Source: Fodinibius salipaludis
GTDB lineage: Bacteria; Bacteroidota; Rhodothermia; Balneolales; Balneolaceae
NCBI RefSeq assembly: GCF_002287075.1
Contig: NZ_NSKE01000007.1
Coordinates: 1 to 64,000, forward strand
DNA length: 64,000 bases
Direction: 5' to 3'
Shown here: positions 1-64,000 of the stretch, in pieces
How positions within the stretch are numbered: position 1 is the stretch's first letter
How the letters are laid out: every line of letters begins with the position of its first letter
Program-made: the position numbers and the translations under genes
The notes under the pieces: model-generated
Told to the model about the DNA's origin: nothing
Databases searched by the model: none
What the model saw: only the letters and a program-made list of their open reading frames with translations

Positions 1-332
1 AGGCCGATAATCTTGCCAGAGAGGCTGTCGGCCAACACGGTCTCCCGCTTTTTGATTAGCTGCGGATCAAAGTTGCTTTGACGATCCTGTGGGGTGTCGA
101 TCTCGAAAGCCCCCGCTGAACTTTTAATCGTTTTGCGGCCTTTGCCGTTGCGTTTGTTGCCACCTTTGCGCTGCTCGTCGTCCAAATGAGCTTCCATCTC
201 GGCCTGAAGGGCCGACTCAATGAAGCTTTTGAGCATCGGAGCGAAGGCTTCATCCTTTCCAAACAATGACTCTCCTGATTTAAGTTGAGCCAAGGCTTTT
301 TCTTGCAGTTTATCTAGTTCTTTTTGTGTCAT
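1..332 (-). CDS. IS256-family (mutator-type) transposase, N-terminal part, cut by the window edge
   Basis: Reading leftward from the ATG at 332, the protein has the opening typical of IS256-family transposases: a helical MTQKELDKL start, the stretch GKDEAFAPMLKSFIESAL, then EAHLDDE, KRNGKG and a KKRETVLADSLSGKIIG segment. About 110 residues are visible of a family length near 400, and the DDE catalytic residues lie outside the window. There is no frameshift in the visible part, so it may be an intact element continuing to the left. It is the first of two unrelated transposase genes at this end. Recognition rests on family sequence memory, but the N-terminal pattern is distinctive. Confidence 0.85.
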   Translation of the reverse strand, partial: MTQKELDKLQEKALAQLKSGESLFGKDEAFAPMLKSFIESALQAEMEAHLDDEQRKGGNKRNGKGRKTIKSSAGAFEIDTPQDRQSNFDPQLIKKRETVLADSLSGKIIG

Positions 333-370
333 GATTTGCCTAAGTTAGTAAGTTTTAAGTTACCAAACCT

Positions 371-394
371 AGACAGAGTTAGATTTACACTCTC
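371..394. repeat. Possible terminal inverted repeat of the IS256-type element
   Basis: About 40-60 bp upstream of the transposase start, the minus strand reads GAGAGTGTAAATCTAACTCT, which resembles the outer ends of IS256-type elements. The partner end is outside the window, so this is only a suggestion of where the element stops. Confidence 0.35.
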
Positions 395-751
395 AGCAAG
401 ACAATAATGGCGTAATAGAATTACCCACAAAAGGGATATGTTACGACAGGATATATTTTGTTATTAAAGGAATGCTCATACTCATTTCTACACTGAATCG
501 TCCAATAATCATAACATGTATAAAACACTTATCGAATTACTAAACAGTCGATGTCCTCTATCTACGTTAGACTCATGCGAAACTTATCACCATTTTTCAT
601 TTTAACATTGTATTCACCTCCATTCGCAGCTTCCATAAAGGCAATCTTATCAAGGGTAACAATGTATAAACATTGAATCAGAATAAATTTATCAATATTT
701 AACTTCTCTTTTGTGCTTTTAAACTATCCGTACTGAGCCCCTCCCCATAAT
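395..751. other. AT-rich stretch between two insertion sequences, no gene seen
   Basis: About 360 bp of AT-rich sequence between the IS256-type element and the IS3-type remnant. I see no convincing ORF, RNA or strong hairpin. It is probably ancestral intergenic DNA or IS debris. Confidence 0.5.
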
Positions 752-1555
752 TCAGCCAGTCATAAATAGAGAATCGGGCGTTATTGCATGTTCCTGAATG
801 TACTCATTCGGGGTTAAATCTCCTAGTGAGCTATGAGGCCGGAAGGAGTTATATTCGGTCCTCCAGGCCTCAATCTTCCCGCGGGCATCCTCAAGAGAAA
901 GGAACCAGTTGCAGGTTCAAAAATTCATCCCGAAAGCTCCCGTTGAAAGACTCAATATAGGGGTTGTCAGTAGGTTTTCCGGGCCGGGAGAAGTCCAGCG
1001 TCACCCCGTCGTCGTAGGCCCACTGGTCGAGCGTTTTGGAGATAAACTCACTGCCATTGTCCACCTGGATCCGTTCTGGCACCTGCCCAACTCGGCGGGA
1101 AATCCGTTCCATAATTCTGGTTACATCAGTTCCTTTGATCGACTGATCCGCATGGATGGCCAGGCAGCTGCGACTAAAATTATCGACTACAGTTAAAACC
1201 CGGAATCAGCGCCCGTCGAAGAGCTTGTCGACCACAAAATCCATACTCCATAGTTGGTGGGCTCGCTTAGCTGCGGTCGATCCAGGCAATGCGCTCCAGC
1301 CCGGTTTCTTCTGGGGCGTTTGGCCCGCAGATTCAGCCCTTCAAGCTTGTATAGCGACATACGGGCTTATGATTTACACCATCCGCCTTCCCAACGAAGC
1401 AACACGTAGATGCGCCAGTATCCATAGCGCACACGGTTCGGCAAATTTTCGTGAACGCGGGTCCGAAGGGGCTTGTCGCACCGCTCAACCGGCTGGTAGC
1501 AAAATGTGGAACGGGCCGGCAGCATCACCGGGTAAGCATTCTTCAGAGCTGCAAA
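752..1555 (-). pseudogene. IS3-family transposase (orfB, DDE integrase core), decayed
   Basis: Translating the minus strand across several frames recovers most of an IS3-family OrfB. An HTH-like region (KPLRTRVHENLPN, YGYWRIYVLL) is followed by VYRLYKLEGLNLR and the three catalytic blocks: WSMDFVVD (first Asp), VDNGSEF (second Asp) and ESFNGSFRDE (Glu). The C-terminus reads [19 protein letters not shown]. Frame changes are needed near 1395, 1355, 1255 and 905, and there is an in-frame TGA near 1219, so it cannot make a full protein. The longest open piece is 891-1112. No orfA was recognised upstream. It is a dead insertion sequence. Confidence 0.85.
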
Positions 1556-1683
1556 ACCGTTGATATACCCGCAGCACCTATAGCTACAAGCGAAAACAGA
1601 AGAATGATCAGCTATTTACTAAGATTGCATCTAAAAATAATAAATTCCGTCAAGAAGTAACTTGGCTGGGTCATTGATAAAAA

Positions 1684-1714
1684 TAAAAAAAGCCCCCCGA
1701 TATCTCGGGGGGCT
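1684..1714 (-). terminator. Intrinsic terminator of the first SusCD operon
   Basis: The perfect stem AGCCCCCCGA/TCGGGGGGCT (1691-1714, 4-nt loop) is followed on the minus strand by a run of T. It lies 26 bp past the stop of the last gene of the operon. Confidence 0.9.
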
Positions 1715-1739
1715 TTAATACAGATTATTTGTTTTTAAT

Positions 1740-2759
1740 TTAATTTACCTTTTCTGCATTAAACCGTACCAAAATCGTACCTGGGGCACCACCGCAAGCA
1801 CCTTCAACATTATCTACGAGTGCAAAGGAAAATTCACTGTCATCAGTAACATCAAAACTCGATAGAGTTGGATCATCTTCGGGGGCAAAAATGATTTCTG
1901 GTCCTCCACAAGAAAGACCCAACCCAACTCTCCCAGATAATGTTAACACATTATCTGATTGGTTTGCTGCTCTGGCAAAAGTTAAGGGAAAATCATATTC
2001 CCCAAAACTTGGTGAACCAATAGCTATACTTTCAAACACCCTTCCATTCAGAGTATTGTTGGGATCTACAGAAAGTTCAGCCTCAAACTGCATAGATTCA
2101 AATACCGGGCCAAAAGTACCAGGACCTTGCTGAGTAATTTGATAGGTACCCACATACTTTTCTGGATCGATTAGAATGGCTACCGGTGAGCGTGCTTGGA
2201 AAGGTGAGGAATAAAAGCCTCCTGTTACCGGCGGGCTTGCACTTTCAGGTCCGAATGATTTCCCGTCGGTGGTATTAACCGTCCACTGGATAGTGAAGGA
2301 ATCACCTAACTCTACGTCAGACTGTTCAATACCCAGTGCGGTAATTGCTTCCTCAAAAGTAATCTCAAACTGCTTGCTCGGAAGTCCTGACTCTTCTCTC
2401 TCACTGAATTCAGAAGCAGGTACAGTCTTAACCTCAGCGTAATCTATTTCAGGTGGAGTTTCAGTATAATCATTACTGGTATATGAAACTGTAAATTCCA
2501 CATTTTCCAGTTTCCCACCCTTCTCTGAATCAGAATACTCTGCAGTAAACACATAACCTGCTTCGTCAAGGTTTACATAGTCGAAACCAGCAACGTCAAC
2601 ACTGAGAACCCTTAAGAAGGCTCCAGTACTTTCTTCATTGAGAGTTTCTTCCAATGGAATTCGAGTATCAGGTTCCCCTGTCAGGGAGTCACAAGAAGTA
2701 ACTGCCACCAACAACATCAGTACGAATAATGATGTGATATTATATTTGAAATATTTCAT
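1740..2759 (-). CDS. Surface lipoprotein of a SusCD operon (SusE/SusF-like position)
   Basis: 339 residues with a lipoprotein signal peptide (lipobox LLVAVTSC, acylated Cys23), so it should be membrane-anchored and probably surface-exposed. No enzyme motif is visible. The body is beta-rich, with acidic stretches and Gly/Pro turns, as in the Ig-like accessory lipoproteins that follow SusD. It is the last gene of the SusC-SusD-lipoprotein operon, 20 bp after susD and directly before a strong terminator. By position it probably helps capture the ligand of this transporter, but the ligand cannot be inferred. Two C-terminal Cys-containing segments (LSCGG, GACGG) could form a disulfide. Confidence 0.75.
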   Translation of the reverse strand: MKYFKYNITSLFVLMLLVAVTSCDSLTGEPDTRIPLEETLNEESTGAFLRVLSVDVAGFDYVNLDEAGYVFTAEYSDSEKGGKLENVEFTVSYTSNDYTETPPEIDYAEVKTVPASEFSEREESGLPSKQFEITFEEAITALGIEQSDVELGDSFTIQWTVNTTDGKSFGPESASPPVTGGFYSSPFQARSPVAILIDPEKYVGTYQITQQGPGTFGPVFESMQFEAELSVDPNNTLNGRVFESIAIGSPSFGEYDFPLTFARAANQSDNVLTLSGRVGLGLSCGGPEIIFAPEDDPTLSSFDVTDDSEFSFALVDNVEGACGGAPGTILVRFNAEKVN

Positions 2760-2779
2760 ATTTATAATCTCCTAAAGAG

Positions 2780-4411
2780 TTAAAAGTCAAAGTTATAAGT
2801 ACCGTCATCCCAGAAAACAGTTTCAGATCTGTCTTTTTGAGAAACAGAGTTATTCCGTTCTACCATGCTAGCGGGATATAAAAAGGAATTATACCAACTG
2901 CCTGGATTTGGAGAACGTGCCGGCTGCAAGTTATCCTGTTTATTAGGATAGCCAGTTCGTCGCATCATATTATACGCTTCCAATCCATTGGTCCATAATG
3001 CAAGGTAAAACTCCTTCGAAATGACTCGTAACTCATCTCTGCCAGCATCATCGTACCTGTTGTTCAATACATTATCAACATAATTAGTTATATCATTATC
3101 AGACATTTCTTCCTGCTCATCATCATCAAGAGTTCCCGCCGAAGCACGAACCGTTTCTAACGATTGGGTCATCGCTGTTTCAAGATGGTTTCGGGCTGCT
3201 CCTGCATTACCATTGAGACGATATTCGTATTCAGCCAACATGAAGTGAGTGAAAGATGACATCAGGATTGGATCAAAACCAGCACCCTGGAGTCCCATAT
3301 CTTCCTCAGTACCTTCCTCTTGACCTGTGTCAAATGCTCCACCAACAGGGTAAACACCAAAAGTTGTACGCAGATCTCCGTCCGGGGGAATACCATCATC
3401 AATTAGGTGATCTCGTCCCCAATAGCCATTACCCAGTAAACAAAATGGATCATTTTGCTGAAAATGATTGGGCTTAAAGGCACTAATGCACGTATTTAGA
3501 TTAACATCAGTTGGATCTGATGTCGTCTGACGATAGAAGTAATAGGGTGTCCTGGGATCAACATCTCCTTTATCGTTCAACATCATGTTCAAATAATTCA
3601 CTGACATGTAGTCGTTGGCTACATCCACATAATTGTTAGAAAAACTTGGATGGCGTGAATCCGGATTAGTTGAGTTTGTTCCAAATTGGTAAGTGAAATT
3701 ATTTGTAGATGTAGTAATAAGCATCCCTTCATCTACCAACGATTGAATAGCTGATGCATTATCAGTATTTAGATATGCTTTTAGCTTTATAGTATTTGCC
3801 GCTCGTATCCACGCATCTACCTGATCTTCTCGATCCTCAAAAGAACCATAATAGAGGTCATTATCCGGATATACAGTAGGTTCAGTTTCCAGATCAGCAA
3901 TTGCATCATCTAAAAGGACTAACGCAGAATCATATACTGCTGCTCCCCCGTCTAATTCAGGGTTGAAATTTGTTTGATCTAATGCATTAGAGAGAGGCAC
4001 ATCTCCGTACACATCAACCAAAGTTATCATTGCATAAGCCTTCAAAACTTTGGCTGCCCCAGTATGAAAGGTTAGATCTCGCTCTTCAGCAATGGGAATA
4101 AGATTTTCCACATCAATGAACAAATCAGCATAAGCGTTACTATATAGACCATCAAATGTTGTGGGGGTATATGCGTCCGCATATGTTGCGCCAAACATAT
4201 AAGTCATCCTTGACATTTCTCCGGCTTCATCTGCCGCACCCGCATATACATTGCGAGCTTCCTGTTGTATGTTATTGAACAAGAAATCAACATTTACATC
4301 TTCTGGTGATGGATTATTCGGATCTTCAAGCAAATTCGAATCAATCACTTCGCACTGAGCTATAAGCAGCGCTAAGCTTGCCATAGCTAGTATTTTGAGT
4401 AATGATTTCAT
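2780..4411 (-). CDS. SusD/RagB-family outer-membrane lipoprotein
   Basis: 543 residues. The signal peptide ends in LLIAQC with the lipidated Cys at position 20. The helical TPR-like SusD core follows, with the early RNVYAGAADEAGEMSRM segment, the AKVLKAYAMITLVDVYGDVPL block (positions near 120-140) and a C-terminal region with EFYLALWTNGLEAYNMMRRTGYP. Family members sit as a lid on the SusC barrel and bind the nutrient outside the cell. It lies 32 bp downstream of susC and 20 bp upstream of the accessory lipoprotein. The RTGYP-type C-terminus points to the SusD-like 2 subgroup often found with peptide or unknown ligands. The substrate is not predictable. Confidence 0.92.
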   Translation of the reverse strand: MKSLLKILAMASLALLIAQCEVIDSNLLEDPNNPSPEDVNVDFLFNNIQQEARNVYAGAADEAGEMSRMTYMFGATYADAYTPTTFDGLYSNAYADLFIDVENLIPIAEERDLTFHTGAAKVLKAYAMITLVDVYGDVPLSNALDQTNFNPELDGGAAVYDSALVLLDDAIADLETEPTVYPDNDLYYGSFEDREDQVDAWIRAANTIKLKAYLNTDNASAIQSLVDEGMLITTSTNNFTYQFGTNSTNPDSRHPSFSNNYVDVANDYMSVNYLNMMLNDKGDVDPRTPYYFYRQTTSDPTDVNLNTCISAFKPNHFQQNDPFCLLGNGYWGRDHLIDDGIPPDGDLRTTFGVYPVGGAFDTGQEEGTEEDMGLQGAGFDPILMSSFTHFMLAEYEYRLNGNAGAARNHLETAMTQSLETVRASAGTLDDDEQEEMSDNDITNYVDNVLNNRYDDAGRDELRVISKEFYLALWTNGLEAYNMMRRTGYPNKQDNLQPARSPNPGSWYNSFLYPASMVERNNSVSQKDRSETVFWDDGTYNFDF

Positions 4412-4443
4412 AATAAATTACCTATTCTTTAAAATTTTTCTAA

Positions 4444-7400
4444 TTAAAAACGGAGTGTAACACTTCCACCAAATCGGCGAGCTGCAGGACCAGTCAGATA
4501 TTCAAATCCTCTGGAATTTCCACCAATCGAATTTACATTCGGATCAAATCCACTGGCTTCAGGCACATTAAATGCATACATCCACAGATTATCACCAGTA
4601 ACAGATATTGTTACCTGACTGAATGGTGTACTTTCCAGTACAGAAGCAGGGAGATCATATCCAAGTCGGACATTGGTTAACCGGATGTGCGTCATGTCAT
4701 AAACTCGCATTTCATCCGTACCGAACCCAAAGTTGTCAAAGAATACACTACTTGGACTTATCTGCACATTATTTGGTTGTCCTTGCTCATTAACACCAGG
4801 TAAAATAAAGGTGTTATTTCGGTCTACTTTAGTGGTCGTAGTAGTAAGGCCACGAGCCAGCAACGTACTAATCCATGTGCTGAACATATCGCCTCCTTGT
4901 TGGTAGTCCATCTGGAAAGAGAGTGAAGCACCCTTATAACGGAAGGTATTAGACAAACTAAGTTCCCAATCCGGATTAGGATTACCAATTTTCCCGATAT
5001 CATCCTGTTCCTGGTAACTACCTACGCTGTTAATAATAGGAGTTCCAACTTCAACATCAGAAAAATTCGGATCATTTTGTTTCATCTCTTCAGTTACGCG
5101 TACGATTTTAGTACCGTACATAACCTGGAAGGGTTCACCTTCAATGGCAAAGTTACCACGAGTGGTAAAACCACCACCTACTTGGATACGATCAAGACCA
5201 GCTCCAAGTGATACTACTTCACTTCTTGAAGTATAAAAGTTAGACTTGACATCCCATTGAAATTCACCACCGGTTATTGGCTTAGCATTAATAGTGAGTT
5301 CCAAACCTTGATTCTCAATTTCACCTACATTTACAAATGTAGATGAGTATCCTGTAGAAGGATCAATAGGTGCTTGAGTAATCAGGTCAGTTGTAGAACG
5401 GGTATACGCTGAAGCTTGTAAACCAAGACGATTTTCAAAGAAACGCAGATCCACCCCTGCTTCATATTCAGTATGAAGTTCAGGCTTCAAATCTTGATTC
5501 CCGAGAAAGTTACTGGTTGCATTCGTTGTAATAACAGTTCCATCATTATTAACGAACGAACGCGCATCCGTTGCCAAGGTAGTTCGAGTACTATACGGAT
5601 CCGGGGATCCAGCAGAAGTTGCAACGCCACCAAAAAGTTTAACAAACGTAATTGCATCCGAATTGATATCAATATGATCGGAGAGTATATAGGATAGATT
5701 AACAGAAGGATAGAATATACTGTTATTCTCTGGTTCTAATGTAGAAAACCAGTCATTACGGCCGGAAAGATTCAAGTAAACAAAATCTTGATAACCCAAC
5801 CGGAAATCACCGTATATACCAGCAGTCTGTACATTTTCCTGGCGCTGGAAGTCAGCACCCGTAAAAAAGTTGGTAGAGGACTGGTCAGTAAAGTTCGAGT
5901 GCTCGAAAAAGTCAAAAATAAGTTGGTTTTGACTTTCAACACCCTGACGTTGATAACTTTCAGTCGTATATTGTCCACCTACTGTACCGTCAAGTGTAAA
6001 ATCCTCCGTTAGCTGGTAATCAAACTGGGCATTAAGAGTGTGGTCCCATGTACTGCGGGCAATATCTATTGTTTGATAAAAGCCACTATTGAGGGGTTCC
6101 GGTCGTATACCTCCCGCGTTCTGCATATAGGCTTGACTCTCAGTATAACTGTCATACCCCATGGTATAAACGACATTAAGCCTGTCCATAGCTTGCCAGT
6201 TAAGTTCCGTCTTACCATAATAACGATCTGTTTTATTAGTAGTTATTACATTATTGGCAGTCCATCGAGGATGGGGAATTGCGTTGTCACTACGATAATA
6301 AGCAGATCCACCTGTTTGTGGATTCTGGTAGGGTATACTCAAATCAATTGACCGTGGTGTATAAAAAACATCACCAAATACAGAGGTTGAACCACCAGCT
6401 GCAGCTGGACCACTACCGCCACCGGCTGCTGTAGCTGGCGACTGTACATCCGTCAAACTCATGTTAAATGTAGTTTGTGCGGTCAGATCAGAAAACACAC
6501 TATATTCCGCGCCAATTGAAAATGTATTTCTGTTAAGTTTATTATTCGGCGTAAAACCCTGCTCTTCATTTCGAGAGTAATTTAAGTTTAACCGTAAATC
6601 TTGTGTACCACCATTAATACCGATGCTCGAAGTTGAAGCTAATCCATCACGGAAGAAGGATCCCATCGGATCAGGCTTGGCTTCGTAGCGATAATCTGCA
6701 TTTTGCAAATCAGGAAATGCCTGAGCCGTAGCACCATGCTGGGTCAATGGGTGGTCAATTAGAACCGTTCCATCATCAGCAAAACCTCTAAAGTCACTCC
6801 CAAACAGATTTGGGTTATCCGTATCGAATCGCGGTCCCCAATTACTATAGAACCAACCAAAATTCTGGTCAAACCCACCACCGTATTCATCCTGATAATC
6901 CGGCCGAGAAGAAATTTGTGTGGCATATACCGACTGATTCAATGTAACATTAAAACCAGGCTCCTGATCTTCACCAAAAGACCCACTCTTTGTTTTAATA
7001 ATAATTACACCATTTCGACCATCCTCACCGTATAAAACAGTAGCACTTAATCCTTTCAATACCGAAACATCTTTAATATTGCTGGGAGGAATATCAAGCA
7101 GACGATGTGGATTTGTTTGTTGGCCACCCCCATCAGCCCAACTACTTGAAGCATTATTTCCACCATCAAAGCGGACTCCATCAACAATAAATAACGGTTG
7201 ATTACTGCCACTAATAGATGAATAACCACGGATATTGATATCTGTACCCGAGCCGGTTACACCACCAGACGAAGATATACTAACACCTGGTAACTGGCCA
7301 GATAGAGCTCGGCCGACATCAGATTGATTTCGACTTTCCAAATCTTCAGACGCAACTTCCGAAACTCCGTACCCAAGTGCTCGCTGATCACGTTCAATAC

Positions 7401-7746
7401 CAAAGGCTGTAACTACAACATCTTCCAGACCAACCACATCAGGTTGCATTTCGATATCAATGGTTGTTTCTTCGCCAGCTGAAACAGCAACTTCTTGATT
7501 AAAAGTTTGATACCCTACAAAAGTAGCCTGAACGGTATATGTACCCGCTGGCACATCCTCAAGAGTAAAATTACCATCAACATTTGTTGCCGCACCCATA
7601 GTTAAGCTGGGAATTTGAATATTTACACCTGGAAGTGTATCACCAGTCTGTCCATCAGTAACTGTACCTGTTATTGTCCCCTGAGCCAAAGCAGCTCCAG
7701 CAAACAAGAAGGTACAGACTAATGTAGAAAGTAACTTTTTAAGCAT
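4444..7746 (-). CDS. SusC/RagA-family TonB-linked outer-membrane transporter
   Basis: 1100 residues. Signal peptide 1-21 (GAALA-Q), then a carboxypeptidase-regulatory-like domain (GTVTDGQTGDTLPGVNI, about 22-110), a TonB-dependent plug beginning at EDVVVTAFG (about 113-250, with LSGQLPGVSISSSGG and FIVDGV), and a long beta-barrel ending in the aromatic FGGSVTLRF signature. It imports a bulky ligand through the outer membrane using TonB energy, with the downstream SusD as lid. It is the first gene of its operon; I saw no adjacent sigma/anti-sigma pair. Full length and uninterrupted, unlike the second SusC of this window. Confidence 0.95.
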   Translation of the reverse strand: MLKKLLSTLVCTFLFAGAALAQGTITGTVTDGQTGDTLPGVNIQIPSLTMGAATNVDGNFTLEDVPAGTYTVQATFVGYQTFNQEVAVSAGEETTIDIEMQPDVVGLEDVVVTAFGIERDQRALGYGVSEVASEDLESRNQSDVGRALSGQLPGVSISSSGGVTGSGTDINIRGYSSISGSNQPLFIVDGVRFDGGNNASSSWADGGGQQTNPHRLLDIPPSNIKDVSVLKGLSATVLYGEDGRNGVIIIKTKSGSFGEDQEPGFNVTLNQSVYATQISSRPDYQDEYGGGFDQNFGWFYSNWGPRFDTDNPNLFGSDFRGFADDGTVLIDHPLTQHGATAQAFPDLQNADYRYEAKPDPMGSFFRDGLASTSSIGINGGTQDLRLNLNYSRNEEQGFTPNNKLNRNTFSIGAEYSVFSDLTAQTTFNMSLTDVQSPATAAGGGSGPAAAGGSTSVFGDVFYTPRSIDLSIPYQNPQTGGSAYYRSDNAIPHPRWTANNVITTNKTDRYYGKTELNWQAMDRLNVVYTMGYDSYTESQAYMQNAGGIRPEPLNSGFYQTIDIARSTWDHTLNAQFDYQLTEDFTLDGTVGGQYTTESYQRQGVESQNQLIFDFFEHSNFTDQSSTNFFTGADFQRQENVQTAGIYGDFRLGYQDFVYLNLSGRNDWFSTLEPENNSIFYPSVNLSYILSDHIDINSDAITFVKLFGGVATSAGSPDPYSTRTTLATDARSFVNNDGTVITTNATSNFLGNQDLKPELHTEYEAGVDLRFFENRLGLQASAYTRSTTDLITQAPIDPSTGYSSTFVNVGEIENQGLELTINAKPITGGEFQWDVKSNFYTSRSEVVSLGAGLDRIQVGGGFTTRGNFAIEGEPFQVMYGTKIVRVTEEMKQNDPNFSDVEVGTPIINSVGSYQEQDDIGKIGNPNPDWELSLSNTFRYKGASLSFQMDYQQGGDMFSTWISTLLARGLTTTTTKVDRNNTFILPGVNEQGQPNNVQISPSSVFFDNFGFGTDEMRVYDMTHIRLTNVRLGYDLPASVLESTPFSQVTISVTGDNLWMYAFNVPEASGFDPNVNSIGGNSRGFEYLTGPAARRFGGSVTLRF

Positions 7747-8190
7747 AATTGATATGTTTTATTATTGTTTTTATTCAACCACATTATTCCCGATGGAACT
7801 AATTTAGTAGTATCCCGTATTTTGCCCCAAAGGGTTAAAGACTATTGCACTTTTTCTCAACACATTGTTCCCTGTTCATAACTTTACCTTAATAGATTTG
7901 TGCCAGATGAACAATAGCCCTTGTTTTAAACTATTTTGAATATAGTAAAATAAATCACATTGTCAAACGTTATGAGCGTTCACTTAAGGTCGGGAGACTC
8001 ATACAGTCTTATTTATTAAGGAAAAAACAAATTAAATCCGTTTTTTAATTGGCTGATATTTGCAAAACACAATTTCTCGCGGTGATAACTCTCTGGCTGA
8101 ACGTAATAAGGAACAGTCGCGATCATTTCGGCTAAGTCCTAAACCTTGGGAACACATGGATAAATCCAGTCTGCCAATATACTTACTTAG
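7747..8190. other. AT-rich leader region upstream of susC
   Basis: About 440 bp, AT-rich, between the susC start and the first hairpin repeat. It must contain the promoter of the minus-strand SusCD operon, but I could not single out a convincing consensus promoter. No ORF of interest. Confidence 0.5.
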
Positions 8191-8242
8191 TTACGAGAGA
8201 GTTGCACTCTCGAGTAATAAAGTAAACGGGAGTACAACTCCC
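8191..8242. repeat. Gene-less pair of REP-like hairpins (RAYT family, copy A)
   Basis: Two imperfect palindromes 10 bp apart. The first (8191-8217) has a GAGAGT/ACTCTC stem with loop TGC, an outer TTAC/GTAA stem and a GA/GA internal mismatch. The second (8228-8242) is GGGAGT-ACA-ACTCCC. The same two hairpins in the same order flank the RAYT transposase gene at 20944-21480. Confidence 0.85.
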
Positions 8243-8294
8243 TTGAAGCTATAAGCGACCCTTGCTCGGGAAACTGCTTTTTCAAACAACGGCT

Positions 8295-8470
8295 TGTCAT
8301 TCTGAGCGAACAACGTGAGTCGAAGAATCTCCTTGAAATAGGCTACAAACGAACAAGAGATGATCCTTTAATATTCTACGCACACCTGCGCCAGAGCTCG
8401 TCCTACGAAGTTTTAACGTAGTAGGGGCTCCGGTGCACTTTACGAACCATGGCTGGAGATCCCTGTACCT
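8295..8470. repeat. Dispersed repeat, copy 1 (family flanking the first GIY-YIG gene)
   Basis: It starts with TGTCATTCTGAGCGAAC and a GAATCTCC motif. It then contains a block (8375-8460) that is about 90% identical by eye to 9596-9682, including the small palindrome CTACG-aagttttaa-CGTAG and the CCATGGCTGGAGAT end. It is copy 1 of three in this island. No coding capacity. Confidence 0.8.
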
Positions 8471-8606
8471 GCCAAGTGTTTACTATGAATAATCTGAAAG
8501 GCCCTTGTTTATAGTCCAATTACAACACTGAATTCCTAGTTTTCTTATCTCTTTCCGAATCACTTTCTTATATTGTTATCGAATCATCTAATTTACTCTT
8601 GTTTCC

Positions 8607-8888
8607 ATGGCAAATTTAGAAGAGATTAAAAAGAAAGTCCGTCCTGTATTAAAAAAGTATGGGATTCAAAAGGCTGGACTTTTCGGCTCTATAGCACGTG
8701 GTGAGGCAGAGACAAACGATGTGGATTTGCTGGTGAAAATTGATCAAAAAATCAGCCTGTTAGACTTTATTGGTATTCAACAAGAACTGGAAGATGAACT
8801 CAATCTAAATGTAGATCTTGTTGAATATGATTCGTTAAAGCCTGCCCTCAAAGATGATATTCTTAAAGATGAAGTACCGGTTATATGA
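8607..8888 (+). CDS. mntA: MntA-type minimal nucleotidyltransferase antitoxin
   Basis: 93 residues with the minimal nucleotidyltransferase signature GLFGSIARGEAETNDVDLLV (about 25-44): the GS pair followed by the DxD metal-binding Asp residues. Family members transfer AMP onto a HEPN toxin and so neutralise it. The stop overlaps the ATG of the HepT-like gene (ATGA overlap), the usual HepT/MntA operon arrangement, although here the antitoxin comes first. The active-site residues look intact. The partner toxin has an early stop codon, so this may be an orphan antitoxin. It lies in a repeat-rich accessory island. Confidence 0.85.
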   Translation: MANLEEIKKKVRPVLKKYGIQKAGLFGSIARGEAETNDVDLLVKIDQKISLLDFIGIQQELEDELNLNVDLVEYDSLKPALKDDILKDEVPVI

Positions 8889-9232
8889 GCAAGCGAAAAC
8901 CTGATGTTTATCTTCAAGATATTTTATAGAGTATTAAACAAATTGAACAATATCTGGCCGGTATCGATGAAAACGAGTTTTATCAAAACCCAGAAAAGCA
9001 AGATGCTGTTTTACGTCGCTTGGAAATTATTGGAGAAGCGGTAAAACATATTTCTGATGGCATTCGTGATCAATATGATGAGGTTCCCTGGCGGAAAATC
9101 GCAGGAATGAGAGATATTATCATTCACGAGTATTTTGGAATAACGCTGAGCATGATTTGGGTTGTTACTCAACGAGAGCTTCCAGACCTGAAGTCGAAGA
9201 TTGTAGATATTATCGCCGACCAAAAACAGTAG
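8885..9232 (+). pseudogene. hepT: HepT-like HEPN toxin with a nonsense codon at position 15
   Basis: The frame starting at the ATG that overlaps the mntA stop encodes 115 residues matching HepT: YLQDIL at the start, then LRRLEIIGEAVKHIS, VPWRKIAGMRD and the HEPN catalytic motif RDIIIHEYF (Arg-x4-His). Codon 15 is TAG (8927-8929), where the family normally has Glu (DILE.I). The rest of the frame is open and well conserved, so the change is recent or is a sequence error. Translation from the internal Met at 9020 would lack the first helix and is unlikely to fold normally. I call it an inactivated RNase toxin next to an intact antitoxin. Confidence 0.8.
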
Positions 9233-9340
9233 CACTCCTACCTACTTGAGATACACAACAACGGCTGATTATTGTGCTTTGCCCTCAGTATAGAACGGAA
9301 TGAGGGAAACGAATGGGAACAGCCATCTCCCAACAAAGGC

Positions 9341-9417
9341 CGTCATTGCGCCGGGCCCTTCGAGACTTTGGTGCAGTAGGGAGCGGAATGAGTGAAACGC
9401 AGCGCGGCAATCTCCCA
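9341..9417. repeat. Degenerate dispersed repeat with CGTCATTGCG and GCGGCAATCTCCC ends
   Basis: The ends CGTCATTGCG (9341) and GCGGCAATCTCCC (about 9404-9416) are near-inverse of each other and enclose GAGCGGAATGAGTGAAACGCAG. It resembles a common class of bacterial intergenic palindromic repeats. The surrounding 9233-9482 stretch has no gene. Confidence 0.6.
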
Positions 9418-9482
9418 GAATCATTTTACTGATGTTTGAGGGATAATCCCTTCCCATTCTACGCGAACCCTTCTCTGGAGAC

Positions 9483-9753
9483 TGCTTTTAAAAAACAACA
9501 ACGCTGATGTCATCTTGAGCAAAGTGAGCATAGCGAACGGAGTCGAAAGATCTCCAAGAGTTAGCTCGAAGGTGATTAATAGATGATTCTTTAGATCCTA
9601 CGCACACCTACGCCAGAGCTAGTCCTACGAAGTTTTAACATAGTAGGGGCTCCGGTGCACCTTACGAACCATGGCTGGAGATTCCTCGATTCCGCTACGC
9701 TTCACTCGGAATGACATTGCTTTTTAAGGAAGGAGTTCTTCATACAAATCCTT
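9483..9753. repeat. Dispersed repeat, copy 2, joined to the 3' end of the GIY-YIG gene
   Basis: It runs from AAAAAACAACAACGCTGATG through GAGTCGAAAGATCTCC, the 8375-8460-like block (9596-9682) and the TCGATTCCGCTACGCTTCAC motif. It ends inside the last codons of the GIY-YIG gene. Copy 3 (10062-10264) is a direct repeat of it with about 70 bp missing in the middle. Confidence 0.85.
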
Positions 9754-10017
9754 CCATTCTGGATTTATTCGTTGAATAAGAACCTCTTTCTTCTTGCGGG
9801 TCCATCGCTTAATTTGCTTTTCCCGATCAATAGCATCTTGTGGATAATTGTATTCTTCTACGTAGATCAACTTTGTACAATTGTAACGTTTGGTGAACCC
9901 TTCTATTAATTGCTTCTTGTGCTGCCAGCCTCGTTTGATAATGTCGCCGGTCACACCGGTATAAAGAACCGTATGGTGGACATTAGTCATTATATATACG
10001 TGATATGTTTTAACCAT
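9724..10017 (-). CDS. Small GIY-YIG nuclease, single domain, between repeat copies
   Basis: 97 residues consisting of one GIY-YIG domain: HVYIM at 6-10, YTGVT at 19-23, the catalytic Arg29 (IIKRGW) and Glu66 (DREKQIKRW), with a conserved end INPEWKDLYEELLP. The active-site residues are in place, so it could be a functional endonuclease. It lies exactly between two direct copies of a dispersed repeat, and its last codons are part of the repeat. That is the pattern expected of a mobile unit or its helper. Its host function is unknown. A second GIY-YIG gene of the same subfamily but with different flanking hairpins lies at 58950-59249. Confidence 0.88.
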   Translation of the reverse strand: MVKTYHVYIMTNVHHTVLYTGVTGDIIKRGWQHKKQLIEGFTKRYNCTKLIYVEEYNYPQDAIDREKQIKRWTRKKKEVLIQRINPEWKDLYEELLP

Positions 10018-10061
10018 AAGAAAGTAAGACCCTTTCGCCTACTATTTCTTACGGTTTTATT

Positions 10062-10264
10062 AAAAAACAACAACGCTGATGTCATCTTGAGCAAAGTGAG
10101 CATAGCGAACGGAGTCGAAAGATCTCCAAGAGTTAGCTCGAAGATGATTGAGAGATGATCCTTTAGATTCTACGCGACCCTCGTGGCAGGAGATTCCTCG
10201 ATTCCGCTGCGCTTCACTCGGAATGACATTGCTTTTTAAGGAAGGAGATCTTCATACAAATCCC
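10062..10264. repeat. Dispersed repeat, copy 3, carrying a relic of another GIY-YIG gene end
   Basis: A direct repeat of 9483-9753 with an internal deletion. Its right end (10234-10264) encodes, on the minus strand, RDLYEDLLP followed by a stop, nearly the same as the last residues of the neighbouring GIY-YIG protein (DLYEELLP). This copy therefore descends from a unit that once contained the gene. Confidence 0.8.
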
Positions 10265-10327
10265 GCCAGCAAAGACAATCCAAATAGCTATAGTTGTTTT
10301 AAAAGGCTTCTTACCACCTGTGTAAAT

Positions 10328-10488
10328 GCCCTTATAATAACAATATAATTGCCCTTACTATGCCAATAACACTCTCCTTATAATGCCAATGTCATTGCCC
10401 TTACTATGCTAAAGAGACTGTCCTTATAATGCCAATGTCATTGCCCTTACTATGCTAAAGAGACTGTCCTTATAATGCCGAACAAAAA
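10328..10488. repeat. Seven tandem 23-bp units
   Basis: Units begin at 10328, 10351, 10374, 10397, 10420, 10443 and 10466, each exactly 23 bp and sharing the core CCTTAYWATGCC. Odd and even units alternate, giving a 46-bp higher-order period; units 4 and 6 are identical. There are no spacers, so this is not a CRISPR array. Half of the units contain TATAAT. It may be a minisatellite or a protein-binding iteron array. Confidence 0.9.
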
Positions 10489-10577
10489 AGATCACTTAAC
10501 TGACTCAACTGCTCCACCCCTACAAACAACAAAACCCGCCGGATTGCTTCGGCAGGTTTATATATCGAAATAAAAAA

Positions 10578-10601
10578 AGCCGCCCCGAAAACGAGGCGGC
10601 T
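10578..10601 (-). terminator. Intrinsic terminator of the second SusCD operon
   Basis: AGCCGCC/GGCGGCT stem with a 10-nt loop, followed on the minus strand by seven T. It is 27 bp after the susD stop. A weaker hairpin (AACCcGCCG...CGGCaGGTT, 10533-10558) lies just beyond. Confidence 0.88.
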
Positions 10602-10627
10602 TTAAAATGGCTAAACTTAACTTCCAA

Positions 10628-11998
10628 TTAGTAGCCAGGATTTTGCTCCAAGTTTGGATTTGAATCCATCTCACGCTGGGGTATTGGCCATAACGTCATA
10701 TCTTGGCTAATACCAAACTGATTGGCAGCCATACCTAAACGCTTATAGTCAAACCAACGGTGTCCTTCCTGTGCTAACTCCAAACCACGTTGATACATAA
10801 CTGCATCAATTACTTCCTGATCGGACGTGAAATCTGTTGCAGCATAGTCTGTAGTATATGGACCTCCTGAAGGGTCCTGGTTTTCATAGGCTCTACGCTG
10901 AACCATATTTAGGTCCGAAGCCACACCAGCATAATCAGGCGTGTCCTTCAATCCTTGTGCTTCAGCACGGATGAGATACATCTCCGCAAGACGGATAATG
11001 ATCACATCATCATTACCTTCGAGCTCAAAATACTTTCCGAGCTCAGATTGTCCATCCCCATCAAAATCTTGCAAATTGATGGCTGCTCGTAAATCTTCAC
11101 TGGCAAAAGCCGAAGTATATGATCCTGAAGGGGCATATTCTCTACGCCCACCGTATCCATTTGGTCGAGCAAAGAATGAAAGACTATTATCATCTTCTGA
11201 GGTAAACTCTAACCTGAAAATTGGCTCCGTAGTAGACGGAGTATTTCCAAAGAGACCTTCATAGGTACCGAGTGCAAATTCACCACTATCAATTACTTGA
11301 GTAGCATAATCTTCAGCTACTTCATAATTACCTTGATATAAATGAACTCGAGCTAACAATGCCTTAGCCGTATATCCGGTAGCATTACGAGAGTTTGCAG
11401 AGCCCGTGGCACCTAAGGTGCTTTCAGCCTGTTCCAAATCGGTTACTATCTGATCATAAACGGCAGAAACAGAACTGCGCTCCACAAAGCTTTCCTCACC
11501 CAACGAAGTGGTTGGAGTAGTAATAACAGGCAATCCACCAAAAAAGCGAACGAGTGAATGATAAGCCAAAGCCCGAAGAATTTTTGATTCGGCGACAATC
11601 TGATTTTTTTCAGCATCGCTAAACCCCTCTTCATCTATATCCGGAACATTGGCAATAAGGTTATTTGCAATGTTAATCAAGTTGTAGTACTCGATCCACA
11701 TATCACGCCCTTCGGCATTAGTAGGCAGCATATTATATTGATCAACAGACGCCCAAGAAGGAAATGATCCTGAATGGCCCGCATAATCACCGGCCAATTC
11801 AGTAAATACATAATCGTCCTCAATCACTTCCTGATAGGCAGAATATGCACCGGCAAGGGTAGAATTTGCCCCCTGCTCAGTCGTCAACACCGTCTCCGAC
11901 GGTAAGCTTTGCTGTGGTGTCTGATCGGTCACATCGCACGATGTAGCCACAAACACAACCAGCAATGCAGTTGTTACTTTTTTAAATAAATTCTTCAT
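10628..11998 (-). CDS. SusD/RagB-family outer-membrane lipoprotein (second pair)
   Basis: 456 residues with the lipobox VVFVATSC (Cys21). It has the classic SusD pattern: AKILRALAYHSLVRFFGGLPV near 140-160, TAKALLARVHLYQGNYEVAEDYATQVI (TPR helices) and the C-terminal DVIIIRLAEMYLIRAEA followed by YQRGLELAQEGHRWFDYKRLG. The last two blocks are typical of SusD proteins for glycans. It is 22 bp downstream of a SusC gene that is frameshifted, so if that break is real the lipoprotein has lost its barrel partner. It ends before a strong terminator. The substrate is unknown. Confidence 0.95.
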   Translation of the reverse strand: MKNLFKKVTTALLVVFVATSCDVTDQTPQQSLPSETVLTTEQGANSTLAGAYSAYQEVIEDDYVFTELAGDYAGHSGSFPSWASVDQYNMLPTNAEGRDMWIEYYNLINIANNLIANVPDIDEEGFSDAEKNQIVAESKILRALAYHSLVRFFGGLPVITTPTTSLGEESFVERSSVSAVYDQIVTDLEQAESTLGATGSANSRNATGYTAKALLARVHLYQGNYEVAEDYATQVIDSGEFALGTYEGLFGNTPSTTEPIFRLEFTSEDDNSLSFFARPNGYGGRREYAPSGSYTSAFASEDLRAAINLQDFDGDGQSELGKYFELEGNDDVIIIRLAEMYLIRAEAQGLKDTPDYAGVASDLNMVQRRAYENQDPSGGPYTTDYAATDFTSDQEVIDAVMYQRGLELAQEGHRWFDYKRLGMAANQFGISQDMTLWPIPQREMDSNPNLEQNPGY

Positions 11999-12019
11999 AA
12001 TTATTCCTGTTTATAAATT

Positions 12020-15000
12020 TTAAAGTCCAATATTAATTCCAACCTGAACACTACGCGCATGCGGGTAGCTGAAGAAATCAGTTCCCAGTGCAGTGTTGCT
12101 ACCATCAAAGGTATTAATCTCAGGATCTAAGCCCGGATAATCGGTCACAGTAAAGATGTTCTGCCCCGTTGCATAAATACGCAGACTTCGGAGCCCAAAT
12201 TGCTCCAAGTGATCGGCCGTAAAATTATAAGCCACCGTCAAGTTTTTAAGTCGCATATATGATCCATCATACATCATAAAGTCGGACTCACGCGTGTTTT
12301 GATTGCTATCGAACCAAGAGGAACGGGGAACATTCGTATCCGTATTTTCTGGTGTCCAGCGATCTTTTGCACGATCCCATGAATTGTAAGCATACCCATA
12401 GTGGCCATAGAAACCCTGTGCATTGTTAAATATCTCGTTTCCATAACTGAACTGCAGGAATGCACTCAGTTCAAACCCTTTGTAGTTCAACTTGTTCGTC
12501 AAACCCCCGGTAAAGTCAGGCTGAGCCGAACCAATCACTTTTTGATCCTCTGAGTTCACCACGCCATCATCGTTGATGTCAACAAATTTAATATCACCAG
12601 GTCGTGCACTTCCAGCATCATAACCAGCATTATCTAACTCTTCCTGGGTATTCCAGAGTCCATCAGACACATAGCCGTAGAATGCACCCAATGGCTCACC
12701 TACCGCAACGCGATTGGCAAAACCAGACGCAAAAGGCTGATCCTGATACAGCGCCGTTACTTCATTCCTATTATGTGAGATGTTGAAATCAGTGGTCCAG
12801 GAGAAATCCTGGGTTTGAACATTAATAGAATTAATCGCTAACTCTAGCCCTTTGTTTTCAATAGAACCAATGTTACTGTCAAATCCAGTAAAACCAGTTG
12901 ATGCCGGTACAGGTCGGTTCAACAAGAGATCATCCGTTTGTTTGATGTATCCATCAATTGTTACTGTGAGACGCTCCTCAAGAACGGCAAGGTCGATACC
13001 TGCATTATACTGGGTAGTTTCCTCCCAACGCAGGTCAGGATTAGCTAACTGATTTGGTGCCAATGCCGGCGTACCTGAATAGCTTTCCACCCCATATAAC
13101 GCTTGGTATGAGAAGTTACCAATACTTTGATTACCTGTGATACCCGCACTTAATCGTACCTTCAGGTTATCAATCGCATCAACATCGCTCATGAAGTCTT
13201 CATTGGTCACTCTCCAAGCAACCGATGCAGATGGAAAGAATCCATACTCATTATCTTTACTGAATCGTGAAGAACCATCAACACGACCCGTCAAAGTAAC
13301 CAAGTAACGATCGTCGTAGTCGTAATTTGCACGAGCAGTATATGACTCAAGTCCATTAGTTGTTACTAAAGAACCACCGGTTGTAGTAGCAGCATTATTG
13401 ATAGTTGTCAAATCATCACTTGGATAAAACTGGCCATCAGCAAATGTCCGTTCAAATTTTGTTTCCTGATAACTTACCACACCAAGAGCGTTCAGGCTAT
13501 GTGCCCCAAAATCATTGGTATAAGCAAGTCGAAGTTCAGTCAACCATGTTTGTTCTAACCCAATACTATAGAAACCACTGCCCGAGGGAGATCCCTGGTT
13601 TGTAAAACTTGGTGAGTAGGTTTCCTCATTAAGATCATAGCGATCTATACCTGCAGTACCAGTCACGGAAAGATTGTCGGTCAGGTCATAACTGGCTTCC
13701 ACATTACCAATAAAACGCGTACGCAATGCATCATTAGTTACCTGTGCTGCTGAAACAGGGTTAGAGAATGAACCAACATTGGAGGTATATTCTCCGCTTT
13801 CTGATCTAACAGGGGCAGTTGGATAAGCAAGTATAGCATTTGTTAAAACACCATAAATATTATTGTCATTTTCCAAGCGCTCCGTAGTAGAACGACTATA
13901 CGAAACACGAGAGTTAATATCGGCTCTTTCGTTGATCTGGTGTTCGAGATTCATCCGACCGCTCAAGCGTTCAAAGCCGGCATTTTCCATGATCCCGTCT
14001 TCATTGAAATAATTCCCAGATAAGAAGTATTGGGTAGTTTCATCTCCACCTTGTGCCGATATATTGAACTCATCGGTAATCCCCGTGTTGAAGACCTTAT
14101 CTTGCCAATCAGTAGTCGGTGCTTCTGAAGGATTAGCCCCATATTGGTCTAATGCACTAATTCCTGAGTAACGTCCAACAGTTCCTATTGAAGGTGCTAA
14201 TGGAGCAATTGTATTTTGAAAAAAGCCTTGTACTGCATTATAACGGTCTTCATAAGATCCCCAATTCCCATATGGATCTTGAACTACAGTAACTTGCTGA
14301 CCAAAAAGTGATGAGGCAATACTATTAATATCACCATACATCCCGTCAACATACATCTCTACAAATTCAGGACCACTTAACATATCAAGCTCATTGTTGA
14401 ATTCCTTTACGCCGTGACTATAGCCGAAATCAATCTGGGTATCACCGGCAGAGCCGTCTTTAGTGGTAATAAGAACAACACCATTCGCCCCACGAGCACC
14501 ATAAATGGCCGTCGCTGAGGCATCCTTTAAGACCTCAATGGATTTAATATCCTGCGGATTTACCGTAGACAGACCATTCAGACCTTGGTTACCTACGCCA
14601 ACAGCAGAATTACTGGAATTAGAGACGGGAACACCGTCAATAACATAGAGCGGTTCGTTAGATGCGTTAATAGAAGTAGATCCTCGAACACGCACTTTAA
14701 TACCACCACCAGGTGTTCCAGAGTTTTGTACAATGTTAACACCAGCAGCACGTCCCTGGAGGAGTGAGTTGGCATTAGAAGAAGAAACATCATCAAAATC
14801 TTCTGAACTAACAGATGTAATTGAACTGGTCAGGTTTCCTCGTTCTACCTGCTCACCGTAACCGGTAACAACAACGTCCCCTAACTGGGCAACGTCAGAT
14901 TGCAGTTCAACATCGATTGTAGATCGACCTTCAATTGCTATTTCTTGTTTTACATAACCAACGTAAGTGTACCGTCAGAGGGGGCGTCAATTTCATACGT

Positions 15001-15183
15001 CCCGTCCTGTCCGGTAGCGGTTCCCCGCTGGGTTCCTTGTAACATAACTGTAACTCCCGGCAGAGGTTCACCGTCTGCAGCATCCACAACGGTACCAGAA
15101 ACGGTAACGTCTTGTGCAAATGCCGAGGTGGCAAACATCAAACCGAAAGTACATACTAATAGAGATAGTACCTTCAACTTCAT
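12020..15183 (-). pseudogene. SusC/RagA-family TonB-linked transporter, interrupted by a frameshift near 14960
   Basis: The N-terminal frame (15183 to 14950) gives a signal peptide ending in SAFA-Q, then the carboxypeptidase-like domain VSGTVVDAADGEPLPGVTVML, and stops at GTLTLVM. The remainder, from VGYVKQEIAIEG through the plug (LGDVVVTGYG, LLQGRAAGVNI, YVIDGVPVSNSS) and barrel to VQVGINIGL, lies in another frame and is open for over 2.9 kb. Joining the frames gives about 1050 residues, normal for SusC. The break is at about 14960-14966 in a non-homopolymer stretch and deletes part of the expected F-x-Y-VGY linker. All other family features are preserved, so the event is recent or an assembly error. 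Confidence 0.85.
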
Positions 15184-15579
15184 AATTAGAGATAGTTTTA
15201 GTTTAGATTAATACCCCTTAATGTTATGCTAACTTGGGCTATCTAAGAATAAACTAGATTAACCAACGTTATACATACAATGAAGAGATGTTATTTATGG
15301 GTTAAGCCTTCGGTGCAGTACGCAACGAATAGCCTAATTTCTTCGAAAAAAGAGTTGTCTAAGAGCAATTCCTAAAATTTGATTAATAGCCGTAATAAGA
15401 TTTGACAGAGCAACAATTGTGATATAAGCCGAATGTATTTTACCACAGCCCGTCAATGCCGTCGGGAACTATAAGAATTCCCTAGTCGCTTGTCAACTAA
15501 AAGTTTCGAAAAAATATTTTTTTTTAAAAAGTGATTTTTTAAAACACTAGTAACAAAGGGTAATATAATCGGTATACGG
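15184..15579. other. Divergent intergenic region between susC and the GWxTD gene
   Basis: About 400 bp that must contain promoters for the minus-strand susC-susD operon and the plus-strand lipoprotein gene. AT-rich, no ORF, no clear palindrome. Confidence 0.5.
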
Positions 15580-17001
15580 ATGCGAACGCTTTTACTTTTC
15601 TTTACGTGTTTATTTGCTGCCCAGCTCATTAGCTGCAGCAGCAGTAAAATGGATAACGTCCAACGCGGCATAGACTATAACTACAAATCGGGCTATCCTG
15701 AGTTCAGATCGAGTGTTTTTGGATTTGTCGAGGAGAATGAGGGGCCCGTACTCGAAATTACGACGGATATTGTCAAGGGGAGTTTGGTGTACGGCAGTAA
15801 GGGGGAAACGGACTCACTTTCGGCGGATGTGGCGGTAGATATTCAAATAACGGATCTTAACGGAGAGCAAAATATTGGTTCCAAGCGTATTACCCGGCAA
15901 GTCGTAACAGGTGATGAATCAATCACACACAGCCGGGAGGTTCTTAGCATTCCCTACCAGCTACAGGTGAAGCCGGGCAACTATGAAGTTTCTGTGACCG
16001 TACGGGATCTCAATTCAAAACAAAAGCTCACCCAAACCAGTAAAGCCTATATCCCGGGTGCAAAACAGAATGACTATACGCTCAGCGAGGTTCAGCTATT
16101 CGGCAAAGAAAATGGCGATAATACGTGGTCGCAGATATCGGGCTATCATGTGTCTAATGCGATAGATTCCCTTCGGTTTGTTTTTCAAGTTATCAGTCCC
16201 CAGCCAGATACTCCGCTAACCCTTGATACCCGCCTGGTGTCTTTCGCTTCGGATACCGGACTTCCTCGAGCTATAACGCGCAATAATTACAGCTCTTCAT
16301 CAATTGAATACAAGGGCATCGATTTTGATCAAACAACGGAAATTCAGTCTACCCGTCGCGTTCTTTCTGACTATGGCAGTGTATTTGTGGAGTATAAATT
16401 TGCTAATCAAAACCGGGGAAACTACCGTTTTGAGGTTACTGCTGCTAAAGAGAATGATAATGATGAAGAAATCTTTAAGGGGCGCTCGTTTGGAATAAAA
16501 AGCAAGAACTTTCCCGCCGTGGAGAGCGTGCGAGAATTGGCTCGTCCCCTCTATTACCTGATGGGCCGTGGTGATCACGAAGAGCTGATGGCCATTTCTG
16601 ACACGGATTCACTGAAGCAGGCGATGGACCGTTTCTGGCTAAAGAATATTGGGAATAAAAGGGAGGCACAACAGGTTATTGAGCAGTATTACACCCGTGT
16701 TGAAGAAGCCAACAAACGATTTTCAAATTTTAAGGAGGGCTGGAAAACGGATCGGGGAATGGTTTATATTCTTTTCGGGGAACCTTTTCATACCCGGGAC
16801 CGTCTCCGCCAATTGGTTTGGTATTATTCTTATAATACGGAGGATCCGCGATATCGCTTCTTTTTTGAGCAGCCAAAACTCAATAATCAGTTCTTTCCTT
16901 TTGACCACTACGTGCTTAACCGTAATAACAATTACTACAATATTGTGTATACCCAGCGGGGCTTATGGCTAAACGGACAGATATTGCAGCGGCAAATTTA
17001 G
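15580..17001 (+). CDS. GWxTD-domain lipoprotein
   Basis: 473 residues. The signal peptide ends in LFAAQLISC (Cys19), so it is a lipoprotein. The middle part is beta-sandwich-like and the C-terminal third carries the family signature: GWKTD at 387-391, followed by RGMVYILFGEPF and WYYSYNTEDPRYRFFFEQ. GWxTD proteins are almost confined to Bacteroidota and relatives and their biochemical role is not established. It stands alone on the plus strand, with divergent susC upstream and repeats downstream. No partner gene suggests a function. Confidence 0.85.
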   Translation: MRTLLLFFTCLFAAQLISCSSSKMDNVQRGIDYNYKSGYPEFRSSVFGFVEENEGPVLEITTDIVKGSLVYGSKGETDSLSADVAVDIQITDLNGEQNIGSKRITRQVVTGDESITHSREVLSIPYQLQVKPGNYEVSVTVRDLNSKQKLTQTSKAYIPGAKQNDYTLSEVQLFGKENGDNTWSQISGYHVSNAIDSLRFVFQVISPQPDTPLTLDTRLVSFASDTGLPRAITRNNYSSSSIEYKGIDFDQTTEIQSTRRVLSDYGSVFVEYKFANQNRGNYRFEVTAAKENDNDEEIFKGRSFGIKSKNFPAVESVRELARPLYYLMGRGDHEELMAISDTDSLKQAMDRFWLKNIGNKREAQQVIEQYYTRVEEANKRFSNFKEGWKTDRGMVYILFGEPFHTRDRLRQLVWYYSYNTEDPRYRFFFEQPKLNNQFFPFDHYVLNRNNNYYNIVYTQRGLWLNGQILQRQI

Positions 17002-17010
17002 GGGAATGAG

Positions 17011-17052
17011 TTATAGAGTAACTAAGTGATTAAGTGATAAAGTTACAGAGTG
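17011..17052. repeat. Left arm of a long-range inverted repeat
   Basis: The reverse complement begins ACTCTGTAACTTT, then A, TCACTTAATCACTT. It matches 18274-18301 at 27 of 28 positions in opposite orientation. A degenerate relative (CAGTCACTTTGTTACC and following CACTTAA-type words) lies at 17252-17315. The arms enclose the ParE-type module and hairpin repeats. Confidence 0.7.
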
Positions 17053-17113
17053 TGGGAATAGCTAAATAAGTAGTTACGAATTTTTTATAAGTGGCAAAAT
17101 TCTTTCTGTTGTG

Positions 17114-17158
17114 TTACGAGAGAGTTGTACTCTCGAGTAATCAGGAGTACAACGCCCT
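17114..17158. repeat. Gene-less pair of REP-like hairpins (RAYT family, copy B)
   Basis: The first palindrome (17114-17140) equals that of copy A except for one loop base (TGT for TGC). The second (17143-17158) is a degraded AGGAGTACAACGCCCT. Same order as copy A and as the ends of the RAYT gene. Confidence 0.82.
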
Positions 17159-17536
17159 CTGAACTTAGTTTAGAGCTTAAATACATTATGACGCGGAGCA
17201 TCGTAATGATGATTGAGTAATATTAAGGATTACGCCCAATCGACAACAAAATAACTCAGTCACTTTGTTACCTTGTCACCTCATCACTTAATTCCTCCCT
17301 CACCTAATCACTATCCACCGCTGTCATCCGTCGTCAAACATCCATCAGTCAACCTCAAACAAAAAAAAGCACGGCCCTACGGAGATGCTTCCAAATATCA
17401 ACATTTTAACATTAAGAATTAAAACATAATCGGGAGTGTAATTCCCTCTGGAGGGTCTGGGAAGACAAAGCTTTAAAGCACCCAATACAAGTGCTGGGGG
17501 GGCTGCTGATTGGGGTCAATGGGTGTTTTTTTTAAG
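17159..17536. repeat. Repeat-rich intergenic stretch with a lone REP-like hairpin
   Basis: No gene seen. It holds degenerate CACTTAA-type words (17252-17315) and one more hairpin of the RAYT family at 17432-17446 (GGGAGT-GTA-ATTCCC). Confidence 0.65.
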
Positions 17537-17839
17537 TTAGCTCGGTCGATTTGCAGGGTCTTGCCGGTTATTAAAAAGAAACAATATTTCGACTTGCTGA
17601 CCATCAAACCGGTAGTAAATGGTAATATGCTTATTTAGAACCGCCCGTCGGGCGTTGGTTATGGATGCTTATTTCTGAAAAGCTTCTGGGTACCGAGCTA
17701 TCATACCTACTCGTTTGAGTAGTTCCCCCAAAAAATCATTGGCCGTTTCTCGATTCCACGCCTCTTTAAGATAATTGAGTATCGAATCAACATTCCGGTC
17801 GGCCTCATCCGACCAAACAACGTTATAATCGGTCGGCAT
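17537..17839 (-). pseudogene. ParE/RelE-type toxin with an in-frame TAA at codon 57
   Basis: Starting from the ATG at 17839, which lies inside the last codons of the antitoxin gene, the frame encodes a 100-residue ParE/RelE-like protein: YNVVWSDEADRNVDSILNYL, RETANDFLGELLKRV, YPEAFQK, then TAA (17669-17671). It continues with ARRAVLNKHITIYYRFDGQQVEILFLFNNRQDP to a natural stop. The second half contains the beta-strands and basic residues that form the toxin core, so the 56-residue product should be inactive. Apart from the single stop the frame is complete and well conserved, so the loss is recent or a sequencing error. Confidence 0.8.
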
Positions 17840-18071
17840 GCTTTTTTATAAATTCTTCGTTGGATAGCGTTCGTCCGTTTTCAACATCATCCATTCCTCG
17901 TTTGATGCCCGCTTTTTCAACCTCGGAGATCTCATTCCACCAGTCTTTGCCTTCTGATCCTTCCTTAAGCATACTTACATTTTCGATCATGGCCTGATCT
18001 TCAAGTTGGATAATCCAATTGATCAACTCTTTTTTATTGGCTGTTGTAGCACCCATAATAAATTTCTCCAA
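17823..18071 (-). CDS. Antitoxin of a ParE/RelE-type toxin-antitoxin pair
   Basis: 82 residues. It resembles the short acidic antitoxins that precede ParE toxins in Bacteroidota: KKELINWIIQLED, then DWWNEISEVEKAGIKRGMDDVENGR (the WW-EIS-EK-I-G-D pattern) and a short tail. The start could be Met1 or Met6. The toxin start codon overlaps its 3' end, indicating translational coupling. Family members bind the operator and the toxin groove. It is intact while its toxin has a nonsense codon. Confidence 0.78.
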   Translation of the reverse strand: MEKFIMGATTANKKELINWIIQLEDQAMIENVSMLKEGSEGKDWWNEISEVEKAGIKRGMDDVENGRTLSNEEFIKKHADRL

Positions 18072-18273
18072 TTAGCATTTATATAAAAATAACGTAAAAA
18101 AAGAACAATCGTATATCTATCGACTTCCCCAACTTAGTTCAAATTTGCAACACTATTCCGCTCAGGATTAAGCTCCCCCTATCGGATAGCTGCAGGTGCT
18201 ATCCGATAGATTTACAAGTACCCTCCTCACCCATGCGATGACAAATTCAGCCATTGGATGGGCACCCGGTCTT

Positions 18274-18308
18274 ACTCTGTAACTTTGTCACTTAATCACT
18301 TCATCACT
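18274..18308. repeat. Right arm of the long-range inverted repeat
   Basis: ACTCTGTAACTTTGTCACTT and following bases match the reverse complement of 17011-17052 and end about 20 bp before the alr stop codon. The distance between the arms is about 1.2 kb. Confidence 0.7.
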
Positions 18309-18326
18309 CCATCACTTAATAACTTC

Positions 18327-19499
18327 TCAAACAATACTTCGCGGAATACGAGACGGTATCTGCACCAACACTTCATAATTCATGTTGTTGCGCATCTCAC
18401 TGAAAGAAGAAACGGTTATTTCCTGCTCTCCCTGATGTCCAATAATAACGACCTCATCACCCTTTTTAACATTAGGAATATCCGTGACATCCACCGTCAA
18501 TAAATTCATATTCACCAATCCGGCCACGGGCGCACGTTTACCATTTATAAGTACAATTCCCACATTCGTCAAATTACGACCAAAGCCATGCGAATAACCA
18601 ATTGGGACCGTTGCAATCGTCTCATCACGACCGGTTAAATAGGTATTACCATACCCTACAAATTCCCCGGCCGGCACCTCTTTTGTGCTCATTACATGAC
18701 TTTTCCAACTTAACACCCGCTCGAGGGGATCTTTATGCTCTTTATTGATATCGGGATACTTCTTAACAAAGTTCATATATGTTTCCCGGTTCGGCCAAAA
18801 ACCGTACTGTGCAATCCCAAAACGCACGATATCCATGATCGTTTCGGGATAATTCAGTGCCGATGCCGAACAGGCAGTATGACGATGCCTGGCCTCAATC
18901 CCTTGATCTTCAAACCACGAACTATATTCCTTGAAATTTTCGATCTGCTTCTGAATACGTACATAGTTTCCCACACTTTCGGCCCCCGCATAATGAGTGC
19001 AGATACCATCAATCTGTAGGTGCTTGTGATTATTTCTGATAATATCAACGGCCTCTTCAAACTGATCTTTTTCCAGTCCCACCCTATTCATACCGGTTTC
19101 GAGATGGAGATGGATGCGCGCCGGTTTCCCAATGCGCTGTGCTTCCTTAACAGCAAATTTCAGACGATCCAGCTCAAAAATAAAGAACGAAATATTACGC
19201 TCAATAGCCCATCCCAATGCACCGTTATTAATCATTCCCATAATCATAATATGGGTGTCCTCCTCGGTACTTGCCCGGGCCGCCTGACGGGCTTCATCAG
19301 AACTAAACACCGAAAAGTGACGAACACCACATTCCTCCGCCATCGGAACAAAATGACCTATGCCATGCCCATATGCATTTCCCTTTATAACTGAGCTGAA
19401 CACTACATCTTTACCAATATAATCCTTCAAAAAGCTGATATTTTTCTCAAAAGCCTGCTTACTTAACTCAATCCATGAAGGATATAACTCATTACTCAT
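18327..19499 (-). CDS. alr: Alanine racemase
   Basis: 390 residues of fold-type III PLP racemase. The Schiff-base lysine is Lys39 in SVIKGNAYGHG, the second catalytic base is the Tyr of the VGYGNTY block (about 276), and the C-terminal barrel carries VPIGYSHGFGR and VNMNLLTVDVTD. It interconverts L- and D-alanine for peptidoglycan. The ATG overlaps the stop of the upstream amidohydrolase by 4 bp, so the two are co-translated. With the M20 enzyme and the second racemase nearby, this locus probably handles D-amino acids or peptidoglycan-derived compounds. The TACSASALNYPE sequence and an insertion near 240-260 differ from the E. coli enzyme, so broader substrate use is possible. Confidence 0.9.
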   Translation of the reverse strand: MSNELYPSWIELSKQAFEKNISFLKDYIGKDVVFSSVIKGNAYGHGIGHFVPMAEECGVRHFSVFSSDEARQAARASTEEDTHIMIMGMINNGALGWAIERNISFFIFELDRLKFAVKEAQRIGKPARIHLHLETGMNRVGLEKDQFEEAVDIIRNNHKHLQIDGICTHYAGAESVGNYVRIQKQIENFKEYSSWFEDQGIEARHRHTACSASALNYPETIMDIVRFGIAQYGFWPNRETYMNFVKKYPDINKEHKDPLERVLSWKSHVMSTKEVPAGEFVGYGNTYLTGRDETIATVPIGYSHGFGRNLTNVGIVLINGKRAPVAGLVNMNLLTVDVTDIPNVKKGDEVVIIGHQGEQEITVSSFSEMRNNMNYEVLVQIPSRIPRSIV

Positions 19500-20659
19500 G
19501 ATCTGTCAATCGTTTCGTTTATTATTTGCATGAACATTGAAATACCGGTGGCTAAAATTTCATCGGGAAAGTCGTATTTTTGGGCATGCAAGGCCGGATG
19601 GTCTTTTCCTGCACCTAATCCGAACATTGCCCCTTTATATTCCTTTGTAAAGTGACCAAAATCTTCTGACCAGCTAAACGGTTCTTTTTTCTGATGCATT
19701 TCCAGTCCGGATTTTTCCGAGGCGGTTTTAATAATTTCCCCCGCTTCCTCATTATTAACCGTAGCGGGAAACTCTTCAACCCACTCGACGTCAATCTCAA
19801 GATCAAAGGTATCTGCATACCCCTTTGCTATTTGGATGCAATGATCTTTTAGCTTTGCTAACAGTTCATCATCATAGGTTCGCAGCGTAGCCATCACGGT
19901 GCCCCGGCCCGGAGACGTTCCAAAAGCCCGTTCCCCCACCGCAGCGTGAATAACAGTTACTTTTGCTGATTCTTCCAGCGGAACATGAAACTGCGGAGCT
20001 GCCGAAAATGACTGTATAGTTTGGGCCACGGCCAACGCTGGACTATTTCCTTCTTCGGGATGTGCGGCATGAGCAGTAGCTCCCTTAAAACGAACAATTA
20101 ATCCCACCGAAGCCGCCGCAAAAGTATCATTTTTCACAACAACTTGGTGTTTTTTAACACCCGGCAAATTATGAAGCGCAAAACAGTAATCAGGTGCTAA
20201 ATTCTTGAATCGCGAATCTTGCATTACACGCGCGGCTCCTTTCCCGGTTTCTTCGGCCGGCTGAAAGAGAAGAGTTACCTTGCCTGCTTGCGGTCGGTGT
20301 TTTTCCAGCAGTTTGGCCACTCCGGCAACAATGGTCATGTGTCCGTCGTGACCACATTTGTGACCGACACCATCTGTTTCAGATCGATAGTCGGCTTCGA
20401 TGTCATCAGATATGGGCAACCCATCGAGTTCGCAGCGAATCAGCACATGCGGACCGGCCTTCTTTGAATCATAGGTAGCCAGCACCCCACATCCCCCAAT
20501 AGTTGTCTGTAGCTCATCGGGGTTTGTCGCTGATATAAAATCGGTAATAATATCTGCTGTTTGCTGCTCTTTTCCCGATACCTCGGCTGCAGCATGTAGC
20601 TTATGACGCAACTTCTTTAATTCATTTAAATGTGGATCAGTATCCAAATTGAGGGGCAT
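19496..20659 (-). CDS. M20D-family amidohydrolase (N-acyl-amino-acid / hippurate hydrolase type)
   Basis: 387 residues with the signatures of M20D metallohydrolases: RHKLHAAAEVSGKE at the start, GHKCGHDGHMTIVAG (metal ligands Cys and His, about 100-115), FQPAEETGKGAARVM (catalytic Glu), a lid domain, and GAGKDHPALHAQKYDFPDE near the C-terminus. Members cleave N-acyl or N-aminoacyl amino acids in the cytoplasm. No signal peptide is seen. It overlaps alr by 4 bp, suggesting that the product is an amino acid processed by the racemase. The exact substrate is not determinable. Confidence 0.87.
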   Translation of the reverse strand: MPLNLDTDPHLNELKKLRHKLHAAAEVSGKEQQTADIITDFISATNPDELQTTIGGCGVLATYDSKKAGPHVLIRCELDGLPISDDIEADYRSETDGVGHKCGHDGHMTIVAGVAKLLEKHRPQAGKVTLLFQPAEETGKGAARVMQDSRFKNLAPDYCFALHNLPGVKKHQVVVKNDTFAAASVGLIVRFKGATAHAAHPEEGNSPALAVAQTIQSFSAAPQFHVPLEESAKVTVIHAAVGERAFGTSPGRGTVMATLRTYDDELLAKLKDHCIQIAKGYADTFDLEIDVEWVEEFPATVNNEEAGEIIKTASEKSGLEMHQKKEPFSWSEDFGHFTKEYKGAMFGLGAGKDHPALHAQKYDFPDEILATGISMFMQIINETIDRS

Positions 20660-20745
20660 GCCTAAAGTTCCTAAATCACAATTTATGCAAGGCGTAAGTA
20701 GTGGATTTTAAAGCAGAATTGCCAATTCATGTTCATGCTAAAATT

Positions 20746-20768
20746 GTTCCACCGCAGAGCAGTGGAAC
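20746..20768. repeat. Small palindrome near the RAYT unit
   Basis: GTTCCAC/GTGGAAC arms with a 9-nt spacer, just left of the RAYT-family hairpins. Role unknown. Confidence 0.5.
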
Positions 20769-20784
20769 GAGATAAACGTTCTTC

Positions 20785-20868
20785 GGGAGTACAACTCCCT
20801 CAAAACTAAAACCTATCCAGTTGCGAGTCCAGCAAAAACAGTTGCGAGAGAGTTGCACTCTCGAGCAA
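20785..20868. repeat. REP-like hairpin pair on the left of the RAYT gene (copy D)
   Basis: GGGAGT-ACA-ACTCCC (20785-20799), then the GAGAGT/ACTCTC hairpin (20842-20868) with TTGC/GCAA outer arms. A short direct copy of AGTTGCGAG lies between them. The inner hairpin is 75 bp from the transposase start. Confidence 0.88.
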
Positions 20869-20943
20869 TGGCTTAAGTCTATTAAAAATAAATTTTGTAA
20901 GGATGAGACTTCTTGAGCCTCCTACTTATAAACAGATTATCTA

Positions 20944-21480
20944 ATGGGCACCTGGAAAATACATTCTGATACTAAATATTATTTTTGTACTACTTCCATT
21001 ACATGCTGGTATCCTGTTTTTACAGAAATAGAATACTTTACAATAATTATTGACAGCTTAGCATATTGCCAAAATAATAAAGGCTTAGCTCTTCACGGGT
21101 ACGTTATAATGCTCAACCATCTACATTTGATCATTTCTGCAAATGGTTCTATCTCTATTCCGGATATCATTAGGGATTTTAAACGCTATACTTCATCTGA
21201 AATTAGTTCTTTACTGAAAACAAATAATCAGAAAAACGCTTTAAGAATTTTTAAAGAAGCAGTCATTGACTCTAAAAACAATCAAGAATACCAAGTCTGG
21301 CAACCGAGTTACCATCCGATTGGGTTACAAACAGAACATTTTTTCAAACAAAAGCTCAACTATATTCATCAAAATCCCGTCGAAAAAGGATATGTTAATG
21401 AGCCAGAACATTGGAGATTTTCCAGTGCTGCAAATTATTCCGGGTTCAATAATGTGCCAATAGCAATTGATAAACTATAA
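20944..21480 (+). CDS. rayt: REP-associated tyrosine transposase (RAYT, Y1/HUH family)
   Basis: 178 residues of the TnpA_REP class. The HUH metal site is NHLHLII (His59, His61), preceded by HGYVIMLN, and the single catalytic tyrosine is Tyr140 in KLNYIHQNPVEKGYV, a block diagnostic of this family. The FSSAANY C-terminus is also typical. Such enzymes nick single-stranded DNA at hairpin repeats and are thought to spread them. Here the gene is flanked on both sides by the two hairpin types also found alone at 8191-8242 and 17114-17158, so those copies are probable substrates. All catalytic residues are present. Confidence 0.93.
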   Translation: MGTWKIHSDTKYYFCTTSITCWYPVFTEIEYFTIIIDSLAYCQNNKGLALHGYVIMLNHLHLIISANGSISIPDIIRDFKRYTSSEISSLLKTNNQKNALRIFKEAVIDSKNNQEYQVWQPSYHPIGLQTEHFFKQKLNYIHQNPVEKGYVNEPEHWRFSSAANYSGFNNVPIAIDKL

Positions 21481-21498
21481 TTACGCTCAGCGTTCTTC

Positions 21499-21560
21499 GG
21501 GAGTACAACTCCCTCAGAACTAATACTGTCAAGTTGCGAGAGAGTTGTACTCTCGAGCAA
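21499..21560. repeat. REP-like hairpin pair on the right of the RAYT gene (copy E)
   Basis: GGGAGT-ACA-ACTCCC (21499-21513), 18 bp after the transposase stop, then the GAGAGT/ACTCTC hairpin (21534-21560). With copy D, the series around the gene is GGGAG, GAGAG, gene, GGGAG, GAGAG. Confidence 0.88.
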
Positions 21561-21577
21561 CGGATTAAGCCGTCGTT

Positions 21578-22174
21578 TCAATACAAATCACCCAGTACTA
21601 TTCTGGGATCGGGAAAAGTCTGCAGCGCCTCTTCCCTATTTTCGGGTGCTACCACGCCCGGCATATCGGCTTCTTGTGGATCTTCGACCGAAAGTTGAAA
21701 ATGTAGATGGGGCGCCCATCCTCCGTTCACTCCCTGACTTCCAAGGGTGGCTATTTTTTGTCCTTTTTTGATGGCTTCTCCAACCGAGACCATTTCCAGA
21801 GCTTCTTCAGATAAATGCCCATAAAGGGCGTAAAGAGGCGAATCATTCAGCTCATACTTAATGACAATCGTGGGTCCATAGTCTCCGGGCTGATCGTTAT
21901 TCTGAATATAAGCGACCTCTCCATCCCAAAATGAAAAGACCGGTGCCCCGGTCTGAGTCCAGATATCGATACCCATGTGTACATTACGCTCATTATGGAA
22001 CATCGATTCCAAATACATATTTGAGCGCTTTTCATTGTATTTACCAATCCCCCACTCTTTTGATCGGATAAAATCGGCATCATATCCCTGGCTAAAATCA
22101 AATAGATAAAGAGCATCCCTGTTATCGGGATAATCCATAACTTTGCCAAAATTATAATCAGAATAGGTATTCAT
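21578..22174 (-). CDS. M23/LytM-family metallopeptidase
   Basis: 198 residues with the zinc ligands of the LytM fold: HMGIDIW (His and Asp), YALYGHLS (His) and APHLHFQL (the HxH pair). All four ligands are in place, unlike the inactive EnvC/NlpD type. No signal peptide is visible, which is odd for an enzyme acting on peptidoglycan and may mean a cytoplasmic or non-classical location. It follows the racemase gene by 107 bp on the same strand and probably belongs to its transcription unit, fitting turnover of cell-wall peptides. Confidence 0.85.
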   Translation of the reverse strand: MNTYSDYNFGKVMDYPDNRDALYLFDFSQGYDADFIRSKEWGIGKYNEKRSNMYLESMFHNERNVHMGIDIWTQTGAPVFSFWDGEVAYIQNNDQPGDYGPTIVIKYELNDSPLYALYGHLSEEALEMVSVGEAIKKGQKIATLGSQGVNGGWAPHLHFQLSVEDPQEADMPGVVAPENREEALQTFPDPRIVLGDLY

Positions 22175-22281
22175 TTTATCACCTCAACTATTTATGGCAT
22201 AGATATACATCGGGTGGAGCAGATAACATAGCTATCCTAATCTATTACCCACTTTCAAAATACAAAAGTGGTATTTCTTGA

Positions 22282-23355
22282 CTACTCCTCTACCATTTTA
22301 TCGATATAGTCTGAATTCATAATCCCCAATGCGCCCATATATTTCATCCGGAACCGAATGAAATCGCCCACTTCGTATCCGGCCTTGTTGTCCCCCACAT
22401 CCAAAATGAGCATATCCGAACTGGCATCAGCAATTTTTACATTATCATCCATATTAATAAGATGATCGGGGTTAATATCGAGGTAGCCGATATCCAAAAT
22501 AGCTCGGTATGAGGTTTCTCCATAGTCATCCTCATCGATATCCATAACTTCGCCCTGTGGATTCATGCCCAGCTCTCCACTCGGCACTTTGGGTTTTTCA
22601 GCTATTTCAATGACCTGGGAATACAGTTCCAAAACATCATTGTGCATCCCTTCGATCGTGCCGTCGGTAAATAAGTTTTTGCCAAAAAAGAGCGCTTCTC
22701 CCACTCGAAAGTGGTTAACCCCGCTCGGCAATTGGTTTCGCAAAAGAAGAGGAATAGTCACCGTAGTACCTCCCGATACCAGCGGAATTTCTTTATTGAA
22801 GCGAAGCTCAATGATCTGCTTATACAGTGACAGCTGAATGAGCTTATCCTCATCCGGCATCACGCCGTGCATGCAGTTCAGGTTTGCCCCAATGCCGATC
22901 ACCTCAATATTCGAGAGCTTAAAAACCTTCTCGTAAAAGTCGATCAGGTTTTCACGAATCACCCCTTCACGCAGATCACCCAGCTCAATCATAATAATGA
23001 CCTTGTGGACTTTATCCTGTTTCTGGGCTTCCTCCGAGAGAGCATGTAGCGTTGAGAGCTCCGTATTCAGGCTCACATCGGCATACTTTACCACCGAATC
23101 TATAATATCCTTTGGCGGCGGCTTGATATACGTTGTAAGCGTATCAGGATCAATCTCTTTAATCTTTTTGAGATTGCTGATTCGGGAGTCCAGCATTTCC
23201 CCGATACCAAGATCCGCCACCTCTTTCAGATATTCCTCATGCCCGCAGAGCAGCTTGGTAGTAATCCCCCATTTGATATCATTATCCTTGAAAAGGGTAT
23301 CCAAGTAATTATAATTATGACGCAGCTTATCTCTATATAATTTTAAATAGGCCAT
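22282..23355 (-). CDS. Alanine/ornithine-racemase-family PLP enzyme
   Basis: 357 residues, fold-type III PLP enzyme distinct from the Alr at 18327-19499. The Schiff-base Lys34 lies in GITTKLLCGHEEY, and VSGGTTVTIPLL and RVGEALFFGKNLF are typical of the Orr/YhfX subfamily, which racemises ornithine or other amino acids. It starts 2 bp after the GNAT gene, so the two are translationally coupled, and a sodium symporter gene precedes them. An ornithine aminotransferase gene lies about 4 kb away, but on the other strand, so the link to ornithine is only suggestive. Confidence 0.83.
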   Translation of the reverse strand: MAYLKLYRDKLRHNYNYLDTLFKDNDIKWGITTKLLCGHEEYLKEVADLGIGEMLDSRISNLKKIKEIDPDTLTTYIKPPPKDIIDSVVKYADVSLNTELSTLHALSEEAQKQDKVHKVIIMIELGDLREGVIRENLIDFYEKVFKLSNIEVIGIGANLNCMHGVMPDEDKLIQLSLYKQIIELRFNKEIPLVSGGTTVTIPLLLRNQLPSGVNHFRVGEALFFGKNLFTDGTIEGMHNDVLELYSQVIEIAEKPKVPSGELGMNPQGEVMDIDEDDYGETSYRAILDIGYLDINPDHLINMDDNVKIADASSDMLILDVGDNKAGYEVGDFIRFRMKYMGALGIMNSDYIDKMVEE

Positions 23356-23357
23356 CC

Positions 23358-23801
23358 CTATTTGCTCAGTCGCATTTCAAGATATTTATTCGTAAACCCG
23401 TATTTCTCATACAGATATTTGGCGGGATTATCGGATTCAACATGGAGCGCGATATCTCCTTCTGTTGCATCAATAATACGCTCCATCAGCTCTTTGCCAA
23501 GACCTTCTCCGCGATAATCACTATGTACGGCAATATACACCAAAATATGTTCGGGAATAAATCCACCCATATTGGTATGATTAATAATAACAGCTCCCAC
23601 AATTTGATCCTTTTCGTGAGCTACTAATATAAATCCATCCTGTCCTTCTCCATCTCCGTAAGCATAGGCAATACAAGACAAAATATGTTTCTTTTCATCT
23701 CCGTATTCATCCAAATGCTCGTAAAGAAAATTAGCAATATCTTCTCGACCAAAGGTCGTTGGGTTTTCGATATCAGAGTGTACTAAATCAAATTCAATCA
23801 T
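23358..23801 (-). CDS. GNAT-family N-acetyltransferase
   Basis: 147 residues with GNAT motif A (VAVHSDYRGEGLGKELMERII, acetyl-CoA pyrophosphate loop R-G-x-G-L-G) and motif B near YLYEKYGF. It uses acetyl-CoA to acetylate an amine that cannot be named from sequence. Its ATG overlaps the stop of the symporter gene by one base and the racemase follows after 2 bp, so the three are one tight operon. Acetylation of an imported amino acid or of a cell-wall compound is plausible. Confidence 0.85.
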   Translation of the reverse strand: MIEFDLVHSDIENPTTFGREDIANFLYEHLDEYGDEKKHILSCIAYAYGDGEGQDGFILVAHEKDQIVGAVIINHTNMGGFIPEHILVYIAVHSDYRGEGLGKELMERIIDATEGDIALHVESDNPAKYLYEKYGFTNKYLEMRLSK

Positions 23802-25285
23802 TATTGATTTATAGCATTAACATTAACTGCTGATGTATCAGTCATATTCTCGGTATTTTCATCGGGAAATGCCAATGATACGGCAACAAACACAATTGCC
23901 GACACAGTAATTCCAAATACATTGGCATCCAATCCGGCCGGTAGCTCTTCCAAAAATAATTCTAATGAAACAGTAGTAGATCCGCCAAAAATCATCGCCG
24001 CTATGGCACCAATGCTACTGCTTTTAGGCCAATAAAGAGCGCCAATAATCGGAACAAAAAGACCCGATACCATAAATGCATAAGAGTATAACATCAAATC
24101 AAGCACATTCGTCATTGTTGTAGCAATTAGCAAGGCAAATGTTCCGATCACAAGTGTTGTAATCTGTGAAAACCGCAAAAAGGTATCGCTGTCATGGTCA
24201 ATATCTTTAAAATAGCCAATAATATCGGAAACCACGTTGCCGGATGCGGCCATCAGGCAACTGTCTGCGGTAGACAAAATAGCCGAGAAATAGGCACTCA
24301 TCATAATCCCCATAAGTCCGACGGGCAGTACTGTACGAAGCAGCATTGGTAGACCGGTTTCGGGATCGGTCTCAGATACATCGGCAGCACCCAAATATTC
24401 GAACATCCCTTGTTCAGCTCCGACTTTGGCAAATAATCCTAATGATACACCCATAAAAGCCATAATGGGCCATTCAAACACACCGGCCAGATACCAGGCT
24501 CGTTTAGCCGTTTCCTCGTCATTACAGGCATAAATGCGTTGATAGAGCGTCATACCTACAAACCAGATGGGTATTATCGTAACGGTCCAATAAATAACAT
24601 CCTGCCAGGAAATATTGGACATGGAAAGCAAAGCCGGATCTACCGTTTTAGAAATTTCCTCCCATCCGCCAACGGCTGTGTACGAAATAGGGATCCCGAT
24701 AAAAATGAGTCCGATCATAAGAATCGTCCACTGCACGGTATCGGTATAAATAACCGCTTTAAGCCCGCCCATTACAGTATAAACTACGGCCACCGATCCC
24801 ATAATAATTAATGCTGTCTGCAGATCGAGATCAGCAAATGTTCCGGTAGCCAACTTGGCCCCGGCTAAAATCTGTGAACTGGTAAAGCCGGCATACCCAA
24901 TTGCAGAAATAGTACCTGCAACCAGCGCCACTTGTGGGGTAAAATAGTGTTTAAACACTTCAGGAAAGGTAAACGCTTTATCAAAAACGGGGTTCCCTTT
25001 TACTTTGGGGATAAGAAAAACAGCTGCCAACCAGGCTCCCAGCAAACCCGTAAAAAGCATCCATGAGCCGGATATGCCCATTACAAAACCAAGGCCACCC
25101 AATCCAATAGAAAAACCACCACCGACATCAGTTGCAACAACTGAAAGCCCGATATGTAGACTATTCATATTACGACCGCCCACATAATAATCATCGGCTC
25201 CTTCATTTCTCTGAAGAAAAAAGACGCCGAATCCCAACATTCCTACCATATATAGGAAAAAGATCGTCAGGTCAATCCAATGCAT
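23801..25285 (-). CDS. Sodium:solute symporter (SSS family)
   Basis: 494 residues, about 13 hydrophobic segments, with the SSS signatures: GGRNMNSLHIGLSVVATDVGGG near the N-terminus, ISAIGYAGFTSSQI, and LPVGLMGIMMSAYFSAILSTADSCL near 325-350. These enclose the sodium-binding Ser/Asp region. It imports a small organic solute with Na+, which fits a halophilic or marine host. It is the first gene of the operon with the GNAT and the racemase, so the solute is probably an amino acid or peptide-like compound. The resemblance is general, so solute specificity is not assigned. Confidence 0.9.
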   Translation of the reverse strand: MHWIDLTIFFLYMVGMLGFGVFFLQRNEGADDYYVGGRNMNSLHIGLSVVATDVGGGFSIGLGGLGFVMGISGSWMLFTGLLGAWLAAVFLIPKVKGNPVFDKAFTFPEVFKHYFTPQVALVAGTISAIGYAGFTSSQILAGAKLATGTFADLDLQTALIIMGSVAVVYTVMGGLKAVIYTDTVQWTILMIGLIFIGIPISYTAVGGWEEISKTVDPALLSMSNISWQDVIYWTVTIIPIWFVGMTLYQRIYACNDEETAKRAWYLAGVFEWPIMAFMGVSLGLFAKVGAEQGMFEYLGAADVSETDPETGLPMLLRTVLPVGLMGIMMSAYFSAILSTADSCLMAASGNVVSDIIGYFKDIDHDSDTFLRFSQITTLVIGTFALLIATTMTNVLDLMLYSYAFMVSGLFVPIIGALYWPKSSSIGAIAAMIFGGSTTVSLELFLEELPAGLDANVFGITVSAIVFVAVSLAFPDENTENMTDTSAVNVNAINQ

Positions 25286-25324
25286 ATCCTGTTACTCTGT
25301 AATTGGACTTCCATTTAATAAAAA

Positions 25325-25352
25325 AACCCTTGAGCTATTACACTCAAGGGTT
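25325..25352 (-). terminator. Intrinsic terminator after the bactofilin-actin operon
   Basis: AACCCTTGAG/CTCAAGGGTT stem (8-nt loop), followed on the minus strand by seven T. It separates the cytoskeletal pair from the symporter operon. Confidence 0.88.
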
Positions 25353-25412
25353 CCTATTTTATGATGGGTTAATATACCTTATTAATGCTGTATAGTGCAA
25401 ACCTCATAATAA

Positions 25413-25769
25413 TTACCATAACTTACTTTTTGAACGACCTGAAACGGGTTGTGCTTTGGGGGATTCATCTTCTTTGACCTTAGCCCGATCTTTATCATTT
25501 AACTTGGATTTGGGCTCTTTCATATTCTTCTTTTCCGGCGAAGCGTTTTCTGAATCATCCAAATAGATAGCCCCCTCGTGATGATAACCTTTCTCCAGAT
25601 ATACAGTGGGGGCTTGTATATCTCCCTCAACTCGTCCATCTTCTTTAATTAAAATTGAAGACGTTGCTTTTAAATCACCAACAACTCTGCCTTCAACAAT
25701 GATACTTTTGCCAAAGACATTTCCTTGAAAAAAAGAAGATTTACTAATTAAAGTATCAGTATTGTTCAC
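25413..25769 (-). CDS. Bactofilin-like cytoskeletal protein
   Basis: 118 residues. Residues about 7-70 have the bactofilin pattern of short repeated beta-strands with Gly/Asp turns (GNVFGKSIIVEGRVVGDL, LIKEDGRVEGDI), expected to form a right-handed beta-helix that polymerises without nucleotides. The tail from about 71 is highly charged and unstructured (KDRAKVKEDESPKAQ) and ends in RSKSKLW. It is shorter than many bactofilins but has the core. The gene starts 21 bp after the stop of an actin-like gene, so the two form an operon and may make a shared structure. Confidence 0.85.
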   Translation of the reverse strand: MNNTDTLISKSSFFQGNVFGKSIIVEGRVVGDLKATSSILIKEDGRVEGDIQAPTVYLEKGYHHEGAIYLDDSENASPEKKNMKEPKSKLNDKDRAKVKEDESPKAQPVSGRSKSKLW

Positions 25770-25790
25770 GCTAAACTTTTATTCACTTAA

Positions 25791-26813
25791 TTATTCATCC
25801 AAAACAGCAATAAGTGTACTGGCATTACCCATATCAATACCTACCGGGGTACCTTCCCCCTCGAACTGCATCGCTGTATTCAGGCAATATCCCTTAACGG
25901 CCATCTGGTCGGGTTTGTCAGGTACTTCAACGCTTAAAATACCGTCATATTCTTCAGTGATCAGGTTCGTAAGCTCACTGAAATAGGCCCCACCACCAAC
26001 AAGATAAATCTTTGAACAGGTAGCAAAATCGGAATCCTGGAAAGAGTTAGCCAAAGCCGGACGGATAATATTTTCAAAGTATGACTTAAGCACTTTACGG
26101 CGGAGTGCAGTAAGATCTATCGAACGTTTATCAATATTAATCTTCCCATTTTGAAATGCTACGTTAAGCTGATGCTCTGTCTTAAAGCCAAGATAATGAT
26201 CTTTTTGCAGCTCTTCTTTCATCATATTTACAGCATATCTCATGCCGTGCGTACTGGTGGCAGTTCGGCGAATAATTCCGTTTGTAGTGCTAACTACTCC
26301 TTCCATGGAACCGTATCCGAGGCTCACCACAAAAAAGTCGTCTTCTTCCTGATAATCCCCATATCGCAATGATATTATGCTCCCTGCGATTTCAGGAATA
26401 ACATCTACATTGCGTAACTGAATAGTAGCTGACTGTTTGCCAGTCGCCCCGTTTGTAGCAAAAGTAGAACTATCATAAAGTACATCAAACGACTTTGTAA
26501 GTCGCTGCTTGGCCATATCACTGTGCTTGTGATACATCTCAAAAGGAAAGCCCATGGTCATTGAAAAATCGCTGCCCGCTTTTTCTTGAGCTAATAACAA
26601 CGCAGCTCGAAATAACACATCAAAATCCAATTCCCCGGGAGCTGTATTAATTAAGCGATGAGGAGATAGTCCCTCCTGCAGAGCAAGCTGGCCAATCATA
26701 TATGATTCATCGTTGTAGTCAATTTTTAGCCCACTTACCAAATCATCACTTACTCTACTCAAGTCTGTTCGTGTCGATTCATATACACTTGGAAATACTG
26801 ATATATCCATCAT
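25791..26813 (-). CDS. ParM-like actin ATPase, apparently circularly permuted
   Basis: 340 residues. Read in the usual order it has: a DISVFPSVYES start (3-13) that normally follows the phosphate-1 hairpin, IGQLAL (40-45), a phosphate-2-like VVSLGYGS (162-169, Ser where Asp is usual), and the adenosine motif YLVGGGAYFSE (270-280). The phosphate-1 motif VGIDMGNAST (324-333, Asp327) is at the extreme C-terminus, ending 7 residues later. No such motif precedes the start: an in-frame TAA lies 9 bp upstream of the first ATG. The order fits a circular permutation. It probably forms filaments; partners are the co-transcribed bactofilin and unknown cargo. Confidence 0.8.
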   Translation of the reverse strand: MMDISVFPSVYESTRTDLSRVSDDLVSGLKIDYNDESYMIGQLALQEGLSPHRLINTAPGELDFDVLFRAALLLAQEKAGSDFSMTMGFPFEMYHKHSDMAKQRLTKSFDVLYDSSTFATNGATGKQSATIQLRNVDVIPEIAGSIISLRYGDYQEEDDFFVVSLGYGSMEGVVSTTNGIIRRTATSTHGMRYAVNMMKEELQKDHYLGFKTEHQLNVAFQNGKINIDKRSIDLTALRRKVLKSYFENIIRPALANSFQDSDFATCSKIYLVGGGAYFSELTNLITEEYDGILSVEVPDKPDQMAVKGYCLNTAMQFEGEGTPVGIDMGNASTLIAVLDE

Positions 26814-26890
26814 AATAAGAATTTAATTGCCATGACTTCTGGCCTATTTGCCAACCAGGTGATTTTTAATCTAAATAATTCTGTAACAAT

Positions 26891-26898
26891 CAAAAGTA
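26891..26898 (-). promoter_or_regulatory. Possible -7 promoter element of the actin-bactofilin operon
   Basis: The minus strand reads TACTTTTG, matching the Bacteroidota -7 consensus TAnnTTTG, 78 bp before the start codon. The -33 TTG is not well placed. Confidence 0.35.
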
Positions 26899-27121
26899 CC
26901 CTGCTTCGATCATAGATTGTCACAAGATATATTTTTATCGGCCAAAAATAGCAATACTTAAGTGCCCGAGATTTCAGTATCACCAATTACTATTGGGAGA
27001 TAATTCCAATATCTTATTCATGGGTCATGTCCTGTCTACCTGATCACATAAAATCTTATTTCTCTTCCATGAATTAGATTTTATTTTTACCCTATTATTA
27101 ATCTTTAATTTCATTTCTAAA
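26899..27121. other. Divergent intergenic region upstream of rocD
   Basis: Together with 26814-26890 this is a 308-bp gap between divergent genes. AT-rich, no ORF and no clear palindrome. It should hold the rocD promoter. Confidence 0.5.
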
Positions 27122-28360
27122 ATGACTACTACTCAAAAAGCTATTGAGCTCGAAGACCAATACGGAGCCCACAATTATCATCCCTTACCTGTTGTTCTCT
27201 CCAAAGGCGAAGGCGTTTATGTTTGGGATCCGGAAGGAAATAAGTATTACGATTTTTTATCGGCGTATTCTGCCGTAAATCAGGGACATTGCCATCCACG
27301 AATTATTAAGACATTAAAAGAACAGGCCGAAAAATTGACTTTGGTTTCCCGAGCTTTCCACAGCGATCAGCTTGGTGATTACGAAAAGTATATGCACGAT
27401 CTTTTTGGATATGACAAGCTCTTACCCATGAATACAGGGGCTGAAGGGGTAGAAACGGCCATTAAACTTTGCCGAAAATGGTCGTATGAAAAGAAAAACC
27501 TGACTCCAGAAAAAGCAACGATCATTGTTGCCAAAGGTAATTTCCACGGACGAACAACCAGCATTATTTCATTTTCTAATGATCCGGTTGCCCGCAAAAA
27601 TTTTGGCCCCTATACCCCGGGCTTTGTTTCTATTCCTTATAACGATTTAGATGCCCTCGAGAAAGCATTGCAAAAGAAAGATGTAGCCGGATTTCTGGTA
27701 GAACCCATTCAGGGCGAAGCCGGTGTTGTGGTTCCCGATGACGGATACCTCAAAAAAGCTTCAGAGCTCTGCAAGAAATACAATACCCTATTTATTGCTG
27801 ATGAAATTCAGACAGGTATTGCACGGACAGGTGAAATGTTGTGCGTAGATCATGAGGACGTTCGTCCCGATATTGTGATTTTAGGCAAAGCGCTATCTGG
27901 CGGAGCCTACCCGGTATCAGCGGTCATGGCTGATGATGATATCATGGAGTGCCTGCGCCCCGGAGAACACGGATCAACCTACGGCGGAAATCCACTGGCT
28001 TGTGCGGTTGCAATGGAAGCACTTAAAGTAGTCGAAGATGAAAATCTTGCTGACAATGCCGATCAAATGGGTCAACTTTTTCGAAAGGAGATGAATGATC
28101 TTGTAGATAATTCTGACTTGGTAAATCTTGTACGCGGCAAAGGGTTGCTGAACGCTATAGTAATTAATGATTCTGAAGACAGCGAGACGGCATGGGATAT
28201 TTGTCTAAAGCTCAAAGAAAATGGACTGTTAGCTAAACCCACACACGGTAATATCATTCGCTTTGCTCCGCCATTGGTTATGACTGAAGAACAACTCATG
28301 AATTGTATTTCTATTATTAAAGATACGATCACAAGCTTTGAAGAAACTATTTCCGCTTAA
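27122..28360 (+). CDS. rocD: Ornithine--oxo-acid aminotransferase
   Basis: 412 residues, fold-type I class III aminotransferase. The N-terminal [18 protein letters not shown] is characteristic of ornithine aminotransferases. It has the cofactor blocks [41 protein letters not shown] and [11 protein letters not shown], and the PLP lysine in [16 protein letters not shown]. It converts ornithine and 2-oxoglutarate to glutamate semialdehyde and glutamate. Full length. Monocistronic by position, with a hairpin just after it. The ornithine link to the racemase gene 4 kb away is suggestive only. Confidence 0.92.
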
Positions 28361-28375
28361 GTTTCGTCTTAAAAT

Positions 28376-28412
28376 AAAGCTCCGCAGGATTTTTCAATCT
28401 TACGGAGTTTCT
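28376..28412 (+). terminator. Probable terminator after rocD
   Basis: Interrupted stem CTCCG...CGGAG with inner GAT/ATC pairs, followed by TTTCTAATTTCT. Moderate strength. It may also serve the convergent GH43 gene. Confidence 0.6.
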
Positions 28413-28440
28413 AATTTCTGTAGAGTACGTAGTACTTATA

Positions 28441-29526
28441 TCACCTTTCAGATGGATCAGTAGGAGCATTATCTGGCAGTGGAATACCAAATTCAGGCGT
28501 ACCATCCTCCTTCCAATTGATCACCTGTACGCGTGTATGGCGATTGGGGTCATTTAAGGGGTCTCCTTCAATTTCTTTATAGCTCCGTGCGTGATATATC
28601 ATCAGATCAGTAGATCCGTCGGGCGTAGTAGTAAAACTGTTATGGCCCGGACCATAGATTCCGTTCTCCTCCGATGATGAGAAGACCGGCTCTTTCGATT
28701 TTTTCCACGCATCTGGATCCAGCAAATCAGCATCTTCATCGGCCGTAAGTAGACCTATCTTATAATTGTGATCTGTTCCACTGGCCGAATACGTCATAAA
28801 TATTTTACCATTTCGTTTAATTACAGCTGCCCCTTCGTTTACCTTAAACAACTGTTTTTCCCAATCATATTCGGGACGTGTTAGCTCTACTTGTGGTTGT
28901 TTAATGCTCCAGGGAGTGTCCATCTCTGCAATATAAAGGGCAGTGTTGCCGTCGAAATCTGGTGGATGCTGTGCCCATACCATATAACGCGTGCCTTGAT
29001 GCTGAAAAGTAGTCGCATCAAGAGAAAATGTATCCCATTTTGTTTTTGTCTCTCCTTTCTCAATCCACTCTCCTTCCACCGGGTTAGCCGCATCATTTTC
29101 GATCACATACATTCTAATGGCCCAAATATCTTCGGTAGATCCCGCAGCAAAATACATATACCAATTACCATTAACATAATGTAACTCAGGAGCCCAAATA
29201 TGTGCCCCCATAATACCCTCATCATGTTTTCGCCAAATTACTTTCGGCTCTGCACTCTTCAATCCCTCTATGGTTTTTGATCGACGGATTTCTAAACGAT
29301 CAAACTCAGGAACCGATGCTGTAAAATAGTAATAGCCATCGGTATGTTTATAAACCCAGGGATCTGCTCGTTGCAGGATTAGCGGATTGGTATAATCAGC
29401 AGAAACTTTTTCTGATGATGCAGATTGTGCTTGTACAAACTCAATCTGCGTAAAACTTCCCATCAAAAAAATAAGTACAAGTGCTGACCGATAGATCCTT
29501 CTAATACTTTTTATATTCATAATCAT
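28441..29526 (-). CDS. Glycoside hydrolase family 43, secreted
   Basis: 361 residues with a hydrophobic signal segment (about 12-33, ending FVQAQ). The five-bladed propeller carries the GH43 catalytic residues: Asp in ILQRADPWVYK (general base, about 55), Asp in FSLDATTF (pKa modulator) and Glu in KVNEGAAVIKRNGK (general acid). GHNSFTTTPDGS is also typical. The likely substrate is an arabinan or arabinoxylan, but the subfamily is not determinable. It is alone between rocD and the tRNA, not in a SusCD cluster. Confidence 0.9.
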   Translation of the reverse strand: MIMNIKSIRRIYRSALVLIFLMGSFTQIEFVQAQSASSEKVSADYTNPLILQRADPWVYKHTDGYYYFTASVPEFDRLEIRRSKTIEGLKSAEPKVIWRKHDEGIMGAHIWAPELHYVNGNWYMYFAAGSTEDIWAIRMYVIENDAANPVEGEWIEKGETKTKWDTFSLDATTFQHQGTRYMVWAQHPPDFDGNTALYIAEMDTPWSIKQPQVELTRPEYDWEKQLFKVNEGAAVIKRNGKIFMTYSASGTDHNYKIGLLTADEDADLLDPDAWKKSKEPVFSSSEENGIYGPGHNSFTTTPDGSTDLMIYHARSYKEIEGDPLNDPNRHTRVQVINWKEDGTPEFGIPLPDNAPTDPSER

Positions 29527-29678
29527 CTCTTTTAAATAACTTTTACCGCGAAACTCAATATAATAAATGTATTTACCACACCTAATACCAGTCTACAGCA
29601 GATGTAATCCATTTTTCATTTTTTTAACAAGTAAGGGAAGAAAAATTGCTCACGAACAAACAGATAGGAAATAAAAAA

Positions 29679-29709
29679 AGCGACTTCCTGAACATCAGAA
29701 AGCCGCTTC
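29679..29709 (-). terminator. Terminator after the initiator tRNA
   Basis: On the minus strand a stem AGCGgCTTtCTGA/TCAGgAAGtCGCT is followed by seven T. It starts 8 bp past the tRNA 3' end. Confidence 0.8.
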
Positions 29710-29716
29710 TTGGTAG

Positions 29717-29789
<73 letters not shown>

Positions 29790-29903
29790 ATGTGAGTCGG
29801 TAATAATAAGGCTTGACATGGGTAATTGTCAATAGTAAATTCTAAATTCTTTCCCGGTTGAATTCCGATACATAAATTCCAATTAAATCCTATTAGGAGG
29901 GTT

Positions 29904-31253
29904 ATGTCCACGAATAACACAGTAGATCCCGCACAAGTACACAAGATTTTACAAAAACATATTTTAACAGATGGCTACGATATTGTGCTCGACCTTGAAA
30001 AGAGCGAAGGCACCTATCTGTATGATGCCAAAAGCGGGGAACGCTATCTGGACTTCTTTACTTTTTTTGCCTCCAATCCACTGGGGATGAACCATCCACA
30101 ACTGGCAAATAAAGAATTTCAGCAGAAGATTGGCAAAGTTGCCATTAACAAACCTTCCAACTCCGATGTGTATACCGAAGAGATGGCCGAGTTTGTAGAG
30201 AATTTTGATCGCGTAGGTATTCCCGATTACCTGCCCTACTCTTTCTTTATTTCCGGCGGCGCTTTAGCCGTTGAAAATGCCCTTAAGGTCGCCTTCGACT
30301 GGAAAGTGCAAAAGAACTTTCAAAAGGGCTACCGCCAGGAAAAAGGTCACAAGGTGCTTCATCTTGAACAGGCGTTTCACGGACGTACTGGATATACAAT
30401 GTCACTGACGAACACCGATCCAAAAAAGGTCAAATACTTTCCAAAATTCGACTGGCCGCGAATTACTTCTCCGGCTATGACCTATCCTCCTACGGGTGAC
30501 CGTATTCAACAGACGATTGAGCATGAAGAACGTGCGATTGCTCAGGCCGAACGGTATTTCGAAATGTATAAGGATGAGATCGCCTGCATCATTCTCGAAC
30601 CCATCCAAGGGGAAGGCGGCGATCGTCATTTTCGAAAGGAATTCCACCAGGCACTACGGGATCTGGCAGATAAACATGAGGCACTACTCATTTATGATGA
30701 GGTGCAAACCGGCGTTGGGCTAACCGGAAAATTCTGGGCCCACGAGCACTACGTCAAACCGGATATTTTAGCCTTTGGTAAAAAAGCACAAGTCTGCGGA
30801 ATTCTGGCCAGCAAGCGCGTTGACGATATTGAAACAAACTGCTTCCACGTTTCTTCGCGCATTAACTCCACCTGGGGCGGGAACCTTGTAGATATGGTGC
30901 GGTTCGGACGCATTCTTCAAGTAATTGAAGATGACAACCTCGTTGAAAATGCCGCTACGGTTGGTGAATTTTTACAGAAAAAAATCAAGAATCTCTCTAA
31001 CCAATTTGAGCATGTCACAAACCCACGCGGCAAAGGACTCTTCTGCGCCGTTGACTTCCCGAATGGTCATGCACGCGATTCGGTCATCAAAGAGTGCTTC
31101 AAAAATAACCTGATGATCCTTTCTTGCGGAGAGCGTACCATGCGATTCCGTCCACCGCTAACCGTTAATAAGGAACAAATTGAAGAAGGACTTGATATTA
31201 TAGAGAAGTCCATTAAATCTGCAATGGATAAATGTCCCGCGCTAAAGGAGTAA
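29904..31253 (+). CDS. lat: L-lysine 6-aminotransferase
   Basis: 449 residues. It matches the LAT family closely: HKILQKHILTDGYDIVLDLEKSEGTYL at the start, FFTFFASNPLGMNHPQL, NKPSNSDVYTEEM, SGGALAVENALKVAFDWK, IYDEVQTGVGLTG, and the PLP lysine in DILAFGKKAQVCGIL. The C-terminus carries LMILSCGERTMRFRPPL. It oxidises the side-chain amine of lysine to the semialdehyde, the first step to 2-aminoadipate, a route used in lysine breakdown. It is preceded by an excellent ribosome binding site (AGGAGG at 29895-29900, ATG at 29904). Confidence 0.93.
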   Translation: MSTNNTVDPAQVHKILQKHILTDGYDIVLDLEKSEGTYLYDAKSGERYLDFFTFFASNPLGMNHPQLANKEFQQKIGKVAINKPSNSDVYTEEMAEFVENFDRVGIPDYLPYSFFISGGALAVENALKVAFDWKVQKNFQKGYRQEKGHKVLHLEQAFHGRTGYTMSLTNTDPKKVKYFPKFDWPRITSPAMTYPPTGDRIQQTIEHEERAIAQAERYFEMYKDEIACIILEPIQGEGGDRHFRKEFHQALRDLADKHEALLIYDEVQTGVGLTGKFWAHEHYVKPDILAFGKKAQVCGILASKRVDDIETNCFHVSSRINSTWGGNLVDMVRFGRILQVIEDDNLVENAATVGEFLQKKIKNLSNQFEHVTNPRGKGLFCAVDFPNGHARDSVIKECFKNNLMILSCGERTMRFRPPLTVNKEQIEEGLDIIEKSIKSAMDKCPALKE

Positions 31254-31612
31254 AAACCATTCTTATAAGAAGGCTGCTATAAGTTAAGAAGTTTCGGTTT
31301 CTTAGGCTTCATATATAGCCACTTCGACGTAGTTGGCCTTCAGCGACGTAGCGCGTAGGCAGGGAAGACAAGTAATTGAACTCCATTCCACAGGGGCAGG
31401 AGGATTGAATCTAATAGTAAAGTTGGTCAATTCCCTACATCCCCTTCACGGTTTCTAAAGCGGCCTCTGAATTTTGTGCGGTGGCTGAGGGTGAAAACAG
31501 AGCATTTCGTACCGGTGCATCTCTTTGAAATAATTTGGAAATGGAAAGGACCATCGAAATGCTCTCATCTGAAAGCCACAGCGAATACAAAATTCTAAGC
31601 CTTGACCTTTTA
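31254..31612. other. Intergenic stretch downstream of lat, nothing identified
   Basis: About 360 bp with no supported ORF. It contains scattered GC-rich words but no clear gene. Confidence 0.5.
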
Positions 31613-31680
31613 GCACCTTTTGTGTCAAGACAAAAGGTGCATCATCTCTGTTATGCTACACAATACTTTTTGTAGCATAA
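31613..31680. repeat. Two perfect palindromes side by side
   Basis: GCACCTTTTGT/ACAAAAGGTGC (11-bp arms, 6-nt loop, 31613-31640), followed 10 bp later by TTATGCTACA/TGTAGCATAA (10-bp arms, 10-nt loop, 31651-31680). Neither is followed by a long T run, so a terminator is unlikely. They may be repeat-element hairpins. Confidence 0.75.
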
Positions 31681-31871
31681 AGGTTGGTCGTTAATAAGAA
31701 AAACGAAAAAGCAAACAGCGTACCGCAGCAAAGTTACGACACGAGATACAGCATTCCGCACCAGAGGTACGGAATGAGGGTTAAGCAAGGGTTTGGATAT
31801 TCATTGATAATAACGAATTCATCCTTAGAAAAGAGAACAAGAGGATTAAATCTTTTACTCGTTACGACGTA

Positions 31872-32591
31872 TTATACCATCTGGTGCGATTCGGGCTGAA
31901 TGGTAATTTCGTTAAGCACCGATCCCTCCGGTTGGTTAGCTGCATAATACACAGATTTAGCCACCTCTTCGGGCAACAACATTTTATCTTTTTGCACGCG
32001 CATATTTACGGTATCACTATCCCACATCGGAGTATCCACGCCTCCCAAATGCATGAGGGTAAACTTTACGCCGCTGCGCTTGTGTTCTTCGACCAGCGAC
32101 TTCGTAAATCCAGTAATGGCAAACTTGGAAGCCGAATAAATTGATGAATTTTTCATGGGATACTTTCCAACACTGCCCGGAAACATAATCACACGCCCCT
32201 TCTTTTCGGTTGCCATATAGCGCACTACTGTTTGGGTCACTAAAAAAGTACCATATACATTCACGTCCAGCATCTCTTGGGCTTCTTCGGGATTAATATC
32301 AAGCAAAGGCTGAATTACTGCCGTCCCGAATGCATTTACCAGCACATCAATGGGACCTAAATCTTCGGTAACTTCCCGAGCCATTTTTGATACCGAAGCC
32401 AAATCAGTAACATCAACACCAATCACAAACGCATTACCGCCCGAACCATTAATTTCTTTGGCCACCTTTTCTGCTTTCTCCTGATTCCGCGCCGCCAAAA
32501 CCACCTTGGCACCGGCCTTTGCAAAAACACGACCACAAGCACTTCCTATTCCTCCTGAACCTCCAACGATAAGTACAATTTTATCTTCCAT
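31872..32591 (-). CDS. Short-chain dehydrogenase/reductase
   Basis: 239 residues, classical SDR fold: NAD(P)-binding GGSGGIGSACG (11-21), DVTD, a substrate-side NAFG motif in place of NNAG, and the catalytic Ser/Tyr/Lys in FPGSVGKYPMKNSSIYSASKFA (YxxxK). Most similar to 3-oxoacyl-ACP-type reductases or sorbitol-type SDRs by length. The substrate is unknown. Monocistronic by position. The C-terminal IQPESHQMV suggests a short substrate loop. Confidence 0.85.
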   Translation of the reverse strand: MEDKIVLIVGGSGGIGSACGRVFAKAGAKVVLAARNQEKAEKVAKEINGSGGNAFVIGVDVTDLASVSKMAREVTEDLGPIDVLVNAFGTAVIQPLLDINPEEAQEMLDVNVYGTFLVTQTVVRYMATEKKGRVIMFPGSVGKYPMKNSSIYSASKFAITGFTKSLVEEHKRSGVKFTLMHLGGVDTPMWDSDTVNMRVQKDKMLLPEEVAKSVYYAANQPEGSVLNEITIQPESHQMV

Positions 32592-32655
32592 AAAGTATAA
32601 AGTTAGAAACCGCAGATTTACATTAAATACTTAGTTTATTAGACCTTTAAAAGTC

Positions 32656-32768
32656 CGTGTCACCTGAATTTATTTCAGGATCTGTTACTATTAATGAGTA
32701 TAAGATTTAAACAGCTAAGACAGATGCTGAAACAAAGCCTGTCCCAATACATCGTGGGTCAGCATGAC
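32656..32768. repeat. Degenerate composite of two hairpins (GIY-YIG 2 repeat family)
   Basis: GTGTCACCTGAATTTATTTC followed by AGGATCTGT, then ACAGATGCTGAAACAAAGCC and an arm ending in GTCAGCATGACAT. The two halves are inverted relative to each other. Same family as 35207-35291 and the hairpins around 58950-59249. Confidence 0.75.
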
Positions 32769-32834
32769 ATGAAAGCTTCTAAGAACTTATTATAAGATAA
32801 TCAATAGATTTAGCTGAACTTTCGTTCAAAAAAG

Positions 32835-32867
32835 TAGGCTGCCAGCAACAAAGTCACCAACAGCCTA
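32835..32867 (-). terminator. Terminator of purL
   Basis: TAGGCTG/CAGCCTA stem, followed on the minus strand by CTTTTTTG. It lies 25 bp past the purL stop. Confidence 0.8.
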
Positions 32868-32891
32868 AAATTATATCTCTGATATGTTATC

Positions 32892-35150
32892 CTACGCTAC
32901 CACATCATCTTTTTGCTTCATAGCCCGCTCAATGACGTTGTCGTAGATATCATACATCTCATCAATCGACAAGCTTACCAGATCATCAACATTTAATGAC
33001 CTTTCATTTGTAACAGTACCTAATTCCACGAAAGGCACGTCTTGGTTATTCAGATGTGATTCAAGCTGCCCTTTCTTTTTGGCCTCAGATGTTACTACCA
33101 CTCCGGACTGTGCTTCGCTGTAGAGTATTTCGTGTTTGTTTTCTCCAAGATCAGCCACCGAAACATCAGCGCCTTTTCCGGCAAACATAGCCATTTCTGT
33201 CAGTGTAGTTGCCAAACCGCCATCAGAAATATCATGCGCCGCATTTACGTACTGATTCTGAATAGCATCCAGTAAAGATGACTGCAACCGAGCTTCAAAC
33301 TCAAGATCAATATCCGGAGCATCACCGGTTGTTAGATCAAAAATTTCACGCAGATATTCACTACCGCCTAAGCCTTTTCGAAGAGCTCCAACGTAGTAGA
33401 TTACATCGGACTCATTCTTAAATTCAGGCGTCATGCGATGATTTTCTATATCCTCAACAAGTCCGAGCATACCAATAACCGGTGTTGGGAAAATCGCCAT
33501 CTCCGGATTTTCATTATAAAAACTCACATTCCCACCGGTGACCGGTGTATTGAACATACGACAGGCATCCCCCATCCCCGCAAGTGCTTCTTTAAACGTC
33601 CAGTATACTTCCGGCTTATAGGGATTTCCAAAGTTCAGGCAATTTGTAATTGCCATCGGTTTTGCTCCGCTACATACCACATTACGGGCTGCTTCGGCCA
33701 CGGCAATTTGTCCACCTTTTCGCGGATTCAAATACACATACCGGCCATTGCAATCGGTCTTCACAGCCAATCCTTTTTTCGTGCCCTTAATGCGTACTAC
33801 TCCGGAGTCCGAAGCACCGGGACCGTTCACTGTATTGGTTCGAACCATCGTATCGTACTGCTCAAACGCCCAACGTTTGGAAGCAATATTGGGCGACCCC
33901 AGCAATTGTTTTACAATCTCGTTGTGGTTACCGGGGTGATCCAAAGAATTGATATCAAATGACTGGACCTCATCCAGATATTCGGGCTTTGTGGCCTCAC
34001 GCTTATATTGTGGAGCACCGCCGCCCAGTACTAAACTGTCAGCGGGAATATCGGCTTTCACTTCACCATCTTTGTGATAGGTTACATTTTCGCCCTTTAC
34101 CACTTCACCAATTACAACAGCGTTGAGATCCCACTTCTCATAAATGTCAATAATCTCCTGCTCGCGACCTTCTTCGGCTACAACCAGCATGCGCTCCTGA
34201 CTTTCGGAAAGCAAAATTTCATAAGCCGACATCCCCTCTTCACGAGTTGGTACTTTATCCAGGTCCAAACGCATTCCCGCATTTCCCTTGGCGCTCATTT
34301 CGGATGAAGAACAGCTTATTCCTGCCGCACCCATATCCTGAATACCAACAATACCGCCATTCTTAATCACTTCGAGCGTAGCTTCAAGCAGCAGTTTCTC
34401 TGCAAATGGATCGCCCACTTGAACACTTGGACGCTTGTCTTCGCTTTCCTCGCTAATTTCTTCGGATGCAAAGGTAGCCCCGTGAATTCCGTCACGGCCA
34501 GTATCCGATCCTACAATAATCACCGGGTTACCAACCCCTTCAGCAATAGCCGAAGCCGTCTGATCTTCCTTCACAATTCCAACACTCATCGCATTCACCA
34601 GTGGATTACCTTCATACTTCTCATCAAAGTAGATTTCGCCCCCCACCATCGGCACACCGAAAGAATTACCGTAATCCGCGATGCCGCGCACAACGCCATC
34701 CAACAGAAAACGAACACGAGGCATATCCATATCGCCAAAACGTAATGAGTTGAGACTGGCAACGGGACGTGCTCCCATGGTAAAAATATCGCGATGAATT
34801 CCGCCTACACCTGTGGCTGCCCCTTCGTAAGGCTCAATAGCTGATGGATGATTGTGACTCTCCACTTTAAATACGCAACCAAGGCCGTCGCCAATATCTA
34901 CCAAACCGGCATTTTCTTCTCCGGCTCCCACCAGCATTTGCGGTCCTTCATTAGGGAGCTTTTTAATTTCGAGAATGGAGTTTTTATATGAGCAGTGCTC
35001 ACTCCACATCACCGAATAAACCCCAAGCTCGGTAAAGTTTGGCGTGCGACCGAGGTAGTCTTTGATCATCTCAAACTCCTCTTCTGTCAATCCGTGATCT
35101 TTGGCTAATTCGAGTGTTACATCCGGCTCCTTCATCGTGTTACGTGGCAT
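32892..35150 (-). CDS. purL: Phosphoribosylformylglycinamidine synthase, large subunit
   Basis: 752 residues, the small-type PurL that needs PurS and PurQ. It has the N-terminal [13 protein letters not shown] block with the active-site His and Tyr region, [23 protein letters not shown] (substrate binding), [14 protein letters not shown], the ATP-binding region [18 protein letters not shown], the central [14 protein letters not shown] and the C-terminal half with [19 protein letters not shown]. It makes FGAM from FGAR, ATP and glutamine in purine synthesis. Monocistronic here, with its own terminator; purS and purQ are not in the window. Confidence 0.96.
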
Positions 35151-35206
35151 TAAGTGTTGGTATTGAGTGTTGGAAAGTTGTAGGGTCAGAAATATCTTTA
35201 AAATCC

Positions 35207-35291
35207 CTGTGTCATCCTGAATTCAGTTCAGGATCTGCGACAAAAAAATTTTTAAGCAACACAGATGCTGAAACAAGTTCAGCATGACACA
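35207..35291. repeat. Composite of two inverted hairpins (GIY-YIG 2 repeat family), upstream of purL
   Basis: Left hairpin GTGTCATCCTGAATTCAGTT then CAGGATCTG; right hairpin CAGATGCTGAAACAAGTTCA then GCATGACAC. The halves are near reverse complements, so the unit is a large interrupted palindrome. It is close to the purL start and may affect its leader. Confidence 0.82.
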
Positions 35292-35323
35292 AGCACCTTT
35301 ATAACTGTAATTTTTTCTTTGGC

Positions 35324-36052
35324 TTAAACCTTCAATAAATTCTTTAAATCCATAAAATCGTTAAATACAAAGTCGGCTTTCTGATGTTTCTCAGGCTCCC
35401 CATTCTCCGTAAACCATGCTACATCCCATCCAAACTGAGTACCGCCTTCTACATCAGAACTAAATGAATCGCCCACATATAAGATCTCATCTCTGTCGAC
35501 GCCTGCTTTTTCGGTTGCATGAGCAAACACATCGGGATGCGGCTTTAAAACGCCCACTTCTTCAGAAATAACCGTATTTGGGGCCGAATCATACAGATCA
35601 AAATCTTCAAACTTTTTACGCTGCGTTTCTGCAAAACCATTCGTTAAAATTCCCACAGGATATTGATCAACAATAGTTTGGTAGACTTCCCGTGCTCCAT
35701 CAAGCCACTGCCAGTGATTACGGTAGGCCTGCATATAAAAATTCCCTACTTCTTCGTATCGACTTCCATCCAGTCCAAGCTCTTTCAGTGTAAGCTCAAA
35801 GCGGTTGCGTTGTAACTCATCCCGGCTCACTTTGGCTCGGCTGTACAAGCCCCACTGCTTACTATTTACTTGGTGATATACCTTAACAAGTTGGTTGGGA
35901 GTGGTATCCGCAAAAAAATCGAAATGGTCATGAACATCTTTCAGGCCGGCCGCCTCAGCTGATTGGTGATCGAGCAGGGTATCATCGAGATCAAAATAGA
36001 TAAACTTGTACGACAAAAGTATAGCAATAGGGGTTGAAAATGATTCGCTCAA
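35324..36052 (-). CDS. HAD-family hydrolase (YjjG-like 5'-nucleotidase)
   Basis: 242 residues. It carries the HAD motifs: DLDDTLLDH (motif I, nucleophile Asp), ILTNGFAETQRKKF (motif II, Thr), the KPHPDVFAHA block (motif III, Lys) and LYVGDSFSSDVEGGTQFGW (motif IV). This series is typical of YjjG, which hydrolyses noncanonical pyrimidine nucleotides. The first ~14 residues before the FIYFDLDD strand are longer than usual, so the true start could be an internal TTG codon. A lone gene on the minus strand. Confidence 0.82.
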   Translation of the reverse strand: MSESFSTPIAILLSYKFIYFDLDDTLLDHQSAEAAGLKDVHDHFDFFADTTPNQLVKVYHQVNSKQWGLYSRAKVSRDELQRNRFELTLKELGLDGSRYEEVGNFYMQAYRNHWQWLDGAREVYQTIVDQYPVGILTNGFAETQRKKFEDFDLYDSAPNTVISEEVGVLKPHPDVFAHATEKAGVDRDEILYVGDSFSSDVEGGTQFGWDVAWFTENGEPEKHQKADFVFNDFMDLKNLLKV

Positions 36053-36168
36053 ATATAGGGATTTGGATGATAATATTTAAAAACGAATCGGATCTAATCG
36101 TTTGCTCTTTTTTAGAAATCTTGAATTATTTTAATCATAATGCCTGCATCAATTTGCTGAGGCTTTCG

Positions 36169-36176
36169 TATATTTG
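36169..36176 (+). promoter_or_regulatory. Possible -7 promoter element of the lemA operon
   Basis: TATATTTG fits the Bacteroidota TAnnTTTG element and is 33 bp before the lemA ATG. The matching upstream TTG is uncertain. Confidence 0.4.
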
Positions 36177-36208
36177 TGATCTAAATTATTAACACAAACT
36201 TTTTTGAT

Positions 36209-36796
36209 ATGAATATTAAGACAATTATTGGATTGGGCGTTATTGCCTTGTTGGTTTTCATGGGAATTAGTAAGTATAATACGCTTGTGGAGCAGGAACA
36301 GAATGTTGAACAATCATGGGCACAGGTCGAAAATCAGTACCAGCGTCGCGCCGACTTAGTCCCAAATTTGGTTAATACTGTGAAAGGTGCAGCAGATTTC
36401 GAACAGGAAACACTGACCGAAGTTACTGAGGCACGCAGCAGAGCCAGTTCAATTCAAATATCAGCTGATGATCTCAATAATCCACAAAAGATCCAGCAGT
36501 TCCAGCAGGCACAGCAGCAACTTTCCGGTGCTTTATCACGAATGCTTGTAACAGTCGAAAAATATCCTGAATTAAAAGCCAACCAGAACTTTCGGGACCT
36601 ACAGGTACAACTGGAAGGCACAGAAAATCGTATTGCTACCGAGCGTCAGCGTTTTAATGAGGCCGTCCAAAGCTATAACACTACGGTAAAACGATTTCCT
36701 AATAATGTTTTTGCCGGAATGTTCGGGTTTGATGATAAAGCATTTTTCGAAGCTGATAAAGGAGCTAAAGAAGTTCCCGAAGTAAATTTTGATTAA
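36209..36796 (+). CDS. lemA: LemA family protein
   Basis: 195 residues: one N-terminal membrane helix (about 3-21), then the LemA coiled helical domain with the conserved signature NTLVEQEQNVEQSWAQVENQYQRRADLVPNLVNTVKG and EKYPELKANQNFRDLQVQLEGTENRIATERQRFNEAV. The rest faces the outside of the membrane. The biochemical role of LemA is unknown. It is the first gene of a three-gene operon with two TPM-domain proteins, a common pairing; the spacing to the next gene is 11 bp. Confidence 0.95.
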   Translation: MNIKTIIGLGVIALLVFMGISKYNTLVEQEQNVEQSWAQVENQYQRRADLVPNLVNTVKGAADFEQETLTEVTEARSRASSIQISADDLNNPQKIQQFQQAQQQLSGALSRMLVTVEKYPELKANQNFRDLQVQLEGTENRIATERQRFNEAVQSYNTTVKRFPNNVFAGMFGFDDKAFFEADKGAKEVPEVNFD

Positions 36797-36807
36797 AATA
36801 ACAAATT

Positions 36808-37257
36808 ATGCCAGCACGACAGTTTTTAACAGAACAGGAAGAACAGCAAATTGTAAATGCAATCAATACCGCCGAAGAAAAAACATCCGGTGAAATCCGT
36901 GTACATCTCGAGCATCGTTGTGATGGCGATGCCTTAGACCGTGCGGACCATGTTTTTCATAATCTGGGAATGGACGAAACCAAGCTTCAAAACGGGGTAC
37001 TGATCTATATTGCCACCGAAGACCATAAAGCGGCTGTTTATGCTGGTAAAGCCATCCACCGCGAAGTAGAAGATGGTTTTTGGAATGACGTGCTACAGAT
37101 CTTGATTGATCATTTTAAGAAAGAAAAATACGAAGAAGGAATTGAGGGAGCCGTCCGCAAGGTAGGCCAAAAACTGGAAGAACTTTTCCCCTATCATCAA
37201 AAGGGAGACCTTGACGAGCTGTCAAATGACATTAGCTTCCACGACAATAAAAATTAA
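36808..37257 (+). CDS. TPM-domain protein, cytoplasmic
   Basis: 149 residues with a TPM domain: TEEQEEQIVNAINTAEEKTSGEIRVHLEHRC, LGMDETKLQNGVLIYIATEDHKAAVYAGKAIHREV and ILIDHFKKEKYEEGIEGAVRKVGQKL. No signal peptide or membrane helix, unlike the next gene. TPM proteins have been linked to phosphatase activity in plants and to respiratory complex assembly, but a general role is not known. Middle gene of the LemA operon, 11 bp after lemA and 22 bp before the next. Confidence 0.85.
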   Translation: MPARQFLTEQEEQQIVNAINTAEEKTSGEIRVHLEHRCDGDALDRADHVFHNLGMDETKLQNGVLIYIATEDHKAAVYAGKAIHREVEDGFWNDVLQILIDHFKKEKYEEGIEGAVRKVGQKLEELFPYHQKGDLDELSNDISFHDNKN

Positions 37258-37279
37258 GATTTAATTTTAGCGTATACTT

Positions 37280-38059
37280 ATGTTTTCCATCAACAAGAAC
37301 ATAGTTATTACTTTTTTTCTGACCCTCATATTATTGCTACCCGGTTTGGTTTCGGCTCAAAATCTCCCCTCTGAGCCCGTGGGGCATGTCAATGATTTTG
37401 CAAAAATGCTGACTTCAGGGGAACGTCAACAGCTGGAACAGAAACTGCGTAACTATCGCGATACCACCACAACCGTCATTTCTGTAGCTATGCTTGACAA
37501 CTTGGGTGGGATTTCAATTGAAGAAGCTGCGACCACCTTATTTAACGAATGGAAGATGTGGGAAGCAAATAAGGATAACGGTGTGCTCATTCTTATCGCC
37601 CGGCAAGAACGAAAAATGCGTATTGAAGTTGGTTATGGACTTGAGGGGGCTATACCGGATGTAATGGCCGGACGTATCGTTCGTGAAATCTTAACTCCCA
37701 GTTTTAAGCAATCCGATTATTACGGTGGATTAGATCGAGCCACTTCGGCTCTCATTCAACTTGCCAGCGGAGAATTTGAGGGAGAATTAGCTGATAATCA
37801 ATCCTCTGATGGCGGCAACACCGCTGATTTTATCATTTTCATGCTCTTCCTATTTTTTGTCTTTTATGCTTCTTCTCGCGGAGGTGGGAAGGGTCGTGGC
37901 AAGGGACGTAAGCGACGTACGCTCGGTCCCGGTGGATTCATATTCCTTGGGGGCGGTGGAGGCGGCTTCGGAGGAGGATCTTCCGGCGGCGGTTTTGGCG
38001 GATTCAGCGGCGGAGGCGGATTCGGCTCCGGCGGCGGGGGTGCCAGCGGCGGCTGGTAA
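37280..38059 (+). CDS. TPM-domain protein with a membrane helix and Gly-rich tail
   Basis: 259 residues: a signal peptide (about 7-26, GLVSAQ), a TPM domain (VNDFAKMLTSGERQQLEQKL, NGVLILIARQERKMRIEVGYGLEGAIPDV, AGRIVREILTP), one transmembrane helix near 180-198, a basic cluster (GKGRGKGRKRR) and a long Gly/Ser-rich tail with Phe (GGGFGGFSGGGGFGSGGGG). The form matches YgcG-like proteins that follow LemA. The repetitive tail is prone to length change. Last gene of the operon. Confidence 0.9.
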   Translation: MFSINKNIVITFFLTLILLLPGLVSAQNLPSEPVGHVNDFAKMLTSGERQQLEQKLRNYRDTTTTVISVAMLDNLGGISIEEAATTLFNEWKMWEANKDNGVLILIARQERKMRIEVGYGLEGAIPDVMAGRIVREILTPSFKQSDYYGGLDRATSALIQLASGEFEGELADNQSSDGGNTADFIIFMLFLFFVFYASSRGGGKGRGKGRKRRTLGPGGFIFLGGGGGGFGGGSSGGGFGGFSGGGGFGSGGGGASGGW

Positions 38060-38117
38060 TAAACTTAAAACCTATAAAGAAATACTCAGCCCTTTAACAG
38101 TACCGGGCATTAATTAT

Positions 38118-39353
38118 TTAAACTGTTGCCGGTTCAACCTCAGGCAAAGCCTGCTTCAGATCAGCGATGATGTCATCAATATTTTCAATGCCTACCGCCA
38201 GGCGAACCAGCCCATCAGTGATACCCGCTTGCAAACGAAGATCTTCGTCCATTACCGAATGCGTCATTGATGCAGGGTGCTGAATAAGCGTATCAGCTGT
38301 CCCTAAGCTCACGGCCAGCGTGCATAGTACAACATTTTCCATCAGCTCAACGCCGGCCTCAAAACCACCTTTAAGCTCGAAACTCAACACCCCACCATAA
38401 CCACTATCAAAAATATCAGAAGCCAACTCATAGTCAGAATGGGATTCTAATCCCGGATAGAATACTTTACTTACTGCTCCATGTTGCTCCAGATATTCAG
38501 CCACTTTAATCGTATTCTCGGCATGGCGCTCCATCCGCAGATTGAAGGTTTTTAGCCCGTTTAGTAGTAACCAGGCTTCAAAAGGGCTCATAACACCACC
38601 TAAATTTTTGCGAAAGGTAGCTAAGTTAAACTCTTCAAAAAGGCTATTTCGACCAATGACAGCCCCACCAATCAGCGTGCCATGTCCATTTAAATATTTT
38701 GTTGCTGAATGCACCACAATATCTGCTCCGTGCTCCATTGGACGTACGTGGTACGGTGTACCAAAAGTATTATCAACAATAAATGTTATATCATATGCTT
38801 CGGCTAAATCAGCAATTGCAGATATATTGGCTACCTCCATTGTCGGGTTGGCAATAGTTTCAGCATAAATGACCTTTACTTCCGGATTCTCCATCAGAAC
38901 TTTATCCAAAACATCGAGGTCATTTAAATCTAAAAAGTGCGTTTTAATACCCAGCTCAGGAGCTTCCTCTTTTAAAAATTGTCCGGTACAACCATAAAGA
39001 GCAGGCTGTGATACCACAGCTCCTTCCTTTGCCATAGCAATTAAAGTAGTGCTTATTGCTGCCATCCCACTACTGAATGCCAGAGCAGAAATATCATCAC
39101 TGTCAGGTAATCCAGAACCTTCCAATCGAGCAAGGATAGCTTCCAATCTATCTACGGTAGGATTTCCCAACCTTGAATACGAATGAGTTGCCCCACCCTC
39201 TTCCTGAGCAAAAAATTTGCGGCCGTCTTCTACAGAATTGAATTGAAATGTCGAAGTCTGGTAAATTGGCATTACATGCGAGCCAAACGGGTCATTCTTC
39301 GGATGATCAGCATGTACCGTTTCACTCTCGAGACTAAATTTTGATTTATCCAT
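38118..39353 (-). CDS. Cys/Met metabolism PLP enzyme, methionine gamma-lyase type
   Basis: About 411 residues from the ATG at 39353, chosen because it overlaps the regulator stop by 8 bp and gives the normal start MDKSKFSLES. Motifs of the gamma-family: YSRLGNPTVDRLE, SGMAAISTTL, LYGCTGQF (active-site Tyr and Cys typical of methionine gamma-lyase), DNTFGTPYHVRPMEHGADIVVHSATKYLNGHG (PLP lysine). It probably cleaves methionine or homocysteine to methanethiol or H2S, 2-oxobutyrate and ammonia. The upstream Lrp/AsnC regulator in the same operon supports amino-acid catabolism. O-acetylhomoserine use is an alternative. Confidence 0.85.
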   Translation of the reverse strand: MDKSKFSLESETVHADHPKNDPFGSHVMPIYQTSTFQFNSVEDGRKFFAQEEGGATHSYSRLGNPTVDRLEAILARLEGSGLPDSDDISALAFSSGMAAISTTLIAMAKEGAVVSQPALYGCTGQFLKEEAPELGIKTHFLDLNDLDVLDKVLMENPEVKVIYAETIANPTMEVANISAIADLAEAYDITFIVDNTFGTPYHVRPMEHGADIVVHSATKYLNGHGTLIGGAVIGRNSLFEEFNLATFRKNLGGVMSPFEAWLLLNGLKTFNLRMERHAENTIKVAEYLEQHGAVSKVFYPGLESHSDYELASDIFDSGYGGVLSFELKGGFEAGVELMENVVLCTLAVSLGTADTLIQHPASMTHSVMDEDLRLQAGITDGLVRLAVGIENIDDIIADLKQALPEVEPATV

Positions 39354-39834
39354 GATCTTCGTCCTCATCTATGGGCAAGTGATGATTTTCTTTTTTAGTA
39401 GATAATACAATGTTGCTGTAAATACGCTCAATTCCCGGGAGTCGGGTTAATTTATCGTGCATAAAATTTTCATAATCAGACATATCCTTTACTACGATTT
39501 TCAGCAAAAAGTCAGAATCACCGGTTATATGATAACACGCCTGTATTTCTGGCATCCCGTCAATGCGTTCACAAACTTCGTCTAAGGTATGCATCTGATG
39601 GACTGCCAGACGCAATGAACAAAACACAACCAAATTTTTTCCGATTGCTTCTTCATCCACACGAGCACTATATCCTTTGATAATACCATCCCGCTCCAAC
39701 CGCTTAACACGCTCTAACGTAGGGGTTGTTGTTAGTCCCACCTTTTCAGCCAATTTATTGTTGGGGATACGACCATCTTGCTGAAGAATGGTTAAAATCT
39801 TTCTATCAGTATCATCTAAATTATATTCAGGCAT
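39346..39834 (-). CDS. Lrp/AsnC-family transcriptional regulator
   Basis: 162 residues: an N-terminal winged HTH (LDDTDRKILTILQQDGRIPNNKLAEKVGLTTTPTLERVKRLERDGIIKGY) and the C-terminal RAM/ACT ligand-binding domain (ACYHITGDSDFLLKIVVKDMSDYENFM). It overlaps the lyase gene by 8 bp and probably senses an amino acid such as methionine to control it. The C-terminal tail is acidic (PIDEDEDHG). Confidence 0.93.
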   Translation of the reverse strand: MPEYNLDDTDRKILTILQQDGRIPNNKLAEKVGLTTTPTLERVKRLERDGIIKGYSARVDEEAIGKNLVVFCSLRLAVHQMHTLDEVCERIDGMPEIQACYHITGDSDFLLKIVVKDMSDYENFMHDKLTRLPGIERIYSNIVLSTKKENHHLPIDEDEDHG

Positions 39835-39953
39835 ATCATAATAAACTATACTATAACCCTTTAATAGGATTATAAACCTTATTTTACATTATCCATAGAC
39901 TAATTAACTACAAATTCCCAATTTAATCAATATAAATTACTGCAATAAAAAAA

Positions 39954-39978
39954 CCCGTCAACCCAAAGGGTTAACGGG
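39954..39978 (-). terminator. Terminator of the fadE operon
   Basis: Stem CCCGTcAACCC/GGGTTaACGGG with loop AAA, followed on the minus strand by seven T, 34 bp past the fadE stop. Confidence 0.88.
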
Positions 39979-40011
39979 GCTCGTTACGCTCAAGCGAAAG
40001 GGTTACGACAG

Positions 40012-42513
40012 CTACCCGGCTATATTTTCAGCCTCGGCACTGTCTTTAAGTTTGGGAGTTGAAGGCGTCAGGTTTTCATATTCCTCGAGCGTGAATTCGT
40101 CAACCTGCACCATATCTATTCGTGCATCTTCAGCCTTGCGCAGCAATTCTGCTTCATCCTTATCAATGATACCTTTTTCTACAGCCTGATCAATGACAAA
40201 GCGTACCTGCGTTTTAGGTAGCTCTTTTTTCTTTGTCGCTTTGTAGATCTTCTTGTACACCGGAGCCGCTTCCTCAGAAAGTTTAAACGCATGTTCATAC
40301 CGTCCAAGGGCTTCCTCTTTATCTTCGGGAAGATAAATTCCGTCTGTAATACGATCACGCTGTTCACTGCGCTGCTGCATTGCCTGGGCTACTTTATGAC
40401 CTAACTTATCGGAGGGCATACTGCTGATACGATTCATTCGCGACCACAGAGCGATAGGACCACGGAACAGCCAACTGAGTCCCGGCACTTTGATTTCACG
40501 ATAAATGGCATCAAAGGCTTCCTGGATCTGAGCAAATGCGTAGTCCATAGACCATTCAAAAAAGATACGATCTTCTTCGCGCTGTCCCTCGGCATCGTAT
40601 CGACGCAATGTTGCTGTAGCCAAGTACATCCAGCTCAGGATATCAGCAAAACGACCGGAAATTTTCTCTTTTATTTTGAGACCACCGCCATACGATCCAA
40701 GTACAACATCCGCCAGGAAGGCAAATGAGGCAGAGGTCCAAGATAGCTTTTTATAATATTTTTTGGCCGGTCCGCCAACGGGTGCAGAAGCAATTTTTCC
40801 ACGTGTCAGACTCATCAGCATAGAACGGGACATGTTTTGTACGACGTGACCGATATGCTTCCAGAACACATCATCAAAATCTTTTACGTCGCCGCGAGTT
40901 AATGCCTCAATTTCATCAAATGCGTAGGGATGACAACGAATGGCTCCCTGCCCAAAGATCATTAGACTTCGAGTCAAGATGTTCGCTCCTTCAACCGTAA
41001 TGGCGATAGGAAGTGAAGTATATCCGTGTGCAAAAATATTACGTGGCCCGCGAGAAATTCCGGCACCTCCCTGAATATCCATTGCATCATTAATAATCTG
41101 GCGCCCCAACTCTGTAAAGTTGTATTTGGCTATAGCCGTTACCACCGAAGGCTTTTCTCCAATATCTAATCCTGCACAAGTATAACGTCGTGCAGCATCC
41201 ATCAGGTAAGTAAATCCTCCGATACGGGCCATGGGCTCTTCAATACCTTCAAATTTACCAATGTTGATGCCAAACTGTTTGCGGACAGCGGTATAGGCTC
41301 CAAGTGCTCGAGTAGCCACTTTAGCCCCCCCCGTACTTTGAGCGGGAAGAGAAATACCGCGTCCCACGCCAAGTGATTCCATCAACATGCGCCAGCCATT
41401 ACCGGCTTGCTCCGGTCCGCCAATAATTTGATTAACGGATACAACGGCATCTTCTCCGTCAATAGGGCAATTATAGAACGGAACACCCAACGGGTCATGA
41501 CGGCGTCCGAGTTTAATCCCATCGGTATCACTGGGGATCAGCGCACAGGTAATGCCTGGATACTCCCCTTTCCCAAGGTGATTCTCCGGGTCGCGCAGTT
41601 TGAAAGCAAGCCCTATCAGCGTTGAGATAGCAGCAAGAGTAATATATCGCTTCGTAAAGTTCAGACGTATATAAAGCTCTCCGTCATCCCCTTTAAATAC
41701 CTCACCCTCAGCCGTCATTGCCCCGGCATCGGATCCCGCTGTTGGCTCGGTCAGAGCAAAACAGGGCATCTCTTCACCTGTCGCCAAATTCGGCAAATAC
41801 TGATCCTTTTGCTCATCGGTTCCATAGTGCATCAACAGTTCTGCCGGCCCCAATGAGTTGGGTACCATCACCGTTGTTGCCAGTGGGCCGCATCTGGAGG
41901 CCAATTTAGTAACAATGGCGCTATGTGCTGAAGCCGAAAATTCGAGTCCGCCATATTCTTCGGGAATAATCAATCCAAAAAACTTATGTTCGCGCATAAA
42001 CTCCCAAACTTCGTCTGTAAATCCTTTACGGACAAACACATCCCAATCATCAACCATCGAACAGAGCTCCTCAACGGGTCCATCTAAAAAGGCCTGCTCA
42101 TCTTCCGTTAAATCGGGATAGGATTCATTTGCCAGTCGTTTCAAGTTGGGTTTGCCGGAAAATAGCTCGGCGTCAACCCACACATTACCGGCCTCAATAG
42201 CGGTGCGTTCGGTCTCGGAGATTTGGGGAAGAAAGTTCATTGCATCCAACAGCTTCATCAACGGAGCCGTAAGAAGGGTGCGCCGAATGGGTTTGATATT
42301 GAATACAACCACCAATGCTGCAAAAACTGCAAATAACCAAGTAGGCGCCGAAAATCCCCATAAGGCTACAAATCCGGCTATAGCCCACACCCAGAGTGGG
42401 GTACCCCAAAAAGCCAACAGGGCAGCTACCAATACCATGCTCACAATTACTGCCCAGAGCGGATACTGGAATAAAAATCCTAAAGTTTCATTTAAAAATT
42501 CCATAACAGTCAC
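40012..42513 (-). CDS. fadE: Acyl-CoA dehydrogenase, FadE type
   Basis: 833 residues, close in length to E. coli FadE (814). Two or three membrane helices occupy the first ~85 residues. The acyl-CoA dehydrogenase core follows (EEYGGLEFSASAHSAIV, FALTEPTAGSDAGAM, GGAGISRGPRNIF), then the DUF1974-type C-terminal half. It oxidises long-chain acyl-CoA in the first beta-oxidation step, probably at the membrane. Directly preceded by a TetR regulator gene, forming a fatty-acid operon; 18 bp separate them. Confidence 0.93.
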   Translation of the reverse strand: MTVMEFLNETLGFLFQYPLWAVIVSMVLVAALLAFWGTPLWVWAIAGFVALWGFSAPTWLFAVFAALVVVFNIKPIRRTLLTAPLMKLLDAMNFLPQISETERTAIEAGNVWVDAELFSGKPNLKRLANESYPDLTEDEQAFLDGPVEELCSMVDDWDVFVRKGFTDEVWEFMREHKFFGLIIPEEYGGLEFSASAHSAIVTKLASRCGPLATTVMVPNSLGPAELLMHYGTDEQKDQYLPNLATGEEMPCFALTEPTAGSDAGAMTAEGEVFKGDDGELYIRLNFTKRYITLAAISTLIGLAFKLRDPENHLGKGEYPGITCALIPSDTDGIKLGRRHDPLGVPFYNCPIDGEDAVVSVNQIIGGPEQAGNGWRMLMESLGVGRGISLPAQSTGGAKVATRALGAYTAVRKQFGINIGKFEGIEEPMARIGGFTYLMDAARRYTCAGLDIGEKPSVVTAIAKYNFTELGRQIINDAMDIQGGAGISRGPRNIFAHGYTSLPIAITVEGANILTRSLMIFGQGAIRCHPYAFDEIEALTRGDVKDFDDVFWKHIGHVVQNMSRSMLMSLTRGKIASAPVGGPAKKYYKKLSWTSASFAFLADVVLGSYGGGLKIKEKISGRFADILSWMYLATATLRRYDAEGQREEDRIFFEWSMDYAFAQIQEAFDAIYREIKVPGLSWLFRGPIALWSRMNRISSMPSDKLGHKVAQAMQQRSEQRDRITDGIYLPEDKEEALGRYEHAFKLSEEAAPVYKKIYKATKKKELPKTQVRFVIDQAVEKGIIDKDEAELLRKAEDARIDMVQVDEFTLEEYENLTPSTPKLKDSAEAENIAG

Positions 42514-42531
42514 CTATAAATTAAATCGTAC

Positions 42532-43149
42532 TTACTTGTTATTTGTTTGTAAAGCCGTTCTTATTTTATACCCGTCAATAATATGTTCAATAGCTTCATC
42601 TATAAATTCTTGTCGGTTAATACGGGTATCTAATCGCTTTGATAAAACTACCGACATTACACCGTGCAATTGTGCCCAAAATGTATATGCCGCCATCCGA
42701 GGCTTTTCCTCTGCAATAAGTCCGCCATCAGCCCCTTCCTGTAATACATTACTTACAATTTCGTAACCTTTGCGAGCCTTCCTAAACTTTTCTTTGGGAT
42801 ACCGGGTCATCTCATCTGAACTCGTTAGGTGAATGATCTGATATTCCCGCTGGTATTTAAGCGCAAATCGAACATATTCATATGCCAGCGCCTCGAGCTT
42901 TGCGATTGGACTATCGGCTTCAGATACTACTTGCTGCAGCTGATTATTTAATCGTTCGATAGCCTGCTCCATCAACGTATGTACCAAATCGTCTTTATTC
43001 TCAAAATGCAGATATATGCTGGTAGCACTCACGTCTATTTCACCAGCAATTTTTCGCAGGGAGAAATTGCGATATCCCTCCGAAAGAAGTACTCGACGAG
43101 CGGCATCAATAATTTGCTCTTTTAGATTTAATTCCTTGGTTTTACTCAT
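42532..43149 (-). CDS. TetR-family regulator
   Basis: 205 residues with the TetR HTH at the N-terminus (KEQIIDAARRVLLSEGYRNFSLRKIAGEIDVSATSIYLHFENKDDLVHTLM) and an all-helical ligand domain with FWAQLHGVMSVVLSKRL. It precedes fadE in the same operon, so it is likely a repressor of beta-oxidation genes that responds to acyl-CoA. The operator was not located. The ligand is inferred only from context. Confidence 0.9.
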   Translation of the reverse strand: MSKTKELNLKEQIIDAARRVLLSEGYRNFSLRKIAGEIDVSATSIYLHFENKDDLVHTLMEQAIERLNNQLQQVVSEADSPIAKLEALAYEYVRFALKYQREYQIIHLTSSDEMTRYPKEKFRKARKGYEIVSNVLQEGADGGLIAEEKPRMAAYTFWAQLHGVMSVVLSKRLDTRINRQEFIDEAIEHIIDGYKIRTALQTNNK

Positions 43150-43283
43150 ATACGCAAAGGTTAACAGTGTTAACTTTTTTAATTAAACATTTCTTTAGCG
43201 ATAAAGCAATACTATTAAGAACTAATTTTGGGAATAAATCAGTTCTTAGTCAAGTAACCGAATAGAAGAAAATGCTTAAAATA

Positions 43284-43319
43284 AATAAGCCGTGCACCGG
43301 TTAAGGTGCACGGCTTATT
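43284..43319 (-). terminator. Strong terminator-like hairpin after the Ig-domain lipoprotein
   Basis: Perfect 15-bp stem AATAAGCCGTGCACC/GGTGCACGGCTTATT with a 6-nt loop, 20 bp past the stop. The outer arm supplies a modest T-rich tail. Confidence 0.85.
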
Positions 43320-43338
43320 AAATTATATCAGTTACCTG

Positions 43339-45345
43339 TTAATTGTATTGTTCTTGATTACCGTTATTAGCAGTATTGATCGTATTACCGGCAAGATCAC
43401 TGACATCGTTAACTTGAATATACTCTGGACCTCCAGAATTATCCAAGTTATTTTCATCAGCAACAGTAATCTTCACTTCAGTACCAGAATTATATTCTGT
43501 TACTTCAAAGCTTTCTATCGTGATACTTGTTATTTCATCCCCATTATCATCTACAAATATATAATTATCAGGATTTGTAGATTCTTCCTTAGTCATTAAT
43601 TCAGAGAAGTTAACTTCAACCTCTCCAGTAGATTCAGTAGTATTATTAATGGATGCACTGTTAATAACCGGCTGTTTAACATCTTCAAAGGTAACCGGAT
43701 CACTAAAGTCGCCTTGTACCAAATTTGTACTTACAGCGCGTATCTTAATGTCTACGCTTAAGGCACCATCGTTTACATCCGTTACCTTGATATTATTGAA
43801 CTGTGGATCATCACTAACGTTAATACCAACAGCATCATAGGTTTGAGTGACTTCTCTATTGAGTATAGACAGGGCGTCTTTATCTAAGGTCTCATAGTGT
43901 TCGTATGGCCCTCCATTCTTACTAATAAAGACTTCATACTCCTTAACTTCTGCCGGACTATTATCAATATCCCAAGTTACCTCAGCTGATCCGCTACTCC
44001 AATCAACTGTGTCATTAGCTACCTGGGTAAAACTCAATGATGGAGTATGAGGTTTATTTTGATTATCACCAGTTGTGAATTCGAGTTCCTCAGCTTCAAA
44101 CTTGTCATAATCAGAAGCGTTATAGCTCAAGTCATTACCATATTCGTCAACGAAGTTACCATCTTCATTCGCAATAGGACCACTAGACAACGGACCACCA
44201 ACATTACTACCATCACTATTGTTGTCAAATGCAGCTCTGGACCGAAGTCGATATTCATTTGCATCAACCAAGTTTTCAGGAGTAATCGTTAGCTCCGTGC
44301 GATCATCATTCCAAGATACGTCAAATTCAATGTCTCCCGGTGATTTTTTAGGTCCGTAATCTTCGAAATAAATCGCATCTTTAAAGGTACCATTACCAAA
44401 ACCCTGACTAGCATCGGTCCAAGAATTTTCAGCAACCGGACGATTAAAAGTGTACGTAAAAGAAGTATCCGTACCTACATCAGAACCGGGTTCGGGTGTA
44501 ATATTAGTAATATAAAATGCTCCCGTACGATCCTCCTCAAATGCAGATACAACACCTAAATCCATAGATGGACTTTCTTCACCGGACGGTGTAGTATGAT
44601 AACCCGTTTCATGATCTATTACATTTGCGGGATCACTCTCATCAATGAACCTAAACTTAATTTGAGCATCCTCTTCTACTCCTTCAAAGGTAAAGCTGCC
44701 ATCATTTCCGGTTTCTCCCGTGGCAACGAGCATCTCTGTTTGTGTACTGTTATCACCATTTATTACGGGATTAAACTGTTGATACAACTCAACGGTAGCA
44801 CCAGAAATAACTTTATCAGAATTTGTATGAGCCTTACCTGTAACAGTCACTGCCTGTTCACTCAGTGGTATACGGATATTAGAAACCATATCGGTAGCTA
44901 CAGCGCCATTGTCGCCTCCTGTAGACTCAAACACAACGTCTATTTCTGCCAGATAACTGTCTCTATAATTATCCAGCGAAGAAGCATCCAACCTTAACAT
45001 ATAAGGGTTGCTTTTATCTCCTCCATTTGTTGTCGCATTTTCAGTTACCGGCACATCACGAAATGTAAAGCTACCGTCAGAACTTGTAGAACCTAAAAAT
45101 GTTTGGCTTCCTTCGTCAGTGCTATCTTCATAGACAAGCGTTACGCCTATACCCGAAAGGGGATCACCGGTAGCTTTGTCTACGACAACACCTTGCACAG
45201 TGCCTTTGGCATTTTCAAGTTGCTCTTGTGGACTTACCGGGCTATCGTCACCACAAGAGGTGATAAGAACTCCGAACATTAATGGAATAGCCAACAGCCA
45301 ACTTAGCTTTTTAAAATTATAGTATATAGAATTGTTATTAGACAT
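43339..45345 (-). CDS. Large Ig-like lipoprotein with carboxypeptidase-regulatory-like domains
   Basis: 668 residues with a lipobox GVLITSC (Cys31). Domains in order: a carboxypeptidase-regulatory-like fold (GTVQGVVVDKATGDPLSGIGVTL, about 48-150), a second such fold (VTVTGKAHTNSDKVISGATVEL), a SbsA/Big_5 Ig-like domain (ITPEPGSDVGTDTSFTYTFNRPV), fibronectin-like parts and a final Ig-like domain (VNFSELMTKEESTNPDNYIF). Very acidic. No enzymatic motif. Probably a surface protein. It is flanked by trmB upstream and a strong hairpin downstream and stands alone. Confidence 0.8.
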   Translation of the reverse strand: MSNNNSIYYNFKKLSWLLAIPLMFGVLITSCGDDSPVSPQEQLENAKGTVQGVVVDKATGDPLSGIGVTLVYEDSTDEGSQTFLGSTSSDGSFTFRDVPVTENATTNGGDKSNPYMLRLDASSLDNYRDSYLAEIDVVFESTGGDNGAVATDMVSNIRIPLSEQAVTVTGKAHTNSDKVISGATVELYQQFNPVINGDNSTQTEMLVATGETGNDGSFTFEGVEEDAQIKFRFIDESDPANVIDHETGYHTTPSGEESPSMDLGVVSAFEEDRTGAFYITNITPEPGSDVGTDTSFTYTFNRPVAENSWTDASQGFGNGTFKDAIYFEDYGPKKSPGDIEFDVSWNDDRTELTITPENLVDANEYRLRSRAAFDNNSDGSNVGGPLSSGPIANEDGNFVDEYGNDLSYNASDYDKFEAEELEFTTGDNQNKPHTPSLSFTQVANDTVDWSSGSAEVTWDIDNSPAEVKEYEVFISKNGGPYEHYETLDKDALSILNREVTQTYDAVGINVSDDPQFNNIKVTDVNDGALSVDIKIRAVSTNLVQGDFSDPVTFEDVKQPVINSASINNTTESTGEVEVNFSELMTKEESTNPDNYIFVDDNGDEITSITIESFEVTEYNSGTEVKITVADENNLDNSGGPEYIQVNDVSDLAGNTINTANNGNQEQYN

Positions 45346-45462
45346 AGTAATAGCCTCTCTAGTTAAATTTATCTCTGTTGATATTAATTTATTATGCCAA
45401 CGTCTGCGCGCAAATCATAAAAAATCATCAGGGATCAATGCAAATTACAACTCAAAATGAGT

Positions 45463-46155
45463 TTACTTTACATCCCAGGTTATGGGTGCAACAGGAAGCG
45501 AAAACTTGATCAATGATATCGTTCGTCCTTTTTCAAGGTGACGTCTTTCGAAATGAGTTTGGATAGTAAGCAACTCGTCATCGGGGCGCTCTTGGTAAAT
45601 TTCTTCAACCACATCATGAACCTCACATCCCGACTGCCTTACAGATTCTTTTGTAAACGTAAAGAGTTCATTACTGTCTGTCTTAAAACGTATAGCCCCT
45701 CCCTTTTTTAAAACACGCTGGTAAATCTTTAGAAACTTCGGGCCCGACAATCTTTTATTACGATCAGAGTAAAGGGGATATGGATCCGGAAAAGTAATCC
45801 AAATATCATCAACCTCATCAGGTCCGAAATATTCATCCAAATGATCAATATATATTCGCAAAAACCGCACATTATCCAACCCCTCTTCCAGCGCTTGGTT
45901 TGCTCCCTTCCAGATTCGGTGCCCCTTAATATCAACTCCAACAAAGTTTTTATTGGGATTTCGTCGGGCCAATTCCAATGTGTAAGTCCCTTTACCACAG
46001 GCCAGTTCTAAGACCATCGGATTATCATTCTCAAATATATCGGAATGCCAGCGCCCCTTTGGTTTTTGGGATTTCTCATTCTGAAAGTCGGTAAGTTCCA
46101 GTGTATTCGGAAATTCCGTAACCTCTTTAAACTTTTTCAGCTTTCCTTTGCTCAT
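45463..46155 (-). CDS. trmB: tRNA (guanine-N7-)-methyltransferase
   Basis: 230 residues. The SAM-binding motif LELACGKGTYTLELARRNP (about 50-68) with the VGVDIKGHRI strand, and the TrmB signature WITFPDPYPL, are present. The KRHxxxR-type region reads RNKRLSGPKFLKIYQ. It forms m7G46 in tRNA. Slightly longer C-terminus than E. coli TrmB. It is followed by the lipoprotein gene after 117 bp. Confidence 0.94.
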   Translation of the reverse strand: MSKGKLKKFKEVTEFPNTLELTDFQNEKSQKPKGRWHSDIFENDNPMVLELACGKGTYTLELARRNPNKNFVGVDIKGHRIWKGANQALEEGLDNVRFLRIYIDHLDEYFGPDEVDDIWITFPDPYPLYSDRNKRLSGPKFLKIYQRVLKKGGAIRFKTDSNELFTFTKESVRQSGCEVHDVVEEIYQERPDDELLTIQTHFERRHLEKGRTISLIKFSLPVAPITWDVK

Positions 46156-46191
46156 CCTAAATATCGAAATGATCTTATTAGAAACACATTA

Positions 46192-46851
46192 TCACGGTGC
46201 CAGCCTAAAGATATTCCATTCAGCGTTTGATTTTTCATAACAAATGCGGTCGTGCATACGGCCTTTTCGTCCCTGCCAAAATTCTATTCGGTGTGCACGT
46301 AACAGAAATCCCCCCCAAAAGTCAGGCAACGGAATTTCCTCATTTTTAAATTTTTGTTTAATCTTACGAAACCGTTTTTCCAGTTCTTCTCTGGAGCTAA
46401 CTTGATCACTCTGCTTTGATGCCCAGGCTCCCAATCTACTCTCTCTGGGTCGCTGCTTAAAATAAGCTTCTGATGTTAATCGGCTTAACCTCTCAACCTC
46501 TCCTTCTATGCGAACTTGCCTTTCCAAGGGAGCCCAGTAAAAGCATAAAGCTGCGTGGGGATTTTCATTTAATTCTCTCCCTTTCCTACTTTCGTAATTA
46601 GTATAGAAACGAAATCCGGCTTCATCTACACCTTTAAGCAACACAATGCGAGACGATGGTTTTCCCTGCTTTGTGGCTGTAGAAAGGTTCATGGCATTAA
46701 CATCCAGAAGATCGGCGGAATAGGCTTGCTCAAACCATTCGCTGAACTGATCAATGGGATTCTTGCAAACCTCCGACTCCGCCAATGCCTGCTGGGAATA
46801 TTCGCGCCGTAACTCTGCTATGCTTTTTGTAGATCGGTTATCTTCAGACAT
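46192..46851 (-). CDS. pdxH: Pyridoxamine 5'-phosphate oxidase
   Basis: 219 residues. FMN-binding signatures: PSSRIVLLKGVDEAGFRFYTNYESRKG, CFYWAPLERQVRIEG, ASKQSDQVSSREEL, and the C-terminal FWQGRKGRMHDRICYE. It oxidises pyridoxamine or pyridoxine phosphate to PLP, needed by the many PLP enzymes of this region. It starts 8 bp after the redoxin gene, so the two are co-transcribed. Confidence 0.94.
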   Translation of the reverse strand: MSEDNRSTKSIAELRREYSQQALAESEVCKNPIDQFSEWFEQAYSADLLDVNAMNLSTATKQGKPSSRIVLLKGVDEAGFRFYTNYESRKGRELNENPHAALCFYWAPLERQVRIEGEVERLSRLTSEAYFKQRPRESRLGAWASKQSDQVSSREELEKRFRKIKQKFKNEEIPLPDFWGGFLLRAHRIEFWQGRKGRMHDRICYEKSNAEWNIFRLAP

Positions 46852-46859
46852 TTCAGATA

Positions 46860-47441
46860 CTATCCATCAAAATATTCAGGGGCGTTTCCCTTTTTCCACT
46901 TGATATTGCAGCCTACGCTTGGCTTCTGATCTTCTTTCACTTCTTCATCAAAAAGTAAATCTGCAGCTTCACGAATATCATTGCCCGTAACCGGCTTGTC
47001 GTTACCCGGTCGACTGTCATCAAACTGTCCGCGATACACCAACTTATCATTTTCGTTAAACAAGAAGAAATCAGGGGTACAGGCAGCCTTATAGGCTTTT
47101 GCAACTTCCTGTGTGCCATCATACAGATAAGGGAATGAAAATTGCTTTTCACGAGCCAGCGAAGCCATTTTAACCGGACTGTCAGCGGGATAATTCTCGA
47201 CATCGTTAGAACTTATTGCAACGACACCAATACCTTTCTGCTGCAGGTCCCTGGCTGCTATAACAAACTCATCCAGGATATGCTGTACAAAAGGACAGTG
47301 GTTACACATAAATACTACCAAAAGTCCTTTGGCATTATTAAAATCATCAAGCGAAACTAACTGATTGTTTACGGTATCAAATAATTTAAAATCTGGTGCT
47401 TCTGTTCCAAGATCCATCATTGTAGAAGGAGTATCAGACAT
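46860..47441 (-). CDS. Redoxin/AhpC-TSA-like thioredoxin-family protein
   Basis: 193 residues. A thioredoxin-fold protein with a CxxC-type site: VVFMCNHCPFVQHIL (CNHC), followed by GIGVVAISSNDVENYP and CTPDFFLFNENDKLVYRGQ. No signal peptide, so probably cytoplasmic. Such proteins reduce peroxides or act as general disulfide reductases. Conserved in Bacteroidota as a single-copy neighbour of other genes. Operon with pdxH. Confidence 0.85.
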   Translation of the reverse strand: MSDTPSTMMDLGTEAPDFKLFDTVNNQLVSLDDFNNAKGLLVVFMCNHCPFVQHILDEFVIAARDLQQKGIGVVAISSNDVENYPADSPVKMASLAREKQFSFPYLYDGTQEVAKAYKAACTPDFFLFNENDKLVYRGQFDDSRPGNDKPVTGNDIREAADLLFDEEVKEDQKPSVGCNIKWKKGNAPEYFDG

Positions 47442-47671
47442 AGCGGAAATAATTAGTTTGATTTATACTTTATATTCAGACTGAACGTACAAAATTTAGC
47501 TGTTTTATGCTCAGTGAATATATGCGAAATGAAAGGGAAAATGAATAAAAAACCCGATATCTGCGTAAACAGTCAGGGATATAATAGTTTATAAAAATTC
47601 TGTTCGCAGATATACGGGCTAAAGGCACTATCTCTAAGTTTTTAAACGAAGTAATGTGCAACATGTTGCCC

Positions 47672-48733
47672 TCAAAACAATCGTGATTGCCCCTCTTGAG
47701 GCCTCTGAAAGTGTTTAGTTGAAAGTCGCAGTTCTTTGTTGTTCAAATTTAATTTATCAGTTTGAATAGCAAACATATTGCGAATTTGTTCGGCAAACTC
47801 CCCCTTGCCCTTAAAGCGATCTCTAAATTCACTTTCATATAATTTACCATCCCTGATATCACGTATCCTGTTCAGTACCTTCTCTTTGCGGTCGGGAAAA
47901 TGTTGTTCAAGCCATTCCTTAAAAAGATCCTTTACGCCGTGAGGCAATCTGACAATCGTATAAGCAGCTCGTGTTGCGCCAGCATCTCTTGCTCGTTCTA
48001 AAATCTGTGGACACTCATGATCAGTGAGTCCCGGTATAATGGGAGCAACATTGACGCCCACAGAAATACCTCGATCGGCCAACTCCTCGATGGCCTTAAA
48101 CCTTCGGTTTGGCTGTGATGTACGGGGCTCCATCACACGTGCCAAATCACGATCGAGCGTGGTAATTGACAATGTTACGTGAACGGCATTATATGTAGCG
48201 AGTTCTTCCAGAAGATCGATATCACGGGTGACTAAATAATTTTTTGTGATTATTCCAACTGGATTACGTGCCTCCGCAAAAACTTCCAGACAACTTCTCG
48301 TAATTTCCAGCTTTCTTTCAATTGGTTGAAAAGGATCGGTAACACCACTCATTATAATGGGTTCGGGAATCCATTTTTTAGAAGCGAACTTCGATCGCAA
48401 TTTTTCTGCGGCATCGTATTTTACCATGATGCGTGACTCAAAATCGAGGCCAGCAGAGAACCCCAGAAATTCATGCGTAGGGCGCGCATAACAATAAATA
48501 CATCCGTGCTCACATCCACGGTAAGGATTTAACCCATAAGTAAACGGAATATCGGGACTGTCATTCTTGGATAATACCTCTTTCGTATCATCGGGAATAA
48601 GCTTAGTATCTTGGGCAGGCTTTTCTCCCGTTTCCTCATCGAGCTCATAATCAATATATTTTCCCTCAAAGCGATTGGCGGGGTTATCTGAAGCACCGCG
48701 ACCTCGAATGGGATTTTTATCATCTTGATGCAT
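47672..48733 (-). CDS. Radical SAM protein of the PA0069/SPL-like family
   Basis: 353 residues. The FeS cluster motif is CEHGCIYCYARPTHEF (CxxxCxxC, about 75-90), preceded by FTYGLNPYRG. Further blocks include VTDPFQPIERKLEITR, THE ITKNYLVTRDIDLLEEL segment and PRTSQPNRRFKAIEELADRGISVGVNVAPIIPGLTD, all typical of this family related to spore photoproduct lyase. The reaction is unknown. Monocistronic. Confidence 0.9.
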   Translation of the reverse strand: MHQDDKNPIRGRGASDNPANRFEGKYIDYELDEETGEKPAQDTKLIPDDTKEVLSKNDSPDIPFTYGLNPYRGCEHGCIYCYARPTHEFLGFSAGLDFESRIMVKYDAAEKLRSKFASKKWIPEPIIMSGVTDPFQPIERKLEITRSCLEVFAEARNPVGIITKNYLVTRDIDLLEELATYNAVHVTLSITTLDRDLARVMEPRTSQPNRRFKAIEELADRGISVGVNVAPIIPGLTDHECPQILERARDAGATRAAYTIVRLPHGVKDLFKEWLEQHFPDRKEKVLNRIRDIRDGKLYESEFRDRFKGKGEFAEQIRNMFAIQTDKLNLNNKELRLSTKHFQRPQEGQSRLF

Positions 48734-48836
48734 GGCAGCTCAATCCTTTGGGTTATATTAATATATCTGAGTAGTAATATAACATCTTCAATGACAGCAT
48801 AGTGTCATCAAAGTCGATCGATTTTAAAACAAAAAA

Positions 48837-48858
48837 GGCCCAAGATTAAACCCGGGCC
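48837..48858 (-). terminator. Probable terminator of the downstream lipoprotein gene
   Basis: GGCCC...GGGCC stem with a 12-nt loop, followed on the minus strand by six T. It lies 28 bp past the stop at 48886. Confidence 0.7.
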
Positions 48859-48885
48859 CCTTATCCAAATTACTGATGACCGTTA

Positions 48886-49692
48886 TTAACTGCAGGATAT
48901 ATCCTCAAAGTTTTCATCCCAGCATCTTCGATCTCCACCCTCATCATAATAACCTTCGTTGGTGTCAGTATTCCAGAAGAGGACAACATCAGATTCATCC
49001 GGATAAGTGAACGTCATATAAAATTCAGGCTGATCTTCATTATACTCAACTGTTAAAGTGGAGTTGCCAGTCTCATCATACCATTTAACCGACATGTTAT
49101 TTTCAGTATCACTGATAACTTCCCACTCTGAATTGTAGGCTAAAACTTCTTCATTTGTATCTGGGTTGAGGATATTAAACTTCCACTCGCCACTTGAACC
49201 ATCTTCGGATACTATGCCCTCCATCACCTTGTAATCCTCGAAGCTTGTTTCCCCATCATCATAGCTCCAATACATCGCCCATTGATAACCATTGGCAACT
49301 TCTTCTGCGGTGGTCTTTATTGAAACAGTTTCATTTTGGTAGCTATAAGAGTACGCCCATACCCACATTCCATCCTCAAAGTCTGCATCTTCATTGGATC
49401 CCGCCAATAAAAAACCAGAATACACATTAGCAAAGGCAAACGTATATTGATTGGCTAAAGCTACACTTCGAGCATCATAGTAATTACTGGTTTCAGCTAA
49501 TGACTCTCCCTTTACGACTTTTGGCTGATTATCTTCGAAAAAAGAGAAATCAGGCTTAGCTTCTTCATTTTGCACCTGAGGAAATTCCGGAGCATCACCA
49601 GGATCTACATCCGGTCCGGTGCTATCATCACCACAGGCCATTAATCCGACTATTAAAACTATAAATGCAACATATTTAAAGTAACGATTCAT
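48886..49692 (-). CDS. Hypothetical lipoprotein
   Basis: 268 residues with lipobox LIVGLMAC (Cys20) and a GDDSTGPDVDPGD linker. The rest is rich in Trp, Tyr, Asp and Glu, with WVWAYSYSYQNETVSI and MYWSYDDGETSF strands that look like a beta-barrel or lipocalin-like repeat. The C-terminus has two Cys (RRCWDENFEDISCS) that may form a disulfide. No recognised family. It stands alone with its own terminator. Role unknown. Confidence 0.75.
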   Translation of the reverse strand: MNRYFKYVAFIVLIVGLMACGDDSTGPDVDPGDAPEFPQVQNEEAKPDFSFFEDNQPKVVKGESLAETSNYYDARSVALANQYTFAFANVYSGFLLAGSNEDADFEDGMWVWAYSYSYQNETVSIKTTAEEVANGYQWAMYWSYDDGETSFEDYKVMEGIVSEDGSSGEWKFNILNPDTNEEVLAYNSEWEVISDTENNMSVKWYDETGNSTLTVEYNEDQPEFYMTFTYPDESDVVLFWNTDTNEGYYDEGGDRRCWDENFEDISCS

Positions 49693-49826
49693 CTTATATC
49701 TCCCTTTTGGTCTATTTTAAGTTAGCGTTCTCTATCTAATACGAAGTTTGTGACAAAAACAGCTCACAAACATTCTTCTAAGAAGTAAGACCGCCGGGAA
49801 TATGAATCCTTACAGTTATTTTTAAT

Positions 49827-51188
49827 TTATGCCCGATATACCGTTTTGGTATTAACAAACTCTTTAATCCCAAAATGAGATAATTCTCGACCATAGCCTG
49901 ACTTTTTAATTCCACCAAACGGCAGTCGGGGATCGGATTTCACAAAATCATTTACAAAACAGCAGCCTGCTTCTAATTCGTAGGCAGCAATTTCTTCAGC
50001 ATGTTGCAGATCTTCGGAAAACACCGCCGCACCCAATCCGTAATCACTGTCATTGGCTACTTTAATAGCCTCTCGGGTATCTTCTACTTTAATAACTGAT
50101 GCTACCGGACCGAACAGTTCTTCCTCATAGGCAGGCATATCTTTTGATATTTCAGTAAGAATAGTTGGCGGGTAGTAATAACCATCTCGGTCAGGAATAG
50201 ATCCCCCAAGAATACACTCTGCTCCTTTTGCAACACTTTTTTGAACTTGATCATGAAGACCATCCCGCAAATCTTCGCGAGCCATTGGACCAACATCAGT
50301 AGCACTGTTAAACGGATCTCCGATTTTTTTCTCATTCATAAGATGAAATACCGCCTCGAGAAACTCGTCATAAATATCTTCAACTACAATTAAGCGCTTA
50401 GCTGCAATGCAACTCTGTCCACTGTTGATCAGACGAGAAGTCACACAAATTTCAGCCGCCATTTCAACATCGGCATCTTCCAAAATGAGATAAGGATCGC
50501 TCCCTCCAAGCTCGAGTACGCTTTTCTTTAACTCACTCCCAGCTGTTTCTGCCACTGCCTTCCCGGCACGAGTACTTCCTGTTAACGTAACAGCAGCAAT
50601 ATCGGGATGCTTAATAAGCTCATTCGTTTGATCGTTATCAGCTATCACAGTTCGAAATAAATTATCAGGGACTCCTGCTTCATGCATCAAATCTTCTATA
50701 GCCAAAGCACACCCTGTTACATTAGATGCATGTTTTAGGACAACCGCATTGCCGGCCATCAGGGCAGGGGCCGCAAACCGAAAGAGCTGCCAAAAAGGAA
50801 AGTTCCACGGCATAATGGCAAGGACGGTCCCCAATGGATTAAAAGTCACATAGCTTTTACTTGCATCGGATTTAATAACTTCTTCCTCCAGAAAATGTTC
50901 GGTATTATCTGCATAATAATTACAGACCCAAGCACATTTTTCGGCTTCAGACTTTCCCTGGCCCACTGGCTTGCCCATCTCACGAGCCATCAATTTGGCA
51001 TACTTTTCTTTATTTTCTTCCAACAGCTCGGCAGCTCGTTGTAATAACAAACTGCGCTCATAAAATGAATTGCGACGCCATTTATCCTGAGCTGAGGCTG
51101 CATCCCTTGCAATAGTATTCAATGCATCATCATTCATTTGGTCATACTCTTCGATAAGCTCTCCAGTAGCAGGATTAATAGATTTCAT
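49827..51188 (-). CDS. NAD(P)-dependent semialdehyde dehydrogenase (Sad/YneI type)
   Basis: 453 residues. Aldehyde dehydrogenase motifs: MPWNFPFWQLFRF (N-terminal nucleotide site), LTGSTRAGKAVAE, catalytic Glu in LELGGSDPYLILEDAD and nucleophilic Cys in SGQSCIAAKRLIV, then PFGGIKKSGYGRELS. The length and N-terminus (INPATGELIEEY) match the succinate-semialdehyde dehydrogenase Sad/YneI group. Context with a class III aminotransferase 75 bp upstream, on the same strand, suggests oxidation of a semialdehyde produced by transamination, for example of GABA. Confidence 0.85.
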   Translation of the reverse strand: MKSINPATGELIEEYDQMNDDALNTIARDAASAQDKWRRNSFYERSLLLQRAAELLEENKEKYAKLMAREMGKPVGQGKSEAEKCAWVCNYYADNTEHFLEEEVIKSDASKSYVTFNPLGTVLAIMPWNFPFWQLFRFAAPALMAGNAVVLKHASNVTGCALAIEDLMHEAGVPDNLFRTVIADNDQTNELIKHPDIAAVTLTGSTRAGKAVAETAGSELKKSVLELGGSDPYLILEDADVEMAAEICVTSRLINSGQSCIAAKRLIVVEDIYDEFLEAVFHLMNEKKIGDPFNSATDVGPMAREDLRDGLHDQVQKSVAKGAECILGGSIPDRDGYYYPPTILTEISKDMPAYEEELFGPVASVIKVEDTREAIKVANDSDYGLGAAVFSEDLQHAEEIAAYELEAGCCFVNDFVKSDPRLPFGGIKKSGYGRELSHFGIKEFVNTKTVYRA

Positions 51189-51263
51189 AGCAGCTCTTTC
51201 TTAATTATTAGTATTTATTTTTCTACTAAACAGTTTACGAATAGCAATCCTTCCAACCAACTG

Positions 51264-52448
51264 TCAACAATATTTTTTGACTGTTTTGTTGATGGTCTGC
51301 AAAGTTGATCGCAACAGCTTTTCTTCAATAATAAGCGGAGGTGCCAGTCGCACCAGGGTATTTGAATGGAGCGTCCAACCCAAAATAATACCCTTCTCCA
51401 TACACTCTTCTACCACTTGCTGAGTCAGTTCACGATCTTCGAGCTCCATACCCAGCATCGCTCCCACGCCGCGAATTTCTGTGATTCCGTCAGCAGTCAA
51501 CTCTTTCCGGGCAATCTTCTCAATCCGTTCCGCCTTTGCTCCATACTCATCCGAAAGTAATTCCGACAATGTAGCATGGGCCGCAGCACACGATACCGGA
51601 TGGCCGCCAAAGGTAGTTACGTGATTCAGGGGCGGATCGTATTTAAATGATTCAAATATTTCGGATGACGATACAAAAGCCCCCATCGGCATGCCGCCGC
51701 CCATCGCCTTAGCCAGACTCATAATGTCAGGCACCACATCATATCCCCGGAAAGCAAACAGCGACCCGGTACGATAGAACCCTGTCTGTATTTCATCAAA
51801 AATGAGCAGCGCCCCAACCTCATCACATCGCTTGCGAACAGCTTGTAACCACTCTTTTTTTGCGGGGATGATACCGCCCTCACCTTGGATAGGCTCCATA
51901 ATTACGGCTGCCGTTTCGCTGTCAATTTTTTCCAGTCCGTCCAAACTATTGAAATCCAAAAAGTGGACATCGGGTAACAGCGGCAGGTATGGATCACGAT
52001 ACACATCCCGTCCGGTAACACTTAACGAGCCGTGGGTATCACCGTGATACCCGTGATGAAATCCCACAAACTTGTGTCGGCCCGTATGCTTCTTTGCCAA
52101 TTTCAACGCTCCTTCGTTCGCTTCGGTACCGCTGTTTACGAAATATACGCGATCCAGCGAATTTGGCAGTTGTGAAGTCAACAGTTCCGCATACTTTGAC
52201 TGTGGCTCCTGAATGAATTCTCCGTATACCATCACGTGCAGATGGCGATCCACCTGGCGCTTGACGGCCTCCACCACTTTAGGATGACGATGCCCCAAAC
52301 TGCTAACGGCAATACCGGAAATAAAATCGATATACTCTTTGCCGTCAGTTGTATAGATATAGGGACCTTCGGCACGTTCTATTTCCAGCCCCATTGGTGC
52401 ATCGCTGGTTTGGGCTACATGCTTATAGAAAGATTTTTTCTTGTTCAA
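51264..52448 (-). CDS. Class III aminotransferase (substrate uncertain)
   Basis: 394 residues, fold-type I. Cofactor blocks: FVNSGTEANEGALKLAKKHTGR, GFHHGYHGDTHGSLSVTG, EPIQGEGGIIPAKKEW, FDEIQTGFYRTGSLF and the PLP lysine in DIMSLAKAMGGGMPMGAF. It resembles acetylornithine/GABA-type aminotransferases and differs from rocD and lat of this window. Upstream of the semialdehyde dehydrogenase gene (75 bp), with which it may form an amine-degrading pair. The precise amine substrate is unknown. Confidence 0.85.
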   Translation of the reverse strand: MNKKKSFYKHVAQTSDAPMGLEIERAEGPYIYTTDGKEYIDFISGIAVSSLGHRHPKVVEAVKRQVDRHLHVMVYGEFIQEPQSKYAELLTSQLPNSLDRVYFVNSGTEANEGALKLAKKHTGRHKFVGFHHGYHGDTHGSLSVTGRDVYRDPYLPLLPDVHFLDFNSLDGLEKIDSETAAVIMEPIQGEGGIIPAKKEWLQAVRKRCDEVGALLIFDEIQTGFYRTGSLFAFRGYDVVPDIMSLAKAMGGGMPMGAFVSSSEIFESFKYDPPLNHVTTFGGHPVSCAAAHATLSELLSDEYGAKAERIEKIARKELTADGITEIRGVGAMLGMELEDRELTQQVVEECMEKGIILGWTLHSNTLVRLAPPLIIEEKLLRSTLQTINKTVKKYC

Positions 52449-52566
52449 AATACGCTACCTTGTTTTTTGTTTAATCAAATATTATAAGAAAAAAGGGGAC
52501 TTTTTAATTGAGTTTATATGTCTAAATTTTATCTTAAAATGAACTAAAGTCACATTTTACATGTGC

Positions 52567-53046
52567 ATGTCAACTTTTAGCACAATTCTTAGCTTTCTTA
52601 TTGTAATTACCGCTTGCGCTCCATCAAAAGATGATGTTTCAAGCAAAACTGACGAAAAAAATGCAGATTCTCTTATTACACAATCTCACGACGACACTAT
52701 GCGCATACAGCCGCCTGCTCCCCCCCTTTCTCCGGGGACAGCAAAGATAAAAGCGAATTTAGAAAAAATAGAAAAAGATGGAGATGAGGCAACTATTTAT
52801 ATTTCAGTAGTTCAAATACTCCAACGGGGTCCTTCTACTCCATCATTGCCAAAAGGAAAGACTGTTAAAGTTAATGCGACAACATTTAAAAAAAATGCAG
52901 AACAACAATTTCTCACATTAGAAGAGGGGAAACAATTCATTCTATTTGTGGGATATACTCAATCGCTGGGTAAGCAGTCACAGAACTGGACTCTAAACAA
53001 AATTAACACTGATTCAACAACTAAAAACGTGTCCGATGACTCGTAA
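52567..53046 (+). CDS. Hypothetical lipoprotein coupled to a T9SS protein
   Basis: 159 residues from the second Met, chosen because it puts the lipobox VITAC (Cys17) in the normal place. The body is short: linker with Pro-rich PPAPPLSPGTAKIKANLEKI, then DEATIYISVVQILQRGPS and EGKQFILFVGYTQSLGK, which look like a small beta-domain. No known family. Its last codons overlap the next start by 11 bp, so the two are translationally coupled. It may be a chaperone or anchor for that secreted protein, which is inference. Confidence 0.65.
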   Translation: MSTFSTILSFLIVITACAPSKDDVSSKTDEKNADSLITQSHDDTMRIQPPAPPLSPGTAKIKANLEKIEKDGDEATIYISVVQILQRGPSTPSLPKGKTVKVNATTFKKNAEQQFLTLEEGKQFILFVGYTQSLGKQSQNWTLNKINTDSTTKNVSDDS

Positions 53047-56000
53047 CACACTAAAACATTTACTTTTTACAACCTTTCTCGCACTTGGACTGTTTGCTCT
53101 TTTTCTATTTTTGGCCCAAGATTCTTCTCATAAACCAAAAGTGACACAGATTGAAAAACCTAATTCAAATCAAGTTGAGCGATTGGAGAAAAAAGCGGCA
53201 CGGGGCGACTATTATTTTCGCATGCTGCAGAATCCGGCTACAAATAAAATTCCCGACAATGCCCGCCAGCGAGAAATACAGCAAGCCAAACAGATTCCCC
53301 AACGCCAAAATATAGATATTCAATTCCCCCACAAACAAAAGGGACTGCTGAACTTTCAAAATTTTAGCTGGAAACAGGCCGGACCTTATGATATTGGCGG
53401 CCGAACCCGAGCAATGGCCGTAGATATCAATGATCCAAATACTATTATTGCCGGAGGAGTTTCGGGAGGCATCTGGAAATCAACCGACGGCGGCAGCTCT
53501 TGGGAACTTAAAACAAGTGACTTTACAAACCTCAGTGTGACTTCACTGGCCCAGGATCCCACGGATCCGGACACATGGTATTATGTAACCGGTGAATTTT
53601 TGGGAAACTCAGCATCTGACCGGGGATTTACTGCTCCCTATTACGGAACCGGCGTATATCGATCTACAGATAACGGAGAAACCTGGTCTATTATTCCGTC
53701 TACGCAAGATGAAAATGCTTCATTCAGTAGCCCTTTTGACTTTATGAGTCGTGTTGTCATTAGCCCGGTAACGGGATCTGTATTTATTGCAAGCCATGGC
53801 TTTGGCGTGTTAAAACTCAATGAATCCACCCAAGAATTTGAGTTGGTTCTCGGCGGAGCCGGAGAGCATCGGTACACTGATATTGTTACCAATTCCAATG
53901 GAGACCTACTTGCGGTAATCTCGGAGGCGGATGCCGGCGAACCGAACCAGACTAATGATCCCGGCGTATATTTATCTACTGACGACGGTGCCAATTGGAC
54001 TAACGTTACGCCGTCTACCTTTCCCGGCACGCACCGCCGCAGTGTTGCCGCCTTTGCACCTTCTGCCCCAGACTCGGCTTATATATTAACTCTCAAAGGA
54101 CAAGGTGATGAAACCAATCAGGGGGTCAGTTTTCACATGCTCGATCTTGACCTTGGGGGAGAAACTCTGGAAAACTCGTATGATCGTTCTGAAAACTTGC
54201 CTAATTTTGAAGATGGTTCGGTCGGAGATATGGAGATGCAAGGAGGATATAATATGATGGTAGCGGTAAAGCCCAACGATCCGGATTTTGTAATCGTGGG
54301 CGGTATTAATCTCTTTCGGTCCACAGACGGATTTGCTACCAGTCCAACGGGAGGCTACCAAGAGGAAGACAAAGATGAATACTGGATAGGAGGATATGCC
54401 AAAGATAATAATGGGAGTCAATATTCCAATCATCATCCGGATCAGCACGAATTTTTCTTTGATCAAAACGATCCGAACCGAATGTGGTCGGCTCATGATG
54501 GGGGTGTCAGCGTCACCGATAATATCACGGCTACTTCCGTGAGCTGGCAGGATATGAACGAAGGCTACGTCACTACACAATTCTATTCAGCTGCCATATC
54601 CTCCCAAATAGGTGATAACCGGGTGTTGGGCGGCACACAGGATAATGGAACACCATTTTTTCGCTTTGATAGTAAAACAAGTGAAAGTACAACTTCAAGT
54701 GACATCTCTTTTGGTGATGGAGGTTATGCATACTTTACTCCATCGCATCTTTTTGTTTCTCGACAGAACGGTAGTATCGTTCGCTATAAAAAATCGGACG
54801 GTGGGGATCCCACTACTCCATTAGCCTATGTAGATCCCATTGACGTAGAAGAACAGTTATTTGTGCATCCGTATGTAGTAGATCCCAACGATGAGAGTAT
54901 TATGTATTATCCGGGGGCCAATACAGAGGGAGGAACCTGGAATATCTGGCGTAATACTCAAGTTAATGATATAAACAATAATGATAACCCAGATGGCACT
55001 ACTGAGAACTGGGAAGACCTTAGCAGTCTAAGTGTACCATCCGGATATGAAATCTCGGCTCTCACCGTTTCACGAAATCCTGCCAATATTTTATTTTATG
55101 CTGGATCTTCACAAAATAACCAGCCGGTTCTTTACAAACTGACAAACTCCCACGAGGCTACTTCCGGTGCCCAAGACATATCTATACCCGATGCCGCTAA
55201 TGGTGCATACATCCACGATATTGAAGTGAGTCCTACCAACGCTGATGATATTACAGTGGTAATCTCGAACTATCAAGTCGAAAGCATTTATCATACCCGC
55301 GACGGTGGAGAAACGTGGCAAGGAGTAGAAGGGAACCTCGGAGACAATGGTGGTGATTTAGGTCCTTCAGTACGCTCCTCAGTAACCATTCCCGGAGAGC
55401 AAGGAAACATCTATTTTGTTGGAACCAGTACCGGCATTTACTCGACTACCAATTTTGACGGACCAGATACCAGCTGGGAACAAGAGGCAACCAATGAAAT
55501 CGGTTATGCGGTAGTTGAACAAGTTAATGCCCGATATAATGATGGAACTATTATTGCAGGTACCCATGGCTTGGGCATGTACCGCGGCTCTTTTGATGGA
55601 ACCGTTTCCCTTCCTTCAATAGCCGTTAATCCTAATGAAGGTCGGGCCGGGGACAAAGTTACCATTGCGGCATCAAACTTCGAATTTAATTCCAGCCCCG
55701 AAGATAATGAGGTGACCTTTGGCACTGTTATAGCCAATGTACTTGAGGCCACCACAAATGAATTAGTTGTTGAGGTTCCGCGCGGGGCTATTCCTCGTGA
55801 CTATGAATCAAATACTATTCAAGTAAAAGCATCTTCCGGTAATGTCAGTGCAAGTCAAACTTTTACCCTATTACCACCCGACAATTTTACTATCAAGCAA
55901 AACTATCCCAACCCTTTCAATCTTTCAACCAAAATTCCATTTGATATTCCCGCAGACACCCGAGTTACTCTTACAATTTATGACACTAACGGACGCAAAG

Positions 56001-56164
56001 TACTTCAACCTATCAGAGAAGAAACTTATAATGCGGGTTCCTATGCCGAAAGAGTTGATCTCTCAGGCCTGGCAAGCGGCGTTTATATATATCGGATTTA
56101 TGTTGAAGCTCTTTCAGGTGGAGACGATGCTATGCAGTCAAAACAGATGACATTTATAAAATAA
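53036..56164 (+). CDS. T9SS-exported multi-blade beta-propeller protein with IPT domain
   Basis: 1042 residues. N-terminal membrane/signal helix (about 8-27). BNR/VPS10-like propeller with repeated Asp-box motifs (STDGGSSW, STDNGETW, STDDGANW, TRDGGETW) across about 110-850. An IPT/TIG-like domain follows (PSIAVNPNEGRAGDKVTIAASNF, about 860-945). The C-terminus (from about 950) is a type IX secretion sorting domain: IKQNYPNPFNLSTKIPFDI, LTIYDTNGRKVL, LASGVYIYRI. It is therefore expected on the cell surface or outside the cell. Function unknown; propellers of this type include glycosidases and adhesins, but no catalytic motif was identified. Confidence 0.85.
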   Translation: MTRNTLKHLLFTTFLALGLFALFLFLAQDSSHKPKVTQIEKPNSNQVERLEKKAARGDYYFRMLQNPATNKIPDNARQREIQQAKQIPQRQNIDIQFPHKQKGLLNFQNFSWKQAGPYDIGGRTRAMAVDINDPNTIIAGGVSGGIWKSTDGGSSWELKTSDFTNLSVTSLAQDPTDPDTWYYVTGEFLGNSASDRGFTAPYYGTGVYRSTDNGETWSIIPSTQDENASFSSPFDFMSRVVISPVTGSVFIASHGFGVLKLNESTQEFELVLGGAGEHRYTDIVTNSNGDLLAVISEADAGEPNQTNDPGVYLSTDDGANWTNVTPSTFPGTHRRSVAAFAPSAPDSAYILTLKGQGDETNQGVSFHMLDLDLGGETLENSYDRSENLPNFEDGSVGDMEMQGGYNMMVAVKPNDPDFVIVGGINLFRSTDGFATSPTGGYQEEDKDEYWIGGYAKDNNGSQYSNHHPDQHEFFFDQNDPNRMWSAHDGGVSVTDNITATSVSWQDMNEGYVTTQFYSAAISSQIGDNRVLGGTQDNGTPFFRFDSKTSESTTSSDISFGDGGYAYFTPSHLFVSRQNGSIVRYKKSDGGDPTTPLAYVDPIDVEEQLFVHPYVVDPNDESIMYYPGANTEGGTWNIWRNTQVNDINNNDNPDGTTENWEDLSSLSVPSGYEISALTVSRNPANILFYAGSSQNNQPVLYKLTNSHEATSGAQDISIPDAANGAYIHDIEVSPTNADDITVVISNYQVESIYHTRDGGETWQGVEGNLGDNGGDLGPSVRSSVTIPGEQGNIYFVGTSTGIYSTTNFDGPDTSWEQEATNEIGYAVVEQVNARYNDGTIIAGTHGLGMYRGSFDGTVSLPSIAVNPNEGRAGDKVTIAASNFEFNSSPEDNEVTFGTVIANVLEATTNELVVEVPRGAIPRDYESNTIQVKASSGNVSASQTFTLLPPDNFTIKQNYPNPFNLSTKIPFDIPADTRVTLTIYDTNGRKVLQPIREETYNAGSYAERVDLSGLASGVYIYRIYVEALSGGDDAMQSKQMTFIK

Positions 56165-56301
56165 TGATCACTATAATCGAAAGACTCCCGACCGAAAAAT
56201 AGAATATAATTTAATTGCCATTACAGGTTACATCATCCGGCAACTATATTAAATGTCTGAAGATAGCATACTATACGTTTACTTGGGGCTGTCAGCATAG
56301 T

Positions 56302-56919
56302 TTATTTCCATTCTGAAATCAACTGTTTAAACTCTTTCTGCAGCTCTTGGTTTCGGTTTTTTGCATACCATTTATGTAGTTTCTTTGCCCATTCTTCTTT
56401 GCTAATGCTCTCATCTTCCTTCCATTTCATTGCCTTCTGCTGTGCCAGCTCCGGACGCGGCCCCCATGTTCCAACTTCTTCGAGCGTTTTGGAATCCAAA
56501 CAAATCAGCTTAGGTATCGAACGTCCGCCATTGGTTAAATATTCGTCCATGATATCCAAATTCTGATCACGCAAAATAAACCGGATATCAATATTCTCAG
56601 TTTCTTCAGCTATCTTTACAAGTCCCGGGATATTTTGAGCCGCATCACCGCACCACGCTTCGGTGACCACCAACCACATCCACTTTTGATCCAGGTTATC
56701 AAGCTCATCAACCAATGAATCAGTAAGCTCAGCGCGCTTATCCCAGCGACTCATACGCTGCACATTCATCTTGGTATAGTGAACCATCTCATCAGAATGA
56801 TTGTCTCCGGTGGTCTTATCCTGTTCCAGGAGCTCATCGATCATCTCCCGATACTCCTCATACGTATATGCTTCGTCAATAACTTCTTCCGTAATAATTT
56901 GTTCTGCTGCAATACTCAT
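56302..56919 (-). CDS. Thioredoxin-fold protein with a WCGD active site
   Basis: 205 residues from the ATG at 56919, a better start than the one 90 bp upstream that runs into the neighbouring gene. It has a thioredoxin-like central region: KWMWLVVTEAWCGDAAQNIPGL, where only the first active-site Cys is present (CGDA instead of CxxC), followed by IDIRFILRDQNLDIMDEYLTNGGRSIPKLICLD (cis-Pro). Family members of this type occur in Bacteroidota and are called thioredoxin family proteins. The lack of the second Cys suggests a glutathione-type or thiol-binding role rather than a general oxidoreductase. Confidence 0.8.
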   Translation of the reverse strand: MSIAAEQIITEEVIDEAYTYEEYREMIDELLEQDKTTGDNHSDEMVHYTKMNVQRMSRWDKRAELTDSLVDELDNLDQKWMWLVVTEAWCGDAAQNIPGLVKIAEETENIDIRFILRDQNLDIMDEYLTNGGRSIPKLICLDSKTLEEVGTWGPRPELAQQKAMKWKEDESISKEEWAKKLHKWYAKNRNQELQKEFKQLISEWK

Positions 56920-56981
56920 AATGTCTGTAGATGTAATTGTGATTTGTATTACTTCTGTAGATGGAAAACACCTTGAAGGTC

Positions 56982-57905
56982 TTACTCTAATAACAATTTG
57001 GCAACCCAAGATATTCCATCAATCCGGAGATGTTTTAGAACGATGCCTGCAATCAGAAAACACACAAAACACAGAGAGGTACCGTATTTAATACGCATCA
57101 CTTTTGAATAATCGGCTTGGGTGCTACCGAGGGATCGAACAATACTCTGTCCTACTATTAATATCAGCAATCCAACCAATCCAAAAAGAACCGAAAGCCG
57201 TAAATGTGATTGTCCCATAGCCAAAGTCACGAGTGTTAATCCAATCGAAAATCCGCCTATAAAAAATCTCCCAACTCCCTTTCTGCCATAACGTACTACA
57301 AAAGTTTGATCCCCGCGTTTGCGATCTTCATCCAGCTGATAAATCTGCGAAATGGGATACAAACTAAGCAACAGTAAAGAAGCACCTACAGCAGCCACAA
57401 ACACCCAGAGGGACAACAAGGAATTTCCTGCAGCCAAATACCCCAGCAATACCGAATTCAGTCCCGTACTTACGCCTATAGCCACAAGGCTTTTAGTAGG
57501 ATGACTTTTCCATCGTGCCAAGGGCGTGGAATACAGCCAGAAAAAGAACATGCTCAATATATAAATGGTTGCAAACAAAATTCCTTCTCCCATCGCTATT
57601 CCAAGACCGATAAATTGAAGGATCAATGAAGCTGGCCACATCCACGGCCTCATTTTGGGGGGATGCTTGAGTCCGCCAATCGGTCCCTCATCTTTATCCC
57701 AAAAGGAGTTATAGGCCGTTGCGCCGCCAAAAAGAAGCAGATGAACATTTAGAAACTGGATAACAAACGGTATTACCGTTAAGTCATCACTCAAAAACCC
57801 ACCCAGCAAAAAACCACCCGATAATATAAATAGCTGGTAATGCCACCGCAGGTGTAGTACAAAATGCCATATCTGTTTAAAAAGACCTGCTTTTTCTAAA
57901 TGCAT
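56982..57905 (-). CDS. UbiA-family prenyltransferase
   Basis: 307 residues, about 8 membrane helices. It carries the two Asp-rich motifs of UbiA enzymes: NSFWDKDEG (about 67-75, NxxxD) and YQLDEDRKRGD (DxxxD, about 190-200). It attaches a prenyl chain to an aromatic or similar acceptor in the membrane. No quinone-pathway neighbour indicates the acceptor, so the gene could also belong to the UbiA group acting on other lipids. The gene runs divergently from the next plus-strand gene. Confidence 0.88.
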   Translation of the reverse strand: MHLEKAGLFKQIWHFVLHLRWHYQLFILSGGFLLGGFLSDDLTVIPFVIQFLNVHLLLFGGATAYNSFWDKDEGPIGGLKHPPKMRPWMWPASLILQFIGLGIAMGEGILFATIYILSMFFFWLYSTPLARWKSHPTKSLVAIGVSTGLNSVLLGYLAAGNSLLSLWVFVAAVGASLLLLSLYPISQIYQLDEDRKRGDQTFVVRYGRKGVGRFFIGGFSIGLTLVTLAMGQSHLRLSVLFGLVGLLILIVGQSIVRSLGSTQADYSKVMRIKYGTSLCFVCFLIAGIVLKHLRIDGISWVAKLLLE

Positions 57906-57980
57906 GTTAGATAAAGAAGTAAGAAAAAAGTTAGATAATTAGCATAGCAATTTAGGCTTATCAATCCAATTTACAATTGG

Positions 57981-57988
57981 TATCTTTG
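57981..57988 (+). promoter_or_regulatory. Possible -7 element directly before a start codon
   Basis: TATCTTTG fits TAnnTTTG and ends 5 bp before the ATG at 57994. If used, the mRNA would be leaderless. No Shine-Dalgarno is visible. Confidence 0.35.
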
Positions 57989-57993
57989 GGACT

Positions 57994-58896
57994 ATGATTT
58001 CCACAGGAATACAAGTACCTAAATACATTCACGAGCAGCTATCACCAAAGCAGTGGCAGCAGCAAAAACGCGATCATCGTCGATCGATTAGCGAGCTTAT
58101 TGATGATTATCTGGAAAAGCGATCCCATCAGCAAAAAGATCCGGTGCTCGATTTCCTTTTTGAATACTACGCCTTTCGTCCCTCCTACTTAAAACGCTGG
58201 TCGCCGGGATTCAGAACTCTACTGATTGGAGGCTCATCTCACGATTGGATGTTTGATGAGATGGAAACTATTGGCGAAAACTGCTTCCTTGATATCCAAC
58301 ATTTTGATACCGATCGCATATCTGCTATCAAATGGATTCTGAATGTGTTGGAACAGTCGCTCGAGCGGAAACCTTCGTTTGGCTGTTTTGGAATGCACGA
58401 GTGGGCGATGGTCTACAAAGCTGATCACGTCCGTCATGATTATCTCTCGTTGCGCATGGAGAAAGATGAACTTGCAGAGTTCGTAGAATCACGTCCGTTG
58501 GTATGCACACACTTTGATGCCTTCCGCTTTTTTACGGATGAAGCCAAGCCCCAAAATAAGTTTGAACTCAATCGGGATAAATTTGCCGAAATGGAACAGC
58601 CCGGCTGCCTGCATACAAATATGGACCTATACAAGTGGGCATTCAAGATGTATCCGTGGATTTCGAGCAGTACTATCCGCCAAGCCTTTGAGCTGGCTGT
58701 TGACACACGTGTTATGGATATGAAAGCAAGTCCTTATGACTTACGCGACCGCGGACTGGAACCCATCAAGATTGAGACTGACAAAGGGCGGCAAGAATAT
58801 ATGGAGAAACAGATGTCTATTTACGAAAGGTCCCAGCCTATCCGCAAGCAATTAATAAGAGAATACAACTATCTGCTAAAAGCTCTTTGTGACTGA
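57994..58896 (+). CDS. Conserved protein often labelled 3-methyladenine DNA glycosylase; function uncertain
   Basis: 300 residues, no signal peptide. Conserved-looking blocks include FGMHEWAMVYKADHVRHDYLSLRM, CTHFDAFRFFTDEAKPQNKFELNR, EQPGCLHTNMDLYKWAFKMYPWISSS and DMKASPYDLRDRGLEPIKIET. Many His, Cys, Asp and Tyr residues suggest a metal- or nucleotide-dependent enzyme. Automated annotation in related organisms calls this family 3-methyladenine DNA glycosylase, but I see no helix-hairpin-helix or other glycosylase motif, so I do not endorse it. Start codon preceded by a promoter-like element rather than a ribosome binding site. Confidence 0.75.
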   Translation: MISTGIQVPKYIHEQLSPKQWQQQKRDHRRSISELIDDYLEKRSHQQKDPVLDFLFEYYAFRPSYLKRWSPGFRTLLIGGSSHDWMFDEMETIGENCFLDIQHFDTDRISAIKWILNVLEQSLERKPSFGCFGMHEWAMVYKADHVRHDYLSLRMEKDELAEFVESRPLVCTHFDAFRFFTDEAKPQNKFELNRDKFAEMEQPGCLHTNMDLYKWAFKMYPWISSSTIRQAFELAVDTRVMDMKASPYDLRDRGLEPIKIETDKGRQEYMEKQMSIYERSQPIRKQLIREYNYLLKALCD

Positions 58897-58905
58897 AGTA
58901 TTAAA

Positions 58906-58932
58906 GATCCTGAAACAAGTTCAGGATGACAT
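58906..58932. repeat. Hairpin on the left of the second GIY-YIG gene
   Basis: GATCCTGAA...TTCAGGATGACA with stem ATCCTGAA/TTCAGGAT. Inverse orientation of the right-hand hairpin at 59329-59356. Confidence 0.85.
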
Positions 58933-58949
58933 GTACTTAGTCATTTTAT

Positions 58950-59249
58950 TTAATCCCATAGATCTTTCAGTTCTGGGTTTGACTTCTTTATTAAATTAAA
59001 CTTCCACTCTCGATGCCAATTCTTTAACTGCTTCTCTCTTTCTATTGCTTCATCAATGTTGGGATACTTCTCAAAATATAACAAAACCTTCAAATTATAC
59101 TTTGAAGTAAACCTTGAACCTTTACCGAACCTATGGTCAAGTATTCGTTCATCTAATTCACTTGTAACACCGGTATAAATAACATTCCGGCTATGATTTG
59201 ACAAAATATAAACAAATCCATTTTTGCCTGTGGAATTTCGATAACCCAT
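58950..59249 (-). CDS. Small GIY-YIG nuclease flanked by inverted hairpins
   Basis: 99 residues, single GIY-YIG domain: GFVYILSNH (11-19), IYTGVTSELDERI (YTG 25-27, catalytic Arg35) and EREKQLKNWHREWKFNLIKK (Glu72). The end SNPELKDLWD parallels INPEWKDLYE of the first copy, so the two are paralogues. It sits between hairpins GATCCTGAA...GGATGACA (left) and GTGTCATCC...GGATCTG (right) of a family that also occurs without the gene at 32656 and 35207. Active-site residues are intact. A mobile helper is the simplest reading. Confidence 0.88.
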   Translation of the reverse strand: MGYRNSTGKNGFVYILSNHSRNVIYTGVTSELDERILDHRFGKGSRFTSKYNLKVLLYFEKYPNIDEAIEREKQLKNWHREWKFNLIKKSNPELKDLWD

Positions 59250-59328
59250 GATCTTTTCAATGTTTTATATCTAACAAATTACCGCTAGTAAGATCTTTAT
59301 TTAGCAATATCCTTACATTAAAGTTTCT

Positions 59329-59356
59329 GTGTCATCCTGAACTTGTTTCTGGATCT
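59329..59356. repeat. Hairpin on the right of the second GIY-YIG gene
   Basis: GTGTCATCCTGAACTTGTTT then CTGGATCTG; one mismatch in the stem compared with the left copy. Faces inward with the left hairpin, both TGACA/TGTCA ends toward the gene. Confidence 0.85.
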
Positions 59357-59461
59357 GTATTAGTCACAAGAAACCTTTCGCAGCTTCCATTAATTGCCTA
59401 TCATCTAATGCATATTATTCGACTACAAATACAACTAATCATCTGAACAAATTATACGGCG

Positions 59462-59713
59462 ATGAGCGAACTGGATAACACCGATTACGAAGCTTATGAA
59501 CAGGATATTAAAGTACTCGTAGATACCCTGCGCAAATGCTTTAATGCTGAAAAAGCACGATACAGTGTTGTAGGACATCAAAACACTTTATACATCGAAA
59601 TTGAAGGGCTGGACGATCTTAATCCGGAAGAAATTTCTGAAGTTGCAGAACCGGTTCTTGATGAACTCGATATGGATTTTGATGAAATTTCCCTTCTTCC
59701 GTTAAAGAATTAA
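59462..59713 (+). CDS. Small acidic protein of unknown function
   Basis: 83 residues, very acidic, with ADxLRK-type helices (DIKVLVDTLRKCFNAEKARYSVVGHQNTLYIEIEGLDDLNPEEISEVAEPVLDELDMDFDEISLLPLK). It resembles a small alpha/beta domain with no catalytic motif. It lies 114 bp upstream of the PLP-LeuA fusion gene on the same strand and may be co-transcribed. Spacing and conservation of the frame suggest a real gene. Confidence 0.6.
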   Translation: MSELDNTDYEAYEQDIKVLVDTLRKCFNAEKARYSVVGHQNTLYIEIEGLDDLNPEEISEVAEPVLDELDMDFDEISLLPLKN

Positions 59714-59826
59714 TAGAAGTTTAAAATTTTGAAAAAGGATATCATTCCTGAACGGAAACACCTATTTTCAAATACATCTTGATTCAAGGCATACGTTTCA
59801 AAATATAACTTAGGGTTTTACTTACT

Positions 59827-61530
59827 ATGGCAAGCGCAACAACAAATTACGAGTTACGATGTGTGGCCAACGGTCACCTTAATTCAGAAGAAGAAACAAC
59901 CACTTATTGTACACAATGTGATAGCGTTCTTCGGGTCTATTATGATGAACCTTCTGATGATATTCAGTATCCGCTAAAAGAGCTCAAATCCGACCCGATG
60001 AAGACGCATCCGTCGGCCCTTAAAAAGCTGGATCGCCTTTCAGAAACGTATGGAGCCGACCTCTGGGCCAAGCTGGAATTCGAACATCCCACCGGCTGCT
60101 TTAAAGATCGCGGCAGTTATATCGAGGTTCAGAAAGCCCTCGAACTTGGTGCCGAGGCCATTTGTCTTGCTTCTACGGGAAATATGGCTGCCTCAGTCGC
60201 TGCTTATGCCTGCTATTTTAAAATCCCCTGCTTTGTTTTTGTGCCCGAAAAAACAACGGATGCCAAAATTGCCCAAGCCACTATTTATAATGCTAATATC
60301 ATCCGTATAAAAGGAGATTTTAGTACTTGTGAAGCGCTTTGCCGAAAATTTGCAAAATCAGGAAACTACTACTTGGCCGGTGATTATGTTTTCCGTGAAG
60401 AGGGACAAAAATCATTTCCCTACGAATTGCTGGAGCAAAATGGGGACGATTTTGATTACATTTTTGTCCCCGTGGGGTGTGGAACCAACTTCGGCGCTAT
60501 CTGGAAAGGGTTTACCGAACTCAAGGAGTCGGGCAAAATTTCCAAGCGACCAAAGATGATTGCCATTCAACCCGAGCAAAGCTCTCCCGTGGTAGAAGGT
60601 ATTTTCAAAAAGGAGAAAATCATCAAGAAGCAGGTTAATACCATGGCACAGTCGGTAGCTGCTTCGGATCCGGTCGATTTCCACAAAGTCATGCTCGGTA
60701 TTGAAGAATCGGACGGCTCAGCATATACCGTTACGGAAGATGAGATTCTGAACTCTCTCAAAGAGATGGCTGTTGAAGAAGGACATTTTACCGAACCGGC
60801 CTGTGCTCTTCCGCTTGCTGCTTTTAAAAACAATATCGATACCTTTAAAGACAAAAAGTGCTTGTTTATCCTAACCGGGTCCGGGCTTAAAGATACTAAG
60901 GTCGTAGCTAAACATTCCCTTTCCTCTCCTGTTCTTTCTCCGGATATCGATAAAGTAACCAACTATATTAAGTCAGGTTTTATCGAGATGCAGAAAGATT
61001 CCTGGGGGAAATCACGTGATACATTTATAGCAAATCTCGATATGGATGAGGACCACGAGAAGCTCTACAATGAATATGTGGCTAAGATCAACAAGCGCGG
61101 GAAAACACTCAGTAATAATGAAATCGAAGTACTACAATCACTCATTTTTAATGAAGATCTGGACTTAGAGTATCCGGCAGAAGTACTCGATTATAAAGTT
61201 ACCATGCGTAAACATGGACTCATTAAAGCTGCTGTTAAGTTAGATATCCAAGGTGAAGAGGTTATCTCCGAGGCAAAAGGGGTTGGACCAATTGATGCAA
61301 TATTGTCGGCTATCCGCGCCGAAACCAATTCGGTATTTCATTTGGAAGTTAAAAATCACGAAGTAGATATTCTGAGTCCCGATACTGATTCGCTGGTGGT
61401 GGTCACCCTTACATTGGCCAATAACGATCAGGAATGGGTCTCCAAAGGAGCTTCGCCTGATACTCTCGAAGCCGTTATCCAGGCATTTACCAAAGGCTTG
61501 GCCATTGCTATGAAATCAACGGTGACTTAA
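59827..61530 (+). CDS. Threonine-synthase-like PLP enzyme fused to a LeuA-type regulatory domain
   Basis: 567 residues. The N-terminal 12-31 region has Cys12, Cys28 and Cys31, as in zinc-finger-like starts of threonine synthases. The fold-type II catalytic domain (about 60-370) has HPTGCFKDRGSY with PLP Lys93, STGNMAASVAAYA, VPVGCGTNFGA (phosphate-cup-like loop) and LTGSGLKDT. A helical linker (about 375-455) leads to a C-terminal domain of about 110 residues (YKVTMRKHGLIKAAV, EAKGVGPIDAILSAI, TLEAVIQAFTKGLAIAM) that matches the regulatory/dimer domain of isopropylmalate and citramalate synthases. It probably acts on threonine or phosphohomoserine, with end-product control by a branched-chain amino acid. 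It converges with thrC. Confidence 0.85.
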   Translation: MASATTNYELRCVANGHLNSEEETTTYCTQCDSVLRVYYDEPSDDIQYPLKELKSDPMKTHPSALKKLDRLSETYGADLWAKLEFEHPTGCFKDRGSYIEVQKALELGAEAICLASTGNMAASVAAYACYFKIPCFVFVPEKTTDAKIAQATIYNANIIRIKGDFSTCEALCRKFAKSGNYYLAGDYVFREEGQKSFPYELLEQNGDDFDYIFVPVGCGTNFGAIWKGFTELKESGKISKRPKMIAIQPEQSSPVVEGIFKKEKIIKKQVNTMAQSVAASDPVDFHKVMLGIEESDGSAYTVTEDEILNSLKEMAVEEGHFTEPACALPLAAFKNNIDTFKDKKCLFILTGSGLKDTKVVAKHSLSSPVLSPDIDKVTNYIKSGFIEMQKDSWGKSRDTFIANLDMDEDHEKLYNEYVAKINKRGKTLSNNEIEVLQSLIFNEDLDLEYPAEVLDYKVTMRKHGLIKAAVKLDIQGEEVISEAKGVGPIDAILSAIRAETNSVFHLEVKNHEVDILSPDTDSLVVVTLTLANNDQEWVSKGASPDTLEAVIQAFTKGLAIAMKSTVT

Positions 61531-61593
61531 AAGAAGTAAATAAAAAGTTTCCCACATCTTGGAAATCCGAGAGTGTTTTTCACCTCTACCCAA

Positions 61594-62913
61594 TCAGTTA
61601 TAGTGATTTAACAACCACTTTTTGAGTTCGTCGTAATCGTCTTCCAAAACGTGGCTCTGCTTTTGTTTATTCAGACAGGCTTTGAGGCGATCAGGCATTG
61701 TAATCTTTTTACCGATTATAGGCTCAATAACATCCTTAAATTTGGCGGGATGAGCAGTTGATAATATAATTTTAGGCGTGGATTTGCTTTCACTAAAATA
61801 TCCTTGTTCCGAACTAATATATTGTTGTACCGCCCGATAACCTACTGCGGTATGGGGATCCATCAGGTAATCTTGTTTACGATAGACTTCTTTTATCACC
61901 TGACGAGTTTGGGAATCAGAAAAGGATGCGCCCCAAATATGACGTTTTATCTGTTGATAATCCTCATTAAGCAAATCAACGATTCGAGCAAAATTACTGG
62001 GATTCCCTACATCCATGGCATTTGAAATTGTTCTTTTCGAGGGTCGGGGATTAAACTCACCATAGTCCAAAAATTCAGGGACTACATCATTTGCATTGGT
62101 GGCAGCTATAAAACCTGTGGCCGACATTCCCATTTTTTGGGCCATTAATCCTGCCGTTAGATTTCCAAAATTCCCACTGGGGACACAGAAAATGGGAGAG
62201 CTATTTACAGACAGCTGTGCAATAGCATAAAAGTAATAAAACATCTGGGGAATAAGCCGGGCGATATTGATAGAATTGGCTGAACTCAGTTGTAATTTTT
62301 CGTTTAGAGAGTAATCCGAAAATGCCTCCTTCACCATTCGCTGACAATCATCAAACGTACCTTCAACTTCGAGCGCCGTTACATTTTGTCCGGCCGTCGT
62401 CAACTGCTGTTCTTGAATATAACTTACTTTTCCTTTGGGGTAGAGCAGGCAAACTTTAATCCCTTCCACACTTAAAAATCCCTGGGCAACGGCGCTCCCG
62501 GTATCTCCCGAGGTAGCAGCTAAAATCACTAAATCCCGGTCTGACTCCTTCCTCAATGCCGAAAATATCCGCGACATAAATCTGGCTCCGAAATCCTTGA
62601 ATGCCAAGGTAGGTCCATGGAATAGTTCTAACACATACACTTGGTTTCCGAGCGAATTCAGGGGCACATCAAAATTCAACGCTTCTTTTGTGATACCTTC
62701 CAGGACATCATCATCTATACCATCGACAAACAACCGGGATATTTTAAAACCAATATCCTGCAAACTTTTCTGACTAAGTTGATCCAAAAAAGAATCAGAA
62801 AGCCGTGGCCAGATTTGGGGAAGATATAATCCTCCATCGGGTGCCAACCCCTTGAGGGCAGCCTCTGCAAATGACACCGGGTCGGCCTTTTTATTCGTAC
62901 TGATATACTTCAT
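61594..62913 (-). CDS. thrC: Threonine synthase
   Basis: 439 residues, class I like E. coli ThrC (428). Motifs: YLPQIWPRL, LELFHGPTLAFKDFGARFMSR (PLP Lys, about 110), ILAATSGDTGSAVAQGFL, SANSINIARLIPQMFYYFYAI, CVPSGNFGNLTAGLMAQ. It converts phosphohomoserine to threonine. It starts 4 bp before the thrB stop (overlap), in the thrABC operon. A different threonine-synthase-like protein with a regulatory domain lies convergently next to it. Confidence 0.95.
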   Translation of the reverse strand: MKYISTNKKADPVSFAEAALKGLAPDGGLYLPQIWPRLSDSFLDQLSQKSLQDIGFKISRLFVDGIDDDVLEGITKEALNFDVPLNSLGNQVYVLELFHGPTLAFKDFGARFMSRIFSALRKESDRDLVILAATSGDTGSAVAQGFLSVEGIKVCLLYPKGKVSYIQEQQLTTAGQNVTALEVEGTFDDCQRMVKEAFSDYSLNEKLQLSSANSINIARLIPQMFYYFYAIAQLSVNSSPIFCVPSGNFGNLTAGLMAQKMGMSATGFIAATNANDVVPEFLDYGEFNPRPSKRTISNAMDVGNPSNFARIVDLLNEDYQQIKRHIWGASFSDSQTRQVIKEVYRKQDYLMDPHTAVGYRAVQQYISSEQGYFSESKSTPKIILSTAHPAKFKDVIEPIIGKKITMPDRLKACLNKQKQSHVLEDDYDELKKWLLNHYN

Positions 62914-63863
62914 AACTGTACTTCCTCCAAAATTCGGGGACCTTCTTTATTGATCGGAGAAATGTACACTTCATTATCCAGACCTATTTCTTCATATTCA
63001 TGCTGCATCACTTTCCCTACCGCTGTGGCCGTTTCATTATCCCGGGAGAGAGCAAATATCGACGGTCCGGATCCGGAAATACCACTTCCCAATGCTCCAG
63101 CATCAAGTGCAGCTTCTTTTACCTCGGCAAAACTTGGAATTAGCACCGACCGGATCGGCTCAATTATCACGTCCTGCATCGATCGGGAAATAAGTTCATA
63201 ATCCCCCTTTAAAAGTCCCGCTACCAAACCGCCAATATTCCCCCATTGTGTTACCGCTTTTTGTAAAGGGATGTTGCGCCGTAAAATTTTTCGGGTATCT
63301 TCGGTCCTGATCTCTATCTGGGGATGTACGACGGTAGCAAATAATGGCTTTGAGCAATCCAACCCAATAACATCTTGGGGCTCACGACTCCGGATAAAAA
63401 CAAAACCTCCAAACAGTGATGGGGCCACATTGTCCAGATGGGGAGTCCCGCAGGCCACGCGTTCTCCTTCCGCGGCAAAAGTCAGGAGTTCATCGGACGT
63501 ACAGGGCAATCCCAACAAACGGTTAACAGCCACCACCGCTCCCACTGAGCTGGCTGCGCTCGAACCGAGTCCACTGCCCAACGGCATCTTCTTATGGACT
63601 TCCAGCTCGATTCCCACATCACTGCCAAGATGTCCTAACAGCGCCCGGACCGCCACTCCCGCCGTATTCTCGCTCACCGAAGTAGGCAATACACCATTTT
63701 CGCCGGTCACTCTTGTTATTTGGATTCCGGGTTCTTCTGTTCTCCGAGCCACGACTTCATCGCCAGGGTGATCGAGGGCAAGTCCCATTACATCAAAACC
63801 ACAGCTTACGTTGGCAACCGAAGCCGGGGCAAACACCTTTACATACTGATATTGATTAGGCAT
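62910..63863 (-). CDS. thrB: Homoserine kinase
   Basis: About 317 residues from the ATG at 63863, chosen because it has a GGAGGAG ribosome binding site and lies 1 bp after the thrA stop; the frame continues upstream for 75 bp but that part would overlap thrA. GHMP kinase motifs: PASVANVSCGFDVMGLAL (N-terminal), PLGSGLGSSAASSVG (ATP-binding, about 85-99), GSGISGSGPSIFAL near the C-terminus. It phosphorylates homoserine. Operon with thrA and thrC. Confidence 0.95.
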   Translation of the reverse strand: MPNQYQYVKVFAPASVANVSCGFDVMGLALDHPGDEVVARRTEEPGIQITRVTGENGVLPTSVSENTAGVAVRALLGHLGSDVGIELEVHKKMPLGSGLGSSAASSVGAVVAVNRLLGLPCTSDELLTFAAEGERVACGTPHLDNVAPSLFGGFVFIRSREPQDVIGLDCSKPLFATVVHPQIEIRTEDTRKILRRNIPLQKAVTQWGNIGGLVAGLLKGDYELISRSMQDVIIEPIRSVLIPSFAEVKEAALDAGALGSGISGSGPSIFALSRDNETATAVGKVMQHEYEEIGLDNEVYISPINKEGPRILEEVQL

Positions 63864-63864
63864 C

Positions 63865-64000
63865 TCAAATCTCCTCCCTGAATGAAGGGGCATTGCTAAT
63901 ACGAAGAATATCGGCAATAATTCCACTCGCGGTAACATCTGCCCCTGCGCCGGGACCTTTTACCACAATGGGACTTTTTTGGTAATGCCGCGTTTTAAAT
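63865..64000 (-). CDS. thrA: Homoserine dehydrogenase end of ThrA, cut by the window edge
   Basis: The last ~44 codons read KTRHYQKSPIVVKGPGAGADVTASGIIADILRI, the conserved end of homoserine dehydrogenases, including fused aspartokinase-homoserine dehydrogenase (ThrA). The catalytic parts are outside the window, so fused or separate form cannot be told. It is followed by thrB after 1 bp. Confidence 0.85.
   Translation of the reverse strand, partial: FKTRHYQKSPIVVKGPGAGADVTASGIIADILRISNAPSFREEI

Follow-up and report, generated by a model that had tools for sequence, protein, structure and literature searches.

A ParM/ALP-like actin of Fodinibius salipaludis with its phosphate-1 motif at the C-terminus: a probable natural circular permutation beside a bactofilin gene

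Described actins and the gene compared with them

The actin fold is among the oldest and most studied folds, and its motifs are regarded as having a fixed order. The ParM/Alp actins of plasmids and phages (PF17989, phrog_691), in which the partner of ParM is ParR, have their domains in common with the protein described here, and all 12 that we examined are of canonical order with an N-terminal phosphate-1 motif, while the phosphate-2 Asp is present in those aligned. In contrast, the candidate permuted actin has a C-terminal phosphate-1 motif, is without the phosphate-2 Asp, and is chromosomally encoded with a bactofilin gene as neighbour, whereas the ParM/Alp genes are plasmid or phage borne. 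MreB, which acts at the cell wall, shares the actin fold, and its phosphate-1 sequence (DLGTANTLI) is near the DMGNANTLI of permuted proteins, but its motif order is canonical and its profile-profile alignment with the permuted family was limited to 40 columns around the adenosine motif. The archaeal actin Ta0583 has the canonical motif order, and we know of no link between it and bactofilins. We take the role of CorM of Anabaena to be a non-plasmid one and, to our knowledge, no permutation of it has been described; a search of the literature on CorM returned nothing relevant. This ParM-type filament of a free-living bacterium (PDB 9rmi) has a partner named CorR. According to the accessible portion of PMC10945521, 226 species have adjacent genes for bactofilin and M23 peptidase, and the two form a morphogenetic module. 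A bactofilin is found in most of the permuted-actin loci as well, and an M23 peptidase in the cluster of L098, but no actin is named as a part of the module in 12 of the 36 places of that source. The preliminary description of this DNA knew of no natural permutation of the actin fold, and our literature search, with most subscription papers outside its reach and thus not proof of absence, likewise found none; in the accessible portion of PMC6695626, circular permutation concerns fluorescent proteins and not ParM.

The gene was found in a stretch of 64,000 nucleotides from Fodinibius salipaludis (the window), and its features, together with the adjacent gene, are as follows.

25791..26813, minus strand: gene of the putative permuted ParM/ALP-like actin (open reading frame, 340 aa plus stop)
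26784..26813, minus strand: new N-terminus (MMDISVFPSV, residues 1-10), corresponding to the strand next after the phosphate-1 hairpin in canonical ALPs, placed by the ALP_N start and the hhalign alignment
26391..26393, minus strand: codon of Glu141 (IPE), opposite the Gln of a canonical ALP
26307..26330, minus strand: phosphate-2 region VVSLGYGS, residues 162-169, with Ser164 at the canonical Asp position, opposite the Asp of VIDPG in a canonical ALP
25980..26006, minus strand: adenosine motif YLVGGGAYF, residues 270-278
25803..25844, minus strand: C-terminal phosphate-1 motif VGIDMGNASTLIAV, residues 324-337, placed by sequence, invariant residues and the phosphate-1 profiles of four canonical families
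25413..25769, minus strand: bactofilin gene, 118 aa, GTG start, the next gene, 21 bases past the actin stop (Pfam Bactofilin, 5.8e-11)

The actin coordinates agree with those given in the preliminary description, which had left the strand unnamed, and the in-frame TAA that it reported just 5' of the first ATG lies four codons upstream (TAA ATT CTT ATT ATG). A protein search showed a single copy in the source genome. The 340-aa protein matched the Pfam profiles ALP_N (7.1e-10; residues 6-143 against profile positions 20-147 of 148) and MreB-like_C (1.1e-6), and the phrog_691 profile of a partition protein in PHROGs (2e-22; residues 6-309 against 27-318 of 329). With 39.7 bits against a curated cut-off of 26.3, the window protein is a member of ALP_N (PF17989), while the g11-type relative L086 was matched by ALP_N in no form, native or rotated. 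Because the ALP_N and phrog_691 matches start at profile positions 20 and 27, respectively, the first 19 to 26 positions, which hold the phosphate-1 region, are missing at the N-terminus, and the hhalign alignment described below agrees with the earlier proposal that the first residues of this protein are the segment normally found after the phosphate-1 hairpin. The protein resembles the ParM/ALP actins and by sequence would descend with them, but it lacks both the phosphate-1 hairpin at the N-terminus and the phosphate-2 Asp, which are among the features that define them.

The C-terminal phosphate-1 motif and rotation of the chain

As previously claimed, a phosphate-1 motif is located after the adenosine motif at the very end of the chain. 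The C-terminus of the protein reads PVGIDMGNASTLIAVLDE, in which VGIDMGNAST corresponds to residues 324-333. In an alignment of 28 permuted proteins, with identity to the window protein as low as 35%, residues G325, D327, G329, N330 and T333 were invariant; the phosphate-1 feature of the Actin/ASKHA proteins (GxDxG; G325, D327 and G329) is thus present in 28/28, but C-terminally. The N-terminal phosphate-1 hairpin that is a feature of ParM/ALP proteins is absent, the motif being C-terminal and the profile matches starting at 16-21. The mean column entropy of the 28 proteins was 0.79 over residues 324-334, compared to 1.55 overall. When whole open frames were inspected, a single GxDxGN motif was found near the C-terminus of each of the 36 complete proteins (from 34 genomes), its Asp being 13 to 30 residues from the protein end in 35 of them and 56 in one.

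To place the motif by similarity, phosphate-1 profiles were built from the N-terminal 45 residues of canonical proteins. The profiles of ALP, MreB, FtsA and DnaK had their best match within the last 50 residues in 28, 26, 27 and 26 of the 28 permuted proteins, respectively, and never in the first 60 residues, with low scores (up to about 9 bits) and related rows. The majority of the FtsA and DnaK rows were picked by a phosphate-1 pattern within the first 40 residues, and the MreB profile took in two wrong-frame rows (L108 and L111), which were left out of the MreB set used for hhalign. In the reverse direction, a profile of the C-terminal segment was run against 32 canonical proteins, of which 25 were matched at the phosphate-1 position, 3 at another position and 4 not at all.

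The preliminary description further stated that joining the C-terminus to the N-terminus restores the ordinary order. This was borne out when a 27-row profile of the family (trimmed at window residue 340 and without row L010, the N-terminus of which is cut by a contig end) was rotated and aligned by hhalign with 12 canonical plasmid and phage ALPs. The native order scored 160.3 (ALP columns 28-327), a cut at residues 314-324 raised the score to 179.6-179.7 (columns 8-327), and a cut at residue 330 or later brought it back to 159.5-159.7. Thirty shuffled C-terminal blocks gave a mean of 161.1 and a maximum of 164.9, and in the positive control, with canonical halves, the score was highest at zero rotation. 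The alignment runs through the junction, VGIDMGNASTLIAVLDE followed by MMDISVFPSV, with a two-residue gap, and the peak corresponds to a circular permutation, in which each element is present once and in rotated order. Similarly, when the C-terminal block was placed ahead of the N-terminus, the start of the Pfam ALP_N match shifted from 17-21 to 1 in three proteins, with a gain of 7.3 bits for the window protein, 3.7 for L022 and 8.1 for L094, and of 0 for a shuffled segment (two controls). Rotation produced no response in hhalign alignments with MreB and FtsA. In one Hsp70 chain, the N-terminus matched profile positions 316-338, followed by 98-179 and 249-288, all of them weakly (0.9, 11.0 and 4.7 bits).

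We considered whether this is an ordinary ParM-like actin with a lost or mis-called N-terminus, carrying GIDMGN at its C-terminus by chance. Short glycine-rich motifs do arise by chance, and the HMMER version of the rotation scan had no peak at the cut, the four ALPs scoring 108.3 bits in native versus 104.8 bits in rotated order in a 15-protein panel. However, no GxDxG pattern occurs before the PS strand in the open frames of any of the 36 complete proteins, and the open frame ahead of this strand is short (up to 20 residues in 26 of them, up to 90 in all). The C-terminal motif is also invariant and in the same place in the 28 aligned proteins, the hhalign peak falls at this motif, and the occurrence of one motif in 36/36 complete homologues argues for more than chance. 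We therefore regard a chance motif as barely credible. Homologues with an N-terminal phosphate-1 motif, which had been named beforehand as the finding that would speak for a chance C-terminal copy, were sought and were absent in the sampled phylum (36/36 proteins).

Chain lengths around the predicted junction were also compared, using full open frames. The stretch that leads from the phosphate-1 Asp across the join to PS measures 18-26 residues in 29/36 permuted proteins, while the corresponding canonical length is 18-28 in the nine of twelve proteins that were measurable by a loose pattern. The other seven permuted proteins gave 27, 30, 34, 36, 38, 62 and 79; at 38 and 79 the pattern or the start Met used was one in the upstream leader, and the value of 62 comes from the protein with a 56-residue tail after the Asp. 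Overall, conservation, the Pfam and profile-profile rotations and the junction lengths support the initial proposal of a natural circular permutation, and from its sequence the gene product is very probably a ParM/ALP-type actin permuted in this way.

Nucleotide site, predicted fold and placement of the hairpin

The adenosine motif of the Actin/ASKHA proteins (GGG) is present as G273-G275 in 28/28, and MreB_Mbl gave a weak Pfam match over residues 269-309 (0.058). Glu141, likewise invariant in 28/28, sits where canonical actins have their catalytic Gln/Glu (actin Q137, ParM E148). The phosphate-2 Asp (DxGxGT) is missing from all 28 proteins, in which G166, G168 and the acidic E171 are invariant, and its position is filled by Ser in 25, Gly in 2 and Asn in 1, confirming and extending the replacement by Ser first noticed in the window protein (VVSLGYGS). 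Gly was seen in L034 and L038 and Asn in L029, and since these three relatives have Gly or Asn for Ser, it is the absence of Asp, rather than a requirement for Ser, that characterizes the position. Loss of this Asp with retention of Glu141 may lead to slow or altered hydrolysis and hence to more stable filaments, a suggestion from the residues present that we put forward tentatively.

To examine the fold, AlphaFold2 models were generated. With 3 sequences the mean pLDDT was 42.6, and after the addition of three distant canonical viral proteins (6 sequences) it was 55.7. In the 6-sequence model, residues 1-58 and 298-340, the C-terminal hairpin included, were below 50, and apart from these ends the ten-residue means from residue 61 to 300 ranged from 51 to 85. 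A Foldseek search with this low-confidence model (pLDDT 55.7) returned pCBH ParM (PDB 6ixw/6izr) first, followed by Ta0583 (PDB 2fsk/2fsj/2fsn; TM 0.53-0.59), other ParMs, CorM (rank 17) and MreB, with query TM of about 0.4-0.57 against ParM, Ta0583 and MreB. A profile built from 12 members of the permuted family also had pCBH ParM as its best PDB match (7e-7; query 5-275 against chain 27-316). The model is consistent with an actin fold for the core of the permuted protein, and the sequence profiles likewise favour this fold.

With regard to the relocated hairpin, it most likely lies in cis, in the same subunit, where it would complete the predicted ATP site. The distance from GY to the phosphate-1 Asp is 16-18 residues in 28/28 permuted proteins, and we infer the cis placement because this linker is about the sum of two canonical tails where these were measured: the tail after GY (6-9 residues in four of five measured proteins and 24 in the fifth, among twelve examined) and the tail before the phosphate-1 Asp (6-9 residues in 9/12; 12, 13 and 15 in the rest). 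A domain swap, with the C-terminal hairpin given to the next subunit and a two-subunit ATP site formed only in the assembly, could be accommodated by the variable stretch through which the hairpin is attached (entropy 2.25 for residues 310-321) and by AlphaFold2 models that do not place it in cis, at a confidence too low there to tell; the constant GY-to-Asp distance, near the summed canonical tails, instead fits a simple join within the chain, and we consider the swap very unlikely. If it were true, the composite ATP site would tie nucleotide binding directly to the assembly of the actin with a scaffold of bactofilin.

A further question is whether the protein polymerizes. FtsA- and PilM-like actins serve as adaptors, and a nucleotide-binding pseudo-actin that forms no polymer of its own could act as a regulator or adaptor of the bactofilin filament. 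The loss of the phosphate-2 Asp in 28/28 would suit such a protein, as would the assembly of bactofilins, which needs no nucleotide according to the accessible portion of PMC12448750. Against this, the nearest relatives in both sequence and fold are ParMs for which structures of filaments exist, and the phosphate-1 motif, the adenosine motif and Glu141 are invariant, and we judge a non-polymerizing protein unlikely, although it deserves more weight than a domain swap. Under the permuted-filament reading, the protein would polymerize with nucleotide, as its relatives do.

Distribution, neighbouring genes and proposed role

Homologues were found in 13/92 genomes of the family, 31/244 of the class and 23/394 sampled from the phylum, the union being 37 genomes. 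Three of these (G050, G051 and G482) have only fragments at contig ends, and the other 34 provided the 36 complete proteins, a set that leaves out the second copy of G510. The gene is patchy, being present in 4/12 genomes of the window's genus; relatives include those of Fodinibius halophilus (82%) and an uncultured Aliifodinibius (91%). Genus g32 includes three genomes with two permuted actins each, G220 (L137 and L038), G258 (L138 and L099) and G510 (L139 among them), with a bactofilin downstream of both copies in G220 and G258 and of the one examined in G510. Between the window gene and its 91% relative, a dN of 0.044 with a dS of 1.14 over the gene indicates purifying selection; taken by itself, the C-terminal stretch of 20 codons (dN 0.118, dS 0.35) is too short for selection to be judged.

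A search of 296 phylum genomes with ALP_N gave 11 matches in 10 genomes. Since all of these start at profile position 16-21, no canonical-order ALP was seen among the ALP_N matches in these genomes. Among the phrog_691 matches listed, FtsA-, MreB- and DnaK-like proteins were found in every genome. In a tree of core regions (row L010 excluded), 27 permuted and 18 canonical proteins were split with a support of 0.997, which is consistent with a single permutation event.

Of the two points that the preliminary description had proposed to check in relatives, the order is conserved (36/36 proteins, 34 genomes), but the gene does not always lie beside a bactofilin gene. In 28/38 loci (36 genomes), a same-strand bactofilin gene lies downstream, with -3 to 1209 bases between the open frames; the training set of the profile used consisted of seven genes from these loci, which match it by construction and pass Pfam independently. 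No bactofilin gene was found downstream in six g11 loci and three f6 loci within stretches of 1.4 to 6.4 kb, and one of the 38 loci is cut by a contig end. The loci of family f6 without bactofilin are L094, L027 and L028, and the gene next to the actin in L094 is one for a protein of 1178 aa that has sortilin-like repeats and a Por secretion tail.

In L098, the gene order is M23 peptidase (Pfam, 1.4e-31), actin, TPR protein and bactofilin (Pfam, 2.9e-27), and inspection of the sequences suggested the same order in L097 and L101. By eye, actin-TPR-bactofilin is followed in these three loci by two small membrane-like genes and an ATP synthase subunit a-like gene. In the window, an M23 peptidase gene (198 aa, 21578-22174, minus strand; Pfam, 2e-18) is the fourth gene past the bactofilin gene on the same strand, and by eye a similar 197-198-aa gene also lies downstream in L083, L084 and L085. 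Elsewhere in the window, an open reading frame at 29616-29819 (minus strand), VEQLVARRAHNPEVGGSNPPPATT, overlaps a tRNA-Met gene (29716-29789, minus strand) and is probably spurious.

The family names ALP_N and phrog_691 partition protein could point to a chromosomal DNA-partition actin that has kept the role of ParM. However, no ParR-like gene was recognized by eye among the neighbour genes listed, and a bactofilin gene is the next one downstream in most of the loci. Copies of the actin gene are located on contigs of 1.55 to 4.21 Mb, showing that it is chromosomal in those genomes. A plasmid collection contained no match over 80% of the query and one weak match, of canonical order, while a phage collection held no relative of the permuted actin and viral scans no permuted relative. 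Together, these results make a retained partition role highly improbable, and the chromosomal protein has probably moved from plasmid segregation to the cell envelope.

Taken together, the best explanation, which we hold to be likely as a whole, is that a permuted actin, encoded on the chromosome, binds nucleotide, forms filaments and, together with bactofilin, has been recruited to the cell envelope. The ancestral chain would in effect have been cut at the turn that joins strand 2 to strand 3 in the phosphate-1 region (strands numbered as in ParM), so that the first beta hairpin, which carries phosphate-1, would now follow the last helix with every motif retained once per chain, and would fold back into its own subunit. 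Having left plasmid segregation for the envelope, the actin and the adjacent bactofilin, joined in some lineages by the M23 peptidase and the TPR protein, may place cell-wall remodelling. Gene order and the known bactofilin-M23 module make such a bactofilin-linked envelope role somewhat favoured, and by this analogy the permuted loci would add an actin to that module.

A permuted family conserved in several lineages of the phylum would mean that the actin fold tolerates new chain ends inside its first nucleotide-binding hairpin, and would serve as a natural experiment on the influence of chain ends on actin polymers. Annotation that seeks an N-terminal motif can miss or misjudge such actins. 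The family would also connect an actin with bactofilins.
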